64,000 bases of DNA. It comes from Halocatena pleomorpha. GTDB lineage: Archaea > Halobacteriota > Halobacteria > Halobacteriales > Haloarculaceae. Below are positions 1 through 64,000 of this stretch, piece by piece. How positions within the stretch are numbered: position 1 is the stretch's first letter; each line of letters opens with the position of its first letter. Location: NCBI RefSeq assembly GCF_003862495.1, contig NZ_RRCH01000021.1:1-64000 (forward strand). The letters are read 5' to 3'. The notes below the pieces were generated by a model, which was given only the letters and a program-made list of their open reading frames with translations, had not been told where the DNA came from and made no database searches. The translations under genes and the position numbers were made by a program.

Positions 1-25
1 AGTGAGCGACCGTCTCGCGTGGTGA

Positions 26-42
26 GGGTGGCTGCGCCACCC
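26..42. terminator. Perfect short hairpin ahead of larE
   Basis: A 7-base stem (GGGTGGC/GCCACCC) with a 3-base loop lies just inside the window edge, followed by an A-rich stretch. It may be the terminator or the 3' end of a gene that lies outside the window. It has no T-run on the plus strand, so a terminator role is only a guess. Confidence 0.3.
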
Positions 43-97
43 GAGCGGAAAAAAGGTGGATCCGAACCCAAAAAAGGTCGGGGGACAAACTGACTGC

Positions 98-970
98 ATG
101 AGTATCGCGGACAAGCTGAGTAGTGCTCGTGCGGATCTCGCCGGGCGCGATGGGGTGCTCATCGCCTTTTCTGGCGGCGTGGATTCAAGTGTCGTCGCCG
201 CGCTCGCCCACGAGGCACTCGGTGAGAACGCGGTGGCGTGCACCGCGAAAAGCGAGACGCTACCAGCCGAAGAACTTGCCGATACGAAGCGCGTTGCAGA
301 CGAGATCGGCATCCGCCACGAAATCGTCGAATTCTCGGAGCTGGAAAACCCGGCGTTCGTGGAAAACGACGACGACCGGTGTTACCACTGCCGGACGATG
401 CGGCTGGGGAAGATGTACGAAACCGCCCGCGAGCTGGGCATCGACACGGTCTGTGATGGGACGAACGCCTCCGATCCGGGCGAGGGACACCGGCCGGGAC
501 TCAGAGCCGTCGAAGAACTCAACGTGTACTCGCCGCTGCTCGCACACGACTTCTCGAAATCGGATGTCCGAGACGCAGCCGACCACTACGGGCTGTCGGT
601 CGCGGACAAGCCCTCGATGGCGTGTCTCTCCTCGCGTATTCCGACCGGACTCGACGTGACCGAGTCGCGGCTCACCCGGATCGAAAAAGCAGAGCGACTC
701 CTGCGAACGTGGGGATTCGAGCAGTTCCGCGTGCGCGATCACGACGGACTCGCACGCATCGAAGTCGGCAGCGACGAACTCAAGCGCGCGCTCGATCCCG
801 ACTTCGTTCGCGCGGCGCGCGAGCATCTCTCAGAGATCGGCTTCGAACACGTCACCCTCGATCTCCATGGCTACGAGACAGGCAGTGTCAGCCCCGAAAC
901 GGAGCACGCAGACGATTCCGAGCCGGTGGTCGAAAACGTGTTCGACGCCGACTATCCGACCGCCGAGTGA
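98..970 (+). CDS. larE: LarE-like ATP-dependent sacrificial sulfur transferase
   Basis: PP-loop ATP pyrophosphatase of the LarE family, about 290 residues, which is the family's normal length. The SGGVDSS P-loop is near residues 27-33. A CYHC pair near residue 110 and a later conserved Cys (in ACLSSR) fit the cysteines that donate or carry sulfur in this family. In lactate racemase maturation LarE converts the cofactor's carboxylates to thiocarboxylates. No larA, larB or larC is visible nearby, so the true substrate here is uncertain. I chose the ATG at 98 because the upstream in-frame GTG at 56 only adds 14 residues unlike the family. Confidence 0.88.
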   Translation: MSIADKLSSARADLAGRDGVLIAFSGGVDSSVVAALAHEALGENAVACTAKSETLPAEELADTKRVADEIGIRHEIVEFSELENPAFVENDDDRCYHCRTMRLGKMYETARELGIDTVCDGTNASDPGEGHRPGLRAVEELNVYSPLLAHDFSKSDVRDAADHYGLSVADKPSMACLSSRIPTGLDVTESRLTRIEKAERLLRTWGFEQFRVRDHDGLARIEVGSDELKRALDPDFVRAAREHLSEIGFEHVTLDLHGYETGSVSPETEHADDSEPVVENVFDADYPTAE

Positions 971-1018
971 CACACCTCAATCAACGGATTCTATACGGAT
1001 GGCGACATCCAGCGGCGT

Positions 1019-1348
1019 ATGAGCGACGCCGAGACGCCGTTTGATGTACAACTCCAAGTTGGCGAGATACTGCGTGCAGAGCCGTTTCCGGAGGCGAACA
1101 AGCCCGAAATGGCGAAGCTTTGGATCGACATCGGCACCGACGAGCTCCAATCAGCGGCCCAACTGGGATACAACTACGAGCCGGAGGAACTGGTCGGTCG
1201 AGAGGTCCTCTGTGCGACGAACCTTGGTACGGTGCGGATCGCTGGGTTCAAATCGGAAGCGCTGACCGTCGGCGTGCCCGACGAAGACGGCCATCCCGTC
1301 TTAGTCGCACCCGACGCGACGGTTCCCCTCGGTGGTGCGCTGTACTAA
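1019..1348 (+). CDS. tRNA-binding domain protein (CsaA-like)
   Basis: A stand-alone tRNA-binding (EMAP/CsaA/MetG-C type) OB-fold of 109 residues. Family features include the VGEILRAEPFPEANKP start and a C-terminal ending VPLGGALY close to the typical VPLG..V/I. Such proteins bind tRNA or act as export-related chaperones in bacteria; the role in archaea is unclear. It starts 48 bases after larE on the same strand and could share its transcript. No frame problems are visible. Confidence 0.82.
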   Translation: MSDAETPFDVQLQVGEILRAEPFPEANKPEMAKLWIDIGTDELQSAAQLGYNYEPEELVGREVLCATNLGTVRIAGFKSEALTVGVPDEDGHPVLVAPDATVPLGGALY

Positions 1349-1386
1349 CGCTCTGTCTCCTGTCTTCTGACACCGTCTATGAATGA

Positions 1387-1394
1387 TTATATAT
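1387..1394 (+). promoter_or_regulatory. TATA box of the S66 peptidase gene
   Basis: TTATATAT lies about 28 bases before the ATG at 1420, the spacing expected for a leaderless haloarchaeal transcript. It supports the ATG at 1420 over the in-frame TTG at 1411. Confidence 0.55.
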
Positions 1395-1419
1395 TGTCTC
1401 CCTGACTCGATTGGTAGCA

Positions 1420-2487
1420 ATGACGTTCAAGAGTCCGCCAGCGATGGCCCCCGGTGACAGCGTCGCCGTGATCGCTCCATCGAGCGGTGGCGCACGGAAC
1501 GCACCGCACGTACTCGAACTCGCGCTCGAACGGCTTCGGACGGTGTTCGATCTCGATCCCATCGTGTATCCGACAGCCCGTCAGGGTGATGCGTTCCTTG
1601 CGGCAAACCCACGGGCGCGGGCGGCGGACGTTCACGCCGCATTCAAAGATCCAGACATCACGGGCGTCTTTGCAACGATCGGCGGCTGGGAACAGCTCCG
1701 AATCTTGAAACACCTCTATCCGGCGGTGTTGAGCGAGCATCCCACACGATTTTTCGGGATGAGCGACAACACGAACCTTTCACTCGCGCTCTGGAACTGC
1801 GGCATCGTCTCCTACAACGGTGCTCAGCTGATGAACGAGATCGCCGTGCCGGGGGAGCTACCGGCGTACACGGAGCGATACTGTCGACGGGCGTTTTTCG
1901 AGGACTCGCTCGGTGAACTCACGCCGTCGTCGGAGTGGACCGATGAGCCAGCGCCGTGGGACGATCCGGACGCCTTTGAGTCGCCACCATCCTACGAACC
2001 GAATCCTGGATGGCGGTGGGCAGGCGGCGAGACGCCCACAACAGGTCGGCTCTGGGGTGGCTGCCGAGCCGTCCTTGAATGGCAGCTAGCGACTGATCAG
2101 TATCTCCCGGAACCGGACGCGCTTGCGGGCGCAGTGCTCGCCATCGAGATCGCAGAGGACCTCCCGGAGCCAGAAACCATCGCAGGAACCCTGCTGTGCC
2201 TTGGCGAGCGTGGACTTCTCGAACGGTTCGAGGCGGTCATCGTGGGCCGAGCACCCGGACGGAGTTTTCTCACAGAGCCGCCACGGGACGAGCGAGACGC
2301 CTACCGCAACCAGGTGTACGACGCCGTCATCAAACAGGTAAAACGATACAACGCCGCCGCGCCGATCGTGTGTGGCATCGACTGGGGGCACACCACGCCG
2401 ACCGCGCCGCTCCCGATCGGGGACACAATCGCTGTCGATCCCGAGCGAGAAACGATCACGTTCGGGAGCAATCGTCCTCGTTCCTGA
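1420..2487 (+). CDS. S66 (LD-carboxypeptidase / MccF-like) serine peptidase
   Basis: A 355-residue peptidase of family S66. The signature GMSDNTNL near residue 110 contains the nucleophilic Ser, and the N-terminal GDSVAVIAPSS strand is typical. The C-terminal domain carries the expected Glu and His region (GIDWGHTTPTAPLPIG). Bacterial members trim murein tetrapeptides or detoxify microcin C; haloarchaea have no peptidoglycan, so the substrate is probably a peptide conjugate or an imported antimicrobial. It sits alone behind its own promoter and runs up to a convergent phosphatase gene with no gap. Confidence 0.85.
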   Translation: MTFKSPPAMAPGDSVAVIAPSSGGARNAPHVLELALERLRTVFDLDPIVYPTARQGDAFLAANPRARAADVHAAFKDPDITGVFATIGGWEQLRILKHLYPAVLSEHPTRFFGMSDNTNLSLALWNCGIVSYNGAQLMNEIAVPGELPAYTERYCRRAFFEDSLGELTPSSEWTDEPAPWDDPDAFESPPSYEPNPGWRWAGGETPTTGRLWGGCRAVLEWQLATDQYLPEPDALAGAVLAIEIAEDLPEPETIAGTLLCLGERGLLERFEAVIVGRAPGRSFLTEPPRDERDAYRNQVYDAVIKQVKRYNAAAPIVCGIDWGHTTPTAPLPIGDTIAVDPERETITFGSNRPRS

Positions 2488-3123
2488 TCAGGCGTCAGTC
2501 CACGGGACCACGTTCGTACGGACGACCGACGGATCGGTGTCAGTGCCATCGGGAACGGTTATCTCAGCGAACGAGCAGTTGATCGGGGCTTCGTCGATCA
2601 GCGCCTGCTCAAGCGGGACGTCCCGGATGTGCCCGAGCACGACCTGTATTGGTCCGCCGTGTGTCACTACGAGAACGCACTCGTCCGATTCGCTCGCTTC
2701 GAGCAGTTCCTCCCAACCGGTGAGGACCCGATCTTGGAGGTGAACGAAGCTCTCACCGCCTTCGGGCGTTCGATCGGAAGCGTGTGCCGCCTGCGTGCCG
2801 AGACCGAACGCTGGGAACCGATCAGCCACCGTCGAAAGCGAGAGACCCTGATACACACCCAGATCTCGCTCGCGCCACGCCGTTTCGAACCGCACTGGCA
2901 CATCGATCGTTGATCGAAGCAGTTCAGTCGTCTCCTTAGTGCGTGAGAGATCAGAAGACACCACCCGATCGGGCGTAGCCGTATCGGCACGAGAGAAATA
3001 CGCCCCGGTGGCGGTGGCTTGTTCGCGTCCCTGATCGTTCAACCTGACCGGTGCCCACCCTTGTAATCGTCCGTCTAAGTTCCAAGTTGTTTCACCGTGT
3101 CGCAACAGCATGACCGTCGTCAT
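2488..3123 (-). CDS. Histidine phosphatase family protein
   Basis: A 211-residue phosphoglycerate-mutase-like histidine phosphatase. The catalytic LLRHGETTWN motif is at the N-terminus, followed by the SSDLSRTKET arginine motif, a conserved Glu (WRERDLGVYQG) and the second catalytic His in VVTHGGPI. The substrate cannot be read from sequence: family members act on phosphosugars, phosphonucleotides or cobalamin intermediates. It is convergent with the S66 gene and no obvious operon partner is present. Confidence 0.85.
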   Translation of the reverse strand: MTTVMLLRHGETTWNLDGRLQGWAPVRLNDQGREQATATGAYFSRADTATPDRVVSSDLSRTKETTELLRSTIDVPVRFETAWRERDLGVYQGLSLSTVADRFPAFGLGTQAAHASDRTPEGGESFVHLQDRVLTGWEELLEASESDECVLVVTHGGPIQVVLGHIRDVPLEQALIDEAPINCSFAEITVPDGTDTDPSVVRTNVVPWTDA

Positions 3124-3195
3124 CTTTGTTTACGTTGACGTATTGTATATATGTACATTTCGAATCACAAAAAAGGTGGCCGGGTGCCTGCCGAA

Positions 3196-4203
3196 CTATT
3201 CGGAAAGAGTACCAGTTCTGACTGCGCGCTGAATCATCGCTTCAGCGATATTCCCCCCGTATTCGGATGTTCTGCGGACACTATCGAGAAGGAGACCGAC
3301 CGGGTGTTGGTCGGAACTGTCGCTATGGTACAGCTGTTTATCGGATCGATCGAGTTCGGTCAAGAGGGCATCGCGGTCATCGAGCGCCCGGTAGGCCATC
3401 TCCACATCTGCGCCAGCGAGCAATACGCTAGAGGCATCAGTGACGATACCTCGCGCGGAGCGGGCAATCGAATCGAAGTTCTGAATCGTCTCAGTTGCTG
3501 ACGCGTCGAGGCATTCCGCGATCACTGCCATCTTTTCGGCGTGGTCTGCGACCCGTTCGAGTTGCTGGGCAGTCGTGTAGTAATCCGCGATCGACGAGCG
3601 ATCGATATCGAGTTGATCGATGGCTTGGAGATCCGATAAGGACTGTTGGTAATGGCGACTCACCATACCGAACAGCCGATCGGCTTCGTCGTCGCGGTTA
3701 CGCACCCGAGTTACGAGCTCGCTGTCTTCATCGATGGCAGCCGTCACTGCGTTCTCGTGCATCGAAAGCGTGACCCGCTGAAGCTGGATCACTGTCTGTC
3801 GGATAGAAACGTCTCTCGTGTTGAGCAGGCTCTGAAGGACGATGCGGCGTTTGGTCTCCGAAACGACTTCGAGACCAATGAGACCATCCACAGTTCGTGT
3901 GACCGCTCTGCGCTGGGTGTCGTCGATACCACCGGTGGCAACGAGTGCGATCTTATCAAATCCTGATACATAGCCAGCTCGGACTGTTTGTACGATGTCG
4001 GTCTCACTCCGGTGATCGACGGTGAGCGTGATCTCTCGGTCCCCGTTGTTCGTGGGATCCGGACGAACGAGCAGTGAGCCATCACTGTGTGGATACAGGT
4101 GCATCCGTGCCCCTGATTCGAGACCATGCTCTTTCGCCCACCGCTTCGGCAGTGAAACAGTGAACGTCGATCCACCGGTAAGCTGGATCTTACGCGTTTC
4201 CAT
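3196..4203 (-). CDS. PhoU-type phosphate regulator with AbrB-like N-terminus
   Basis: A 335-residue protein. It opens with a SpoVT/AbrB-like swapped-hairpin domain (residues 1-45: METRKIQLTGGSTFTVSLPK), followed by two PhoU-type helical bundles. The second bundle contains the acidic DRSSIADYYTTAQQLERVADHAEKMA-type helix that binds metal in PhoU proteins. This arrangement is common in haloarchaeal phosphate-uptake regulators. No pst genes are adjacent. The 240-base region upstream is AT-rich and holds its promoter. Confidence 0.85.
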   Translation of the reverse strand: METRKIQLTGGSTFTVSLPKRWAKEHGLESGARMHLYPHSDGSLLVRPDPTNNGDREITLTVDHRSETDIVQTVRAGYVSGFDKIALVATGGIDDTQRRAVTRTVDGLIGLEVVSETKRRIVLQSLLNTRDVSIRQTVIQLQRVTLSMHENAVTAAIDEDSELVTRVRNRDDEADRLFGMVSRHYQQSLSDLQAIDQLDIDRSSIADYYTTAQQLERVADHAEKMAVIAECLDASATETIQNFDSIARSARGIVTDASSVLLAGADVEMAYRALDDRDALLTELDRSDKQLYHSDSSDQHPVGLLLDSVRRTSEYGGNIAEAMIQRAVRTGTLSE

Positions 4204-4446
4204 TCGGTGTGTTCCTCCTCAGTGGATGACCGACTGCGGGGTGTTCCCCCCGGACGGTCGATTGGCGACTGGACCGTTCACGCCCCTGTCGCTGCGGTTG
4301 GATCGTCTGCATCCGTTATTATTCATGTATATGTTGTTGGGTCTAAAGTAGCTATATATGTCAACTATACCAGTGAAATATTTGTAAATAGCACTCTGTA
4401 TCAGCGGCGGCGTTGGGAAACGATACGTAGTCCTCCGTAGCTAGCC

Positions 4447-6336
4447 TTACTCCGTCCACTTGAGGAGGAGTAATGTGGCTTCGAAGAGGACCACCATCGA
4501 GATTGCCACGATGATCGGGGCCATACCAGTCGGATCTGGATTCGTAACGAACGCGAGACCGAGAAAGCCCCCCCAGAAGTAGAGCCGGCGGTCAGTGAGC
4601 CACGTTCGACTCGTTACGCCCATCATGACTGCGAGCATGATGAACAGGGGAATCTGGAAGATGAGCGCGAAAAAGCCCATCAAGAGGAGCATCAGTCCGA
4701 ACGTATCTGACAACCCGAACGCGATCTCGGCCGTCCCCTCCGTGTACCCGAGGAAGTACATGAAGATGAGGGGGAGGACGATGAAGAAAGCGAACGCGAC
4801 ACCCAGTGCGGCGAGCACAAGGCTGGTCGGGATCGCAGCGATGTAATATCGCCGTTCACGCGGGTACAATCCGGGTCGCATGAAGAGATACGTTTCGTAC
4901 ACGAACACCGGCATGGCGATGACGAATCCAGCGAGAGTAGCGACTTTCAACCGGGCGAGCACAAGCGCAAGCGGGTGGTACACCCGAGGCTGTACGGTTT
5001 CCGTATCCGCCAGTCCAAGAATCGAATACCAGATATTATTGATGAGTTGGTCAGCAAACGGAAACGTGAGCGCACTCACGAAGGACATCACAACGACGAC
5101 GACCAACACCCGCCGGACCATCTCTTCGATGTGAGCACTCAGAGGCATCTCCTGGTCCTCAGAGGGACCGCTCGGAACGAGAGAATCGTCCTCGTTCGAA
5201 ACATCCGGCGTTGGGGCTGGTTCAAGGGAGTCTGGTGGGAGTGCCTCCGACGATGTGTCCGTTTTCGCTGCTGTGTTCGTTTCTGCCGTTGTAGAAGAAC
5301 CAGCCGATGTCGTGGTGTCCGGAGCAACTGACTGCTCGTCGTCCGGTATCGGCGTTGATGAATCGGCGTCCCCTGTAGACGAGGCCGATGTCGTCTTCTG
5401 GTCGTTCTGATCCGACCGGGCGGCCGAGTCGCGCTTCCAAGGAACTCCGGCTTCACCCAACCCCTGAGAGTCACCGGTGTCCTCGGTTGAAGACGCCGGT
5501 TCCTCGGTGTCATCCCTGTCAACTGGAGATGCGGGTGTCGCCTCGTCCTGTGGTCGCGAACGTGAATGGCTCGTGTCGGTCCGTGGTCCCCGAGAGTTTA
5601 TCGAGTCAGACGTGAAGTCGTAGCCTTGAGAGGACGTTTCTCGTTTTTGTGATCCCTCCGGATCGGACGTGAAATCGTAGCTTCGGGAGTCCGTTGAGTC
5701 TTGCTGTCGGGAACGTCTCGTGTCTGTGTCAAAGCGATCTCGTGGCTTCCCTCGATTCGTATCTGTTGTCTGTTTCTGGGAGTTCGTCGTCGATTCTCGG
5801 TTCCGAGAATCGAACCGTTCTCGGTCCGTGTCAGTGCTCCAATCCCGCGAGGGCGCTGAATCCGAATTCACGCCCCGCTCCTGGAAGGAGGTTCGATCAG
5901 GATCCACAGCGTCGTTCCGAGACGATGTCTGCGTGTGATCTCTCGGTTGGCTTGTGGTAGTGAACTCCGTGTCTCGGTCCGATGCGGTCGATCGACGGCG
6001 GTCGCGTTTAGCGTTCCTCGAACGGTTCCACTCGTTCGAACCCGACGTGGACGACCGATTACGCGTGTCGGAAGACCCAGTCGTCGTGTCATGACTGCGG
6101 CTTCCCCACCCTCGTTCGGTCTGACTCGTCGGATCGGAACCGCCGTTAGGAGGATTCGAACCAGAATGAGCATCCTCGTCTAGCTCGTCGAAAAAACCGG
6201 AATCATCGGAGAAGACGAAACTATCCCGATCTTGCATCTCATCATCGGATGGAACGTCCCGTGATCCATTATCTGGCGGGTTATCACGGGACCGACGTCC
6301 GTCGTCTCCGCCCATTAGGCTACTCTCGTATCCCAT
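4447..6336 (-). CDS. tatC: TatC translocase subunit with ~390-residue disordered N-terminus
   Basis: Residues about 395-629 are a complete six-helix TatC: the start MPLSAHIEEMVRR, the loop MRPGLYPRERR, and FVTNPDPTG before the last helix. TatC recognises twin-arginine signal peptides, and haloarchaea send most of their secretome through Tat. The first 390 residues have no predicted fold and are rich in Ser, Asp, Thr, Arg and Gln. They include short repeats such as YDFTSD (twice). Archaeal TatC N-termini face the cytoplasm, so this is a long cytoplasmic tail. Neither a TatA gene nor the usual second TatC is adjacent. ATGs at 6336 and 6315 are both possible starts. Confidence 0.88.
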   Translation of the reverse strand: MGYESSLMGGDDGRRSRDNPPDNGSRDVPSDDEMQDRDSFVFSDDSGFFDELDEDAHSGSNPPNGGSDPTSQTERGWGSRSHDTTTGSSDTRNRSSTSGSNEWNRSRNAKRDRRRSTASDRDTEFTTTSQPRDHTQTSSRNDAVDPDRTSFQERGVNSDSAPSRDWSTDTDRERFDSRNRESTTNSQKQTTDTNRGKPRDRFDTDTRRSRQQDSTDSRSYDFTSDPEGSQKRETSSQGYDFTSDSINSRGPRTDTSHSRSRPQDEATPASPVDRDDTEEPASSTEDTGDSQGLGEAGVPWKRDSAARSDQNDQKTTSASSTGDADSSTPIPDDEQSVAPDTTTSAGSSTTAETNTAAKTDTSSEALPPDSLEPAPTPDVSNEDDSLVPSGPSEDQEMPLSAHIEEMVRRVLVVVVVMSFVSALTFPFADQLINNIWYSILGLADTETVQPRVYHPLALVLARLKVATLAGFVIAMPVFVYETYLFMRPGLYPRERRYYIAAIPTSLVLAALGVAFAFFIVLPLIFMYFLGYTEGTAEIAFGLSDTFGLMLLLMGFFALIFQIPLFIMLAVMMGVTSRTWLTDRRLYFWGGFLGLAFVTNPDPTGMAPIIVAISMVVLFEATLLLLKWTE

Positions 6337-6577
6337 CGATTGTAAGCCTTCTCACCCAATAGCATGCGGGGGAAATTACCGAAAAATTCTGAACATATCT
6401 GATACACTAAAATCAGCGGGTGGTCGCACTGCGCCGTTGGGTGTGTACTGCCGTCACGTCGCTCGTCCTCAATCGGTTCGGCCAAACGATCCGGCCACAC
6501 AAGATCGGACGTCGTTCCCGGTAGTCGAGTACCAATGATTATTAGCTAACCAGTCGTACCCGTATTCGCGTCAATAA
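6337..6577. other. Divergent intergenic region, tatC / SDR
   Basis: This spacer between divergently transcribed genes must hold both promoters. It has AT-rich patches (around 6380-6420 and 6535-6575) and no convincing ORF. Confidence 0.5.
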
Positions 6578-7336
6578 ATGTTAGATAACAAAACTGTATT
6601 CATTACCGGAGCCGGTGGCGGAATCGGAAGCGAGACAGCACGGCAGTGTGCAGACGCAGGAGCGCGAGTCGTCCTCACAGACGTAGACAGCGACGGCGTC
6701 GAGTCGGTTGCGGAATCGATTCGAGCGGCGGGAGGCGACGCCGTTGCCCACGATCTCGACGTGACGAATAGCGAGCAGTTCGAGGATCTCGTTGCTGTGA
6801 CGGCAGAAGAGTACGGACTCGACGTGATCGTGAACAACGCTGGAATCGGTCACGACGCGGCGTACACGGAGGAGCTGCCAGAGGACGCCCGGGATCGAGT
6901 GATGTCGGTCAACATCAACGGCGTTTGGAACGGTTGTCAGGCTGCATTGCCCATCATGAAAGAGCAAGGTCACGGATCGATTATCAACGTCGCGTCGTTG
7001 GCAGCGATCATCGGACTCCCGAAACAGGCGGTGTACTCGCTCACGAAAGGGGCAATCGTCAGCTTCACCCGGGCCGTCGCCGTCGAGAGTGGACCCAGCG
7101 GTGTGCGCGCCAACGCGGTCTGTCCGGGCTTCATCGACACTGGCGTCGGTAAGGAATATTTCGATTCAGCGGACGACCCCCAAAAGGCCCGCGAGCGAAG
7201 CAAGCGAGCGTATCCATTGCGACGGCTTGGCGACGCCGACGAGGTCGCAGCCGCGATCCGGTTCCTTGCGAGTGATGAGTCGTCATACATCACGGGGAAC
7301 GCGCTCAGGATTGATGGCGGCTACTCGGTCGCGTGA
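6578..7336 (+). CDS. Short-chain dehydrogenase/reductase (classical SDR)
   Basis: A 252-residue Rossmann-fold oxidoreductase with the cofactor motif TGAGGGIG near the N-terminus, NNAG in the middle, and the catalytic Ser and YSLTK. The C-terminus GNALRIDGGYSVA is typical of 3-oxoacyl-ACP-reductase-like and sugar-dehydrogenase-like SDRs. An Asp at the end of the second strand (LTDVD) suggests NAD rather than NADP. The substrate cannot be assigned. It stands alone, divergent from tatC and convergent with mutL. Confidence 0.85.
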   Translation: MLDNKTVFITGAGGGIGSETARQCADAGARVVLTDVDSDGVESVAESIRAAGGDAVAHDLDVTNSEQFEDLVAVTAEEYGLDVIVNNAGIGHDAAYTEELPEDARDRVMSVNINGVWNGCQAALPIMKEQGHGSIINVASLAAIIGLPKQAVYSLTKGAIVSFTRAVAVESGPSGVRANAVCPGFIDTGVGKEYFDSADDPQKARERSKRAYPLRRLGDADEVAAAIRFLASDESSYITGNALRIDGGYSVA

Positions 7337-7344
7337 ATCGTTCG

Positions 7345-9381
7345 CTACGTTCGGCGTCCATCGTGGCCAGGATAATCGCGTTCAAAGCGTTCTTCTAGCT
7401 CCTGTTCGTTGATTTCGATGATGACCGGGCGGCCGTGCGGACAGGCGTATGGATTCTCACACGCGTCAAGCGCACGGAGGAGGTCGACGACCGATCCCTC
7501 CATGAGTGACGTGTTTGCCGTGATCGAAGGATAACACGCGAGATCCGCGAGCAGTTCGTCAGCGGCAGCCTCGACCGTGTTCGCGCCGTCGTCAGTGACG
7601 AACGCCGTGAGCAGATCACGAACGAGTTCCGGCCCGACTGATTCGGCTAACAGTTCCGGAACGGTTCGCACTTGCGCGATTCGGTCGTCTAGAAGCGAAG
7701 CGTGAAAGCCGAGCTGTGCGAGCGCGTCGGCGTGTGCTTCGAACAGTTCTGCTTCTCTCGCCGTGAGTTCGAGTTCGACAGGCTGGGCGAGCGCCTGAAC
7801 GGCCATTTCATCGTCGAACGTCGCTCGTAATCGCTCGTAGTTGATCCGCTCGTCTGCGGCGTGCTGGTCAATGAGTACCAGCCCGGACTCCGTTTCAGCG
7901 ACGATGTACGTCTCGTGTAGTTGCCCGAGAACGGTCAACGGCGGCAGCTGTTCCGGATCGAACGGCAGTCGGTCGGTCGACTCTTGATCGACCGCTCCCT
8001 GATCAGTCAGCTGTGATTGGGTGGTTGGACCACGAAGCCGGGGAGATTGCCGTGTTTCGCTCCCGGTGTCGGAATCGCCGGTCGCTGGCGTCGTGTCAGA
8101 CGACTTGTCGGGTGCTGGTGTCGGTTCCTGTTCGTCTGGAGAGTGGCCTTGCTGTCGATCAGCCGCGGAGATCGCCTGTTCGCTCGACGATCCGGTGTCC
8201 GTCTCGCTCGTCCCACGGACTGGTTCGTCGATCCGTCCCTCGTGGTGAGAGTCGAGGTCGCTCGTTGTTTCCGTTCGCTGCGTGGTCGCGTCGCTCTCCG
8301 GTGTGATCTCGGTCTGTTCAGGAGCCGATCGTCCGCGGGGAGCACTCGATCGAAGTAAACCCGCCTCCTGAAGTGCGGCTTCGACCGCATGGGTGACTTG
8401 GGCTGTGGCTCGCGTGTCATCAACGAAGCGCACCTCCAGTTTGCGAGGATGGACGTTCACGTCGACAGCCTCTGGATCGAGTGTCACCGTTACGACGGCG
8501 AACGGATAGCGGTCGGAGGCGAGTTGAGAGCCGTACGCTTCGATGATCGCCTCGCGTACCGATCGTGCAGTCACGTACCGTCCGTTGACGAACGTCGTAC
8601 AGTAGTCGCGGCTGGCGCGGTTGGTTTCCGGGTGGCTCACCAATCCCTCTACGGCAGTGAGTGGGCCTTCTGGAAGTTCCTCTGTGCAGTGCTCGACATC
8701 GATCATCGCGCTCGCAACCTCTCGCCCGTAAACGGCTAGCACCGTCCCTCGGAGATCACCGCGACCACTTGTTGAAAACAGCTCGCGTCCGTCGTGTTCG
8801 AGCGTGATCGATACCTCGGGGTTTGCGAGCGCATACCCCGTCACGATCCGCTGGATGTGGTCGAATTCGGTGCGCTCCTGTTTGAGATACTTCCGTCGGG
8901 CAGGAACGTTATAGAAGAGATCAGTCACCTCGACAGTTGTTCCGTGCGGACAGCCAGCCGGTTCAGCGTGCGTTCGCTCGCCGCCTTCGATGCGGATCTC
9001 AGTTCCCCGTGTGCCACCCTGTGCCTTCGTGGTGATCGTCGTTCGGGACACCGCCCCGATCGCGTGCAGCGCCTCACCGCGAAATCCCAGCGTCCGGATG
9101 CCGGCTTCGAGATCCGTGATGTCGTCGATCTTGCTCGTCGTGTGCTTCTCGACAGCCCGTTTCGCGTCCGCTTCGTCCATGCCGTGGCCGTCGTCACTCA
9201 CCCGAAGCAGTTCCGTTCCATCCCCAGTGACAGTCACTGTCACGCGTGAGGCGTCCGCGTCGAGACTGTTCTCCAACAGTTCCTTTACGACTGACGCCGG
9301 ACGCTCAACGACTTCCCCGGCGGCGATGCGCTCGATCGTCCGCTCGTCGAGTTCGTGAATCCGTCTCTCCTGAGCGTCCAT
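7345..9381 (-). CDS. mutL: DNA mismatch repair protein MutL (endonuclease type)
   Basis: A GHKL ATPase of 678 residues. N-terminal motifs are ELLENSLDADA, DDGHGM and GFRGEALHAIG. An acidic, Ser/Thr/Gln-rich linker spans about 350-470. The C-terminal domain has DQHAADERINYE near residue 505 and ACPHGRP near the end; these match the metal-binding endonuclease motifs of MutL proteins from organisms without MutH. It should nick DNA during mismatch repair with MutS (coded 1.4 kb away). I chose the ATG at 9381 because the longer in-frame start adds 43 residues absent from MutL. Confidence 0.93.
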   Translation of the reverse strand: MDAQERRIHELDERTIERIAAGEVVERPASVVKELLENSLDADASRVTVTVTGDGTELLRVSDDGHGMDEADAKRAVEKHTTSKIDDITDLEAGIRTLGFRGEALHAIGAVSRTTITTKAQGGTRGTEIRIEGGERTHAEPAGCPHGTTVEVTDLFYNVPARRKYLKQERTEFDHIQRIVTGYALANPEVSITLEHDGRELFSTSGRGDLRGTVLAVYGREVASAMIDVEHCTEELPEGPLTAVEGLVSHPETNRASRDYCTTFVNGRYVTARSVREAIIEAYGSQLASDRYPFAVVTVTLDPEAVDVNVHPRKLEVRFVDDTRATAQVTHAVEAALQEAGLLRSSAPRGRSAPEQTEITPESDATTQRTETTSDLDSHHEGRIDEPVRGTSETDTGSSSEQAISAADRQQGHSPDEQEPTPAPDKSSDTTPATGDSDTGSETRQSPRLRGPTTQSQLTDQGAVDQESTDRLPFDPEQLPPLTVLGQLHETYIVAETESGLVLIDQHAADERINYERLRATFDDEMAVQALAQPVELELTAREAELFEAHADALAQLGFHASLLDDRIAQVRTVPELLAESVGPELVRDLLTAFVTDDGANTVEAAADELLADLACYPSITANTSLMEGSVVDLLRALDACENPYACPHGRPVIIEINEQELEERFERDYPGHDGRRT

Positions 9382-9576
9382 TCGGTTATTCACATGTGAT
9401 AGACGCGTATCAATCCACTTGGTTAGTGGTAGGCCGGCAAGCTGTTCCGTTTCACAGCTGTGGAGTGGTGAATCGGGACAAAACGGGTCCAGAGAGAAAC
9501 GCCCCGACAAGCCACCGTGAAGCTGATCGAACGTGATAGCGCGGTTGGGTCTGCAATCCGGTGCGCTTATACTGTA

Positions 9577-9590
9577 TTAGGCTAGCCTAA
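9577..9590. promoter_or_regulatory. DtxR-like iron-box palindrome
   Basis: TTAGGCTAGCCTAA is a perfect 14-base palindrome that fits the half-site of DtxR/IdeR/SirR operators. It sits between the TATA-like element (CTTATA, about 9566-9571) and the ATG at 9595, so it covers the expected transcription start. Binding by an iron-loaded repressor would block initiation. The downstream gene is an iron-type binding protein, which supports the reading. Confidence 0.75.
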
Positions 9591-9594
9591 AAAC

Positions 9595-10782
9595 ATGGAT
9601 AGGCGAGATCGTTCCGTGTCGTCACCAGCGCGGCGCGGAATGCTCAAAACCGCCGGTGGGCTTTTCATCGGCGGACTTGCGGGGTGCATTAGCGGTCAGT
9701 CAGGAACCGGATCGACGCCACCCTCGGATGGGACGGGGCGTTCCGTGTCGGTCGCACCGGTTGGAGACGTATCGTTGGAATCCCGCCCGGAACGGATATT
9801 CAGTGTGTATCCACAGTATGCCGACATGGCTGTCGCGCTCGGGTATGGCGACGCCTTGAACGCGGTGTACGTCCCGGAGATGTCCGGACCGACGATGAAC
9901 CACTACTACGACCGGTTAAACGGGGTTTCGTTCGACTGGAATGATCTAGCGACACCGTTGAGCGATGGGTTGGTTCCGGAGTTGCTGTATGAACTCGACA
10001 GCGACATCCATTTCGCTGATCCCGCGTGGGTCTCGACTCAGAAAGGCTGGACACAAGCAGACATAACCGACGTTCGAGAGCACATTGCTCCATGGATCGG
10101 GAACTTCTACAGCGGAACGCACGCCGATCCGCCGGCGGGGTACGCCGATCGATACGAATATTACACGCTCTGGGAGCTGTTCGGCGCAATCGCGGAGTTG
10201 CTGGGAGAACAGGAGCGGTACCGCTCGCTCAAAGAGATCCATGCCGACGTGCACTCGACAATCGAATCGAAGCTCCCACCGAAAAACGAACGGCCGACTG
10301 CGGTCCGGGTGACGCTCGGTGACGGCGTGTTTTGGACCTACCACCTGAACCGACCGGGCTACTGGCTCGCGGACACCCGACCACTCGGCGCGGTCGACGC
10401 GTTCGCTGATCAGAACTGGGAGCAGCTCTGGGGCGAAGTTGGCTACGAGGCGATGGTCGAGGCTGATCCCGACATTATTCTCCATCTCTGGGGAATGACG
10501 CCCGATTACAGCACCGAACAGGCGCTCGATACTATGGCGAATCATCCAGTCGGAACGCAACTCTCTGCGGTAGCGAACGACCGGGTGTACGCACAGGGTA
10601 TGCGTTACCAGGGACCGATCATGAACCTCTTCCAACTAGAGATGACCGCGAAACAGCTGTATCCCGACCAGTTCGGCGCGTGGCCGGGGTACGTCGACGG
10701 GGAACCCTATCCCGAGATCCCAAAGGACGAACAGCTGTTCGACCGCGACCGCGTCGCAACGATCATCACCGGAGCCGGGTGA
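9595..10782 (+). CDS. Iron-siderophore-type ABC substrate-binding lipoprotein
   Basis: A 395-residue secreted binding protein. The N-terminus has a Tat-like RRGMLKTAGGLFIGG segment and the lipobox LAGC, so it is probably exported folded and lipid-anchored. The body is a class III periplasmic binding fold (VSVAPVGDVSLESRPERIFSV start, TMANHP and PGYVDG near the end) as used for ferric siderophores, heme or cobalamin. The iron box over its promoter favours iron. No permease or ATPase gene is adjacent, so it relies on a transporter coded elsewhere. It lies between mutL and mutS, which are both on the opposite strand. Confidence 0.82.
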   Translation: MDRRDRSVSSPARRGMLKTAGGLFIGGLAGCISGQSGTGSTPPSDGTGRSVSVAPVGDVSLESRPERIFSVYPQYADMAVALGYGDALNAVYVPEMSGPTMNHYYDRLNGVSFDWNDLATPLSDGLVPELLYELDSDIHFADPAWVSTQKGWTQADITDVREHIAPWIGNFYSGTHADPPAGYADRYEYYTLWELFGAIAELLGEQERYRSLKEIHADVHSTIESKLPPKNERPTAVRVTLGDGVFWTYHLNRPGYWLADTRPLGAVDAFADQNWEQLWGEVGYEAMVEADPDIILHLWGMTPDYSTEQALDTMANHPVGTQLSAVANDRVYAQGMRYQGPIMNLFQLEMTAKQLYPDQFGAWPGYVDGEPYPEIPKDEQLFDRDRVATIITGAG

Positions 10783-10791
10783 CCGAGCGTA

Positions 10792-13434
10792 TCAGTCTTC
10801 CAGTCGTTCCTGCCAGCGCTGGACAGTCGCCATTAACTCCACTGGAGACTGTTCGTTCACATCGATGTCGTTCAGCTCTTCAAGCACAGCTCCGCGTTCG
10901 TCGTCCACTTCATCTCCCCCGTCGGCGCTCGCTCGTTTGAACTGGCCCGATCCGAGATCGAACACCACTTGTTGGGTGTCGCCAGTGCCGTTCTTTGCCC
11001 CTCGCACGTCGATCGCTTTGTCCTCGCGCAGGCGTTCCAAGACGGTCTGGGAGCGGTCGACGACCGGCGAGGGGACGCTCGCCAACTCTGCGACGTGAAT
11101 CCCATACGACCGGTCGGCGGGACCGTCTTCGATCGTCCAGAGGAAGGTGACATCGCCGCCTCGGTCCTCAGCCGCCATGTGAACGTTGTGAACGCCCGGC
11201 AACCGATCTGCGAGGTCAGTCAGCTCGTGGTAGTGAGTGGCAAACAGCGTCTTGGCGTTAATCTGGTTGTGGAGATACTCCGTCGTAGCCCACGCGATCG
11301 AGATCCCATCGTAGGTGGCGGTCCCACGGCCCACCTCATCAAGGATCACGAGCGATTCCTCGGTCGCGGAATGGAGGATGTTGGAGAGTTCTTGCATCTC
11401 GATCATGAACGTCGATCGGCCCTGTGCGAGCTCGTCGATCGCGCCGACCCGCGTGTAAATCCCATCGACTAAACCGATCGTCGCCTCGCGCGCCGGAATG
11501 AAACTGCCGATCTGAGCGAGAAGTACGATCAGTGCGGTCTGTCGCATATACGTCGATTTCCCGCTCATGTTCGGACCGGTTACCACGAGAAAACGCCAGT
11601 CTTCGGTCATCGTGAGATCGTTGGGAACGAACTCGGTCTCTGTTTCCACGACGGGATGACGGCCGGCCTGAATGTCGATCGGGCCGGGGTCGGTGAGCGT
11701 TGGGCAGGTCCAATCGTGGCGCACAGCGTGGCGGGCGAGACTCGCCACGACATCGAATTCAGCTAGCGACCGACCCACATTCTGGAGCAGGCTGGCGTGC
11801 TCAGCCACGCGCGTGCGCAGTTCCTCGAACAGTTCGTACTCCAGTTCGCCTCGCCGTTCTTCGAGTCGGAGGATGTCGCGCTCGCGTTCGCGAAGTTCAT
11901 CAGTGACGTACCGCTGGGCGTTTTTCAGCGTCTTGATCCCTTCGTATTCGTTGGGAACGGCGTCGGTTTCGGATTTCGGTACCTGAATGTAGTAGCCGTC
12001 GGTCTTGTTGCGATCGACCGACAGCCGTCCGATGTCGTGACGGCCACTCTCCCGTTCAGCGAGCGTATCGATCCACTCGACGGCGCTCTCGTACTCCTCG
12101 ATGAGTGCGTCGAGTTCGTCGTCGTATCCCTGTCTGATGAGTCCGCCCTGAGTGAGCGTCTGTGGCGGGTCCTCGGCCAACGCGTCTGACAGTGCTGCTC
12201 GAAGCTCCGCTACAGCGGTGTGATCGAGTCGGTCGACGATCTCCGACAGCGGCGAGCCGGCGAGGCGATCCGAGCGTTCGATCCGGTCGACCACCTCGGG
12301 TAACAGCGCGAGCGTCTCCCGAACCCGAAGCAGGGTATGGGCGTCAGCGCTCCCCGATACTGAACGACTGGCCGCCCGTTCCAGATCCGAAGCGTCACCG
12401 AGTAACTCCCGCAACTCCTCGCGTACCATCGCGGATTCACAGAGCGCTTGCACGCCCGCTTGGCGTCGCTCCAACTCGCCTCGTGAGCGCCGCGGGCGGG
12501 TGAGCCACTCCTTTAACAGCCGCCCACCGGCGCTCGTCACGGTGTGATCGATCGTTTCGAACAATGATTGTCCCCCGCCGGTCATGGTTTCGACCAGTTC
12601 GAGGTTACGCTGGGTTGTCGCGTCCAGTTCGACGTGGTCGTCGGGACGGTATCGCTGAAGTCGCGTTACGGCAGCGAGCACGGAGATTCCCGTCTCCTCG
12701 ATGTAGGACAACACAGCCCCGGCCGCACGGATCGCCGTCTCGTGTTCGAGACCCACGCTGTCCTCGACCGCACCGAACTGTTCGCGTACGGTGTGTCTGG
12801 CCCGGCCGGGTGCGAACGCCTCGGTCGTGTGCAGCGTGGTGTTCGTTTCGACGCGCTCAGCGAGCCGTTCGAGGAGCCGGTCATTGCCCCGCGTGTCAGG
12901 GCCGGGGAGGACCTCAGTCGGCGTAAACCGATACAACTCCGTGAGCACGGCGTCCTCCCCCGTCACTGTCGTAACGTGGAACTGTCCAGTCGTGATGTCG
13001 ACGAAGGCGAGACCGTACTCGGCGTCATCGGTTTGATCCGCTCCCTCCACGACGGCCGCGAGATACTGGGCGTCTTCCGTCGTCGTTTCGAGCAGCGTTC
13101 CGGGTGTAACCACCCGCGTGATCGATCGAGCGTGACCGTTTTCGGTCTCGTGTTGATCCGCCACTGCCACGCGATACCCCCGCTCAACCAGCGCCCGTAC
13201 GTACGGCGTGAGATCGTCGACCGGCACCCCCGCCATTTGGTAGGTTTCACCGCCGCTCGATCGTTCCGACACCTTCAAATCTAACTCCTGACCCACTGTC
13301 TCCGCGTCGTCGTGAAAGAACTCGTAGAAATCTCCCATCTGCATCGCCAGCAAGTCTGCCTCCGAATCGCGTTTTAACGTGAGATACTCGCCGACGATTC
13401 CCTCCGCAGTCATACCGATTCGGTGGCGCGCCAT
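10792..13434 (-). CDS. mutS: DNA mismatch repair protein MutS
   Basis: An 880-residue MutS1-type protein. The mismatch-reading motif GDFYEFF is near residue 36. The ATPase has Walker A GPNMSGKST and Walker B LVILDEVGRGTATYDG, and a helix-turn-helix-like dimer region follows. MutS recognises mispairs and recruits MutL. The ATG at 13413 (7 residues shorter) is an equally good start. It ends 10 bases from the convergent binding-protein gene. Confidence 0.94.
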   Translation of the reverse strand: MARHRIGMTAEGIVGEYLTLKRDSEADLLAMQMGDFYEFFHDDAETVGQELDLKVSERSSGGETYQMAGVPVDDLTPYVRALVERGYRVAVADQHETENGHARSITRVVTPGTLLETTTEDAQYLAAVVEGADQTDDAEYGLAFVDITTGQFHVTTVTGEDAVLTELYRFTPTEVLPGPDTRGNDRLLERLAERVETNTTLHTTEAFAPGRARHTVREQFGAVEDSVGLEHETAIRAAGAVLSYIEETGISVLAAVTRLQRYRPDDHVELDATTQRNLELVETMTGGGQSLFETIDHTVTSAGGRLLKEWLTRPRRSRGELERRQAGVQALCESAMVREELRELLGDASDLERAASRSVSGSADAHTLLRVRETLALLPEVVDRIERSDRLAGSPLSEIVDRLDHTAVAELRAALSDALAEDPPQTLTQGGLIRQGYDDELDALIEEYESAVEWIDTLAERESGRHDIGRLSVDRNKTDGYYIQVPKSETDAVPNEYEGIKTLKNAQRYVTDELRERERDILRLEERRGELEYELFEELRTRVAEHASLLQNVGRSLAEFDVVASLARHAVRHDWTCPTLTDPGPIDIQAGRHPVVETETEFVPNDLTMTEDWRFLVVTGPNMSGKSTYMRQTALIVLLAQIGSFIPAREATIGLVDGIYTRVGAIDELAQGRSTFMIEMQELSNILHSATEESLVILDEVGRGTATYDGISIAWATTEYLHNQINAKTLFATHYHELTDLADRLPGVHNVHMAAEDRGGDVTFLWTIEDGPADRSYGIHVAELASVPSPVVDRSQTVLERLREDKAIDVRGAKNGTGDTQQVVFDLGSGQFKRASADGGDEVDDERGAVLEELNDIDVNEQSPVELMATVQRWQERLED

Positions 13435-13517
13435 CGGGTAAAACGCTATGGGTTCGGTGTCAGCGTCGTCGATCGGACGCGTAGATTTATATTCCGAAAG
13501 GGGACCACCACGAATCT

Positions 13518-14228
13518 ATGAACAGCCTCGCAGTCGTCGGTGCGGTCGGTGGAGTCGGAACGACCCGAACGTGTTTAGAGTTCGCGGGAATGCTCGCGCG
13601 GGATGGGCGATCGGTCGCGGTTCTCGACGCCGCATACGCGACACAGGGGCTATCGGACCACACTGCAGGACAGATCGATCCCGATATCACGGCGCTCGTG
13701 GTGGACGAGACGCCACTGGCAGCAGGACTCATCGAACTCGAACCCCCTACAGGACGACTCGCGTGTTGTCCAGCTAGAGCGCCGTTCGAGCGACTCGCGC
13801 GGGCTAAGGCGTCGGCAGCGGCCTGTCGATTCGAGGAGCTGATCGAGGAGGCCGCTGCGTCGTTCGATCACGTCCTCATTGACACCCCACCAGTCGCGTC
13901 GAACCAGGCCATCGCGGCCGTCACGAGTGTCGATCGGATCGTCGTCGTTACCTCAGCGAACAGGCCGGGGACCGATGGATGGGCGCGGATTCACGACCGC
14001 CTCGACGATCTGGGGTGTCCCGAACCGGTGACGGTTCGGACCAACGCAGACGGAAACGGGAGCGGTGAGCGGCGTCTTCCTTCACCCGACACGACCGACC
14101 CAAGGCGGACACCGACAGCAGTTCACGCAGACACGTCGTTCACCGCCGCCGTGGCTGTAGCGGTCGAAACGGTGTTCGACACCGCGCTCGATCTCACGGT
14201 CGAAGCCGAGCGAGACGGGTTGCTGTAG
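13518..14228 (+). CDS. ParA/MinD-like protein with degenerate P-loop
   Basis: A 236-residue protein with a ParA/MinD fold pattern: first strand MNSLAVVGAVGG, second strand VAVLDAAYATQG, and the switch-like VLIDTPPVASNQA, followed by a strand ending in VVVTSANRPG. The Walker A of this family is KGGVGKTT; here it reads AVGGVGTTR. Both the signature lysine and the P-loop lysine are gone, so ATP hydrolysis is doubtful. It may be a pseudo-ATPase scaffold. It is convergent with 14233-14751 (4-base gap) and belongs to a haloarchaea-specific neighbourhood with TFB and MCM. Confidence 0.72.
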   Translation: MNSLAVVGAVGGVGTTRTCLEFAGMLARDGRSVAVLDAAYATQGLSDHTAGQIDPDITALVVDETPLAAGLIELEPPTGRLACCPARAPFERLARAKASAAACRFEELIEEAAASFDHVLIDTPPVASNQAIAAVTSVDRIVVVTSANRPGTDGWARIHDRLDDLGCPEPVTVRTNADGNGSGERRLPSPDTTDPRRTPTAVHADTSFTAAVAVAVETVFDTALDLTVEAERDGLL

Positions 14229-14232
14229 CCCG

Positions 14233-14751
14233 TTAACGGAGATCGTCCGCGTCACTCATCGTTTCGGCTAACACGTCACGTTTCGTGATCGTCGAACGCG
14301 TGGCCGAATCCGGCATAAACACCGGTTCGATCGTTTCACGCACACCCGGTAGCGGATCGTGTGTCTCTACGAACACGGCGAGCGCAAACTCCCTCTCGCT
14401 GGCGTTCGAAAGCTCACGGGCTTCTGCTCGTGTACACTCCGCGTCGATCCACTCCCGAACCACCCGGCGACCCATCGGTGAAAGCGGTGCGATCGGTTCA
14501 CCAAGTAGGTGGAGCGTCTTCGCGCCGGTGACAGGAGCAAGACCAGCCGCGCGCGAGCTTTCTCCGACACTCGATCCGTTGATGTACGACTCGACCAGCG
14601 TTACAGCTGCGTCGACAGTACACGGAAGATCGTCAGCGAACGGAGCCAAACGATCGGACAACGGAGTATCGGTCGCATCGATCGCCGCGACGCTCCGATC
14701 GTGCTGCTTCGATGTCACCTTCACTCCGGAGGCAATGTCAGCTAATCCCAC
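14233..14751 (-). CDS. Conserved haloarchaeal protein, HTH-like
   Basis: A 172-residue protein of unknown function that I recognise as a haloarchaeal family. The segment around residues 45-85 (TVDAAVTLVESYINGSSVG, SSRAAGLAPVTGAKTLHLLG) reads like a helix-turn-helix in which successive helices could bind DNA. The rest is helical and acidic. It lies between the ParA-like gene and TFB, and its AT-rich upstream spacer is shared with TFB's divergent promoter. Confidence 0.65.
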   Translation of the reverse strand: MGLADIASGVKVTSKQHDRSVAAIDATDTPLSDRLAPFADDLPCTVDAAVTLVESYINGSSVGESSRAAGLAPVTGAKTLHLLGEPIAPLSPMGRRVVREWIDAECTRAEARELSNASEREFALAVFVETHDPLPGVRETIEPVFMPDSATRSTITKRDVLAETMSDADDLR

Positions 14752-14886
14752 ACCTCTGTGAATGAATCATATTAACTTAAATGTTTGTTCCAGTGGAACA
14801 CTTAGTGAGGACTGTGGCTTTCGAACCTACCGGTAACCGATACGCTCTATCCGTTGTATCGGTCATTATTCGTATCGCCGGCTGCA

Positions 14887-14894
14887 TTTTTAAA
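14887..14894 (+). promoter_or_regulatory. TATA box of the TFB gene
   Basis: TTTTTAAA is centred about 32 bases before the ATG at 14923, which gives an almost leaderless transcript. This supports that start over the in-frame ATGs at 14854 and 14896. Confidence 0.5.
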
Positions 14895-14922
14895 GATGAG
14901 ATGGAACATAGTTTCAGATGTG

Positions 14923-15789
14923 ATGTACTCCACAGCAGATTCGTGCTGTCCAGAGTGTGATAGTCGTGTGAGACACGATGGGACCGAAAGTGTTTGTGAG
15001 CAGTGTGGTTTAGTGCTCGGTGAGGATCCGATCGATCACGGTCCAGAATGGCGTTCGTTCGATGACGACGACACGAGTCCTGTTCGGACAGGGGCACCGC
15101 TCACTCGATCGCGCCATGATCGTGGGCTGTCAACCGAGATCGGGTATTCGTCGCGTGTGAAGGGGCGTAAGCGGCGGCAGTTTGCCCGGTTGCGTCGGCA
15201 GCACAGTCGAGCACAGATCTCGACGAAGGCCGAACGCAATCAGGTGTACGCGTTCACCGAAATCAGGCGTCTCACGAGCGCGCTATCCCTGCCGACATCG
15301 ATCCGTGACCGCGCGTGTGTGCTGTTCGACTCGGCCCAGAACGCGAATCTGCTCCGTGGTCGATCCATCGAAGGGTTCACAGCAGCGGCAATTTACGCTA
15401 CGTGTCGGGCGGATTCGGTCTCACGAACGATCGAGGAGATCACGACGACGGCGCGGGCGTCGGAAGCCGAGCTGAAAGCAGCCTACAGTGCGCTCAACCG
15501 TGAACTCGGGTTGCCAACAGGACCAATTGATCCGGTGGAGTATCTCCCCCGATTTGCGTGCGCGCTTGACCTCCCCCAATCCGTCGAACACCGTGCTCAG
15601 GAGTTGGTTTCGGACGCGCGTGAGCGTGGATTGATCGCCGGTCGGAATCCGGGGGGGATCGCCGCCGCTTGTCTGTACACTGCTGCTACAGAAGCGTCGT
15701 GTGATCTCACTCAGGACGACGCTGCCGAGGTCGCTGGAGTGACACCCGTGACGCTCAGATCGACGTACTACGATCTCATCGACGCGTGA
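14923..15789 (+). CDS. tfb: Transcription initiation factor TFB
   Basis: A 288-residue TFIIB homologue. The N-terminal zinc ribbon uses Cys9, Cys12, Cys25 and Cys28 (CPEC/CEQC), followed by a B-finger/linker region and two cyclin-like repeats (about 100-190 and 195-285). It recruits RNA polymerase to TBP-bound promoters. Haloarchaea carry several TFBs that choose promoter sets; this one is slightly short and lies among uncharacterised genes rather than in a housekeeping context. Its 3' end overlaps the opposite-strand gene by 22 bases. Confidence 0.92.
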   Translation: MYSTADSCCPECDSRVRHDGTESVCEQCGLVLGEDPIDHGPEWRSFDDDDTSPVRTGAPLTRSRHDRGLSTEIGYSSRVKGRKRRQFARLRRQHSRAQISTKAERNQVYAFTEIRRLTSALSLPTSIRDRACVLFDSAQNANLLRGRSIEGFTAAAIYATCRADSVSRTIEEITTTARASEAELKAAYSALNRELGLPTGPIDPVEYLPRFACALDLPQSVEHRAQELVSDARERGLIAGRNPGGIAAACLYTAATEASCDLTQDDAAEVAGVTPVTLRSTYYDLIDA

Positions 15790-16421
15790 ATCGAATCAGC
15801 GAGGCGACGGAGTGCTCGGTGGACCGGTTTCACTACGAAATCATCAGACGCCATCGACGCGATTGAGCGGGGGGCGTCAGGAATTGGTGTCACTGGCGCT
15901 CGAAACTCCTGTTCAAGTTGTTCGAGAGCTGTCGTCTTGTCGGCACCGAGCAGTGCGATAGCTACGACCTCTGCGCCGGGCGTGTGCTCTCCCTCACACA
16001 CGTGACCCCGGTCGGAACGCGCCTTCTGAAGCGTCCGTACTGCTACCACCCGAGCAGCTGACGACATCCCGGTGTCTACGGTTTCCGGACAGTCGATGAG
16101 AACGGTGCCATACTCGCGCTCAATCGCGGCAAGGACCTCGATGAGCGCCGGATTCCTACCGAGGGGACGCCCACACGGAAAGATTGCTACTGGACCGACC
16201 TGACACACTGCCTCAATTAGGGACGCCCGCCCCGCGAGCACGTCGTGGATATCCGGTCCTCTGGTGGCCGTGTCGTGTTCCCAGCTCAGTTCCAGCGCAC
16301 CGTCAACGACGACCGCGTTCATGTGTGCACCAAGGTGGGCGGTGACTGCTGATCGCTCCCAACTCGGTCGACCGGTAACCGTGAGGATCATACGGCGTGT
16401 CGGTTCGGCATCGGTTATCAA
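15768..16421 (-). CDS. ParA-like protein lacking Walker A lysine
   Basis: A 217-residue protein whose strand pattern resembles ParA/MinD: RMILTVTGRPSWERSAVTAHLG, then AVVVDGALELSWE, then YGTVLIDCPETVDTG, then AARVVAVRT. The residues that should form GKGGxGKT read TGRPSWERS, with no lysine. It is the last gene of an apparent three-gene run (17563 to 15768), abutting the coiled-coil gene by one base. The function is unknown; a nucleotide-independent scaffold or regulator is possible. Confidence 0.6.
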   Translation of the reverse strand: MITDAEPTRRMILTVTGRPSWERSAVTAHLGAHMNAVVVDGALELSWEHDTATRGPDIHDVLAGRASLIEAVCQVGPVAIFPCGRPLGRNPALIEVLAAIEREYGTVLIDCPETVDTGMSSAARVVAVRTLQKARSDRGHVCEGEHTPGAEVVAIALLGADKTTALEQLEQEFRAPVTPIPDAPRSIASMASDDFVVKPVHRALRRLADSIHASMRS

Positions 16422-17228
16422 TCATAGGCTGACGACTGGCGCATTCAACCAGTCGGCAGCTGTTTGGGCGTTGTCGAATCGGTCACATTCGAGCACGACC
16501 GGGGCACGGATCTCGCCTAGCCGGGTGATTGTGAGTGCAACAGTTACAGGATCGTCGTCCGGTCCCGGAAGGGATTCGATCGTTCGCGTGAACTCTCCAT
16601 GGAGCCGGTCACACAGATGTTTGCGAGCGGCTCGTGCTAGATTCGCGGCCCGATCCTCAAGCGCGAGGCGCTCGTCGTGGCGATCGTGGCGTTGGCGCTG
16701 TCGTTCCCGTGCTCGTTCGAGCGTCTGCTCGGCCGCAGCGTGCTCGGTTTCCAACTCGCTCAGTTTCTGCATTGCGCGTTCAAGTGCCCGATACGGCTCT
16801 GACGTTTGCCGTTCTGGGTGCTCTCGGAGGGCTTTGACCTTCCCTTGCAGCCGAGCAACTCGCTCGCGTTGTCGTTCAATCTCGTCGGTCGTCTCGGCCA
16901 GGCGTTTGCGGGCTGCAGCAGTGTCAGTATCAGGGATCGACAGCTCTTCGATGCGGCCCTGTATTTTCTCGTACTCCTCGTCTTGGGGTGCCGACCATCC
17001 ACGGGACCGAGCGGCTGCTGCAAGCGCAGCAGATCGCCGGAGAGTCATTCCGGGCCGGAGCCGACCCACGTGCGCGTGGAGATCACCCGGTTTCTCACAC
17101 ACGACACGAAGCTCATCGCTCGTCCCATTGATCGCGTCGAGTACCTGCTCACCGTCGAACCGCGGCGTGACACCCGACAGCTCGATGACGCGGCCACACC
17201 ACACCGAGCCGTTTCGTTCTATTCTCAC
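16422..17228 (-). CDS. Coiled-coil protein, conserved haloarchaeal family
   Basis: A 268-residue protein that I recognise as a haloarchaea-specific family without known function. Residues 1-90 form a small domain with the conserved HAHVGRLRPGMTLRRSAALA segment. Residues about 100-210 are a long heptad-type coiled coil rich in Glu, Arg and Ala, and a short C-terminal domain follows. It overlaps the upstream gene by 4 bases (ATGA), showing translational coupling, and its partner is the ParA-like protein downstream. Confidence 0.68.
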   Translation of the reverse strand: MRIERNGSVWCGRVIELSGVTPRFDGEQVLDAINGTSDELRVVCEKPGDLHAHVGRLRPGMTLRRSAALAAAARSRGWSAPQDEEYEKIQGRIEELSIPDTDTAAARKRLAETTDEIERQRERVARLQGKVKALREHPERQTSEPYRALERAMQKLSELETEHAAAEQTLERARERQRQRHDRHDERLALEDRAANLARAARKHLCDRLHGEFTRTIESLPGPDDDPVTVALTITRLGEIRAPVVLECDRFDNAQTAADWLNAPVVSL

Positions 17229-17563
17229 AGCTTTCGCCGGGCCATTGTCGCCACGTCCGGGTGCTCCGTTCCGGCAGCGAACGCTGCGTACGGCGTGCTC
17301 GTATGTTCACGCTCCGCGTATGCCCACACCGCCTTCCGTACGCGCTCGGGGACTTCCATGTACTCGTTGAACGGTCTGGTCCGTTCGATCTGGACCGCTT
17401 CCGGGTGTTTCTCCCGGAGACGAAGCCCATGGAACGCACCGAGTTCCGTCGCCTCGAACAGTGCCGACCGACCGAACCACCGCACCACGGTATCCTCGTG
17501 AGAACGACGGACGTTCCGGAGGCTGCTCCGGGCGGACCGGGTGTATGTGATGATCAGGAGCAT
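17225..17563 (-). CDS. Conserved haloarchaeal protein of unknown function
   Basis: A 112-residue basic protein starting MLLIITYTRSARSSLRNV. The segments HEDTVVRWFGRSALFEATELGA and TPYAAFAAGTEHP look strongly conserved from memory of haloarchaeal homologues. I chose the ATG at 17563 because the longer reading frame adds 17 residues from the AT-rich spacer. It heads the run with the coiled-coil and ParA-like genes. No catalytic motif is recognisable. Confidence 0.66.
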   Translation of the reverse strand: MLLIITYTRSARSSLRNVRRSHEDTVVRWFGRSALFEATELGAFHGLRLREKHPEAVQIERTRPFNEYMEVPERVRKAVWAYAEREHTSTPYAAFAAGTEHPDVATMARRKL

Positions 17564-17657
17564 CCGAGTACTACTCGTATCTACTTGATATTTAATCCTA
17601 ATTAAGATTGACAAATATGATTATTATATTATTAAAATAAGATACAAGTTACACACG

Positions 17658-17936
17658 TTACTTGTGTTGGTCGACAGTCTCGATGTCGAATCGGTCGACA
17701 TCATCGACGAGGTTCTGGATCCGTTCTCGCGCGTCGCGCGGGGAGTCAGCGACGACGACGAGACCGTCGACAGGTGGTGGGCCGCTGGCTTTGTACGCCT
17801 CTCGTTCTTCGAAACTCGTCGCGTAGGTGCGAAGGATCGACCGTACGCGAATCTCCATCGATCCGAGATCTATTTCGCCGTCTTCGAACTCCGTGAGGGC
17901 GTCTTCGACGTTTCTGAGAGCGGATATGCGGTCCAT
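17658..17936 (-). CDS. Small conserved protein coupled to mcm
   Basis: A 92-residue acidic protein with no recognisable catalytic motif. Its ATG shares a base with the mcm stop codon (TAATG on the minus strand), so the two are almost certainly co-translated. The sequence has a central PPPVDGLVVVADSPRDARERI segment. A role linked to replication is inferred from the coupling only. Confidence 0.62.
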   Translation of the reverse strand: MDRISALRNVEDALTEFEDGEIDLGSMEIRVRSILRTYATSFEEREAYKASGPPPVDGLVVVADSPRDARERIQNLVDDVDRFDIETVDQHK

Positions 17937-20578
17937 TACACCGTTCTGAACGTATCGGCTTGGGGTTCGTACACGTCACCTTGACGCCGTAGCTTTTCGA
18001 GTTCGTACTCGGCCTTCTCTCGGTCCATTCCGACCGACTCAACACGGTCGAGCACTTCCTCGCGTGGCGCACCCACGTCGTGGTCCTCTTCGACTTCCGC
18101 GATGATGCCTTTGAGGTTGCGGATCCGATCGCGTTGACTTTTTGACGTACCAGTTTCGATCACGTCGGCGTCGAACTCACCGGTTTCGGGATCCATCCCG
18201 ATGTCTTCGAGCGACGCGGTCACGATGTCCAGAACGCGATCGACATCCTCGGAATCGACGGTGTCGGACAAACGGACGCGGGCACTCGCTTCGGCCAAGC
18301 GAACGAGCGCCTCGAGCTTCCGCGCCGTCACCGGGACTGGCGCGTCAGTGTCCGTGCCTTGTGAGCGAAGATCTACGTAGAACTCCTCGATAGCAGTTTT
18401 TGCCTCTTCAGTCATCATCGGGAAGCAGCTCCGTCTCGCGTATGCGATGTATTTCCGCAAGAGATCGGCGTCGATCGCCGGTTCGACATCTTCGGTGACC
18501 GTGTTGACCTCCTCTTGGGAGACATCCGACGCGCTGTTTTCAGCACGGTGGGTGTGTAACTCCCCTGCGTAGTTCGTGTTAATGATATGTTGTGCGAGTT
18601 TTTTGTCTTCTTCGGGATCCGGCTTGTCGGTCACGGTGAATATGATATCGAATCGTGAGACGAGGGCCGGTTCGAGATCGATCTGTCCGGCGATTGCCTC
18701 GAATTCGTCGAAACGGCCGTATTTCGGGTTCGCAGCCCCGAGCAGCGAACACCTGGATTTAAGCGTTGCGTTGATGCCGGCCTTGCTGACGCTGATCTCC
18801 TGCTGTTCGAGGGCCTCGTGCATTGCTGAGCGGTCCTCGGAGTTGTGGACGACCATCCCATTGGCAATGAAGTTGTGTGTCCCGGCGACGGTGAGATCGT
18901 ACACTGCCTCGTACTCGTGGTTCTCGACCACTCTGGTGGTCTCGACTCGACAGTAGGAGATATCTCGCTCCGGTTTCTGGATCGGTGCGGTGGCTGTGTG
19001 AGGGACGGTTCCGCCATCAGTGACCGCTCGGGAACCGTCGGGAACGGCCACCCAATCACCGGGTGTGAGCGATTGTGCAGACGTTTCAGCGCGCTCACCA
19101 TCTTGGAGAACGAAAAACGGATGATCCGGTGTCGCCGTGAGCTGTGCTCCGGATTCAAGCGTGATCTCCCATAGCCGATTCGGGGCGTCGTACTCGTGGA
19201 CCGCATCGACAGAGCGGCGAACAAGACGATCGTCGTCGGTTGCGGTCAGCACATCGATGTTCGTTCCGCGGATCGTTCTGCCGTTCCGATGGTTCTCAGT
19301 ATCACCGTGCAGCGACGCGTCGTCTGCGAGTTCACGGATGGGAATGATACCGTCGGCGGTGCGGACGAGAGTGTCTCCAGTCACACACCGCATCTTGTCC
19401 AGTTCGTCGACCGCCGCGACGCCTTGGTCTGCAAGCACGAGCGCCCCTGCTTCGAGCGACCACTGTTGTCCGTCACCGAAATCATCACGGACCGCTGCGG
19501 CCGTGATCCCTGCTGCAGAAGAACCCTTCCCAGATGTGTACACCGAACGTGGTGCAATATTTCTCACGTACTGCAACAGCTGGGATTTTCCCGTCCCCGG
19601 ATCACCGATCAACAGGATGTGCATGTCGCCCCGAATCCGCGATCCGTCCGGGAGGTGCTTCGTCACCCCGGAGAACAACTGCAGCATGATGGCGAGCTTT
19701 TCCTTTTCATAACCGTAGATCGAGGGCGCCATCGACGCGATCATCTGCTGGTAGATGTCCTCCTCGTCGGACAAGGAAATGATGCGTTTTTTGTCCTCTT
19801 CGGTGATCGTCATGTCCTCAAACCGGTCATCCTCGATATCGACGGTTACACCATCCATGTAGATGTCGAACATCGTGGATTTCTCGCCGTGGGATTCCTG
19901 CTGGTCGAGGTGTAACACTCCCGTTACGCGGACCGTATCACCGGCAGTGACATCACCGGTGATGTCGTCTTCGATGTTAATGTCGATGCTTTGTGGTCGT
20001 TCACCACCACGCAATCCTTCAGGACTCTCCTGTACCCGGAGTTTCTGGGCGTCGACGAATTCCGATTGGTCGAAGTTGATCCGGAATGGACCTTGTCGTT
20101 CACACCCCTGACACTCGTGAGGAGAGTGGAAATCGCCACCAGTTTGAGGAATACGCGTCAACGTTCCACACCGCTGACATTCAAACGCCGCGTCTTGGAT
20201 CTTCGGACGGACATTCGTCGCTTTCCGGATAATTCCACGGATACTCACTAGTTGTCCATGATGGTGCGAACGAATATCTCGGATTCCGGTCGTCTCCGGG
20301 AGATCGTACACGCGGACGTGAGCCTGTCCAAGGCTCACGTCGACCGGGAGATCGTAAAGACGCAACGCCTCTTCTGCGTACTCCTGAAACTGTTCGGGCT
20401 GTGTTCGAACGTCCTCAGCAAGGGACTGATCGAAGCGGTACAGGTCGTTCCACGAGATATACAGTGAGCGCTCATCGTTCGGGTATTTGCGCGCCAGCTC
20501 ACCGATCTCGTTGCGGTAGTACGTGCGGTAGAACTCCTCGAAGCGATCAATGATATCGGTGTTCTCCGCGTGAGCCAT
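17936..20578 (-). CDS. mcm: MCM replicative helicase with intein
   Basis: An 880-residue precursor, giving 698 residues after splicing. An N-terminal domain carries a zinc site (CQRCG and CQGCE). The AAA+ domain has Walker A GDPGTGKS, Walker B VAAVDELDKM and the arginine finger SRFDIIF, and a C-terminal winged helix follows. MCM unwinds DNA at the replication fork. The intein (residues 398-579) sits directly after Walker B, so the helicase cannot work until it is removed. I chose the ATG at 20578 since the longer frame adds 26 residues unlike MCM. The stop overlaps the start of the next gene. Confidence 0.95.
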   Translation of the reverse strand: MAHAENTDIIDRFEEFYRTYYRNEIGELARKYPNDERSLYISWNDLYRFDQSLAEDVRTQPEQFQEYAEEALRLYDLPVDVSLGQAHVRVYDLPETTGIRDIRSHHHGQLVSIRGIIRKATNVRPKIQDAAFECQRCGTLTRIPQTGGDFHSPHECQGCERQGPFRINFDQSEFVDAQKLRVQESPEGLRGGERPQSIDINIEDDITGDVTAGDTVRVTGVLHLDQQESHGEKSTMFDIYMDGVTVDIEDDRFEDMTITEEDKKRIISLSDEEDIYQQMIASMAPSIYGYEKEKLAIMLQLFSGVTKHLPDGSRIRGDMHILLIGDPGTGKSQLLQYVRNIAPRSVYTSGKGSSAAGITAAAVRDDFGDGQQWSLEAGALVLADQGVAAVDELDKMRCVTGDTLVRTADGIIPIRELADDASLHGDTENHRNGRTIRGTNIDVLTATDDDRLVRRSVDAVHEYDAPNRLWEITLESGAQLTATPDHPFFVLQDGERAETSAQSLTPGDWVAVPDGSRAVTDGGTVPHTATAPIQKPERDISYCRVETTRVVENHEYEAVYDLTVAGTHNFIANGMVVHNSEDRSAMHEALEQQEISVSKAGINATLKSRCSLLGAANPKYGRFDEFEAIAGQIDLEPALVSRFDIIFTVTDKPDPEEDKKLAQHIINTNYAGELHTHRAENSASDVSQEEVNTVTEDVEPAIDADLLRKYIAYARRSCFPMMTEEAKTAIEEFYVDLRSQGTDTDAPVPVTARKLEALVRLAEASARVRLSDTVDSEDVDRVLDIVTASLEDIGMDPETGEFDADVIETGTSKSQRDRIRNLKGIIAEVEEDHDVGAPREEVLDRVESVGMDREKAEYELEKLRRQGDVYEPQADTFRTV
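18842..19387 (-). other. Mini-intein within MCM
   Basis: A 182-residue insertion. It begins with Cys (CVTGDTLV, block A), contains the block-B-like ATPDHPFFV, and ends with the block F/G pattern VYDLTVAGTHNFIANGMVVHN followed by Ser+1. Removing it restores the normal MCM sequence KMR|SEDRSAMHEALEQ. It is too short for a LAGLIDADG homing endonuclease and none is seen, so it should splice but not spread by itself. Confidence 0.92.
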
Positions 20579-20666
20579 TGAGTCGTTGGTTATGCATCTC
20601 CGGATAAGTACCTTCGCACAGTTGAGTGAAACTGAATGTGAACGGATGAGTGTCATCTCACACCGG

Positions 20667-21560
20667 TCAGAGCGCCCTCATTATCGTGCTAAGCACGTCT
20701 CCATAGATGAGCGCGATCACCAACCCGAAACAGACGAAGGCGAGAAACGGGAGACCGGGGGTGACCCACACCGATTCGGCTTCCTCCGCACAGAGTCGGT
20801 CCAACCCATCACGCAGTTGCTCGGGTGTGGTTCCGTATGCGGTCCCCTCGATTTCGGACAGAAACGCCGCTGCTCCCCAGTGATCGCTGGCAGACGCGCT
20901 CGGACAGTTCGCAGGATCCCGGTCAGTGTCGGCTGCGGAGCGGAGGGCGGCGAGCGACGTGTCTCGCCACTGAAGATACAGCCGGAGCGCGTCGAGATCG
21001 AGTCCACCGGTGAGCGAACGACCGGTGTCGTCTTCGAGTAGCTGTCCGTACCGGGATGATACGCTGGTGATCTGGTACGGACGGCCCACGAACATCGCGG
21101 GTCGAATCCGGCCGTTGACACCGTTGCAGACGGCGAGAGCCACCGGAATCACGAGTCCCACGAGCACGGTGTTGGTAAGGATCGTCAGCGCGAAGACGCC
21201 GTGGGACGCCCGCTCGATCGGGAGAACACCCCACCGGAAATAGATGGTGGGATAGACGGGAAAAACGAGCGCGAGCGTACCAATCGCTTTGGCATCCGCG
21301 CCGCCGGCGATGTTCAACCGCCAGCAGAACCAGCCGATCGGAGCGACCGCACTAAGACTCACAACACACCGGAGCACGAACGCGACTCGAACGGAGGGAG
21401 CAACGACCACTGCGTTGAGAAAAATAACGATGAGACCAACAACCGCGAGTGGCGGCCATATCCAGTTCGGAATCCGACGAGTTCGGACATCGTGGTACCC
21501 CATCCAAGCGATACAGGGGACAACGAGCAGTTGGAACAGATCTGGCAGTGTCAAGAACAC
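20667..21560 (-). CDS. A24 family prepilin peptidase (PibD-like)
   Basis: A polytopic membrane protein of 297 residues. The two catalytic aspartates of the A24 family are visible in YHDVRTRRIPN (near residue 24) and in GGADAKAI, the latter a GxGD-like motif. Such enzymes remove class III signal peptides from archaellins and pilins at the inner face of the membrane. Several hydrophobic segments lie between these motifs, and a hydrophilic insertion of about 110 residues precedes the final membrane segment. No pilin genes are adjacent. Confidence 0.85.
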   Translation of the reverse strand: MFLTLPDLFQLLVVPCIAWMGYHDVRTRRIPNWIWPPLAVVGLIVIFLNAVVVAPSVRVAFVLRCVVSLSAVAPIGWFCWRLNIAGGADAKAIGTLALVFPVYPTIYFRWGVLPIERASHGVFALTILTNTVLVGLVIPVALAVCNGVNGRIRPAMFVGRPYQITSVSSRYGQLLEDDTGRSLTGGLDLDALRLYLQWRDTSLAALRSAADTDRDPANCPSASASDHWGAAAFLSEIEGTAYGTTPEQLRDGLDRLCAEEAESVWVTPGLPFLAFVCFGLVIALIYGDVLSTIMRAL

Positions 21561-21593
21561 ACTGGACGTGGTTCCGGTTTGGAATATAAGGAT

Positions 21594-21995
21594 TCACCCG
21601 GAAGTCAGAAACTGCTGTAGTTGGTGTCGCCGTCGGCTGACATCCCACTGTGGATCGACGCTTCCCTGTCGATCGAGTTTGTCGAGGAGCAACAACGGAT
21701 CAGCTCCTGCCCGCTCTACGCGTTCGATCAACTGTTCGATCTCCGAACGATTGAGCGCCAGTGACTCGAGGAGACCGAGCACGATCGCCATCGGGACCGC
21801 GGCCTCGCCCGTAGGAAACGCGTCGCTGATGCGACTGAAATCGGTGGCTTCAGGCGTTGCGTTCGACGTGGGTGGATACAGAGTGAGACACTGCGTGCAG
21901 ATAGCGAGCGTCTCCGTTGTGGTTGGAGCGTACTCCCGGAGATCGGCCGGGACGACGAACGAAACAAGGGGTGCGTCACAGTCGGGACAGGACAT
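21594..21995 (-). CDS. DUF6276-like zinc-binding protein
   Basis: A 133-residue protein starting MSCPDCDAPLVSFVVPADLREY, with a second CTQC pair near residue 33, so the N-terminal half should bind one zinc. The C-terminal half is helical. I believe it belongs to the haloarchaeal DUF6276 family, from memory and not searched. It lies just after atpD on the same strand. Its function is unknown. Confidence 0.68.
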   Translation of the reverse strand: MSCPDCDAPLVSFVVPADLREYAPTTTETLAICTQCLTLYPPTSNATPEATDFSRISDAFPTGEAAVPMAIVLGLLESLALNRSEIEQLIERVERAGADPLLLLDKLDRQGSVDPQWDVSRRRHQLQQFLTSG

Positions 21996-22063
21996 ACACG
22001 GCGTTGGACGACGACTTTGAAAAAGCGTTATACTTGCTGCAGACAGTTGGACACGAGAAGGTA

Positions 22064-22762
22064 TTAGGCAGTTGGGGACGCAGTCTCGCGCTCCTCTTTG
22101 GCGTCGGTGGACTGGTCGTCGGCTGCTTCTGCCTCTTCTGCTTCCTTTTTGTTTTTGATCTTCTTGAGCCGGAATATCTCCTCTCGCTCCTGCTCTTCGA
22201 GCTTTTGTTCGATGTACTCCTGACTTTCGTACAGGTCGGGAAGAAGCTTGAATTCGAGGGCGTTAACCCGGCGTTTGGTCGTCTCAATCTCTTCGAGCAT
22301 CTTTTTCATCGCGGTTTCGACTTCTGCGGCGAGGATGATCTGCTCGAGAAGATCCTCATACGCTCCGGCGGCTTCGTCGATCCGGGCACTGGTGCCGACG
22401 ACGCCGTAGCCGCGTTCGTCGAGCGATTTCTTGACTTTCGAGGACTCGATTTGAGGTACCACCACGCCCATGATGTTCTTCGATTGGGTCGTGATCTCGG
22501 GATACTCTTTCAACGCCGCCGCCGCACCACGCACCGCGATGTCGCCGTCCATCGCCCGTGCCATATTGATTTTCTGTTGGGCGTCGTCGTAGGCGGTGTT
22601 GAGATCCGAGCGCACGTCTTGGGCCTGGTCGAGAATGTCCATGAACTCCATGATGAGTCCATCCCGTTTCTGTTCGAGCGTGTCGTGACCGCGTTCGGAC
22701 AGCTCAATGCGGTCCTCGATCGCCATGAGATTCTTGCGGGTCGGCTTGACGTCCGTGGCCAT
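22064..22762 (-). CDS. atpD: A-type ATP synthase subunit D
   Basis: A 232-residue central-stalk subunit of the A1Ao ATP synthase. The N-terminal long helix [19 protein letters not shown] and the C-terminal pair of helices ([23 protein letters not shown]) are characteristic. The tail after residue 200 is acidic and low-complexity, as in other haloarchaea. The remaining atp genes are not in this window, so subunit D is separated from the main cluster or lies at its edge. Confidence 0.93.
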
Positions 22763-22922
22763 GGTTGGATGTCTGGAGATTACTGATGGAGGCTCTTACG
22801 TGTTGTCGTTGTCTGTAGACGAAACCTACCAGACACGCGAAGCAGTGGCCACTGATCGGTGATCTGAACGATACACGTTCCTATATCGGTAGTGTCATAA
22901 TGCCAACGTCCATGTTGGAAAT

Positions 22923-23702
22923 ATGAACAGACGGCGCGTTCTGGTGGGACTCACAGCAGGGATCTCCTCTCTCGCCGGCTGTGGCACGTATTTTGATATC
23001 AACAGGAATGACACAACGACCACTACGCCCACGACAACGACGGTCTCCGAAACTGCGCGCACTACAGCCACTGACACTCCGGTTCCGACGGCGACAGCGA
23101 CACCTCCCTCGACTGCGGAGTTACCGACGGGCACGGTCACGGAGAGCGAGACGGCTCCCGACCTGTCGACTCGGAAGCCGTACACGAATGACCGCTATCT
23201 TTAAACAGCGAGAGAATCCCGCCGTTCACGGCGGGGAGGATGTCACGGGTACACCATCGAATACCCGATTGGATGGACGATCGACGCGACGGATCCGGCC
23301 GCTGTGACCATCGGATCAAACGTGGGTGCCTTGCTCGTAGAGGTGACAGAGGACATTCCATCGTCGCTCACGGTCGCGGACATCGTTCCGGTGTTCGTAG
23401 AGGGGTACAAAGATTCGATCGAAGAGGAAGGAGGATCTATCGAAGAACTCGATCGTCGAGACGAAATCCTTCCGAACGGGCACGACGCCACGGTGATCGA
23501 TCTGCGGATGGAACAGCACGCGACCGTGATCCGACAGAAAATGCTCCTCGCCGTCGCTAACGAGATGGCCTACGTCGCTGTCGTTATGGTCTCTGATTCA
23601 GTTTTCACGACAGATGTCGATGAAAATATTGAAAGGATCCTGTTGACGTTGCACATCACTGAATCAGCCGTCGGGACCGAATCCGCCGGTGTACCAGTGT
23701 AA
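22923..23702 (+). pseudogene. Disrupted Tat/Sec lipoprotein gene
   Basis: The first part (22923-23198) codes for a lipoprotein with lipobox LAGC and a Thr-rich linker ending NDRY. The second part (23247-23702) continues in the same frame with GYTIEYPIGWTID and a conserved-looking 150-residue domain. Between them lies a 48-bp insertion that adds a stop codon. Without it the fusion DRY-GYTIEYP is seamless. The original product was a surface lipoprotein of about 245 residues; a downstream GTG (23304) could still give a signal-less fragment. Confidence 0.82.
23199..23246 (+). mobile_element. Solo right end of an IS200/IS605-type element
   Basis: A 48-bp insertion carrying the hairpin CCCGCCGTTCACGGCGGG preceded by GAGAAT and followed by GAGGATGTCA. 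This matches, from memory, the 3' terminal structure of haloarchaeal IS200/IS605 and IS1341-type (TnpB) elements, the same region that gives the TnpB guide-RNA scaffold. No transposase or tnpB gene is present. It may be a PATE-like non-autonomous element or a deletion remnant. Confidence 0.75.
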
Positions 23703-23723
23703 CCGATCGGCTGTCGGTGCGCT

Positions 23724-24536
23724 TTATTCCTCCGATCGGGGGGGTCGGACGCCGTCGAAACTCCGAGAAGCAAGCTCCTCATCGGCAAGAAACGCCGCTG
23801 CTCGCTCGCGGAACTCCGCAGAATCCCAGACGCGTGCAGTGAGATCACGGGCCATCTCCTGTCCGAGCAGACCGAAGTTCGTCCATGGTTTCATGATCGC
23901 CTTGATGGTTCGGTACGCCTGTGGACTCGTATGGTCAACGATCGTTTCCGTAAGCTCGACGGCGCGGGGTTCGGCGTCGTCTTCAGGAACCACACGGTTG
24001 ATCAGTCCCATCGCACGGGCTTCTTCAGCTTCAATCATACGTCCGGTTAGCAGCAGATCCTTGGCGCGCTTTTCGCCCACGACGAGCGGGAGCAGTTGAA
24101 CGCCACCGCCCGCCGCCGTGGCACCGACGCCAGCTTCTGGTTGGGTGAACCGGGCGGTTTCCTCAGCAACAATCAGGTCACACGCGGATACGAGTTCGTT
24201 TCCGCCAGCAGCACAGATTCCCTGCACGCCAGCAACGACCGGTTTACCCGTGTCTCGGAGCAGATCCAGCGCTTCGAAATACGCCGTCATGAATCGTGTT
24301 CCCTCCTCGAACGATAGCTCTGTGAGATAGTTCAGATCTGCTCCCGCACAGAACATATCGCCCGTCGCGGTCACGACGATCCCGTCTACGTCGTCATCGC
24401 GGTCGGCTTCCGTGACGGCCACGGTGAATTCCTGTATCATCCGCATATCCAGTACGTTGTTCCGGTCAGGAGCGTCGAGTCGGATGATCGTGATTTGGTC
24501 GGTGGCGTGTTCCACGTCGAGCGTGTCGTACGTCAT
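23724..24536 (-). CDS. Enoyl-CoA hydratase/isomerase family protein
   Basis: A crotonase-fold protein of 270 residues. The oxyanion-hole segment FCAGADL is near residue 62, and the second signature (GVQGICAAGGNELVSACD) and the Glu in TQPEAGVG are present, so hydratase chemistry is plausible. Family members also include isomerases and dehydrogenases, so the exact reaction is open. I chose the ATG at 24536; the longer frame adds 17 residues from intergenic sequence. No neighbouring beta-oxidation genes are seen. Confidence 0.83.
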   Translation of the reverse strand: MTYDTLDVEHATDQITIIRLDAPDRNNVLDMRMIQEFTVAVTEADRDDDVDGIVVTATGDMFCAGADLNYLTELSFEEGTRFMTAYFEALDLLRDTGKPVVAGVQGICAAGGNELVSACDLIVAEETARFTQPEAGVGATAAGGGVQLLPLVVGEKRAKDLLLTGRMIEAEEARAMGLINRVVPEDDAEPRAVELTETIVDHTSPQAYRTIKAIMKPWTNFGLLGQEMARDLTARVWDSAEFRERAAAFLADEELASRSFDGVRPPRSEE

Positions 24537-24702
24537 GGTCCGATCTCTCGTCGAATACTCATAATTCCGATGGCCCTCCACGAACATCGAACCACCGACG
24601 GTCGACCAACAAAACCGATCCGTGCTCGGTTTTGTCCGACGGACACAGTAACCACGAGCGTCGCGTGGGCGTCATCGCGGGACGCCCACGCAGACGGTGC
24701 CC

Positions 24703-26148
24703 TCAGCCCTCTTCGGAAACCGTCACCGTGATCGCCTCGGGCATGTACGCATTGACACCGTACCCTTTCCGATTCCACGGGTATTTGTCGTCTTCTATCC
24801 GTCTCAGCCCGTCTTCGAGGTCCGAGACGGTCGCTGGCTGCGTCCGTCCCTCATCGTCAGTCGCCCGCGAGACGAGCGTGTATTCACCTGGCGTCGCCGC
24901 CCACTCAAACCGGAACAGTCGCCACGCGGTCGGGCCGTGTTCGGGACCGGTGAATTCGGCGTCGGTGAACTCCGTCCCGCCGTCGGTTGAGATTTCTATC
25001 CCTTGTAGCTCGTTTTCGCCGGCCCACGCCACGCCACGCACCGTAACAGTGCCATTCTCGGGCGAGACGGTTGTTCCCTCCACCGGTGACGTGATGAGGG
25101 ATTTCACCAGCATCTCATACATGTACGGCTGTTTGATCTCCGCATCAGCCATCTGTGCCTCGGTGTCGAACGTATCGATAGTCGTGTGCTGGCGCGACTT
25201 ATTGTCCTGTTCGGGGAGGATCCGGTAGGAGGACTGTTGCCAGTGAGTGTATCGCTCCGGTTCGTCCATGGTGTCGTCATCGTCGTGGAGCATCGTCTTC
25301 ATGACACGCATCCGATCGACCCATTTGACGCTATTGCAGCCATACCACCCCGGAGCGACAAGCCGAACCGGAAAGCCGTGTTCGGCGGTGAGCGGCTCGC
25401 CGTCGCGCTCGTAAGCAAGGATACAGTCCTTTTTGATCTTCGACATCGGGATCGAACGCGCAAACACCTTTTCGCCCTCCGGTGCGTCAGCCCCCATCAC
25501 GGCCAGATACAGATCGTCGTCTGTCTGTGCGCCGTGCTGTTCGAGCACTTCCCCGACCGGCGTCCCCGCATAAATCGCGGTGCCCATCGCACCAAACGTC
25601 CACTGCGTTCCAGCGACGTTCGGATCGAGATAGCTCCGCCCGTTGCCCGCACACTGCATCGTATGCGCCACCTCGACGGTCGAAAACTCCGATTTGAGCG
25701 CGTCCATCGAGAGCTCCGTCGGTTCCTCGATCAACCCCGCTATCGAGATGGTGTGGTCCGCTTCGGTGAGTTTCGGGGAATCGTAATGGCTCCGGATGTA
25801 CGTCGCGTCGACGCTCGTCGTGAACTCCGTGTACTGATCCCGACGCTTGGTCTCGGCGTTCGGCGGCTGGTTCGAGAAGATCCGCAACGCCGGATATTTC
25901 TCCTGCAGTTCGGCTGTGCTATACGTGTGATACCCAGGCCGTTCTTCGACATCGGACTCCGTTCGTGTCGGGGTCGGTGTCTGCTCATCGCCGGTCAGCT
26001 GACTGCATCCCGCGAAAACACTCGCGCTGGCAGTCAATCCCACAGCAAGATACTGTCGTCGGTTTAGATATTGCTCGTACGGCGTTTCGCGTTCGTGTTC
26101 GATGTCCGTCGACTCCTCATTAGGTGTCGATCCGCGTGTGGGAGGCAT
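24703..26148 (-). CDS. Tat-exported sulfite-oxidase-like molybdoenzyme
   Basis: A 481-residue molybdopterin oxidoreductase. The N-terminus has NRRQYL followed by a hydrophobic stretch and the lipobox FAGC, consistent with a Tat lipoprotein. The catalytic domain carries the Mo-binding Cys in HTMQCAGNGR and the conserved GFPVRLVAPGWYG; a C-terminal immunoglobulin-like dimerisation domain follows. No heme domain is present, so electrons must leave through a partner, and the halocyanin gene just upstream is the obvious one. Substrate could be sulfite or another small oxyanion. Confidence 0.85.
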   Translation of the reverse strand: MPPTRGSTPNEESTDIEHERETPYEQYLNRRQYLAVGLTASASVFAGCSQLTGDEQTPTPTRTESDVEERPGYHTYSTAELQEKYPALRIFSNQPPNAETKRRDQYTEFTTSVDATYIRSHYDSPKLTEADHTISIAGLIEEPTELSMDALKSEFSTVEVAHTMQCAGNGRSYLDPNVAGTQWTFGAMGTAIYAGTPVGEVLEQHGAQTDDDLYLAVMGADAPEGEKVFARSIPMSKIKKDCILAYERDGEPLTAEHGFPVRLVAPGWYGCNSVKWVDRMRVMKTMLHDDDDTMDEPERYTHWQQSSYRILPEQDNKSRQHTTIDTFDTEAQMADAEIKQPYMYEMLVKSLITSPVEGTTVSPENGTVTVRGVAWAGENELQGIEISTDGGTEFTDAEFTGPEHGPTAWRLFRFEWAATPGEYTLVSRATDDEGRTQPATVSDLEDGLRRIEDDKYPWNRKGYGVNAYMPEAITVTVSEEG

Positions 26149-26203
26149 CGTCGTGGGACTCTGTTACTCACCGACGTATTTCTATCTTCATATCGGTTGA
26201 ATA

Positions 26204-26632
26204 TCATTCAGAAACAGTTACATTTCCGATCATTCCAACATTGATATGCGGGACACAGACGTACGTGTACGTTCCGGCGGTCTCGAACGTGTGACTGTAC
26301 GTTTCTCCTTTTGGAATGAGTTCGTACGTGTTATCCCCCTCAAAGCTCGCAAACGGTGTTGCGCCGTCGGGAATCATCACGTCCGAACCGTCTTTCGGCC
26401 GTGCACTCACGTTGTGGCCGGTGCTCTCGAACCGCCATGTGACCGTCTCTCCGACCGGGATCTCGATCGATTTGGGATCGAAGACGGGGTTCCCGTTCGG
26501 TCCGGCAATCACTTCGTTCGCCTCGGTCTCGGTCGGGGTCTTGTCTCCGCTCGACGTACCGAGACAACCCGCTCCGGTCGCTACTGTTCCAAGTGCACCC
26601 ATCCGTAGTAGAACGCTTCGCCGCGTTACCAT
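26204..26632 (-). CDS. Halocyanin-type blue copper lipoprotein
   Basis: A 142-residue plastocyanin-fold protein. A Tat-like signal (TRRSVLLRMGALG) ends in the lipobox GAGC. Copper ligands are visible: His in TGHNV, Cys and His in YVCVPH, and Met in VGMIG. It carries electrons at the outer face of the membrane. It lies 55 bases upstream of the molybdoenzyme gene on the same strand, so it may accept that enzyme's electrons. The start at 26632 is chosen because the Tat motif follows it directly. Confidence 0.86.
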   Translation of the reverse strand: MVTRRSVLLRMGALGTVATGAGCLGTSSGDKTPTETEANEVIAGPNGNPVFDPKSIEIPVGETVTWRFESTGHNVSARPKDGSDVMIPDGATPFASFEGDNTYELIPKGETYSHTFETAGTYTYVCVPHINVGMIGNVTVSE

Positions 26633-26883
26633 TACTGTTTCTTCGAACAGCATCGATACCAAAACTCCATATACCGGATATAATTTCCGGAACTCGTTAT
26701 TCCTAGTGTCCGAGCCGATCGAGGGACGGCTTGAGAGGGTAATCCCTCCACGTTCTACCGGAATATTTATCTATTAATAACCGTAATGAATGCGTCCCCG
26801 CCGCAGTCGGGACTGTCGCCACGTCGACCATGAGTGTAGACACCGTGACTACTGATGGCTCGATTACAACGTAGAAACAATCT

Positions 26884-27237
26884 ATGACGCACGACGAGAT
26901 AACCAGCAAGAATGAACCACTGAAGGTACGGCTTCGGATCACGCCACGAGAGGGGAGACCGATCGAATGTTCGATCCCCGCTGTTCGGTGGGCGATCGTA
27001 CAACGAGGCGGTTCCCGTCTCCTGTACTGTCCCAATTGCAACGAACTCGTCAAAGAAGCCAATTGTCGGCCCCCCTCAGAGATCGAACAGTATCCGAACC
27101 GGTCCTCCCTGTGTGCCCACTGTCACGACTGGATGATGATTGTGGATTTCATCCAACGCCTCGACGTTTCGCTGCCGCCTAGAAAGAACAGCCGAGAGAT
27201 GTGGACGCCGGTTCGTCATCGACCCTCTGCCCCCTGA
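26884..27237 (+). CDS. Small zinc-ribbon protein, unknown function
   Basis: A 117-residue protein with two Cys pairs (CPNC near residue 49, CAHC near residue 77) that can form one zinc site. The N-terminus is basic and rich in beta-strand-forming residues. The ATG at 26884 is the only reasonable start. It is flanked by a divergent halocyanin and a convergent VOC gene, so it stands alone. Nucleic-acid or protein binding is a guess. Confidence 0.55.
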   Translation: MTHDEITSKNEPLKVRLRITPREGRPIECSIPAVRWAIVQRGGSRLLYCPNCNELVKEANCRPPSEIEQYPNRSSLCAHCHDWMMIVDFIQRLDVSLPPRKNSREMWTPVRHRPSAP

Positions 27238-27257
27238 ACGTTGTTGGGCCGCCTCTA

Positions 27258-27896
27258 TCAATCGTTAGATATCTCCTCCCCGCTCTCTGCCTGAGGATGG
27301 CCGTACTGTTTGATCGGAATGCCCAACTCAGTGAGTGCAGACTCTATGTGATCCGTTTCGACGTTCTGAGCCCCTTCTTCCGTGCGAATTCGATGCGCAG
27401 TTGCTAAGACCTCCCCCCGTCTGTCGTCCGGTATCCGATACGGTTCGGTGGTCAACTCGATGGTGAGACCGTTGTGGTCGCGGGTGTACAGCGAGTGGAA
27501 CGCCCCGCGATCGAATTCGTTGACCTGATAGCCTTCCTCTGTGAGCGACGTTCGTGCTTCGAGAAACCGTTCCGGTTCGAGACGGAACGCCAGATGATGG
27601 ACACCGCCGACAGGAGGACGTTGGGGTCCCTCGTGGGAGTCGCGCTGATCGGTCACGAAAAACGTGAGCATGCGTCCGTCTCCAGTGTCGAAAAACAGGT
27701 GCGTCACGTCGGGGGCATCGAGGTTCGGCTGTCGGAGCACGAGTGACATGCCGAGTACGTCCCGATAGAACGCAATCGTCTCTGCCTCGTTGCTTCCGAC
27801 GAGTGTGATGTGGTCCGTGCCAGCGGTGTGAATCAGGCTGTCGGGTGGTTCTGGAGAAATGTCGCTCTCGGTCGACTGGTCAGTGGAATCAACCAT
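27258..27896 (-). CDS. VOC-superfamily (glyoxalase/dioxygenase-like) protein
   Basis: A 212-residue protein with one vicinal-oxygen-chelate module at residues about 25-150: HITLVGSNEAETIAFYRDVLGM, then GGVHHLAFRLE, then RDHNGLTIELTT. The metal ligands His (THITL), His (HHLAF) and Glu (TIELT) are present. The rest is a haloarchaeal C-terminal extension. The family spans glyoxalases, extradiol dioxygenases and resistance proteins, so no substrate is assigned. Confidence 0.82.
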   Translation of the reverse strand: MVDSTDQSTESDISPEPPDSLIHTAGTDHITLVGSNEAETIAFYRDVLGMSLVLRQPNLDAPDVTHLFFDTGDGRMLTFFVTDQRDSHEGPQRPPVGGVHHLAFRLEPERFLEARTSLTEEGYQVNEFDRGAFHSLYTRDHNGLTIELTTEPYRIPDDRRGEVLATAHRIRTEEGAQNVETDHIESALTELGIPIKQYGHPQAESGEEISND

Positions 27897-27997
27897 ACTG
27901 TTCGTTCGTGCCGAAGAGCCGTGGGCTTGTCCCTTGATAGCTCAACCTATCCGATCACTCTCGAAGCCATGACTGTACAAGCAGGGCGCGTCGTGTT

Positions 27998-29623
27998 TCA
28001 GAGATAGCCGAGATCGGCCAATCTACTTTCGACCGCTTCGTCGGTGACGTTGTCCTCAACGCCATCACCGTACTTGGGGTAGTCAGCCGTACCGGTGTCT
28101 TCGACGACCGGAAGAACGCGTCCATCCATGCGGTCGCTGCGGGGAACGCCGAGTGCGGCCATGATCGTCGGAGCGACATCGTACAGATGAGCGTCCTCGA
28201 TCGATACGGAGTCATCGATATCCTCGCCCATTGCCGCGAACACACCATCTCGTTTGTGGTTCCACGGCTCGGTTGGAGGCCCGAACTGCTCTCCGAGCAA
28301 CTGTGCCGAGAGGAAGTACTCGAAGTCTTTCGGGATAGTTACGATGTCGACGGCGTTTTCGGCGTACGGGCCGTCGTAATACTCTTCTCGGGGGGCGACC
28401 GTTTCGAACATCGGTTCACCCTCGGGCGTCTCTACGGATTGGAGCCGATCGATGAGATCAGACCGGACTGATTCGTACTCGTTTTGAGATACGACGCCGT
28501 CCGGTTCACGCCCTTCGAGGTTGATCCGAACGCCAAGTTCGATACGTGCGCGCATGTATGCCGTCGATTCCGGAAAGTCCACCTGTTCGCTCGCAGTCCG
28601 TGCAACGTTGTCAGGCACGTACTGCTTTACAATGTGGTTGAGTCCGATCTTTCGGAGTCCATCACCGACGCGGGAGGCAGTGACACCGTGCTTCGCAACT
28701 TTCGCCGCCAGCCGCTCGAAGACACCGGGCTCCCACGTCTCTTCGTTTTCGCCTTCCCGAAGCTGGTTTCGGATCGGGTTCCATGAAGGCATCCCTTTGC
28801 CGCCTTGCGTCGTCACAACGAATCCCTCATCTTTGAGGAATTCGTTCATGCGAAACTCTTGTTTGTCGTAGGGACCCATTCCGTGGTCGCTAGCGATGAA
28901 AACACGTTTCGCGTCACATTCCTCAAGGAGTTTCCCGATCTGACGATCGGTTTCTTTGTACACCGTTTTCACCTTCTCCCAGTCGCCACGGAACTCGTGA
29001 AACACGGTGTCCGGCTTCTGGAATTCAACGAAGCCGAAATCTGGTTCGAACCGGCCGTGAAGATACCGGAACGCTTCACCGCGCATCTGAACCAGCGTCG
29101 TATACTCGTCCATCTTTTCTGCGTCCGTCCACGTTTCGTCGTCGCGTTCGTAGATCGGATACACCCGATACTCACCGAGTTCCTCTCGAACGTCATCAAG
29201 CACTCCGTCGGGGTGTGATTCCGGGTGCTCCGGACCGATGAACCCCGGAATGATCGCGCCATTGATCTCGTCGGGGGGATGGGTGACCGGAACGTTTACC
29301 ACGACGCTCGACATGTCGTGTTCCTCTAACAACGTCCACATCGCGTGTTCGCGGATGTAATCAGCACTCACAACGTGCCAATCGTAGCCGTCGTAATCGA
29401 CGAAACCAAACGTTCCGTGTTTGCCTGGATTCACCCCGGTGTACATCGATGGCCATGCGCTTGGCGTCCATGGCGGAATCTGCGAGGTGAGCGGTCCAGC
29501 AACGCCTTGTTCACAGATCGATTGAATATTCGGTATGAGATCGTCCTCAATCAAACGTTCGAACACCGGCAAACAACCAGCGTCGATTCCGATCAACAAC
29601 GCTTCCATCTGATGGTCACTCAT
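27998..29623 (-). CDS. Alkaline-phosphatase-fold phosphodiesterase-like protein
   Basis: A 541-residue protein of the type I phosphodiesterase/nucleotide pyrophosphatase group. Metal-site signatures are visible: the N-terminal IGIDAG, the nucleophile region PPWTPSAWPSMYTG and the late ASDHGMG. Haloarchaeal members are often coded beside glycosyltransferases, as here, and may process lipid-linked or nucleotide-sugar phosphates; that role is inference. No signal peptide is seen. Start is at 29623 or the ATG at 29608. Confidence 0.82.
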   Translation of the reverse strand: MSDHQMEALLIGIDAGCLPVFERLIEDDLIPNIQSICEQGVAGPLTSQIPPWTPSAWPSMYTGVNPGKHGTFGFVDYDGYDWHVVSADYIREHAMWTLLEEHDMSSVVVNVPVTHPPDEINGAIIPGFIGPEHPESHPDGVLDDVREELGEYRVYPIYERDDETWTDAEKMDEYTTLVQMRGEAFRYLHGRFEPDFGFVEFQKPDTVFHEFRGDWEKVKTVYKETDRQIGKLLEECDAKRVFIASDHGMGPYDKQEFRMNEFLKDEGFVVTTQGGKGMPSWNPIRNQLREGENEETWEPGVFERLAAKVAKHGVTASRVGDGLRKIGLNHIVKQYVPDNVARTASEQVDFPESTAYMRARIELGVRINLEGREPDGVVSQNEYESVRSDLIDRLQSVETPEGEPMFETVAPREEYYDGPYAENAVDIVTIPKDFEYFLSAQLLGEQFGPPTEPWNHKRDGVFAAMGEDIDDSVSIEDAHLYDVAPTIMAALGVPRSDRMDGRVLPVVEDTGTADYPKYGDGVEDNVTDEAVESRLADLGYL

Positions 29624-29774
29624 TGTGAGCCACCTGCTGTCGTTCCATGATTGTGTTTCGTGTCCGTGTATCCATGAACCATCCGTTCAAGATCCGGTTG
29701 CCGAGAGAGTGATCTGACTGACATCCATACGTTTCTCATTGTTGTTTCGGGTCGCCCCGTGTGCACTTATTCCT

Positions 29775-29796
29775 TCCTTCCTTTCCACGGTGGGAA
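29775..29796 (-). terminator. Hairpin downstream of the polytopic membrane protein gene
   Basis: An 8-base perfect stem (TCCTTTCC/GGAAAGGA) around a 6-base loop lies 22 bases beyond the stop of 29818-31818. It could end that transcript. It also vaguely resembles an IS200-type terminal hairpin, but the flanks do not match well. Confidence 0.35.
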
Positions 29797-29817
29797 AGGA
29801 GTCGAACCCTGCTGTAT

Positions 29818-31818
29818 CTACGCTTCCGGCTGGCTACATATTTTCACCTTCTTATTGCTGTATAATATATTCATATTATCGCCACACGTCTGTTGGAAGG
29901 AGACCGATGGCTTGTGTGCCGTGCTCGCGTTGTTGTAATAGAAGTTGAAATTTGCCGCCCCCTTTCGGTGGTAATCCCGGTAGATGATGGTTTCGCTCTC
30001 GTTCAGGGTCTCGTTGCCGGTTGCGTCCGTTCCAACCCAGCCTTGAACGGACCCGTTTTTGAACATCGACGCCTGCATGTACTCGTCGGATCGTGCTTCC
30101 GTCCGTTCGAACACCGTGTAGTACGGCTGGTCGGTCGACCACATCGACTGGTTTTTTTCGAAGTAGGTGTCGACGACGTTCACGGCGGCTATCTCCGATT
30201 CGGTGTAGCTGTACCGGGTTTGCGTTTCCGAGAACGGCGGACTTTCTTGGGTGCTGTCGCTTGCGAGGAACGACGCCGCCGGGAAGGCGAGGATGAACAC
30301 CAACAGCACGATTACGACGACTGACGGGTTGGTGTTGTTCACGAGATACGACAATCCGATCGCCGCGACGACCGCCATCGGCGCTGCGACGAACGGGAAC
30401 CATCGTCCGGGAACGAACGTTCGCACTCCAAGCATCGGGAAGCCGAAGACGAAGATGAGCATGAGGACGGTGGCAACCACGCTCGTGAACATTGCGTGTG
30501 AGATGTTCTCTTGCCGGATGATGTAGTAACAACCGACGATCGTTAACAGCAACATCAGCAGGAACCCCAGCACGTCGAGATACTCGATGATCGTGCTCAT
30601 GAACGAGGGCTGGGGCGCAACGCTTGGTGGGACAGTTCCCCCAGCGAGATCGCCCACGCTTCCGGATTCGAGCGTGTCACCAAAGTATCCAATCATCACC
30701 GTTAGAAACGTTCCGTCGTACTGTGGGGTAAGCGACCACATGAACGTGATCAGACCGAGATCGAACACCAACAGCCCGGTGAGGTTCACCGATTCCCGGG
30801 TTGAGGAGCGCTCCCAGTTGGGGCGTCCGATGTCGAACAGTCCGAGTCCGAGCGCGAAGTACGCGAGCAGCCCGGATCCCGTAAATACGAGCATGATGAA
30901 CGCGGAGATCTGGTGTGTGAGAATAACAGCGACGCTGAAAAAGACCACCATCCCGAAATCGCGGGGTTTGTAGTCAATCCGCAACATCCGGTCGAGGCTG
31001 TAGAAGACGGACAGGAAGAAGACCAACCCGAGGCTGGTCGGGATGATGTGGATCCCCCACTCGATCACTGCTGCACTCATCGCGTAGATCGCCGTAGCGA
31101 ACACCGCCCACCGTTTGCGGACGAAAAACGTCGCCGTCGAATAGATGAGTAACACCGACAGCGGCATCGCTACCCCGAGAACGAGATACAGCGCCATTTT
31201 GAGAGGGATATCCAACAACAGACTCGATCCAACGACGAGTAGGTGGTACAGCGGCGCAGCGTAGTACTTTCGACCGGAAATCGGCTGAAGCGACTGCGAT
31301 TCGAGGATAGCCGGACCCCAGTTCCCCATGTGGGTCCAGATATCGATCCCGATGAATCCAGGCGTCGTGTACAGTGCCGCAAACCGGAACACCATCCCGA
31401 ACAGGACGACCAGAAACAACAGCATCGTCGGGGAAAAGTAATCCCTGTCTACGAACAGGATCGTCACTAACAGGGTCGTCCCGAGGGCGGCTGCGATGTC
31501 GTAGAACAGCAACGTCCGCTCGCCCTGTATCCCCGCGAGCAGGATGAGCAGCGCTGACCCCAGCACGATGAGCGGGGGAAGCAGCCGTGACAACATCGGC
31601 GACAGCGTCGGTAGATCGCCAGGATACTCGTCCCTGGCCGCAATCAGATACAGCAACGATGCGATACCGAGTACGATCGGAAGCGTCCGAACGTACACGT
31701 CATCTAAGAATAATTGCAATGGCAGCATAGCAATGGCTGCCAGTAGTCCGAGCAAGCCCGCGATAATATCGAGACGGCCCTGTCGTGCCATCCCGAGGAG
31801 GCCAGGTCGAGTACTCAT
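29818..31818 (-). CDS. Polytopic membrane protein, GT-C-like, glycan cluster
   Basis: A 666-residue integral membrane protein with roughly a dozen hydrophobic segments over residues 15-500 and a soluble C-terminal domain of about 150 residues rich in Asn and Ser (FNFYYNNAS). An acidic loop motif GFIGIDIWTHMGNWG follows the early helices, as in GT-C glycosyltransferases, but no WWDxG oligosaccharyltransferase motif is seen. It lies 10 bases downstream of the GT2 gene on the same strand. A transfer or ligation step in lipid-linked glycan synthesis is likely. Confidence 0.7.
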   Translation of the reverse strand: MSTRPGLLGMARQGRLDIIAGLLGLLAAIAMLPLQLFLDDVYVRTLPIVLGIASLLYLIAARDEYPGDLPTLSPMLSRLLPPLIVLGSALLILLAGIQGERTLLFYDIAAALGTTLLVTILFVDRDYFSPTMLLFLVVLFGMVFRFAALYTTPGFIGIDIWTHMGNWGPAILESQSLQPISGRKYYAAPLYHLLVVGSSLLLDIPLKMALYLVLGVAMPLSVLLIYSTATFFVRKRWAVFATAIYAMSAAVIEWGIHIIPTSLGLVFFLSVFYSLDRMLRIDYKPRDFGMVVFFSVAVILTHQISAFIMLVFTGSGLLAYFALGLGLFDIGRPNWERSSTRESVNLTGLLVFDLGLITFMWSLTPQYDGTFLTVMIGYFGDTLESGSVGDLAGGTVPPSVAPQPSFMSTIIEYLDVLGFLLMLLLTIVGCYYIIRQENISHAMFTSVVATVLMLIFVFGFPMLGVRTFVPGRWFPFVAAPMAVVAAIGLSYLVNNTNPSVVVIVLLVFILAFPAASFLASDSTQESPPFSETQTRYSYTESEIAAVNVVDTYFEKNQSMWSTDQPYYTVFERTEARSDEYMQASMFKNGSVQGWVGTDATGNETLNESETIIYRDYHRKGAANFNFYYNNASTAHKPSVSFQQTCGDNMNILYSNKKVKICSQPEA

Positions 31819-31827
31819 CGATATCGA

Positions 31828-32886
31828 TCAGTCGTCGTCGGCTGGAATCGCTTTCGACTCAGTACGCCCGTTCTTGAAGACGTCGGTCGTGGAGAGCGAT
31901 GTCGGCGTCTCTCTGACTTGTACGCCTTTCTCTTCGTTTTCGATCCGGTCGAGTACCATCGCTGACAACAGGAGCACGATCCCCGACAGCATCGTGAAGA
32001 ACCAGTTGTCGGACTGTTCACGCCGGGTTGCGATCGTCGAAACCAGTTTTGCAACACCCAGACCGGTGACGCCGGCACCGAGATAGTACGCCGCCGCGAA
32101 CGGTCGGAAGTCCTTAAGGATGTACTTCTGGTTCAGCCGCCACAAAAAGCGGTGAAGCAGCATGTACGACACTTTCGGAACGTACGCGGAGTAGTTGATG
32201 TGGCTCTTCCAGTCGTCGTCGTACACTGTGTCTGCGGAGTGAACGACATCAGCGACACGACAGTCTGCGAGGTTGAGCCTCACCAACAGGTCGTTACAGT
32301 ATCCATAATACTCGTACATCCCATCAATGTCGACGCGCTGGAGCGCCTCCTGTGAGATGGCTGTGTATCCGTTTTGCGGGTCGGAGATGTTCCAGTAGCC
32401 GCTCGAAATCTTCGTTAACAGCGAGAGGAGGGTGTTACCAAACAGCCGGAATTGGGGCATTGCGTCGAGGGTTTGGAACTTCATAAAGCGGTTCCCTTTC
32501 GCGTAATGGGCTTTCCCATCGACGACAGGATCAATGAATTTCGTCAGCACGTCCGGATCCATCTGCCCGTCACCACCCATCACGGCCGTGACATCGATAC
32601 CGTCCTCCAATGCTTGTAAGTAGCCAGTCTTGATTGCACCCCCAACGCCTCGATTCACCTTGTGTTGAATGGGTACGACACGAGCGTCGTACCCGTTCGT
32701 GGCCGAATGCGTCGCGTTGTACTCTGCCGCGTGGTCAGTTATTTCGAGCCACGTGTCGTCCGTCGAACCGTCGTCTATGACGTACGCCCTATCGACAAAC
32801 GAGGGCAACGTGTCGATAACTGATCCTACGTAACCTTCCTCGTTGTACGCCGGTATGACGACGCCAATCGTGTGTTCGTGATACAT
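31828..32886 (-). CDS. Membrane-anchored GT2 glycosyltransferase
   Basis: A 352-residue enzyme of the dolichol-phosphate-sugar synthase type. The opening strand VVIPAYNEEGYVGSVI, the DDGSTDDT motif and VMGGDGQMDP (DxD-like metal site) are all present. Two membrane segments lie near residues 260-320. It likely passes a nucleotide-activated sugar to dolichol phosphate and then works with the downstream membrane protein. It is divergent from the GT4 gene. Confidence 0.85.
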   Translation of the reverse strand: MYHEHTIGVVIPAYNEEGYVGSVIDTLPSFVDRAYVIDDGSTDDTWLEITDHAAEYNATHSATNGYDARVVPIQHKVNRGVGGAIKTGYLQALEDGIDVTAVMGGDGQMDPDVLTKFIDPVVDGKAHYAKGNRFMKFQTLDAMPQFRLFGNTLLSLLTKISSGYWNISDPQNGYTAISQEALQRVDIDGMYEYYGYCNDLLVRLNLADCRVADVVHSADTVYDDDWKSHINYSAYVPKVSYMLLHRFLWRLNQKYILKDFRPFAAAYYLGAGVTGLGVAKLVSTIATRREQSDNWFFTMLSGIVLLLSAMVLDRIENEEKGVQVRETPTSLSTTDVFKNGRTESKAIPADDD

Positions 32887-33206
32887 ATTATCGCGTGTCT
32901 ACTCTCTCGTCTCCTGTTTATTGGTGGAGGGATATTACAATACACCCCCTAAACCCGGAGACCCGGTCTTACTAGATGCATAGCTTCCTACGGTCTTATT
33001 ATCGTTTCTAGATCGAACGACAGACGACAGACACACGTCTAACGACGATAACTGTCCGGTACATCCGTAGCTATGGGTCATTTGGGGTGATATAACCCCG
33101 CGGTAGTTGGTACCATACTCCATCGTAGCCGACGAAAGCAAGTAATCAAGAGTTCGGAGCTGAGACCGGACAGACATGACCGAGATCATTGATGGGGTGA
33201 AACTGC
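32887..33206. other. Divergent intergenic region between two glycosyltransferases
   Basis: 320 bases between the starts of the GT2 and GT4 genes. It must hold both promoters; no clear TATA box stands out. A short ORF of 12 codons (33176-33214) overlaps the GT4 start in another frame. No longer coding sequence is convincing. Confidence 0.5.
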
Positions 33207-34460
33207 GTGAATGAACGATTAGACGTAGGCTTTATCCCCGCAGAATGTCCGGGTGCGGCTGGGACTGGTGCTGTTCGGACATCGACATTGCTCATCGAAC
33301 GACTGTCGAAACACCACGATCTGACGGTCTACGTGTCGAGCCAGATGGACGCGTCGAGCGCGACGTTACCCGCTGAGGATCGCGTTAACTACGTGATTCA
33401 CGACAACCTCCCGAAGCTCCCTCATCCACTCACGAACAAAATCGACACGCTGGAGGGAGAAATCGACGCGCTCGAACGACACGAGTTGATACATTCCTAC
33501 TCTTCGGCGTTCATGCCAGTGCTCGCAGAGCTCGAAACACCGACGCTTTCGACACTCAACTCCTATCTCCCAGTCTGCCCGAAGGGCGACATGATGTACC
33601 ACGGTGAGCGAAAATGTTCGGAGCCCGGACGGCTGAAATGTGCCAGTTGTATCTCCTCAACGGCGCTCAAACGCCGGCAGGGCGTCGATTCGGAACTGCG
33701 CAGTGGGTACGTTTCGCTCGGACAGATCGAGTTTGTCTTCGAGTCGATCGATCGGGCGTGGGACATCGACGCGTATCACGCCTTATCACCGCACCTGGCA
33801 CAGGATTTCGGTGCGATCGGCTTTCCCGACAGCCGGATTGAAGTCATTCCACATTTCTACGATGAGACGTTCGCAACGATCACCGACGAGGAAAATGACG
33901 GGTCAGCTCTAGAATCCGACGATCCGATCACGCTCTTGTACGTGGGCGCGCTCCAAGACATCAAAGGCGTACACGTACTCGTTCGCAGTCTTTCCCGCAT
34001 ACTCAGCCGTGGATACGACGTTGAACTACACATTGCCGGTTCGGGTCCCTACGAGCAACAACTCCACGAACTCGCGCACGAACTTGATCTAGAGAACGCC
34101 ATCCAGTGGCTCGGATACGTCGATCACGACGAACTCCCAACAGTCTACGAGAACGCGGACGCGTTCGTGTATCCGGGGCTTCTTGATGAACCGTTCGGGC
34201 GCGTGCTCCTTGAGGCGCTGTCGTCTCGAACGCCAATCCTCGCTGCCGACGTTGGAAGCACGGACTACATCGTTGGGCCGGCTGGAGAGCAGTTTATGAC
34301 TGGTGAACCCAAAGCGCTGGCGGACGCCTTCGAACGGCTCGTTGAAAGCTACACCACCTATTACGACGCTATCCCCGCGCACATCGAACAGTTCGCTCCA
34401 GAAACGGTCGAACAGCAGTTCTCCGATCGGTACCACGCTGTCGCGTCGATGGCTGATTGA
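33207..34460 (+). CDS. GT4-family glycosyltransferase
   Basis: A 417-residue GT-B fold enzyme. The C-terminal donor-binding half shows TLLYVGALQDIKGVHVLV, then IAGSGPYEQQL, then YPGLLDEPFGRVLLEAL with the E(x7)E motif of family 4. A Cys-rich insert (CPKG, KCSEPGRLKCASC) near residues 123-148 is unusual for GT4 and may bind metal. The start is a GTG, as no in-frame ATG lies near; an overlapping mini-ORF precedes it. It probably adds a sugar to a surface glycan in the cytoplasm. Confidence 0.84.
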   Translation: MNERLDVGFIPAECPGAAGTGAVRTSTLLIERLSKHHDLTVYVSSQMDASSATLPAEDRVNYVIHDNLPKLPHPLTNKIDTLEGEIDALERHELIHSYSSAFMPVLAELETPTLSTLNSYLPVCPKGDMMYHGERKCSEPGRLKCASCISSTALKRRQGVDSELRSGYVSLGQIEFVFESIDRAWDIDAYHALSPHLAQDFGAIGFPDSRIEVIPHFYDETFATITDEENDGSALESDDPITLLYVGALQDIKGVHVLVRSLSRILSRGYDVELHIAGSGPYEQQLHELAHELDLENAIQWLGYVDHDELPTVYENADAFVYPGLLDEPFGRVLLEALSSRTPILAADVGSTDYIVGPAGEQFMTGEPKALADAFERLVESYTTYYDAIPAHIEQFAPETVEQQFSDRYHAVASMAD

Positions 34461-34870
34461 GACGGCACTCGACGAACCGAAATCAAGTGCGTTGTCAAGG
34501 AAATCGATGATACCGATGGTCTACTCGCCGTAGTTCTCCACCAGATTTTAAAAGCACAGAAACAGCCGCCCGTCGTGGATGATCGGTTACTGCCTGTATC
34601 GAGGAGAGCTCGTATCGTCGACGCTGAATAGACAATATATATTTCATGACTCTCAACTAATAGAAATCTTGTTGTATGCAGGCAGGTATCTTACACCAGG
34701 GAAATAATTTTGATAACTAGTTCCTGGTATTGTTTGTAATAGATATAGTATGAAATAGACACAGATCGGATCGAGTCGCCCAATTATGAGTTCCGAATCG
34801 ACACACACTTCTCCGAGATTATGAGTTGGATTATAAAGTGTTTTGTCTCCGTTAGGAGAGAGTACAACCA
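34461..34870. other. AT-rich intergenic region with an ORF remnant
   Basis: Directly after the GT4 stop an open frame of 56 codons (34461-34631) continues in phase without its own start; its codons look coding-like, suggesting a decayed gene. The rest (34632-34830) is very AT-rich with no gene. A TATA-like ATTATAAAG at 34830-34838 serves the next gene. Confidence 0.4.
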
Positions 34871-36175
34871 ATGAGGCGTCCAACCACCCGCCGCACATTG
34901 CTTGCAACGCTCGGAACAGCCAGTACATTCTCGCTCGCCGGTTGTTCGGGAATGATCCCAACCGGCCCTGGCAGTGATAGCGAATCAACGAGTACCCCCA
35001 CCAACACGCCGGACGGATCCGGAACAGAAGGAACGGACTCCGGATCATCTTCCGGTCCTGGCGGCTCCGTGATAGACGATTTCGAGGGTAACGTCAAAGA
35101 CCGCTGGCAGACGGACGCAGGCAAATTCACGACGGACACGAAAAACGCGTTCAAAGGGAGCCAATCTCTCGTATTGCAGGCCAAGGGCAAACAAGACGCT
35201 GGGAACGTCACCATTACTCGTTCGTTCTACTCGGATTCGGGGAAGAACAGCGCCCTCGATCTGAGCAAGCACGACCTTTCGCTGGCGGTTCGGTTCAGAA
35301 AGCCCACGAGAGGACACATCGCGATCAAATGCCATGCACCGACCCAGAGCAGTAGTCTCACGTGCCGTCGGTTCATCCCCCAAGAGCTGAACGGATGGAC
35401 TCGGTTCGATCTCGGCTACACGGGGAAACAAGGCCAGCCGGATCCGTCTTCCGTGTTCACCGTACAGATCAGCGTCATGACCGAGGGCGGTAAGCCAATC
35501 GATGTTGGGATCGACGATCTCCGGAAGGTCCCGAAAGCAGACAAGGGGAAGGTGATGTTCCAGTTCGACGACTCGGTCAAGGCCGCTTACGATACCGTGT
35601 TCCCCATGTTCAAAAAACGCGACTGGCAGGCAGGAGTCGCCATCATCCCCGACGTGATCGGATCGGAAGGCCGATTGAGCACTGGAAACATGCGTGAGAT
35701 GGCGAGTGCCGGGTGGGATATGATGTCACACACGTCGACTGACAAGCTTCCGACACGACCGAAAAAAGAACAGAAAAAAGCGATCACACAGTCGAAACAA
35801 CAGCTCAATTCGATCGGATTCAAAACGGGAGCGAGACATTTCGTCGCGCCCAACGGACGAGTCAACCGGGCGACCCTCGACATCATTCGGAACAACCACA
35901 AAACCAACTTCATGTTCGGAGCCGGGCCGGGCAACGCCAAACAACCCACGAACATGTACACCATCCCCCGCGTGATGGGTGCTTCACCCGACGCGGTTGT
36001 CGAACTACTGGATCTGGCCGAGCAGTTCAATCAGATGGTCGTCGTTCAGTATCACAAGATTGGTGAAAATAAAGAGACAACGCCAGCGGATTTCAAACAA
36101 GTCGTTAAGCACGTAGACAAAAAGAAAATGGACGTGGTCTCACCAAGCCAGTTCCTCGATTCGATCGGAAACTGA
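34871..36175 (+). CDS. NodB-like polysaccharide deacetylase lipoprotein
   Basis: A 434-residue exported lipoprotein: signal with RR pairs, lipobox LAGC (Cys25), and a Ser/Thr/Gly linker to about residue 65. Next comes a carbohydrate-binding-like beta domain (66-220, opening VIDDFEGN), then a NodB barrel (225-434). The first NodB metal motif FDDS (232-235) is present. The second should read HxxxH but here is SHTSTD (286-291), so one metal ligand His is missing. Activity may be altered or lost. It closes the glycan cluster and likely acts on a surface polysaccharide. Confidence 0.78.
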   Translation: MRRPTTRRTLLATLGTASTFSLAGCSGMIPTGPGSDSESTSTPTNTPDGSGTEGTDSGSSSGPGGSVIDDFEGNVKDRWQTDAGKFTTDTKNAFKGSQSLVLQAKGKQDAGNVTITRSFYSDSGKNSALDLSKHDLSLAVRFRKPTRGHIAIKCHAPTQSSSLTCRRFIPQELNGWTRFDLGYTGKQGQPDPSSVFTVQISVMTEGGKPIDVGIDDLRKVPKADKGKVMFQFDDSVKAAYDTVFPMFKKRDWQAGVAIIPDVIGSEGRLSTGNMREMASAGWDMMSHTSTDKLPTRPKKEQKKAITQSKQQLNSIGFKTGARHFVAPNGRVNRATLDIIRNNHKTNFMFGAGPGNAKQPTNMYTIPRVMGASPDAVVELLDLAEQFNQMVVVQYHKIGENKETTPADFKQVVKHVDKKKMDVVSPSQFLDSIGN

Positions 36176-36248
36176 CACCACGGTCAGACGGGTCGACTCG
36201 TCCGACCCAAACCAAACTTAAGGACTCGTCGCGTTTCCGGAACCGACT

Positions 36249-36992
36249 ATGGACGTTCACTTGCTCGAAGCGACCGATGCCCCTGAGCGTGTCATCTGTA
36301 CAGCAGCGAGAAACGACTATTCGAGCAGCTTCGTTGGCGAGCAGTCGTTCGAATCCACGATGGAATCGGTTGAGGGTAAGACGATTGAGGAAAAAAAGCG
36401 TACACTCATCGGCCACCTTCTTCGGCACGGTCATTTCGGGCCGTTCGAACACGTTCACGCGACGTTCGCTGTGAAAGGTATCAGCCGTTCGTGTATGGCC
36501 CAGATCACCCGTCACCGGCACGTCTCGTTCGACATTCAGAGCCAGCGATACGTCTCGTTCGATGACATCGATCCGGAGGACGTGCGAGCGGGCGAGCTGA
36601 TCGTTGCGCCGCCGTCGGTGAGCGACGCTGACTGGATCGGACGGAACCAGCAGGGTGGCTCCGTTTCCGAGGAAACTCTCGAAGAACGCGAACGAGTGTT
36701 CAAAGAGTCGGTCGTTCGCTCAGTCGAGTCGTATCAGCAACTCCTTGATCTCGGACTTCCGCCCGAAGACGCTCGGTTCGTGCTGCCGATCGGGAGCAAA
36801 GTGAACATGGTGATGACACTCAACGCACGGATGTTGATGCACGTTGCGGATATGCGATCGGCCGCTGATAGCCAGTGGGAAGTCAGACGCATGACAGAAC
36901 AAGTGCTTGATTTGGCTAGTGAGTGGTGTCCGATCACGTTCGATCACTACGAAAAGCACATGAAAGGGCGAAAGAATAGGCTAGCACCATGA
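36249..36992 (+). CDS. thyX: Flavin-dependent thymidylate synthase ThyX
   Basis: A 247-residue protein with the ThyX signature RHRHVSFDIQSQRY near residue 87, which binds FAD and dUMP. It methylates dUMP to dTMP using methylene-tetrahydrofolate and NADPH. A TATA-like ACTTAAGG about 30 bases ahead of the ATG suggests a leaderless transcript. The length and motif are normal for the family. Confidence 0.94.
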   Translation: MDVHLLEATDAPERVICTAARNDYSSSFVGEQSFESTMESVEGKTIEEKKRTLIGHLLRHGHFGPFEHVHATFAVKGISRSCMAQITRHRHVSFDIQSQRYVSFDDIDPEDVRAGELIVAPPSVSDADWIGRNQQGGSVSEETLEERERVFKESVVRSVESYQQLLDLGLPPEDARFVLPIGSKVNMVMTLNARMLMHVADMRSAADSQWEVRRMTEQVLDLASEWCPITFDHYEKHMKGRKNRLAP

Positions 36993-37135
36993 TGTCGTCT
37001 CTCTTTGATGAAGGGGGAACCGATCCAATTTGCGCCACGATGAAATGCTCGCAGAGCGAGACTGCCCACGACTCGCAGGTCCGTCGCGTAACTGGCAATG
37101 AAACGGGTGCGATCGCACGGATAAGTCACACCCGT

Positions 37136-37142
37136 TTTATAT
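37136..37142 (+). promoter_or_regulatory. TATA box of the membrane regulator gene
   Basis: TTTATAT is centred 27 bases before the ATG at 37166, which gives a leaderless transcript and supports that start. Confidence 0.5.
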
Positions 37143-37165
37143 CCTCACGGGAAAAGTAACGAACG

Positions 37166-38260
37166 ATGCTACGGGTGCTCGCTGCCGTGGTCCTCGTGTT
37201 CACAGCTGCTGGTGTGGTAACTGTTGGTGAGTCTCACTCGGCGTCGGCATCACCCGATGCACAACCGGAGTTGGTCGTCGACGGACAGGAATTCGACCGG
37301 CAGACGTTCCGCATCGACGTCAAAATGAACGGGTCTGTGCGCTGGACGTACGTGTATCGCCGCGATCTGGCGACGCAATCGGAGCGAGAGCAGTTCACAT
37401 CGTTTGCTAAGACGTTTAACAAGCAGGAAAATCCGGAGCTGTACGCTCACTTCAAGCAGGGTGCCCACGTATTGACCGACAAAGGGACGAATCAGACCGG
37501 CCGGCAGATGAACGCGTCGTCGTTCTCTCGTGAAGCGTACGTGAGTCGGTTGGACAACTCCGGCATCGTCAAGATGTCGTTTCTGTGGTCGAACTTCTCT
37601 GAGGTCGATGGGAACCGAGTGATCGTCGGTGACGTGTTCACTGGAGGGCTGTACATCCGCCAGAATCAACGGATCGAAATATCGTGGAGCGATGAGATGC
37701 GGGCCGTAAACGCAAGCCCGGAACCGGACGATCAATCGTCGAACACGTATACGTGGGTCGCCTCAAACACCAGCCGACAGTTTTACGACAGCAAACCACA
37801 GGTCGTGCTCAAAACGGACAACGAGGACGCGTCCAGTTACGCAACGACGACGGAGTGGCTGCCATTGTCCTGGCTTACTGGATTCGCTGTGGTGGTACTC
37901 ATTGGACTCGGTCTCGGGATCGCACTCCGTCGCGGTTTCATCACGCTCAGATTGCCGGCCGAACTGAGCAACCGTTCCACAGAAGAGAACGGATCGAGAG
38001 ACGAGATGCCAACCATCACCGAAGCGGATCTCATGACCGACGAAGACCGCATCCTATCGCTGTTGCGCGAAAACGGCGGTCGAATGAAGCAGGTGAAGAT
38101 CGTCGAACAAACCGGTTGGTCGAAATCGAAAGTCAGCATGCTCCTCTCGGAGATGGACGACGAGGATCTCATCAGTAAGCTCCGAGTCGGCAGAGAAAAC
38201 ATTATCAGCCTCGTCGGTAACGAGCCGGAAGCCGTTCGATCTCCATTCGAAGACGAGTAG
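37166..38260 (+). CDS. Membrane-anchored winged-helix regulator
   Basis: A 364-residue protein. A signal peptide or anchor is at residues 1-28, followed by an extracytoplasmic domain with several Asn-glycosylation sequons (30-230). A single membrane helix lies near 235-255, and the C-terminal 100 residues form a MarR/IclR-like winged helix (DRILSLLRENGGRMKQVKIVEQ, then TGWSKSKVSMLLSEMDD). The topology allows an outside signal to reach a DNA-binding domain directly. This design is common in haloarchaea, but targets are unknown. Confidence 0.82.
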   Translation: MLRVLAAVVLVFTAAGVVTVGESHSASASPDAQPELVVDGQEFDRQTFRIDVKMNGSVRWTYVYRRDLATQSEREQFTSFAKTFNKQENPELYAHFKQGAHVLTDKGTNQTGRQMNASSFSREAYVSRLDNSGIVKMSFLWSNFSEVDGNRVIVGDVFTGGLYIRQNQRIEISWSDEMRAVNASPEPDDQSSNTYTWVASNTSRQFYDSKPQVVLKTDNEDASSYATTTEWLPLSWLTGFAVVVLIGLGLGIALRRGFITLRLPAELSNRSTEENGSRDEMPTITEADLMTDEDRILSLLRENGGRMKQVKIVEQTGWSKSKVSMLLSEMDDEDLISKLRVGRENIISLVGNEPEAVRSPFEDE

Positions 38261-38555
38261 GACCACGGTCCCGACTTCATAAATATCACACAATAATCAT
38301 ATCGGTCTGATCACTGACGAGTTTTCGATCGATACCCAAATTATTGTGAAACACACCTATACATCAACAATAGTATATTTCATAATATGCTGCCGTACGG
38401 CATTTTGGTCTGTTTTCATCGGATGTTAGATTATTTTGTTCGTACAGGCAGGTATTTATGCGGTGGAATCCTTGAACGTAGTACGAGGGTCACGGAGTGC
38501 TGAGTCTCAGCCCGTATACAGATTTCGGGCGGTGGCTCTCAGGGTGAGTGCAACC

Positions 38556-39017
38556 ATGCAAACGACGGAGGCAGACGGACACGATTCCAGCGAACAGGAA
38601 ACCGGGCAGGACCAGAGCGATACCTACGAATGGTGGTGGGACGATCGATTGATGACGTTCCTACAAACCGCTGACGACATCGCTGAGACGTGCCTCAATC
38701 AGGTGTTTGGCTCAGAAGTACAGGATCATGTCCACGTCGATAACCTCGCGGACATAGAAGAGACCGAAGCGTATCACGATACGCTCACACCCAACCGGTT
38801 CATCGAAAGCGATGGGGGAACGTACGATCTCAACTGGGAGATCGAGACGACTGACGGAATCGTCACCGACGTGTATCTGACGTGTCACGCCGAATACGTT
38901 GATGAGAGCCGCGAAGTTTCGACAGAGGTCGACGTTGCGATCGTCGCCAGCTCCGACGCGTCGGAGACAGAATGTGTGACTGAGCCACACATTATCCATC
39001 GACCGAACAGCACATGA
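38556..39017 (+). CDS. Acidic hypothetical protein
   Basis: A 153-residue acidic protein that I do not recognise. It has a disordered acidic N-terminus (to residue 22), then a Trp-rich start (YEWWWDDRL) and a mixed alpha/beta region. I chose the ATG at 38556; the longer frame from 38436 adds 40 residues of basic character unlike the rest. Its upstream spacer is AT-rich. Confidence 0.55.
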   Translation: MQTTEADGHDSSEQETGQDQSDTYEWWWDDRLMTFLQTADDIAETCLNQVFGSEVQDHVHVDNLADIEETEAYHDTLTPNRFIESDGGTYDLNWEIETTDGIVTDVYLTCHAEYVDESREVSTEVDVAIVASSDASETECVTEPHIIHRPNST

Positions 39018-39063
39018 GCAGTTGCTGCCGGTCGAACGGTCAGAATAAGTAGGGGACGAATTC

Positions 39064-39933
39064 TTACAAGCGGCTTTCGACGTAATCAGCGACAGTTGCT
39101 GGTGTGTCGCCAACAGGGACATCCGCGCTTTCGAGGGCTTCGATCTTACTCGCTGCGGTACCCGTTCCCGAACCGCTCACGATGGCTCCAGCGTGTCCCA
39201 TCCGCTTTCCGGGCGGCGCGGTGCGGCCGGCAATGAACCCGACGACAGGCGTCGTGACGTTGTTGTCAATGTATGCGGCGGCTTCCTCTTCGTCCTCACC
39301 GCCGATCTCGCCACACATTACGATGGCATCAGTGTCAGGATCGGCGTCGAACAGTTCTAGAGCATCGATGAAGTCGGTGCCGATGATCGGATCGCCGCCG
39401 ATACCGATCGCGGTCGACTGACCAATATCGCGTTGCGTGAGGTTGTCGACGACTTGGTACGTGAGCGTTCCCGATCGGGAGACCAACCCTACGTTCCCCT
39501 CGGTGAAGATGTTGCCGGGAAGGATCCCGAGTTTGGACTGGCCGGGCGTGATGATTCCGGGGCAGTTGGGACCGATGAGTCGCGTGTCGGTTTCCTGTAG
39601 ACGCCGGTAGACGCGGCTCATGTCCTGTTGAGGAACGCCCTCGGTAATCGTCACGACTAGATCGACGCTGGTATCAAGCGCCTCAAACATCGCATCCGCT
39701 GCGAACGCAGGCGGGACGAACACCACGACGGCAGTCGCGTCGTGTTTGGTCACCGCCGATTCGAGTGTGTCGTACACCGGCACGCCAGAAACGTGCTCGC
39801 CACCGCGTCCCGGAACGGCACCGGCGACGATGTTCGTGCCGTATTCGATCATCTGGTCGGTGTGGAACTTTCCTTCCCCACCAGTGATTCCCTGTACTAC
39901 AACGCGCGTGTCATCATCGACTAGTACGCTCAT
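39064..39933 (-). CDS. sucD: Succinyl-CoA synthetase alpha subunit
   Basis: A 289-residue CoA-binding subunit. The N-terminal Rossmann segment is VVQGITGGEGKFH, and the phosphorylated His lies in RMGHAGAIVSGSGTGTA near residue 240. It forms succinate and ATP/GTP from succinyl-CoA in the citric acid cycle. Its ATG overlaps the sucC stop by 4 bases, so the two are translationally coupled. Confidence 0.95.
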   Translation of the reverse strand: MSVLVDDDTRVVVQGITGGEGKFHTDQMIEYGTNIVAGAVPGRGGEHVSGVPVYDTLESAVTKHDATAVVVFVPPAFAADAMFEALDTSVDLVVTITEGVPQQDMSRVYRRLQETDTRLIGPNCPGIITPGQSKLGILPGNIFTEGNVGLVSRSGTLTYQVVDNLTQRDIGQSTAIGIGGDPIIGTDFIDALELFDADPDTDAIVMCGEIGGEDEEEAAAYIDNNVTTPVVGFIAGRTAPPGKRMGHAGAIVSGSGTGTAASKIEALESADVPVGDTPATVADYVESRL

Positions 39934-41072
39934 CTGTCTGCCTCCTGTGCGTTTTCGACAGCGTGTTGAACGGCCGCCTCAAGCGTTTCCTCGACCGAGA
40001 CGAGATCAGTGTTCAGTATTTCCTGTCCTTCTTCTGCGTTAGTTCCCGCTAACCGAACGGTGACCGGTTTGGGGATCTCATCGAGTTGTTCGAGGGCTTC
40101 GTTGATCCCTGCTGCAACTTCGTCGCCGCGGGTGATCCCACCGAAGATGTTAAACACGACTGACTCGACGTTTTCATCCGAAAACACCATATCCAGCGCG
40201 TTCGTCACTCGCTCGGCTTTCGCTCCGCCACCGATATCGAGGAAGTTCGCGGGCGCGCCCCCGTAGTAGTCTACGATATCGAGCGTCGTCATCACCAACC
40301 CAGCACCGTTGCCGATGATGCCGACGTTCCCGTCAAGGCGAACGTAATCGAAGTCATACTCGTTCGCCTTCTGTTCGAGATCGTCGTCTGCCGCCTCGCT
40401 TTCCATCTCGGCAATCTCGGGGTGACGGAAGAGAGCGTCGTCGTCGACGTTCATCACCGCGTCAGCCGCGACGACATCCTCGTCTGCGGTGACCATCAGC
40501 GGGTTGATCTCCACTTCGGTCGCGTCGTTGTCCTCCCACAGCTCGTACAACGTGGACAGCACACGAGCAACGTCTGTGGCAACTGCTCCAAGACCAGCCT
40601 CGAACGCGACACGCCGTGCTTGGTAGGGGTGTAGCCCGAACGCCGGGTCGACGTGCTCGCGGACGATCGCATCAGGGTCTTCGGCAGCGACTTCCTCGAT
40701 GTCAACCCCACCACGGGCAGACACCATCACGACGGGTTTACCTGCTCCTCGGTCCATCGTCACGCCGACGTAGATCTCGTCAGTGAAATCCACCGCCTCT
40801 TCGACGAGAACATCCTCGACGTGCAGCCCCTTGAGGTCCATTCCGAGAATGTCGGAGGCCGCAGAACGAGCCTCGTCTTCGTTTTCAGCGAGTTTGATCC
40901 CGCCGGCCTTTCCACGTCCACCTACGTGTACCTGAGCTTTGATGGCGACGGGATAGCCGATCGCGTCAGCCGCATCGACTGCTTCCTCGACGCTCGATGC
41001 GAGCTGCGAGGACGGTGTCGGGATACCCGTATCCGCGAACACACCCTTCGCCTGATGCTCGTGTAGCTTCAT
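39930..41072 (-). CDS. sucC: Succinyl-CoA synthetase beta subunit
   Basis: A 380-residue ATP-grasp subunit. It starts MKLHEHQAKGVFADTGIPTP and contains VHVGGRGKAGGIKLA and the nucleotide-binding NPLMVT segment. It is the first gene of the sucCD pair. The upstream in-frame TTG at 41075 is unlikely, so I use the ATG at 41072. Confidence 0.95.
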   Translation of the reverse strand: MKLHEHQAKGVFADTGIPTPSSQLASSVEEAVDAADAIGYPVAIKAQVHVGGRGKAGGIKLAENEDEARSAASDILGMDLKGLHVEDVLVEEAVDFTDEIYVGVTMDRGAGKPVVMVSARGGVDIEEVAAEDPDAIVREHVDPAFGLHPYQARRVAFEAGLGAVATDVARVLSTLYELWEDNDATEVEINPLMVTADEDVVAADAVMNVDDDALFRHPEIAEMESEAADDDLEQKANEYDFDYVRLDGNVGIIGNGAGLVMTTLDIVDYYGGAPANFLDIGGGAKAERVTNALDMVFSDENVESVVFNIFGGITRGDEVAAGINEALEQLDEIPKPVTVRLAGTNAEEGQEILNTDLVSVEETLEAAVQHAVENAQEADR

Positions 41073-41322
41073 CAATCGATTAGTCGCCCGTCATGCGCAT
41101 AAATCCCGTCCATTTGTCGTTGAAGATGGTCTTTTATCATGAAGAATACGCAGCTTTGAATAGTTAATAGACAATAAATTGACCAATATCGTTCAGTCGT
41201 GTGCGTGTATTCAGACGACGACACTGCTTAGGGGTTGTCGTAGCTGCACAATGTGGGAACGGTTGGGACGCCGCTTTGCGTGCTGACCTAGATTTATCCG
41301 ATAGACGGCCGTCCTCGTCAGT

Positions 41323-42042
41323 ATGTCCTGTTCCTTCGAGGTTGATTTCAGCGATTCAGTTGTGGTCGTGACGGGTGCCAGCGGCGCGCTCGGAAGCGCG
41401 GTTGTCGATCGGTTCGTAGAGGCGGGCGCTACCGTCTGTGGAACCGACATCGCACGTCCTGATGATGAAGAGACGCTGCTCGACACCACGCCCGAATCGA
41501 TTCACTTCTATGAGGGCGATTTTACCGACGAAACCGACGCCGAGCGCGTGATGAGCGAGATCGCTGACGACCACGGACGCATCGACGCTCTCTGTGCTAT
41601 CGCCGGAACATGGCGCGGTGGTGATCCTATCGAGGAAACCGATGTTGAGACGTTCGATTTACTGTTCGACGTAAACCTCAAAACGATGTTTCTCGCCGCA
41701 AAACACGCGCTGCCAGAGATCAAACGTTCAGAAGGCACCGTAGTCACCGTTTCCTCGCGCTCCTCGCTCGAAGGCGGCGAAGGCGACGGGCCGTACCGCG
41801 CCGCCAAAGCCGGTGTCAGACGCCTCACGGAAACCATCGCTGCGGAAAACACGGGTGTCGTCAGAGCGAACGCGATCATGCCTAGTGTCATCGACACGCC
41901 CGCAAACCGCGAGGCGATGCCTGATAGCGATCACGAGGCGTGGGTCGATCCCACAGACATTGCCGATGTCGTCGCCTTTCTCTGCAGCAGTGGGGCGACT
42001 GTCACCAGTGGTGCGGCGGTTCCCGTCTACGGTACTGCCTGA
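41323..42042 (+). CDS. Short-chain dehydrogenase/reductase
   Basis: A 239-residue SDR with the cofactor motif TGASGALG. The usual NNAG is replaced by CAIAGTW, and catalytic Ser (VSSRSS) and Tyr/Lys (YRAAK) are present. Compared with the SDR at 6578 it is clearly a different subfamily, and the Asp after strand 2 (GTDIAR) points to NAD. The substrate is unknown. It stands alone. Confidence 0.82.
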   Translation: MSCSFEVDFSDSVVVVTGASGALGSAVVDRFVEAGATVCGTDIARPDDEETLLDTTPESIHFYEGDFTDETDAERVMSEIADDHGRIDALCAIAGTWRGGDPIEETDVETFDLLFDVNLKTMFLAAKHALPEIKRSEGTVVTVSSRSSLEGGEGDGPYRAAKAGVRRLTETIAAENTGVVRANAIMPSVIDTPANREAMPDSDHEAWVDPTDIADVVAFLCSSGATVTSGAAVPVYGTA

Positions 42043-42228
42043 CAGTTCGAACGAGCGAGTGCTGACAGCGTCGTTCGCACACCACAGTCATATCGGGGAA
42101 TAATCTCAGAATGTAATTTTACTACCGAAAATAGATGTTTAGATCGGATTTATGGAGGATTATCTCGATAGATGTGGAATAATGTTAATTTCTATATGAT
42201 ATCGTGTGCCACGTGACTCATCGTCGCA

Positions 42229-42237
42229 CTTATATGG
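42229..42237 (+). promoter_or_regulatory. TATA box of the SNF transporter gene
   Basis: CTTATATGG is centred about 24 bases ahead of the ATG at 42256, close to the normal leaderless spacing. Confidence 0.45.
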
Positions 42238-42255
42238 ATTCGTTCATTCAGGCAA

Positions 42256-43623
42256 ATGTTAATGGTTGAACGAGAGACTTGGACCACACGGATCGGTTTC
42301 ATTTTGGCAGCAGTCGGTAGCGCCGTCGGACTCGGGAACATCTGGCGATTTCCGTTCAGCGTTGCGGAGTCGGGCGGTGGGGCGTTTCTCGTCGTGTACC
42401 TGATTGCGATACTCATCGTCGGGATTCCGGCGTTGCTCGCGGAGTTCGTGATCGGTCGGCGTGCTAACGTGGATGCAGTCGGTGCGTTCCGCGCGATCGG
42501 CAGGGGGAACTGGCGATTTATCGGTGCGATCGGAGTGCTCGCCAGCTTCTGGACACTGTCGTATTACAGTGTCATCGGGGGGTGGGTGCTTCGATACATA
42601 TTTGGTAGCGCTACCGGGTCCGCACTTGCCGGGCCGGAAGCGTACTTCGGAGCGGCGTCTGCCGGTAGTAGCTCGGTGCTCACCCACGTCCTATTCATGG
42701 CGATCACGATCGGGATCGTGGCGTTCGGGATCGAGCGAGGAATCGAGCTTGCAACGAAGTTCATGGTGCCCAGCATCGTTGTGTTGTTGCTCGGGCTTGC
42801 GGTGTACGCGTTTATGCTTCCGGATGCAGCGCCGGGGTACGAATTCCTCTTTGATCCGAACGTCACTGCGATCACGTCGAACCTCACACAGATCATTCCG
42901 GCTGCAACAGGGCAAGCACTGTTTTCTTTGTCGGTTGGGTTCAGCGTAATGATCACGTACGCTTCCTATCTCGGTAAAGATGATAGCCTCGGGGCTGACG
43001 GGTTGTCGATCGCTGTCACGAACACGTTCGTCGGGATCCTCGCCGGGACGGTTGTGCTCCCGCTGTTGTTCGCCGGTGGACTGTCGGTTGGAGCCGCTGA
43101 AGGAGGCGGCATCGGTGCCGTGTTCGTGGCTATCCCAATCGCACTCGGGAATTTCCCGCCGTTGATCGGCAAAATCCTCGGTATCGTATTCTTCTTCGTT
43201 GTTCTGATCGCGGCGCTCTCCTCAGCGATCAGTCTCTTGGAGGCCCCAGTCGCCTACGTCGTAGATGAGTTTGGTGTCCCCCGGATGCAGGCGACGCTCG
43301 GAATCGGCGGTGGTGCCTTCGTGCTCGGAGTTCCGTCCGCATGGGATATCGCGTGGCTCAGCTGGTTCGACGGGATCGGAGTCGCGCTGTTGTTGCCGAC
43401 AACGGTGCTGTTCGTCGTAATCTTCGTCGGATGGATCATGGGTGATGACGCCGTTGATGAGATTAAAAAGGGTATGGCCGGAGATTCCTTCGGGACCGTC
43501 TGGCTGTGGTCGCTCCGTACGTTCGTGTTGGTGGTAGTTGTCGTTGTGTTCCTTCTGAACATCCACGACCTGTTTTTCACCTTAGAAAAAGGAACGTCGA
43601 TCGTCCCACCACTGCTTCTGTAA
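42256..43623 (+). CDS. Sodium:neurotransmitter symporter (SNF) family transporter
   Basis: A 455-residue LeuT-fold transporter with about 11-12 membrane helices. The first helix holds the sodium/substrate motif GSAVGLGNIWRFPF, and the broken helix 6 region is SLSVGFSVMITYASY. Such proteins import amino acids or related osmolytes with sodium. The substrate cannot be read. Starts at 42256 and 42262 are both possible. Confidence 0.9.
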   Translation: MLMVERETWTTRIGFILAAVGSAVGLGNIWRFPFSVAESGGGAFLVVYLIAILIVGIPALLAEFVIGRRANVDAVGAFRAIGRGNWRFIGAIGVLASFWTLSYYSVIGGWVLRYIFGSATGSALAGPEAYFGAASAGSSSVLTHVLFMAITIGIVAFGIERGIELATKFMVPSIVVLLLGLAVYAFMLPDAAPGYEFLFDPNVTAITSNLTQIIPAATGQALFSLSVGFSVMITYASYLGKDDSLGADGLSIAVTNTFVGILAGTVVLPLLFAGGLSVGAAEGGGIGAVFVAIPIALGNFPPLIGKILGIVFFFVVLIAALSSAISLLEAPVAYVVDEFGVPRMQATLGIGGGAFVLGVPSAWDIAWLSWFDGIGVALLLPTTVLFVVIFVGWIMGDDAVDEIKKGMAGDSFGTVWLWSLRTFVLVVVVVVFLLNIHDLFFTLEKGTSIVPPLLL

Positions 43624-43672
43624 GGGACTGTTCTCGAACTTTTTTGAGCGCATCGAGGGATCTAACAGACAG

Positions 43673-44296
43673 TCATCTCACATGATACGGTTCATCGGCG
43701 GGAAGAAACCGCCCGAGATCGGCTTGTCGGTAGTAGTCTGTGGCCTGTAGTTCTGACAGAGCGTTGATGAGCCGTTCTTCGTCGTCATCCGTCCACTCGG
43801 ACGGGTCAAGAATCGGATAGACGAGGAAGCCACTGCCGCGGAGCTCTTGAGCGTGACGCTCAGTGAGCGTCGATCCGTTCATCGACCGAGCGGTGTACGT
43901 TTCGAGGACGTGTCTGGTCGCGCGTTCGCCGACCGGTAACAGCACGTGGGCCGCGATGGCGCGAAGCTCCGCGTCGAAAAATCGCTCCATATCCGTGTAC
44001 GCGCGCTCGGTCGGTTCGCCGTCGGGTACACACTGGTGCAGATACGAGAAAAACGTCCCGTTCACTGTCGGGCGCTCACCCGTCTCCCCGATCAACCCCG
44101 CCGTGGCGAGCGCGCGCTGAAGGGACAACCCGGCCGCGTTCGTGAACGGCACGCCAGTGTCGCGCCCTCCATGAACGCCGGGATGGTCTCCGATAACGTG
44201 AAAATCGGCGTTGGCATCCCCATAGCCGGGAACGTACCGGTCACAAGACGGCGTCATTCCAAACGGGTTGCTCGTGCGATCGGTTACGTTTTCCAC
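43673..44296 (-). CDS. Uracil-DNA glycosylase superfamily protein
   Basis: A 207-residue protein with the motif VIGDHPGVHGGRDTGVPFT (residues about 33-51), the counterpart of motif 1 in family 4/5 UDGs, and a later HQCVPDG region. The late motif 2 is less clear. Bacterial and archaeal relatives remove uracil from DNA. The translation must start at the GTG at 44296: the longer frame adds 77 residues with no family match. Confidence 0.74.
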   Translation of the reverse strand: MENVTDRTSNPFGMTPSCDRYVPGYGDANADFHVIGDHPGVHGGRDTGVPFTNAAGLSLQRALATAGLIGETGERPTVNGTFFSYLHQCVPDGEPTERAYTDMERFFDAELRAIAAHVLLPVGERATRHVLETYTARSMNGSTLTERHAQELRGSGFLVYPILDPSEWTDDDEERLINALSELQATDYYRQADLGRFLPADEPYHVR

Positions 44297-44538
44297 AGTT
44301 ATTCTATCACTCGCCACCGCTAAATGGTCCTCGGTTCGACAGTATCCATCACGATCGATGAGGACTGTCCTGAGAGTGGAGTGTGGCCGTCGTCTCTCGG
44401 GAGATTCTGACTGCTGGCCTCCACAATGGAATCTCTGTGTAAATCCTACAGATAGTCGCGGCGGAATAGAAACGTCGGGTGTGTTTTTGAGGTTCGGTAT
44501 CCTTTTGCTTTCGGTGGTGGAAGCCACGGTATTCAGCC

Positions 44539-46089
44539 ATGACCATGGATGAGAAGATTGAGGCGTTGCGCGAACGCAGAGAGCGCGCGCTGCTCGGCGG
44601 CGGCGAGGAACGTATCGAATCCCAACACGAGAAAGGAAAGATGACGGCCCGCGAGCGCATCGACTACTTCCTCGACGATGGGACGTTCGAGGAGTTCGAC
44701 CAGCTCCGGACCCACGACTGTCACAACTTCGATATGGAGGAGACGCAGATACCGGGTGACGGCGTCGTGACCGGCTACGGCGACGTTGAGGGCCGGACTG
44801 TGTTCGTGTTCGCCCACGATTTCACGGTGTTCGGTGGTTCGTTGGGTGAGGTGTTTGCTGAGAAAGTGTGTAAAGTGATGGACCGGGCGATGGAAGTCGG
44901 TGCGCCGATCATCGGATTGAACGATTCGGCCGGTGCTCGGATTCAAGAGGGCGTCGACTCGCTGGCGGGGTATGCAGACATCTTCCACCGGAATCAACTC
45001 GCAAGCGGGGTCGTTCCCCAGATCTCGGCCATCATGGGACCCTGTGCCGGCGGTGCGGTGTACTCACCCGCCATCACGGACTTCATTTTTATGGTCAAAG
45101 AGACCAGCCACATGTTCATCACCGGCCCGGACGTGATCAAAACGGTCACGGGTGAAGAGGTCGGGTTCGAGGAGCTTGGTGGGGCACAGACGCACGCCAG
45201 CGAGAGCGGAGTCGCCCACTTCTCGGTAGACGCAGAGAAAGAGGCGTTGGACAACATCCGGCGGCTGCTGTCGTACGTCCCGCAGAACAACGTCGAGGAT
45301 CCCCCGCGCGTTGAGCCGTGGGACGATCCCGAGCGGGCCGATCAGGAACTCACTGAAATCGTCCCCGACGAACCACAGATGCCCTACGACATCACAGCGG
45401 TCATCGATCACGTCGTAGACACCGATTCGTTCTTCGAGGTCGCTGACGAGTTCGCTCGGAACATCGTCACCGGATTCGCCCGACTGGACGGCCACAGCGT
45501 CGGGATCGTCGGCAACCAACCCCGAGCGAACGCGGGGACGCTCGACATCGACGCGAGTCTGAAAGGCTCGCGGTTCGTCCGCTTCTGTGACGCGTTCAAC
45601 ATCCCAATCGTGACGTTCGTCGACGTGCCGGGGTTCATGCCCGGCACGGACCAAGAGCACGGAGGGATCATCAAACACGGGGCGAAGTTGCTGTACGCGT
45701 ATTCAGAGGCGACTGTCCCGTTGCTCACGGTCATCACACGGAAAGCCTACGGCGGTGCGTACGACGTGATGGCATCAAAGCACGTGGGCGCGGATGTCAA
45801 CTACGCGTGGCCGACCGCGGAGATTGCTGTGATGGGACCACAGGGCGCGGTCAACATCCTCTACGACGATGAACTCGACGCGGCTGAAGCCGTCGAAGAA
45901 CGGAGAGAAGAACTCATCGATGAATACCGCGACGCCTTTGCGAATCCCTACACCGCCGCGGATCAGGGTTACGTGGACGATGTACTCGAACCACCAGAAA
46001 CACGCAGGCGTCTCATTGCGGATCTCGACATGCTTCGGAGCAAGCGCACTGATCGTCCGTCCAGAAAACACGGAAACATTCCTCTGTAA
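44539..46089 (+). CDS. pccB: Acyl-CoA carboxylase carboxyltransferase subunit (PccB-like)
   Basis: A 516-residue carboxyltransferase with two crotonase-like halves. The motifs [16 protein letters not shown] and [16 protein letters not shown] (first half) and [23 protein letters not shown] (second half) are typical of propionyl/acetyl-CoA carboxylase. It transfers carboxyl from biotin to propionyl-CoA or acetyl-CoA. No biotin carboxylase or carrier gene lies next to it, though haloarchaea usually keep them close. A second ATG at 44545 is possible. Confidence 0.92.
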
Positions 46090-46456
46090 CGCTCTGGTAG
46101 CGGACTACGCGCCTGTGTGCTGCTCTCGAAGGCTATCTTTTCTGCCGTCAGACCAGCTCCGGATCTCGTATATGACCCGTTCCGGAGTCAAAGAGAAGTG
46201 AGAGAAAGTATCGGTTGGGAGAGGGGGGAATCGGAACGTCGGACACGGAGATGAGTGCCATCCAACCCGTTTGGGTCGATGAGCCCTGGGATGTCAGCCT
46301 TGGGGGGTGTGTCTATGCGACGCCCGATCCATGTGCAAAAGAGGCTGATACCCATAAGTGTTTTGTGGCTTATCCTTGGTTGGTTATATGACAAAGGGGA
46401 GACGTGGATGGGGAGAAGTGGAGGGGTGGGTTGTCAAATGCTATCTTATCAGAAAT
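46090..46456. other. G-rich intergenic region, function unknown
   Basis: 367 bases between pccB and a convergent gene. The plus strand has many G-runs (GGGGGG at 46222-46227 and near 46302) and a short hairpin (AACCCGTTTGGGT at 46264-46276). A 46-codon ORF (46251-46391) begins with ATG and is Cys- and Trp-containing, so it might be a micro-protein. Alternatively the region could hold a structured RNA. Neither is shown. Confidence 0.4.
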
Positions 46457-47278
46457 TTACGGTTCGTACGATTTCCCGTCTTGGGTAGCAGCGTTTAGCC
46501 GGCGGAGTGCTGCTCGGGCCGTGCTCGCGTCGTAACCAAAGAGAACGTCCTTCGCATACGTCTGTGCGACTTCGCTCGCTGCTATGAGGTTGTCGATGTC
46601 GACGTTGACGGCGTACAGTTCGATGCTAAACGGCGTCGAAAGTGTATCGACAAACCCCTTGGCAAGAATTTCGAGCCAGAATGTGGTGGCGTACGCCGTG
46701 TCATAGAGCGGGACGACGAACTCATCGACACAGTCGAGTGCGGTCACGTCGATGCCGCTTCGTTGATACAGGTGGTCTGGATACGGATCGGGGTAGAGTG
46801 TGAGGTAGAGTCGTCCCGGAACGCGCTCACGGGCCGCTCGAATGAACGACTCGATGACTGACGCGCGCCACGCAAAACGATCGTCGTACTCGCTGTCCGC
46901 GAAGGCCTGTTCACACCGATGGCAGTGACAGTACTCCGCTCTGGGAAACCCGACATCGTCGAGTCTGACATCGTCGCTGACAGTAGCACACTCCTCGATC
47001 GTCTCTAACAGCCCTGCTCGGTACCGCTCGTGACTCGGACAAACGTGCGCCCAGTCGAAATACTGCTGCTCCCGGGTAGCGCGGTCGCCCGTCTCGTTCA
47101 CCGGAACGATATCGGGTGAATCGCGCGCAGCAGCATTGTCAGCGAAACACGATACCGCGTTCACCGCGTTGGGCTGTGGAGTCTCGGCCCGTCCCGAGAC
47201 GGATTTCACTTCATAAAATGCCGTATCGAACTCCGGCCACGTTAGCTCCCCCTCGTTACGGGTGATGACGCCGTACAT
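46457..47278 (-). CDS. Conserved haloarchaeal protein, TIM-barrel-like
   Basis: A 273-residue protein not assigned to a named family. Segments such as VCPSHERYRAGLLETIEE, VGFPRAEYCHCHRCEQAF and GRLYLTLYPDPYPDHLYQ recall glycosidase-like TIM barrels that carry a Cys-x-Cys-x2-Cys knuckle. No catalytic Glu pair can be picked out with certainty. It has no signal peptide and so is probably cytoplasmic. Confidence 0.6.
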   Translation of the reverse strand: MYGVITRNEGELTWPEFDTAFYEVKSVSGRAETPQPNAVNAVSCFADNAAARDSPDIVPVNETGDRATREQQYFDWAHVCPSHERYRAGLLETIEECATVSDDVRLDDVGFPRAEYCHCHRCEQAFADSEYDDRFAWRASVIESFIRAARERVPGRLYLTLYPDPYPDHLYQRSGIDVTALDCVDEFVVPLYDTAYATTFWLEILAKGFVDTLSTPFSIELYAVNVDIDNLIAASEVAQTYAKDVLFGYDASTARAALRRLNAATQDGKSYEP

Positions 47279-47348
47279 ACCAGGGGTTTACGGAGCCATC
47301 GGGTAAGTCGTTCGCTCGGGAAAAGTTGGTGTCTGTACGTCAGCGCGA

Positions 47349-47420
47349 TTACCGTTTCATGGCGACCGCAGCAACGACGACTGCAACCAGTGCGAACGCA
47401 ACGAGTATTTTCTTGGACAT
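47349..47420 (-). CDS. 23-residue single-span membrane micro-protein
   Basis: Reads MSKKILVAFALVAVVVAAVA followed by MKR: a positively charged start, one hydrophobic helix of about 17 residues, and a basic end. It has its own upstream TATA-like element (ATTTAGCGG) at about -25 to -30. It lies between the TIM-barrel-like gene and thiC on the same strand. Its size and clean composition suggest a real small protein; its function is unknown. Confidence 0.55.
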   Translation of the reverse strand: MSKKILVAFALVAVVVAAVAMKR

Positions 47421-47460
47421 CACGCTACTTATCGGCGCCAACCGCTAAATCATTTTCTAC

Positions 47461-48885
47461 TCAATTGTCGGCCGCATACTCATCGAGCGACAGTTGGGAG
47501 AGTTGCTCCGTCTCGTGGGTCCCGACCGGCGGGCGATTTACTTCCGCTGCGGAAGTCGTCTCAAGCTCGCTCGCCGCATCAAGCGAATCAAGGGCGTCGA
47601 GATCGCCAGCGTCGCGGGCGTCCTGATCGATGCGCATCGAACAGAACTGTGCGCCACACATCGCACAGAAACGCGCGTCTTTGTAGTTGTCACCTGGTAG
47701 TGTCTGATCGTGATACGACTCCGCCCGCTCGGGATCAAGCGCCAGATCAAACTGCTCGCGCCAGTCGAAGGCGTACCGTGCCTGTGAGAGCGCGTCATCC
47801 CAGTCGCGCGCGCCAGCCAATCCGTTGGCGACATCAGCAGCGTGAGCGGCGATCCGGTAGGCTGCCAGCCCCTCGCGCACGTCATCCTCTTCGGGGAGCC
47901 CCAAGTGCTCTTTGGGCGTTACATAACAGAGCATCGCCGCCCCGGCACGGGCGGCTTCGGTCGCACCGATGGCGCTTGTGATGTGATCGTATCCCGGTGC
48001 AATGTCCGTCACCAACGGTCCGAGCACGTAGAACGGAGCGCCGTCACACACCTCCTGTTGGCGCTCAACGTTCCCGTTGATCTGGTCCATCGGGACGTGT
48101 CCAGGTCCCTCGACCATCACCTGAACGTCGTGTTCCCACGCCGTTCGCGTGAGTTCACCCAGCGTGTCGAGTTCGGCAAACTGGGCCGCGTCGCTCGCGT
48201 CCGCGAGGCTCCCCGGTCGAAGCCCGTCACCGAGGCTGAACGTCACGTCGTGCTCGTGGAAGATCTCACAGATCGATTCGAACTCCGTGTACAAGGGGTT
48301 CTGCTCGCCGTGTTCTTCCATCCACTGAGCGAGGATTGATCCTCCCCGTGAGACGATCCCGGTCGTGCGTCCTTCCGTCAGGGGAAGATGCTCCATCAAC
48401 ACCCCAGCGTGAATCGTCTGATAATCGACACCCTGTTCAGCGTGTTTTTCGATCACGTCTAGCAGTAACTCAGCGGTGATCTCCGCAACGTCGCCCGCCC
48501 GCTTGAGCGCCTCGTAGATCGGCACCGTCCCCACTGGAACCGGTGAGTACTCGATGTTCATCTCCCGAATGGGATCGAGATCCTCACCCGTGCTCAGATC
48601 CATCACCGTGTCAGCCCCGTGATGAACTGCCGTGTGGAGCTTTTCGAGTTCCTCCTCGCGGCTACTCGTCGTCTCGCTGTTGCCGATGTTCGCGTTCACC
48701 TTCGTAGCAAACTCACGACCGATGATCATCGGATCTAACGACTCGTGGTTGTGGTTCGCGGGAACGACCGCCTGACCCGTTGCGACCTGCTCACGAACGA
48801 ACTCAGCGCTCCTGTTCTCCCGCTCAGCAACCCGTTTCATCGCCGCCGTCACCGTACCGTCGCGTGCTCGCTGTAGCTGCGTCAT
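47461..48885 (-). CDS. thiC: Phosphomethylpyrimidine synthase ThiC
   Basis: A 474-residue radical-SAM enzyme that turns aminoimidazole ribotide into the thiamine pyrimidine. The C-terminal CAMCGAQFC motif binds the [4Fe-4S] cluster, and the MVEGPGHVP and NANIGNS segments are characteristic. I chose the ATG at 48885; the longer frame adds 17 residues not seen in ThiC. A palindrome lies 15 bases upstream and may control it. Confidence 0.95.
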
Positions 48886-48900
48886 CAAACACCTAGTGGT

Positions 48901-48913
48901 ATCACTGAGTGAT
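48901..48913. promoter_or_regulatory. Palindrome upstream of thiC
   Basis: ATCACTGAGTGAT is a 6-1-6 inverted repeat 15 bases before the thiC ATG. It would overlap or sit next to the core promoter. Archaeal thiamine genes are controlled by the ThiR repressor, so this is a candidate operator, not a proven one. Confidence 0.4.
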
Positions 48914-49033
48914 AAACATTGTTGTGGCATGATCATAGGAATAAATAAGAGGAAGTGTATTGTCAGGTGTTTCCTAACGAGAGTGACGTTTCGCCGGTTA
49001 GGAACAGCTATACGTCAGAATCACCATTCATTG

Positions 49034-49165
49034 ATGATGACAGACTTCAAACAGTGTTTCGAGTGTGGAAGCGGAAACGTGACCGAATACGCTGAGGACC
49101 AGTACGAGGATGGATGTTTAGTATGTGATGACTGTGGGATGCTTATCCCGCAGTGGCATGGATGA
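49034..49165 (+). CDS. Zinc-finger micro-protein (43 aa)
   Basis: A 43-residue (or 42, from the second ATG at 49037) protein. Its two Cys pairs (CFEC and CDDC) form one probable zinc ribbon, with an acidic centre. The stop is followed by an AT-rich spacer. It resembles the zinc-finger micro-proteins described from Haloferax. The open frame extends upstream to 48896, but that part is unlike the rest. Confidence 0.6.
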   Translation: MMTDFKQCFECGSGNVTEYAEDQYEDGCLVCDDCGMLIPQWHG

Positions 49166-49274
49166 CAGGGATGCTGGATACACTACCATTCCTCTTAACT
49201 GATCAACTAATCACCTTATTATATTTGCATATCCCAACAATATAAAATACTACTGGCGTATAGTAGTTATAATC

Positions 49275-49529
49275 ATGGATAGGGACCGGTCGTCTGGCGT
49301 GAGAGATGACGGTGTGAACGTCCGTGTGATGACGTATGTGAACGAAGAGATGGAGTGTACGATCGACGCCGAAAAGTGGGCCAGTCTTAAAGACGACACT
49401 CCGACCCTGTATGGGTGTACGTCGTGTGAACTCCTTTCTGAGAGCACTCGTCCCTATCCGGGGGCATGGAGCAAATGTCCCAGGTGCGAGCGCCGGATGG
49501 CCGAAGTAAAGTACATGATAAAGGAGTAG
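49275..49529 (+). CDS. Small CxxC protein, unknown function
   Basis: An 84-residue protein with CTSC near residue 48 and CPRC near residue 68, another likely single-zinc ribbon. The N-terminal half is charged and strand-rich. It lies 110 bases downstream of the 43-residue zinc protein on the same strand; a TATA-like stretch in the AT-rich spacer could give it its own start. Function unknown. Confidence 0.55.
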   Translation: MDRDRSSGVRDDGVNVRVMTYVNEEMECTIDAEKWASLKDDTPTLYGCTSCELLSESTRPYPGAWSKCPRCERRMAEVKYMIKE

Positions 49530-49546
49530 CGGTTATCGCGCTGGCG

Positions 49547-50026
49547 TCACTCTGTCTGAATGTGCTCAGCGAGATCGTCGCGCACGATAGTGTCACAGTA
49601 GATACACCTGACACCGTCGTCGAGCACGTCGAACTTGGAGACGACAGGTTCATTTTGGGTTGTGATACAGTTGCGGTTCGGACAGGCGATCACGTCAGTT
49701 ACAGTCGCGGGGCGATCGACGCGACTCTTCTCGACAACATCGAACTCCCGGATGATGTTGATCGAGGCGTCGGGCGCGATGAGAGAGATCACGTCCACCT
49801 CGTTTTGGCTCAGCTCGCGGCTCTCAACTTTCACGATGTCCTTCCGGCCGAGCTTTTTACTCGGGACGTTCATACCGATGCTGACGGTCTCCCCACCTGA
49901 CCCATCGATACCGAGGATCGCAAGCACTTTCAGAGCCTGTCCCCCCGGAACGTGGTCGATAACGGTGCCGTTTTCGATCTTGCTGACGCGGAGTTCACGG
50001 TCGTTGTCAGTTGAGTGATCGCTCAT
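49547..50026 (-). CDS. pyrI: Aspartate carbamoyltransferase regulatory subunit
   Basis: A 159-residue subunit with an N-terminal allosteric nucleotide-binding domain ([16 protein letters not shown]) and a C-terminal zinc domain. The Cys ligands are two in CPNRNC and two in CIYC. It lets CTP and ATP control the catalytic subunit. Its ATG overlaps the pyrB stop by 4 bases. Confidence 0.95.
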
Positions 50027-50937
50027 TGGTCGATCCCTCCGAGTAGTAGGTCAAGCAGCGCCATTCGGACGGGAACACCGTTATGGGCTTGCTCGAAATA
50101 TTTCGCGTGCGCCGTTTCATCAACATCGGGAGCGATCTCATCCACTCGTGGGAGTGGATGCATCACAATGAGGTCGTCGGCAGCCTCGTCGAGGAGCTCC
50201 GCAGTGATGTGATATTGGCCGGCAACCTTTCGATACTCGTTTTCGTCGTGGAATCGCTCGCGTTGGATTCGGGTTACGTACAACACGTCTAGCGAGGGGA
50301 GCACGTCCTCAATCTCGGTGTGTTCCCGCACGTTTGCGCCAGCTTCATGGAGATCGTATCGAACCGATCGGGGCAATCGAAGGCTTTCCGGACTGATGAA
50401 ATGTTGCCGTGCGTCCAACTTCGTAAGCGCGTGTGAGAGTGAGTGAACGGTTCGCCCGTATTTCAGATCGCCCATGATCCCGATCGACAGATCATCGAAG
50501 CCAACGTTTTCCCGAATGGTGTACAGATCGAGCAGTGTTTGAGTCGGGTGGTGACCCGCTCCATCGCCGGCGTTGATGAGAGGGACATCGACGAATTCAC
50601 TGGCCATTTTCGCGGCACCCTCGCTTGGGTGCCGGAGGACGATCCCATCGGCGTAGCCCTCGATGACGCGGACGGTGTCGGCGAGACTTTCGCCCTTCGT
50701 GACGCTCGACGAGCCGACGGGACCGAGATCGACGGTTGTCCCACCAAGACGCTTCATGGCGGTATCGAAGCTCATTTTCGTTCGTGTGCTCGGTTCGAAA
50801 AAGAGCAACGCAAGTATCGTGTCTTCGTACTGCGATCGATCCGGGGGATCGCGGGCGATGTCGACGGCTCGGTCGAGCACCGCCTCGATATCGCTCCGCG
50901 ATAGCTCTTTCGTGGTGAGAACGTGCTCGGAACGCAT
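50023..50937 (-). CDS. pyrB: Aspartate carbamoyltransferase catalytic subunit
   Basis: A 304-residue enzyme of pyrimidine synthesis. The carbamoyl-phosphate site [11 protein letters not shown] and the aspartate-side motif [11 protein letters not shown] are intact. It joins carbamoyl phosphate to aspartate. I chose the ATG at 50937 since it gives the usual length; the longer frame adds 45 unrelated residues. Translationally coupled to pyrI. Confidence 0.95.
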
Positions 50938-51080
50938 CGTTCGATAGGGGGGTATGAACTGTCTTGAATCTCCCGACCGACGCGGATCACTGTCATGGGT
51001 TCTCGATCCATCCTGAACAGTGGGTGAATCATCGCGGGAGAGCGAAGGCGTTTTCTCGTTCGGTGTGGGCAACTACTGCT

Positions 51081-52433
51081 ATGCAACGTGTGGATGTGGC
51101 CGTCGTGGGTGGGGGTCCGGCCGGTACTGCTGCGGGAACCGCTGCTGCCGAAAACGACGCGGACGCACTCATTATTGAAAAAGGGGTCCCTCGGGCTGAT
51201 CGAGAGCAGCCGGGACCGGATTCGACCGACGCTGCGGGTATGCTCGACTACTGGGTCGATCTGATGGATTTGAACGAAACGGTTCCCGAGTGGGTGAAAT
51301 GCCGCGAGTTGGAGGGGACCGTCTTCCACGGACCGACGGAAGACATGACGATACGATCAACAGGCATCGAGAGCTCGTATCCGAACTTCGGTTTCACGTT
51401 TAATCGGGCGCGATTCGACGACTGGCTGCGCGAACGGGCCGAAGACGCTGGAGCGACCTATCGCGTCGGCAACGGTGTTCACCGGGTCGATATCGATCCA
51501 CAGGGAGGACATGATCTCACGCTGCGGGACGGTGAGGAGGTCACTGCCGAATATCTCATTTTAGCTGATGGCCCACAGCGCACCGTCACAAACCGTGTAC
51601 TCGGTTCGTTGCTGTCCGGGGATACGATTGACCGACTCGCCTCCACGCGAGCGAATCATATCGCCTATCAAGAACACCGCGAGTTCCCCGAAGAGGTGTT
51701 CGAGGAGAATCTGCTCGAATTCTGGTGGGGCGTCATTCCCGGTCACACGGCGTATCCATGGGTGTTTCCGAACGACGGTACGGTCGCCCGCGTCGGTCTC
51801 ACGATGCCGATCGGACTCGATCTCTCAACTGTTGAGCACCGCGAGGAGTATGCACTCCTCCAAGAGAGCGACGAGACGGTCCCAGCTGGCAACGCGTACA
51901 TCCGCCGGCTGCTCGAACGCGAGTACGGCGATGAATACGACATTGATGCGGCGTTTCCGCTCGTCGAGGACCGGGGGAAACGAAACGGGACCGAGACGTA
52001 TCCGATTTCCTCGACGCAACCGATCGACTCACCCACGGCTGCGAAGATCGCAGTCGTCGGTGGGGCGATGGGAGCAACGTCGGCGTTTCACGAAGGAGGT
52101 GACCACGTCGCGGTCCGCACAGGGAAGATCGCTGGCCGCCTGGCCGCGCTCGGAGCGTTACGCGCGTACAACTCCGAATGGAAACACGCTATCGGAAACG
52201 AAATCCTCCGCAACGTCTCGCTCGCTGATGTGGTGCGTGGACACGAGCCGGCTGATTGGGATCGCACGTTCAGCGCCGTCGGTCGAATGTTGAACGACGG
52301 TGAGTATCACACCCAGAAAGCACTGACATCCGGTCTCCGAGGACTTGGCCTACTCGGATCCTACGGATGGACGAAATTCGGGTACCGGAACCATCGCTAC
52401 GTTCAGATCCGAGAGGAACAGTACGAACAGTGA
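51081..52433 (+). CDS. Geranylgeranyl-reductase-type FAD flavoprotein
   Basis: A 450-residue flavoprotein with the FAD-binding VVGGGPAGTAAG at the N-terminus and a second conserved segment AKIAVVGGAMGATSAFHEGGDH where the FAD pyrophosphate binds. The family reduces double bonds of isoprenoid chains in archaeal lipids, but it also contains other hydroxylase-like members. I chose the ATG at 51081 because the extra 39 residues upstream are unlike the family. It is divergent from pyrB. Confidence 0.8.
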   Translation: MQRVDVAVVGGGPAGTAAGTAAAENDADALIIEKGVPRADREQPGPDSTDAAGMLDYWVDLMDLNETVPEWVKCRELEGTVFHGPTEDMTIRSTGIESSYPNFGFTFNRARFDDWLRERAEDAGATYRVGNGVHRVDIDPQGGHDLTLRDGEEVTAEYLILADGPQRTVTNRVLGSLLSGDTIDRLASTRANHIAYQEHREFPEEVFEENLLEFWWGVIPGHTAYPWVFPNDGTVARVGLTMPIGLDLSTVEHREEYALLQESDETVPAGNAYIRRLLEREYGDEYDIDAAFPLVEDRGKRNGTETYPISSTQPIDSPTAAKIAVVGGAMGATSAFHEGGDHVAVRTGKIAGRLAALGALRAYNSEWKHAIGNEILRNVSLADVVRGHEPADWDRTFSAVGRMLNDGEYHTQKALTSGLRGLGLLGSYGWTKFGYRNHRYVQIREEQYEQ

Positions 52434-52606
52434 AATAGCGTGCGTTGGCACCGACCGCTCGACCAGCACAACTTCCCGAGGACACAAACAAACATTGATA
52501 ACTCATTGCGGTAGTATTTGGCAGTGACGTGAGATCGATCTGGGATGTATCGGAGCGAAGCACCGGCCACCGTGACACGGATTCGGAAAAGCTGTGAGCA
52601 CGTGAT

Positions 52607-54187
52607 ATGACGGGGACACCAACTATCGGCATCGATCTCGGGACGACGAACAGTGCGATCGCGCACGCGAAAGATGACGATATCAACATACTCCCGGCAG
52701 CGACAGGCGACCGAACGATACCGTCAGTAGTCGCATTCGATGAGAACAGCGGCGAGGCCCTCGTGGGCAGACAGGCGGTGAATCAGGCTGTCGCTCACCC
52801 GGACCGGACCGTCTTCGCTGTCAAGCGTTTCATGGGAACAGAGGAGACGATCCTTCTTGGGTCGAGGGAGTGTGAGTTCACACCGGAGGAGATATCCGGA
52901 CTCATTCTTCGGAAGCTGAAACGCGATGCACAAGCGTATCTGGATCGCTCCATTGAGAGCGCAGTTATCACGGTGCCAGCATACTTCAACGACCGGCAGC
53001 GCCAGGCGACGAAACACGCTGGAGCGCTCGCTGGGTTGGAAGTCGACCGGATCATCAACGAACCAACAGCGGCTTGTCTCGCCTACGGACTCCAAACGGC
53101 TCAGGACAAGACGGTGTTGGTGTACGATCTCGGCGGCGGGACGTTCGACAGTTCGTTGATCGAGATCACTAACGGCGTCTTCGAGGTCATTGGCACCAAC
53201 GGCGATACCCGTCTCGGTGGAAACGATTGGGACGCGCTCATCGTCGAGTGGCTCGAAGAGCGAATCGAACGCGACCACGGTGTCTCGGTCGCAGATACGC
53301 CGCTCGCGGAGGAACGGCTGTTCGATGCGGCACAGACAGCGAAACACGAGTTGTCGAACCGACGCTCGACGACGATCACGATCCCGTTTTTGGAACACGA
53401 CGACGGTACCAGCGACATCGAGCAGACGCTCCACCGTGATACGTTCGAGAAGATGACACGGGAGCTGCTCGATACGACGATTGAACGCTGTAAAACGCTG
53501 TTCAACCAGGCGGGCTACGATCGATCCGAGATTGATGAAATCCTGCTCGTCGGGGGCGCGACGCGAATGCCACAGGTCAGACGGCGGATCGAAGATCGGT
53601 TCGGTGTCGAGCCATCCAAACGCATCAACCCCGACGAAGCCGTGGCGATCGGCGCAGCAGCCCAAGCGGCGATCCTCGATGGGGAGTTGCTCCCCGGACA
53701 GTGGACACAGGCACACCGACGTACACAACCGACTAAGCCGTCGTCCACTCGGGCTTCGGACAACGTGGTGTTGCTCGATGTCACTCCACAGTCGTTCGGT
53801 GTGGAGTTGATCGATAGAGAGACGTACGAACCGTACTACCACGTCGTTATCGAACGGAACTCTCCGATCCCCGCTCGGAATTCGTATATGACGACAACCT
53901 CACAAGACAACCAAACAGAAATCGAAATTCCGGTGTACCAGGGACACAACGATCGGCTTGAAGAAAACGAATTCCTCGATTCGTTCGAACTCGGACCGAT
54001 TCCACAACGGCCTGAAGGGGAACCGAACATTGAAGTCAAATTTATGCTTGATGAGAATGGAATCTTAAACGTAAGCGCAAGGGATGTCGATCACGAGATC
54101 GGTGATGCAATCGAGATTCAATCGGTGTTTGGTTTCACCGATGACGAACTCTCTGTCATGCAACAGAACTTGCCTGAGACCAAATAA
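52607..54187 (+). CDS. Lidless Hsp70 (DnaK-like) chaperone
   Basis: A 526-residue Hsp70. The ATPase domain has GIDLGTTNSA, DLGGGTFD, NEPTAACLAYG and VGGATRMP, and a normal interdomain linker (VVLLDVTPQSFGVEL) and beta substrate-binding domain follow. It ends near NLPETK, before the helical lid and C-terminal tail found in full DnaK (about 100 residues more). It therefore resembles special-purpose Hsp70s. The gene is 68 bases upstream of a membrane J-protein gene on the same strand, a likely dedicated partner. Confidence 0.85.
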   Translation: MTGTPTIGIDLGTTNSAIAHAKDDDINILPAATGDRTIPSVVAFDENSGEALVGRQAVNQAVAHPDRTVFAVKRFMGTEETILLGSRECEFTPEEISGLILRKLKRDAQAYLDRSIESAVITVPAYFNDRQRQATKHAGALAGLEVDRIINEPTAACLAYGLQTAQDKTVLVYDLGGGTFDSSLIEITNGVFEVIGTNGDTRLGGNDWDALIVEWLEERIERDHGVSVADTPLAEERLFDAAQTAKHELSNRRSTTITIPFLEHDDGTSDIEQTLHRDTFEKMTRELLDTTIERCKTLFNQAGYDRSEIDEILLVGGATRMPQVRRRIEDRFGVEPSKRINPDEAVAIGAAAQAAILDGELLPGQWTQAHRRTQPTKPSSTRASDNVVLLDVTPQSFGVELIDRETYEPYYHVVIERNSPIPARNSYMTTTSQDNQTEIEIPVYQGHNDRLEENEFLDSFELGPIPQRPEGEPNIEVKFMLDENGILNVSARDVDHEIGDAIEIQSVFGFTDDELSVMQQNLPETK

Positions 54188-54255
54188 GATACAGAGGTGA
54201 ACAAGTGTGAGCATGAGCGTTAACGGGGGTGTAAGACATCCATAGTCCGACCAGC

Positions 54256-55716
54256 ATGACCGAATCGTATTATGAGCTGCTTGACGTCAGTCCGAACGCT
54301 TCCGAATCGGAAATCCGGAAGGCTTACCGCGAGCAAGTAAAGCGCCACCATCCGGATGTGAGCGACGAGCCAGACGCTCGTCAGAAGATCATCCAGATCC
54401 GAGAAGCCAAGGAGGTGTTGACGGACGAAGAACAGCGATCCGCGTACGATCGCAAACGCGCTACGGGTAACCGACGAAGAACAGCGGAGACACGAGATGC
54501 AAGCGCAAGTCCGAATTCGAGCGGTGACCGCCACGAGCGCGGCTCGGAGAACGATCGGTGGTGGACACGGACGCGTGCGAACCGTTGGACGCGAACCCGG
54601 ACCCACGAGCGTGAACGGACTGCAAGTACCGAACGCGTGGATCCGACGCTGGGCGAACAAATCGAATGGGTTGCCGACCGATTCCGGGAAACGACAGCGT
54701 TGTTCGTTCGGGCGATCACGGAACCACCGCCTAATCCCGTCCCGTTCGTTCAGAAGTGGCTTGAGGGGAAGGTGCAGTCACCGACAGCCATCCGGCTCGT
54801 GTTCGCGGCGTTGCTTGTGCTTACGTTCACACAGAGTCTTCCCTCCGTCGTCGATGGGTACTCCCAAAACGACCCGATGTTCGGGCTGGGAATCGTACTC
54901 GGTTCTCTGTTCATCAGCTACACCGGATACGAACTCGTTTCACCGCTTCCGTTCGAACCACCTAGACAGCGTGAACGGTACAAGCCTGCTGGAAAGTTAC
55001 GACTCTGGCCGATCATCGGTGCGAATCTAGTGAGTCTCCTCATGATCGCCTTCGGCCATGCGATGGGCGCAGTCAACGGCGGGATCGGCTTTGCTCTCGC
55101 GTCGGTAGTAGTGTTCGGGGTGTTCTTCGTTGTGGTACCGTCAGTGTTTGGCAACGGATTACGACTACTCGTCGGCGGCGATGAGGATGTCACCAAACAC
55201 ACTACGTGGGTTGGTGTCGGTCTCGGCGTGTTCACCGCGATCGGAGTGTTGTTCACCCCTGTCGGTGGAGAAACGTTCCAGCGATTGATCTCGCTCGTCG
55301 GTGAGCCCACCCCAGCACCGTGGGTCGATCCGTTGCTTTTGGGTCCGATCCGGATGGGAACGCTCCTGAACTTCCTGCTCGGGATGACCCTGATAAGCGG
55401 TCTGCTCTGGAGTAGCGTAGCGATGTGTCGAGACCTCACCGCGGCGCCGTGGAGCGATCGATACGATCACGGCTACCGGGTCCGTCCGGCAGTTTGGAAC
55501 GCTGTTCTTGCCGCTCCGTTCGCTGTTTTTGCGTGGATGATCGGTTCAGGGATCCACCGGATTCCCCTCCAGTTGCCGTTCAGCACAACACTCACGATCA
55601 CGCGCAACGGTATGATTACGGTCATCGTGTTGTTGCCCACGGTTCTCACCGGGGTATACATCCTTCGTCGACGCGCTGAACCGTTGCTTCGGGAACGACT
55701 GTACGGTCGACAGTAG
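54256..55716 (+). CDS. Membrane-anchored J-domain protein
   Basis: A 486-residue protein. Residues 1-66 form a J domain with the HPD motif at 32-34 (KRHHPDVSDE). A charged linker to about residue 140 is followed by roughly seven to eight hydrophobic segments (165-480). It lacks the Gly/Phe and zinc domains of DnaJ. The J domain would face the cytoplasm and stimulate an Hsp70 at the membrane, most simply the lidless one coded just upstream. Confidence 0.82.
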   Translation: MTESYYELLDVSPNASESEIRKAYREQVKRHHPDVSDEPDARQKIIQIREAKEVLTDEEQRSAYDRKRATGNRRRTAETRDASASPNSSGDRHERGSENDRWWTRTRANRWTRTRTHERERTASTERVDPTLGEQIEWVADRFRETTALFVRAITEPPPNPVPFVQKWLEGKVQSPTAIRLVFAALLVLTFTQSLPSVVDGYSQNDPMFGLGIVLGSLFISYTGYELVSPLPFEPPRQRERYKPAGKLRLWPIIGANLVSLLMIAFGHAMGAVNGGIGFALASVVVFGVFFVVVPSVFGNGLRLLVGGDEDVTKHTTWVGVGLGVFTAIGVLFTPVGGETFQRLISLVGEPTPAPWVDPLLLGPIRMGTLLNFLLGMTLISGLLWSSVAMCRDLTAAPWSDRYDHGYRVRPAVWNAVLAAPFAVFAWMIGSGIHRIPLQLPFSTTLTITRNGMITVIVLLPTVLTGVYILRRRAEPLLRERLYGRQ

Positions 55717-55931
55717 GTAACACTCGTCGCCAGCAACGTCCCGCAAACGCTTAGTTCGTTTCGCTGTTAGTGAGAATGCGTGCCGTTAGTCCCCGCCCGA
55801 GTACACCTCCTTAGGGGTGCGATGACAGCGCGGCGAACCCAGGCACGCGACACACCCGACACGAGGGTTTCCCGGCAGACACGGCACACAGCCACGGAAT
55901 GACGCCGGACGTTAGTGTCTCGGGTGATATT
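55717..55931. other. Convergent intergenic region
   Basis: A GC-rich spacer between two converging genes. It contains a short inverted pair (CTCCTTAGGGG, near 55807) and no coding ORF; probably the transcript ends of both neighbours. Confidence 0.4.
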
Positions 55932-56708
55932 TTACGCCGTTATTCGCACGTTTTTGAGGACGAATCCTTTGTACTGCTCTCGCTGCTGGTCGTCCGTCGG
56001 TTCGATCAGATTCGGACCGTCGGGACTGAAGTCGATCGTGGTTGTGTCAGCGGCGCTGGCCTCACCGTTCGTCCAGAGACGTGCGTATGCGACGTACGTG
56101 GTTGGTTCTGAGGCCGAAAGTACTATGGATTCTCTTGCGATGGCGTTGCGAATGATCGCCGTGCCGTCTCGCACTGCTTGGTCGAACAGCTTCCGTTCAT
56201 GAATAGTCGCTGTCGAAAATGTGGGCGACGCGTCAAGTCCAAATGCAGCCCCGTACACGTCTTCGTACGGACCGACCCCATACACCATGCTCGCTGCCGC
56301 TGAGGAGTCTCTGCCCGCTTTGAGTGCCCCCTTGTACTGCCCATCGAACGCGATTGAGAGATCGACTGGCTGATCGGTGGCGACGGTGAACGGCGCGCCG
56401 ATCACTGCCGTTTGGGCAAACTCACCGGTGTGTTGCGTAGGAACGGTGGCGTACGCCGTTGCTCGGTCCGTCGCGGTGCGTGCGACCTGTTCGGTGTCAA
56501 CGGACTGTCCGGATGTCGCTTCGACGCCCCAACCGATCGACGCCTCTTCGAGGCTGAGAAGTTCTTCTTCGGCTGGGATGAACGTTGGTATCGTTCGGGA
56601 GGGCTGCAAACGTGTCCTAGCACTACTAACAGTCCCTGCTGTGGTAGGGAGCAGCGAGATAGCTGTGAGACCGGTAAGTGAACACAACACCCCGCGTCGA
56701 GTGGACAT
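55932..56708 (-). CDS. Secreted haloarchaeal protein, unknown function
   Basis: A 258-residue protein with an N-terminal signal (MSTRRGVLCSLTGLTAIS) that could be Tat- or Sec-type; no lipobox Cys follows at the right place. The mature part is Ala/Thr/Ser-rich with conserved-looking segments such as AVIGAPFTVATDQPVDLSIA. The start at 56708 is chosen since the extra residues upstream are not signal-like. Not recognised. Confidence 0.6.
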   Translation of the reverse strand: MSTRRGVLCSLTGLTAISLLPTTAGTVSSARTRLQPSRTIPTFIPAEEELLSLEEASIGWGVEATSGQSVDTEQVARTATDRATAYATVPTQHTGEFAQTAVIGAPFTVATDQPVDLSIAFDGQYKGALKAGRDSSAAASMVYGVGPYEDVYGAAFGLDASPTFSTATIHERKLFDQAVRDGTAIIRNAIARESIVLSASEPTTYVAYARLWTNGEASAADTTTIDFSPDGPNLIEPTDDQQREQYKGFVLKNVRITA

Positions 56709-56893
56709 CGTATCGCCCATACACCACATGGGCGAGGAGACTACTAATAAATTTTTCACAGTATTGTGGATAAATATATACCACATCGTGTGTTGTGGTC
56801 GGCACGTGCTACCAATGCTTTCGATCCGTCTAATCGCGTCGGCGGGCGTCGTTCGATGATAACTGCTATTTCACTCAACCAACACTACCCGGT

Positions 56894-57601
56894 ATGAAGC
56901 TCGCACGCATCGAAACGACGGACGGGATTGAGACGGGTGAGTACGCCGACGGGACGGTTATCACGGAAGACGATCAATACGAGCCGACGGAGTACGAACT
57001 TCGTGCACCATGTGAACCCTCAGCATGTTTCTGTGTGGGACGCAATTTCGGTGAGAAAGTAGAGCAGATGGAGTATGAGGTCCCGGAAGAACCGGACTTT
57101 TTCATTAAGCCACCGATTGCGGTACACGCCCCTGAGACACCGATTCAGCGTCCCGATTTCACGTCTGAGCTTACGTACGCGGGTGAACTGGCGGCCGTTA
57201 TCGATCAGAAATGCTCACACGTTCCGGAATCGGAGATCGATACCGTTGTGCGAGGCTACACTATCCTGAATGATCTCGACGCATTAGATCAGCCGCGGCG
57301 CACAGCACGCAAAGCCTTCGACGGAAGTGCACCGCTCGGTCCGTGGATCGAAACCGACATCGATCCCGTCGGCATCGAGATGCGGACGCTCATCAACGGG
57401 GAACAGCGCCAGTCGGACAACACCGAACGGATGTTCTTCAAACCTGCCGAGACCATCTCGTTCCTCTCAGAACGCTTTACGTTCCAAGCCGGCGATGTCG
57501 TCTCATTTGGAAGTCCCGCAAACCCAGGGCTTCTTGAATCAGGGGATGAAATCGAGATCACTTATGAGGGTATCGGAACGCTCAGGAACACGGTTCACTG
57601 A
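56894..57601 (+). CDS. Fumarylacetoacetate hydrolase (FAH) family protein
   Basis: A 235-residue enzyme of the FAH superfamily. The core segments are ACFCVGRNFGEKVEQM, the metal-binding ELTYAGELAAVID and YTILNDLDALDQPRR; the C-terminal GDVVSFGSPANPG fits the family. Members cleave carbon-carbon bonds or decarboxylate acyl pyruvates. The second metal site shows no clear defect. The reaction is not assigned. Confidence 0.82.
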   Translation: MKLARIETTDGIETGEYADGTVITEDDQYEPTEYELRAPCEPSACFCVGRNFGEKVEQMEYEVPEEPDFFIKPPIAVHAPETPIQRPDFTSELTYAGELAAVIDQKCSHVPESEIDTVVRGYTILNDLDALDQPRRTARKAFDGSAPLGPWIETDIDPVGIEMRTLINGEQRQSDNTERMFFKPAETISFLSERFTFQAGDVVSFGSPANPGLLESGDEIEITYEGIGTLRNTVH

Positions 57602-57736
57602 GACGTTCGGTCACCCACGAGAACGGCTGACTGCAAACCCTACTGTCCACCGCCGAGCACACCGGATATTTTCGGCGTGCCCGAACCTTCGATTCACCTG
57701 ATCCGGAACCCCCACAACTGAAACTGTGGGAGGAGA

Positions 57737-57883
57737 TCAATCAACTACGGTCGAGATCGTATCCGAACGGATCCATGCGTTCGGATTGTCGTGTTCGTAC
57801 ACCACAAGGCGACCCTCTTGGGTTTCATAGCGTCCGTAGTTTTCATACTGACCGTCCGTCCGTGTGCAGGATCTTTCATCCAT
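57737..57883 (-). CDS. Small haloarchaeal protein (DUF7331-like)
   Basis: A 48-residue protein with the pattern YETQEGRLVVYEHDNPNAWIRSD, which fits the small haloarchaeal DUF7331 family from memory (not searched). The ATG at 57883 is preferred over a longer frame to 57979. It converges with the FAH gene, and a hairpin lies between them. Function unknown. Confidence 0.55.
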   Translation of the reverse strand: MDERSCTRTDGQYENYGRYETQEGRLVVYEHDNPNAWIRSDTISTVVD

Positions 57884-58360
57884 GGCGTTTCGTTGTTGGT
57901 AACCGAACGGACAGCCCAACACAACAACGCCGACTTGAACGTCAACCACCGCCGAAACATCGCATCGATCTGGTATCACGATGGCCGTCCGGTATCCTTG
58001 TGTACAACAATAAGTCTTACAGTTATAAGGATGTTCCTAAATTATCTTGGATTCATTTATACTCATACAGAGAAGATGATTATTTTTTGTCATGAATTCA
58101 CACGCTCGCTGTCATCGCTGGGTGTCGCCTCATTACACAGTATCACCCGTAAGTGAGTAATACCACTCATGTTATTCATGGCTAGCAGTTAACAGAGGCT
58201 GCGTACGAATTGGCTGTATTGTGTTATTAGTATTTTGGTGATTTTATTGGGTAAAGTGATATGACGGAAACATTTAGGAATCGAACTCGGATCATCGGAA
58301 AGAACACACGAAACGTACCGTCTTTTCGCGAGTAATATCCAGACGTTCACAGTGAGGAAA
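57884..58360. other. AT-rich intergenic region next to orc
   Basis: 477 bases without a convincing gene. The last part carries a degenerate copy of the origin repeat (58302-58321) just beyond the orc stop codon. A/T runs are frequent around 58070-58260. Confidence 0.5.
58302..58321 (+). repeat. Outlying ORB-like repeat
   Basis: GAACACACGAAACGTACCGT matches the origin repeat copy at 59872-59891 in 18 of 20 bases. It lies on the far (3') side of the orc gene. It may be a distal binding site for the initiator or a relic. Confidence 0.6.
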
Positions 58361-59575
58361 TCACCGAGAGGGTGCCGATGTTGTACCCTCCTCTTCGATC
58401 TCTTTTCGGGCCGTGAACACAGCGTCAGCATCCATTGCTAGCTCGTACTCATAGTACGCACCGCCGGCCCTGCCATCGTTTCGCTCCGTTCGGCTGAGAA
58501 AGCCGAGCATCTTGAGTTCCGAAAGGTGGTCTTGGACGCTGCGCAGCGAGGAGAGTGGGTCCGTTCCCCAGTACGTAGCGACCTGTTCGTAGGTGCTTTG
58601 GATGGTTTTCGATCGAACTGGCGTTTCCTGACTCTCTTCGAGTTGTGCGATCGCTTCGAGTATCAGCTGGGCATGTGGTGTCTGATCGCGTATCTTGTTA
58701 CGAACGCGACCTCGCTGGACACGAGTTTCGGCGGCTAAGATGTGATCGTCGGTAACGGTGTCGTCGCTGTTGTCTTCAGCGATGTCTCCGCCCGTACTGA
58801 GCAGATCGAGGGCTTGTCGGGCGCTCCCGGTGTCCTGAGCGGCTTTTGCTGCACAGAGTGCGATAGCGCTCTGTACGTACGCATCCTCGACGAACGCTTT
58901 CTCAGCCCGATGGGAAAGGATTGTCCGGAGTTCGTCGGCGTCGTACGGCGAAAAGGAGAGTTCCTTTTCCATTAGCGTCCCTTTGACCTTCGGGCTGAGA
59001 CTGTCACGGAACCGATAGTTATTACTGATACCGATGACGCCAATCTTTGCGTGATCGAGGTGGCCGTTCGATCTCGCCCGAGGGATCTCATAGAGAAGCG
59101 AGTTGACCTTGGCGAGATGATCGATTTCGTCAAGCACGAGGAGGAATGTCCCACCGATATCGTCGAGTAACGAATAGAACTCCTCAAGCGCGTCGCTTGT
59201 CGACAGTCCCTTTTTCGGGAACGTTGGTGCGTCCTCGTTCCGAAGCGTGTTGATGAATGCACGGAGTGTGCCGTAGGCCGAATCGTTGTTACAGTTGTGA
59301 AACAGAACGTGGAGCCGGTCGGCTTCGTCCCGTTTGTTAACTTGATATTGTAACGCGTCCATCATATACCTCGTGACGGCTGTCTTTCCGACGCCGGTCT
59401 TTCCGTAGATGAATATATTCGATGGGCTACGACCGAAAAGTACGTCCTTGAGGGCGTTTCGGTACGCTTCTATCTCGGCTTCGCGTTCGAGTATTGTTTC
59501 TGGATCGTAATCCTCTTCGAGTACGTGTTTGTTTTCAAAAATCTGACTTGTGAGTCCTTCGAATGGATCGTTCAT
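58361..59575 (-). CDS. orc: Orc1/Cdc6 replication initiator
   Basis: A 404-residue AAA+ initiator. Walker A GKTGVGKT is at 58-65, Walker B is LLVLDEIDHL, and the sensor 1 region reads ISNNYRFRDSL. A C-terminal winged helix (residues about 305-400) binds origin repeats. The protein recognises the origin next to it and loads MCM. It is transcribed away from the origin in the typical haloarchaeal arrangement. Confidence 0.95.
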   Translation of the reverse strand: MNDPFEGLTSQIFENKHVLEEDYDPETILEREAEIEAYRNALKDVLFGRSPSNIFIYGKTGVGKTAVTRYMMDALQYQVNKRDEADRLHVLFHNCNNDSAYGTLRAFINTLRNEDAPTFPKKGLSTSDALEEFYSLLDDIGGTFLLVLDEIDHLAKVNSLLYEIPRARSNGHLDHAKIGVIGISNNYRFRDSLSPKVKGTLMEKELSFSPYDADELRTILSHRAEKAFVEDAYVQSAIALCAAKAAQDTGSARQALDLLSTGGDIAEDNSDDTVTDDHILAAETRVQRGRVRNKIRDQTPHAQLILEAIAQLEESQETPVRSKTIQSTYEQVATYWGTDPLSSLRSVQDHLSELKMLGFLSRTERNDGRAGGAYYEYELAMDADAVFTARKEIEEEGTTSAPSR

Positions 59576-59668
59576 GTCAGTGTCTTAGACTAGGTGGGTT
59601 TTACACAGCAAACGTAAATAGATACCGTTCGTCTGTTTCGTGTGTTCTCCATCTTTAAGTGAGGGACA

Positions 59669-59687
59669 CACAGTACGTTTCGTCTGT
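59669..59687 (-). repeat. ORB-like repeat, inverted copy
   Basis: An exact copy of the 19-base origin core on the minus strand. It flanks the AT-rich stretch on the orc side. Its surrounding bases extend the match to 23 of 24 with the copy at 59926-59949. Confidence 0.85.
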
Positions 59688-59832
59688 TTTCTCCTTAGAA
59701 ATCATCCTGTGGTCGGTTGCCGGATTAGAGGATTATATTGCTGATAGCATAAGATTCAAGTTATGTAAGAAACGGTTGACGAAGAACGGACGAAACACTC
59801 CCTGAGACTCATCCGCAAACGAGTCGGATGGT

Positions 59833-59859
59833 GGGGCAAGGGGGGGAAGGGGGGAAGGG
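59833..59859 (+). other. Four G-runs in the origin
   Basis: Four runs of 4, 7, 6 and 3 G separated by short CAA or AA spacers. It could form a G-quadruplex when single-stranded, or correspond to the G-string that canonical haloarchaeal origin repeats carry. Confidence 0.6.
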
Positions 59860-59873
59860 TGTTCCGTAGAAGA

Positions 59874-59892
59874 ACAGACGAAACGTACTGTG
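59874..59892 (+). repeat. ORB-like repeat, direct copy 1
   Basis: Exact copy of the 19-base core. The copy continues with TG and is preceded by GA. Confidence 0.85.
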
Positions 59893-59928
59893 TGTCTCTT
59901 CCTCTCCGAGATCACTCTCTCGCTGGAA

Positions 59929-59947
59929 ACAGACGAAACGTACTGTG
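59929..59947 (+). repeat. ORB-like repeat, direct copy 2
   Basis: Exact copy of the 19-base core, 55 bases downstream of copy 1, with a third partial copy (GAAACAGACGAAAA) at 59957-59970. Confidence 0.85.
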
Positions 59948-60175
59948 TGAGTGGCCGAAACAGACGAAAATATCTCTTACATTCGAACATGTTACGGCTG
60001 TATCTCTCGTTCAAAAACGTAGTAGACGGTTCATCAGTCGATCGGAACGTGATCTTTCGTTCTCCACTGGGTATCGAGCAGGTACAGATGCTGAGCTATC
60101 TGCGGAAATTAATTGATATTCCGTTTGTAGCTACTCGGGGTAACACCCATACCGCTGCCGGCACACACGATCCGT

Positions 60176-60499
60176 ATGGATCTCGACCAGTACGACCCTC
60201 CAATCGTCGGCCCAGATGCGATCGAATCAACAGAACTGTTCGTCAACGACGACGTACTAGTGAAACTGTTCGCACTCGGACCGGGCGCAGAGCTGTCTGC
60301 TCATGAACACTCTGATTCGACCAACGTCTTTCACGTCCTTGAAGGAACGGTAACAGTCATTCGAGAGGAGACCGAGGAAGCTATCGACGCACCGGGAATC
60401 GTGTTCCACGAGCGGGGCAGCGCTCACGGGGCGCGCAACGACACCGATGATGTTGCCGTGTTGACCGCCAGTCTCTGCCCATTACCCGGCTCTGGATGA
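60176..60499 (+). CDS. Cupin-domain protein
   Basis: A 107-residue single cupin barrel. Motif 1 is HEHSDSTNVFHVLEG with a metal-binding His pair and Glu; motif 2 has a His in SAHGARN. Small cupins are isomerases, dioxygenases or binding proteins; the substrate is unknown. It lies downstream of the origin on the plus strand, convergent with moaB. Confidence 0.82.
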   Translation: MDLDQYDPPIVGPDAIESTELFVNDDVLVKLFALGPGAELSAHEHSDSTNVFHVLEGTVTVIREETEEAIDAPGIVFHERGSAHGARNDTDDVAVLTASLCPLPGSG

Positions 60500-60516
60500 G
60501 TTCTCTATGACGTTCA

Positions 60517-61077
60517 TCACCGTTGTGCTAGCCCGACCAGATGCGGTAGTTCCGGAACAATGATCTCGGAAACACCTAATCGAACGGCGTTCTCGCTTCC
60601 CGGCAAGCAGAACACCGGAACGTCGGCCACAATGCCCGCAGTGGCGCGTGTTCCGATGACTCGCGTTCCGATCTCATCGGAAGAGAGCCGTCGGAACAGC
60701 TCACCGAATCCGGGCAGTTCCTTCCTGAACAGCGACGAAACCGCCTCGACAGTCACATCATCAGGCGTCACTCCTGTGCCTCCGGTCGTGACAACGGCGT
60801 CGACGCGTTCGTCTGTGGCGTACGTTTCGACCCGTGATCGGATCGCGTCCTGATCATCGCTGATGACCTCGCGCTCAATAACGCGGTAGTCGGCGTCGTC
60901 GAGTGCGGTTTCGATCGCGTCCCCGGACGGATCATCCTCGACCGACCGCGAGGAGGACACGGTCAGAACGGCGACGTTAGGATTTCCAACGTCGTGGTGA
61001 TGATGATCATGGCTGTGATTTCCATCCGACTCCCCGTTCTTGGATCGATCGTGTGGTTGTGGTGGCACACTCCTCAT
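60517..61077 (-). CDS. moaB: Molybdenum cofactor biosynthesis protein MoaB/MogA
   Basis: A 186-residue molybdopterin-binding fold with the motif VVTTGGTGVTPDDVT near residue 95 and a later FCLPGSENAV. It activates molybdopterin by adenylylation before molybdate insertion, which the molybdoenzyme at 24703-26148 would need. Unusually the N-terminus holds a His-rich stretch (HSHDHHHHD) that could bind metal. I chose the ATG at 61077, as the longer frame adds 93 unrelated residues. Confidence 0.88.
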   Translation of the reverse strand: MRSVPPQPHDRSKNGESDGNHSHDHHHHDVGNPNVAVLTVSSSRSVEDDPSGDAIETALDDADYRVIEREVISDDQDAIRSRVETYATDERVDAVVTTGGTGVTPDDVTVEAVSSLFRKELPGFGELFRRLSSDEIGTRVIGTRATAGIVADVPVFCLPGSENAVRLGVSEIIVPELPHLVGLAQR

Positions 61078-61179
61078 TGGTGTGTCCCCTACAAGTGGTT
61101 TGATTCCGATGGCGAACGATCTGCCATTATAGGTTGAAACCATCAACAGTGTTTTGCGTCCAGCCACGGAGAATCGAGC

Positions 61180-62271
61180 ATGAAGGCTGTGCAGTTCACC
61201 GAACACGGCGACAGGAGCGTTCTGTCCTACGAGGAGCATCCCGATCCCGAGATATCGGCCGACGAGGTCCTGATCGATGTCAAAGCAGCTGCGTTGAATC
61301 ATCTCGATGTCCACACCCGTCGTGGACTGCCCGGCGTCGATCTCGCAATGCCTCACATCCCTGGCAGCGACGCAGCCGGTGTCGTCACTGAAACAGGATC
61401 GGCGGTGAGTCGGTTTTCAGCCGGTGATCGCGTCGCCGTTTCGGCCGGACGATCGTGTGGGACGTGTGAATACTGTCGTCATGGGCAGTACTCGATGTGT
61501 GAGTCGTTCCACCTGATCGGAGAGCATGTGTCTGGTGTTCATGCGGAGTTGGCTGCTGTCCCGGCTGATAACCTCGTTCCCGTCCCCGAGACAGTCGATT
61601 GGCCGACCGCCGGCTCGGCTGCACTAGTGTTTCAAACTGCATGGCGGATGTTACACACGCAGGCCGATCTCGCTGCTGGTGAGCACGTTCTTGTCCACGG
61701 CGCGAGCGGTGGCGTCGGTCACGCTGCGGTCCAGATCGCGGCCCACGCTGGTGCTGTGGTGTACGCGACGGCGAGCAGCGAGACGAAACTCGATCACGCG
61801 CGTGACTGTGGTGCAGACCACTGTATCAACTACGATGAAGCATCGTTTACCGATGAGATCTACGCTCTGACTGATGGACGGGGTGTTGACATCGTTGTCG
61901 ACCACGTCGGTCCTGCAACGTGGGACGATTCCCTGAAATCGCTTGCCAAGGGTGGGCGGCTAGTTACCTGCGGTGCGACCACCGGACCGACCGCCGAGAC
62001 GAACATCAACCGCGTTTTCTGGAATCAACTCCGTATCATCGGCTCCACAATGGCGACGCCGGGAGAGACTGACGACGTGTTGTCGTTGGTTTGGGACGGT
62101 ACGTTCAACCCACAACTCCGGACGACACTCCCGATGAGCGATATCGCGCGCGCTCACGAACTCCTCGAAGAGCGTGAAGGATTCGGAAAGGTCGTTGTCG
62201 TTCCAGACAGCGAGATGAAACGTTCTGCAAACAATCGAGCGAATCCTGGCAACAACGAATATGACGGATAG
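61180..62271 (+). CDS. Zinc-binding alcohol dehydrogenase / quinone-oxidoreductase-like protein
   Basis: A 363-residue medium-chain dehydrogenase. The structural zinc loop CGTCEYCRHGQYSMC is complete, and the cofactor motif VHGASGGVGHAAV is clear. The catalytic zinc Cys seen in classical ADH is replaced (NHLDVHTR), which is common in quinone-oxidoreductase-like members. The C-terminal tail after residue 345 is unrelated to the fold. It overlaps the next gene by 11 bases. Confidence 0.86.
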   Translation: MKAVQFTEHGDRSVLSYEEHPDPEISADEVLIDVKAAALNHLDVHTRRGLPGVDLAMPHIPGSDAAGVVTETGSAVSRFSAGDRVAVSAGRSCGTCEYCRHGQYSMCESFHLIGEHVSGVHAELAAVPADNLVPVPETVDWPTAGSAALVFQTAWRMLHTQADLAAGEHVLVHGASGGVGHAAVQIAAHAGAVVYATASSETKLDHARDCGADHCINYDEASFTDEIYALTDGRGVDIVVDHVGPATWDDSLKSLAKGGRLVTCGATTGPTAETNINRVFWNQLRIIGSTMATPGETDDVLSLVWDGTFNPQLRTTLPMSDIARAHELLEEREGFGKVVVVPDSEMKRSANNRANPGNNEYDG

Positions 62272-62593
62272 CAACGACAGCTACGTCCACGATCCCGAAT
62301 CGTTTCGGGAACAGACTGATCACGACGAACCCGATCGGACGACTAAAGCGTATTTCGACAGTCCAGAGGACGGTCGTTCCGATCAAACGTTTGGCCGGCA
62401 CGGCTGGCTCCTCGTCGGGACTCTTGCTATCGCCTTTGTTGTTGCTCCAGCAACGATATTGTATCTCCCCCACGCGGACTCCGTTATCACTCCGTTGGGA
62501 CTGTCCTTCCGGGACGCGTATCTCGTCGTGCCCCTCATACCAGCGCTCGCTCTCGGTACGGTCGCCGTCTGGACTGCCGTCCACGATGTGTGA
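62261..62593 (+). CDS. Two-span membrane protein, unknown function
   Basis: A 110-residue protein with an acidic N-terminal half and two hydrophobic segments (about 48-70 and 85-105). It overlaps the dehydrogenase gene by 11 bases, so it is probably co-transcribed. No motif allows a function to be named. Confidence 0.6.
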   Translation: MTDSNDSYVHDPESFREQTDHDEPDRTTKAYFDSPEDGRSDQTFGRHGWLLVGTLAIAFVVAPATILYLPHADSVITPLGLSFRDAYLVVPLIPALALGTVAVWTAVHDV

Positions 62594-63181
62594 CGATCAA
62601 CCGAAAAACTGAGGCAGGACGATTGTTTGAATGAGCTGCCTCGTGGAGAGCAAACACAGATCGCAGACTGCCCCTCTGTCGTACTAAATATCGTATGCCG
62701 TCTCGTGTGTTCAATTGTGGACAGTCCACTCTGACGGTCGCACTCAATCAGTAAAAACGCATCGAAACGTATCTATAAGTAATAGAATATTAACAATTAT
62801 GAAGCGTGTTGTAATACAATTTCTGCTATCAGTATCGTTGCTATATATTTGAAACATTACATCAAAAACGTTGTTTTGGCCAGCAACATTATACGCAAAT
62901 GGGGATCCCCTCATTGGATGGCGCTGTTGTCGTCGCTCGGGACCTCATAGACGATAACGACGTTACCGCTGTTATTATCAACATTACCGCCTTCATCACC
63001 GGTATACCATTTCCTGAACAACCATTCGCTGCAAATACAGAGGCAAAGCTCACCTTTGCTGTGGGAAACAATTCAACCAATAGCAATAATATAGATACAT
63101 ATTGGTGGATAGCTATATTAAATAAAAATAATAATAAATGGTATGGAAAACGTTTAATCTGGGGACGAAAGGAGATGATAC
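62594..63181. other. AT-rich region with broken short ORFs
   Basis: 588 bases with no confident gene. A 17-codon ORF at 62799-62852 looks like the start of a membrane or secreted protein and has a TATA-like element before it. A second ORF begins at 62899 in another frame and runs into the DoxX gene. The first part of that ORF has coding-like codons. This may be a decayed gene. Confidence 0.4.
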
Positions 63182-63616
63182 ATGGGAACAAATACGAAGT
63201 TAGGTACTCAAGGACCAGCGTCCCTAATCCTCATCCGGCTGTTAGTTGGTGGTGTTTTCATTACAGAAGGATTACAAAAACTCCTATTTCCGGGAATACT
63301 TGGTGCAAGCCGCTTTGCTGAGTTAGGATTTCCCGTCCCACGAACGACTGCCACCGCTGTTGGAGTGATCGAAGTCGTTGCGGGCGGCGCTGTACTAGTC
63401 GGACTTGCGACACGATTGGCCGCTGTTTTTCTGTTGTTGATCGCTCTCGGCGCGATCATCACGACAAAGATCCCGATCCTCCTCGGCCACGGTATCTGGG
63501 TGTTTCCGGTTCAGGACAACGTCTCACGCTACGGCGTCTGGGGATTTTTTCATGAGTGGAGGGGCGATATCGCAATGCTGCTAGGGTCACTTTACCTACT
63601 TATTGCAATCGATTGA
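63182..63616 (+). CDS. DoxX family membrane protein
   Basis: A 144-residue protein with four hydrophobic segments and the DoxX-type start (ASLILIRLLVGGVFITEGLQKLLFP). DoxX-like proteins are poorly understood; some are subunits of terminal quinol oxidases or thiosulfate-quinone oxidoreductase. Its upstream region is unusually AT-rich. Confidence 0.82.
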   Translation: MGTNTKLGTQGPASLILIRLLVGGVFITEGLQKLLFPGILGASRFAELGFPVPRTTATAVGVIEVVAGGAVLVGLATRLAAVFLLLIALGAIITTKIPILLGHGIWVFPVQDNVSRYGVWGFFHEWRGDIAMLLGSLYLLIAID

Positions 63617-63693
63617 GGAACACGCAAAACCGCAGGAAAACAGAAATAATTCACAAAAGATCGAAATGCTTAGCACCAGAACCAACGGTCGAT

Positions 63694-64000
63694 ATGTTCG
63701 AGGAGAGTACGTCTGCGAGCGAGAAAAGACGGGGTGTAGGGGACGATCCGACGCCGGTCGGTCTCAAGTTCGGTAGCGTTCGAACGGTTGTTGCTCGACC
63801 GGAGGACGACGCCGTCCAAACGACGGTAGCGCTGACGTGTTCAGCGACGTATCAGGACCCACTGACGGGAAAACGCCGCGCCGTTTATGGCGAGCGCGCA
63901 GCCAACGAGTATCCCGATCGGGCGCAGTTCATGCTCCAATCGGAGTTGGCCGAAGACAATGAGCGCGCCACTGTGACGCGTTCGTTTCTCGAAACGTTTG
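63694..64000 (+). CDS. Actin/Hsp70-fold protein, 5' part (cut by window)
   Basis: The open frame begins with ATG at 63694 and is still open at the window end (102 codons). The opening PVGLKFGSVRTVVARPEDD and the later VYGERAANEYPDRAQFML resemble, from memory, haloarchaeal actin/MreB-like or Hsp70-fold ATPases with an initial nucleotide-binding strand. The remainder of the protein is outside the window. Confidence 0.55.
   Translation, partial: MFEESTSASEKRRGVGDDPTPVGLKFGSVRTVVARPEDDAVQTTVALTCSATYQDPLTGKRRAVYGERAANEYPDRAQFMLQSELAEDNERATVTRSFLETF

Follow-up and report, generated by a model that had tools for sequence, protein, structure and literature searches.

A single-hairpin 48-bp insert in a haloarchaeal lipoprotein gene is probably the scar of an IS605-type element that lost its core

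A lipoprotein gene in a 3.65-Mb haloarchaeal draft genome (G000) is broken by a 48-bp insert in which the left end (LE) and right end (RE) of an IS605-type element are fused on one hairpin. This insert is probably an immobile scar that was formed by deletion of the core of such an element, comparable to a solo LTR. The insertion and its exact ends are directly observed, as are the LE/RE hybrid nature of the class of copies to which it belongs and the presence in the same genome of matching RE copies and a matching LE copy that is accompanied by the transposase TnpA. An earlier note on this DNA took the insert to be a solo right end, a reading that is ruled out because its left 20 nt match LE sequence.

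The gene is preserved as two pieces within the window, the whole 64,000-nt stretch of DNA that was analyzed (Table 1), and the upstream open reading frame stops at a TAA two codons inside the insert. In G004, a genome from the same genus, the uninterrupted ortholog (locus L047) is 77% identical, and its alignment with the window shows one gap, which opens immediately 3' of CGCTAT and measures exactly 48 nt. The frame of the G004 ortholog is continuous across the site and reads NDRY-AYTIEYP, which bears out the earlier proposals that 48 bp split the gene and that their removal restores the frame; rather than holding the 48 bases within an intact gene, the relative has an empty site. A Pfam search with the ortholog returned no match. 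The insert is too short to encode a transposase, has a palindrome near its ends, and is without terminal inverted repeats. Neither Y1 TnpA nor any other gene is present in the 48 nt, and the ends match those of IS605-type elements, in agreement with the view that the insert is a gene-less, IS200/IS605-derived sequence of the PATE type. The DNA hairpin has a 7-bp stem, a TTCA loop, and a predicted energy of -9.4 kcal/mol, with 5 of 200 shuffles as good. The end that the earlier note assigned to the insert was not correct, and the sequence actually terminates in ...GTCAC.

Table 1. Features of the interrupted gene and its insert, in window coordinates.
Feature	Position	Strand	Remarks
Interrupted lipoprotein gene	22923..23702	+	lipobox ...SSLAGC; upstream piece 22923-23204, downstream piece 23247-23702
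Target and left cleavage site C_L = CTAT	23195..23198	+	in left flank; insertion exactly 3' of CTAT relative to the empty site
48-bp single-hairpin element, LE + RE fused	23199..23246	+	genome copies, empty site
LE-derived segment CTTTAAACAGCGAGAGAATC	23199..23218	+	identical to the LE preceding Y1 TnpA at C21:275140
Left guide G_L = AGAA	23213..23216	+	predicted to pair with CTAT by the IS608 rule; fourth-base covariation in 58 left ends; PMC5934647
Single hairpin CCCGCCG-TTCA-CGGCGGG	23218..23235	+	arms assigned to LE (left) and RE (right)
RE-derived tail GAGGATGTCAC	23236..23246	+	terminates in right cleavage site C_R = TCAC; guide GAAG missing

Further copies are present in the genome, a search of which gave 28 matches of mainly three kinds. 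Left ends consist of CTAT, ~20 nt ending in GAGAATC, a hairpin, and then CGTGAATC..., and one of them precedes a Y1 transposase. Right ends consist of GGGAAGCC, a hairpin, and GAGGATGTCAC, with several adjoining TnpB pieces. Single-hairpin copies (stubs) start like a left end and finish like a right end, with one hairpin shared by the two halves. Accordingly, the left half of the insert corresponds to the LE before TnpA and its right half to the REs, several of which lie beside TnpB pieces, so that similar sequence adjoins both gene types. The genome holds eight single-hairpin copies, all of them behind CTAT, with seven 48 nt and one 46 nt long. The recurrence of the insert is not due to chance: the identical 48 nt together with 5 nt more are present again at C11 (E=3.7e-21), partial matches are numerous, and reversed-pattern controls gave 0 hits. 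Three of the eight local copies (window, C11, and C22) have clean 48-nt empty sites in G004, while at the C1 site G004 lacks the insert and 8 further bases, and the alignments of C23a and C23b are not clean at the junction. The window and C11 copies are identical, C22 and C23b are one base apart, and each of the other four differs from every other copy by at least 3 bases; the local single-hairpin copies resemble the local left and right ends. In the C9:91058 region (L218) and at L034, left ends have a shortened left hairpin that is immediately followed by additional long hairpins, first GACGAGACGCGATGCGTCTCGTT and then CAGAACGCTTCGCGTTCTG. A GACTC substitution common to C22 and C23b was considered as proof of stub transposition and rejected, since the longer left end at C9:91058 has it too.

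The terminal motifs can be compared with those of IS608, where each hairpin has on its 5' side a guide tetranucleotide that pairs with the cleavage site: AAAG with TTAC at the left end and GAAT with TCAA at the right (PMC5934647). By analogy with these pairs, CTAT would call for AGAA and TCAC for GAAG. AGAA is found before the left hairpin and GAAG before right hairpins, and CTAT lies directly 5' of 53 of 58 collected left ends. At the fourth base, site and guide covary in both sets, with T-A in 52, C-G in 3, and T-C in 3 of the 58 left ends, and C-G in 65 and A-T in 2 of 67 right ends; right ends with TCAT bear GGAAAC. As judged from these motifs, the guide and cleavage-site pairing of IS608 fits both ends of the haloarchaeal elements, and this pairing sets the element bounds given in Table 1, with CTAT outside. 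The insert has the left pair AGAA/CTAT, and the right guide GAAG is absent. Complete parents with the same ends are about 1449-1851 bp long, a parent on pNRC200 of Halobacterium has both TnpA and TnpB, and two-hairpin forms with the same ends are 412 and 480 bp. A second haloarchaeal set of single-hairpin sequences (L095, L117, and L151) has a TTAC target, an AAAG guide, and a TCAA end, which are the IS608 tetranucleotides.

The stems of the single-hairpin copies provide evidence for how stubs form. A mismatch at the outer stem pair affects 13 of 30 singles compared with 2 of 67 right ends (p=1.8e-6), in which this pair is nearly always matched as C-G, G-C, or T-A. The mismatched pairs in singles are C.C or C.A, with a C as the LE base and a C or A as the RE base. 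Order-wide, the outer pair is mismatched in 25 of 63 singles and at least one stem mismatch is present in 38 of 63, a count that took 63 of the 72 hits described below because the rest look like other end types. The mismatched singles are hybrids, with the left arm of an LE and the right arm of an RE. Stems of this hybrid kind would follow directly from a crossover, or from slippage, between two hairpins that are imperfect direct repeats of each other. The stem of the window copy is matched, as expected from a likely parent whose LE and RE hairpins are identical here (C21:275155 and C21:13-43).

A pattern search of 392 genomes of the order found 72 single-hairpin hits in 52 genomes. One copy per genome is the usual state, and the host genome is the outlier with eight copies, the next highest number being four; no copy-number burst was found among the 392 genomes. 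Two genomes from different species, G117 and G131 (L154 and L158), carry a stub at the same site, and the site is empty by exactly 48 nt in a third species (G116), with CTAC as the target. The presence of this stub in G117 and G131 and its absence from G116 indicate that stubs persist and can outlast speciation. No pair of full element and stub at one site was found, either at the G117/G131 site in 20 genomes or at the seven other local copies in 7 genomes, and sites with a clean alignment of both flanks were either empty or occupied by a stub. Insertion is into a fixed short target (CTAT, or CTAC at the G117/G131 site) without target duplication.

In the origin that we propose, the Y1 transposase TnpA would have moved an IS605-type element, or a derivative with two hairpins, into the lipoprotein gene on the 3' side of CTAT. 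The hairpins at LE and RE of this element are near-identical direct repeats, and recombination or replication slippage between them would have removed the intervening DNA along with one repeat, so that 48 nt would remain, comprising LE up to the hairpin loop and RE from the loop onward. This product would retain C_L, G_L, one hairpin, and C_R but would have lost the right guide, G_R. Without G_R, TnpA should fail to hold and cut the right end, and the stub would stay as a scar with the gene left broken. An essential role for G_R would hold if the haloarchaeal TnpA behaves like that of IS608. At the window site itself, we infer both the deletion step and the immobility of its product. Repeat-mediated core deletion to 52 bp has been documented between two Haloquadratum strains (PMC3119063).

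Alternatively, the 48-bp unit could itself be mobile, with TnpA acting in trans and using one hairpin and the left guide for both ends, or pairing two units, and inserting the unit 3' of CTAT. We consider this unlikely, but several observations would fit it. The exact 48-nt empty sites and the eight copies in the host genome are what a mobile unit could produce, and the two identical or nearly identical pairs (window/C11 and C22/C23b) can also be explained by stub transposition and so count against a scar. Counter-evidence to a scar also comes from Haloquadratum, where six strain-specific insertions of ISHwa23 are all terminal-only and, as the authors suggest, may be mobilized (PMC3119063). 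However, the unit is missing the right guide, its stem is mismatched in more than half of the order-wide singles, it typically occurs once per genome with no burst, and its local copies mostly differ from each other and resemble local ends instead. The specific proposal that TnpA in trans moves a single 48-nt hairpin unit that serves simultaneously as left and right end is likewise unlikely; if true, the unit would be among the smallest transposable units known. Because the right guide is lost and only one hairpin remains, many stems are damaged, and stubs are both rare and persistent, we favor a core-deletion scar.

Arrival of the 48 nt by another route, for example horizontal acquisition of the gene in its interrupted state or a rearrangement without recombination, is improbable: the empty site of the lipoprotein gene was seen in one close relative only, which leaves room for such a history, but the insert agrees exactly with the general pattern in its target, ends, and length. 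It is highly improbable that the insert is a stand-alone TnpB guide RNA, with a 3' scaffold and flanking guide used by TnpB in trans, for although the likeness to guide RNAs in the earlier note holds for the last 28 nt, which look like the RE of elements that carry TnpB and are oriented correctly for the right flank to supply the guide, most of the scaffold region is missing, and a complete scaffold is ruled out by the absence of the conserved segment ATTCCC...GGGAAGCC that REs carry before the last hairpin (as read by eye from a right-end alignment with one misplaced row, L033, from wrong strand coordinates), and an Rfam search of the insert gave only a sub-threshold match, with none above the gathering score.

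Stubs frequently coincide with the stop codons of genes. On the other strand the target reads ATAG or GTAG and the end of the element GTGA or ATGA, and insertion at a TAG stop codon supplies TGA instead, with the final codon altered at its third position alone and the protein left unchanged or nearly so. Frame-0 open reading frames of at least 100 aa end in the element at 18 of 41 singles at CTAY, not all of which are independent, compared with background rates, over all such sites in the loci, of 5% at CTAT and 9% at CTAC. At the end of ndk (L015, C22), G004 has GAA TAG and the host genome GAG TGA, and stop-codon insertions also occur on plasmids (L125 and L126). Selection against other insertions probably explains part of this excess. 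The window copy is not a stop-codon case, as its frame-0 open reading frame is antisense to the broken gene. Elsewhere in the window, at 17936-20656 on the minus strand, an MCM helicase gene contains an in-frame mini-intein (Pfam Intein_splicing, residues 440-605).

On the scar reading, stubs are durable traces of earlier IS605 insertions whose orientation can be read, much as with solo LTRs, and they account for some of the broken genes and unusual gene ends in annotated haloarchaeal genomes. The insert belongs to a kind of sequence that is already described, the 52-bp terminal-only PATEs of Haloquadratum walsbyi (HqIRS46 and ISHwa23), which were described in 2011 as products of core deletion between repeats (PMC3119063). 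That work includes the 4-5-nt target in the annotated element, and with the target counted the lengths agree, as 52 = 48 + 4. It left two options for the 52-bp elements, that they move or that they are deletion products (PMC3119063); the hybrid stems, the missing right guide, and the small number of copies favor scars. In the papers searched, we found neither the evidence from hybrid stems nor an analysis of the guides and the loss of the right one, nor the distribution across the order.

The Haloquadratum elements and the insert are alike in size, in having one palindrome and fused IS605 ends with no gene and no target duplication, and in their haloarchaeal hosts. They differ in that the parent here has a CTAT target and a TCAC end and that copies occur in several sequence subtypes, and LE/RE hybrid stems and right-guide loss are described here. 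Full haloarchaeal IS605-type elements with TnpA and TnpB, such as those on pNRC200 of Halobacterium salinarum, have an LE, RE, target, and guides of the same kind, but unlike the stub they possess genes and two hairpins. The PATE-like ends-only element of Halanaerobium (271 nt) likewise has IS605 ends without a transposase, but is much longer and retains the LE hairpin, a piece of tnpB, and the whole RE (PMC7290912). REP sequences and their TnpA-REP system (PMC8266576) share with the stub a single short hairpin related to the substrates of Y1 transposases, whereas the stub is distinguished by the IS605 guide AGAA at its foot, its CTAT and TCAC cleavage sites, and its low copy number.
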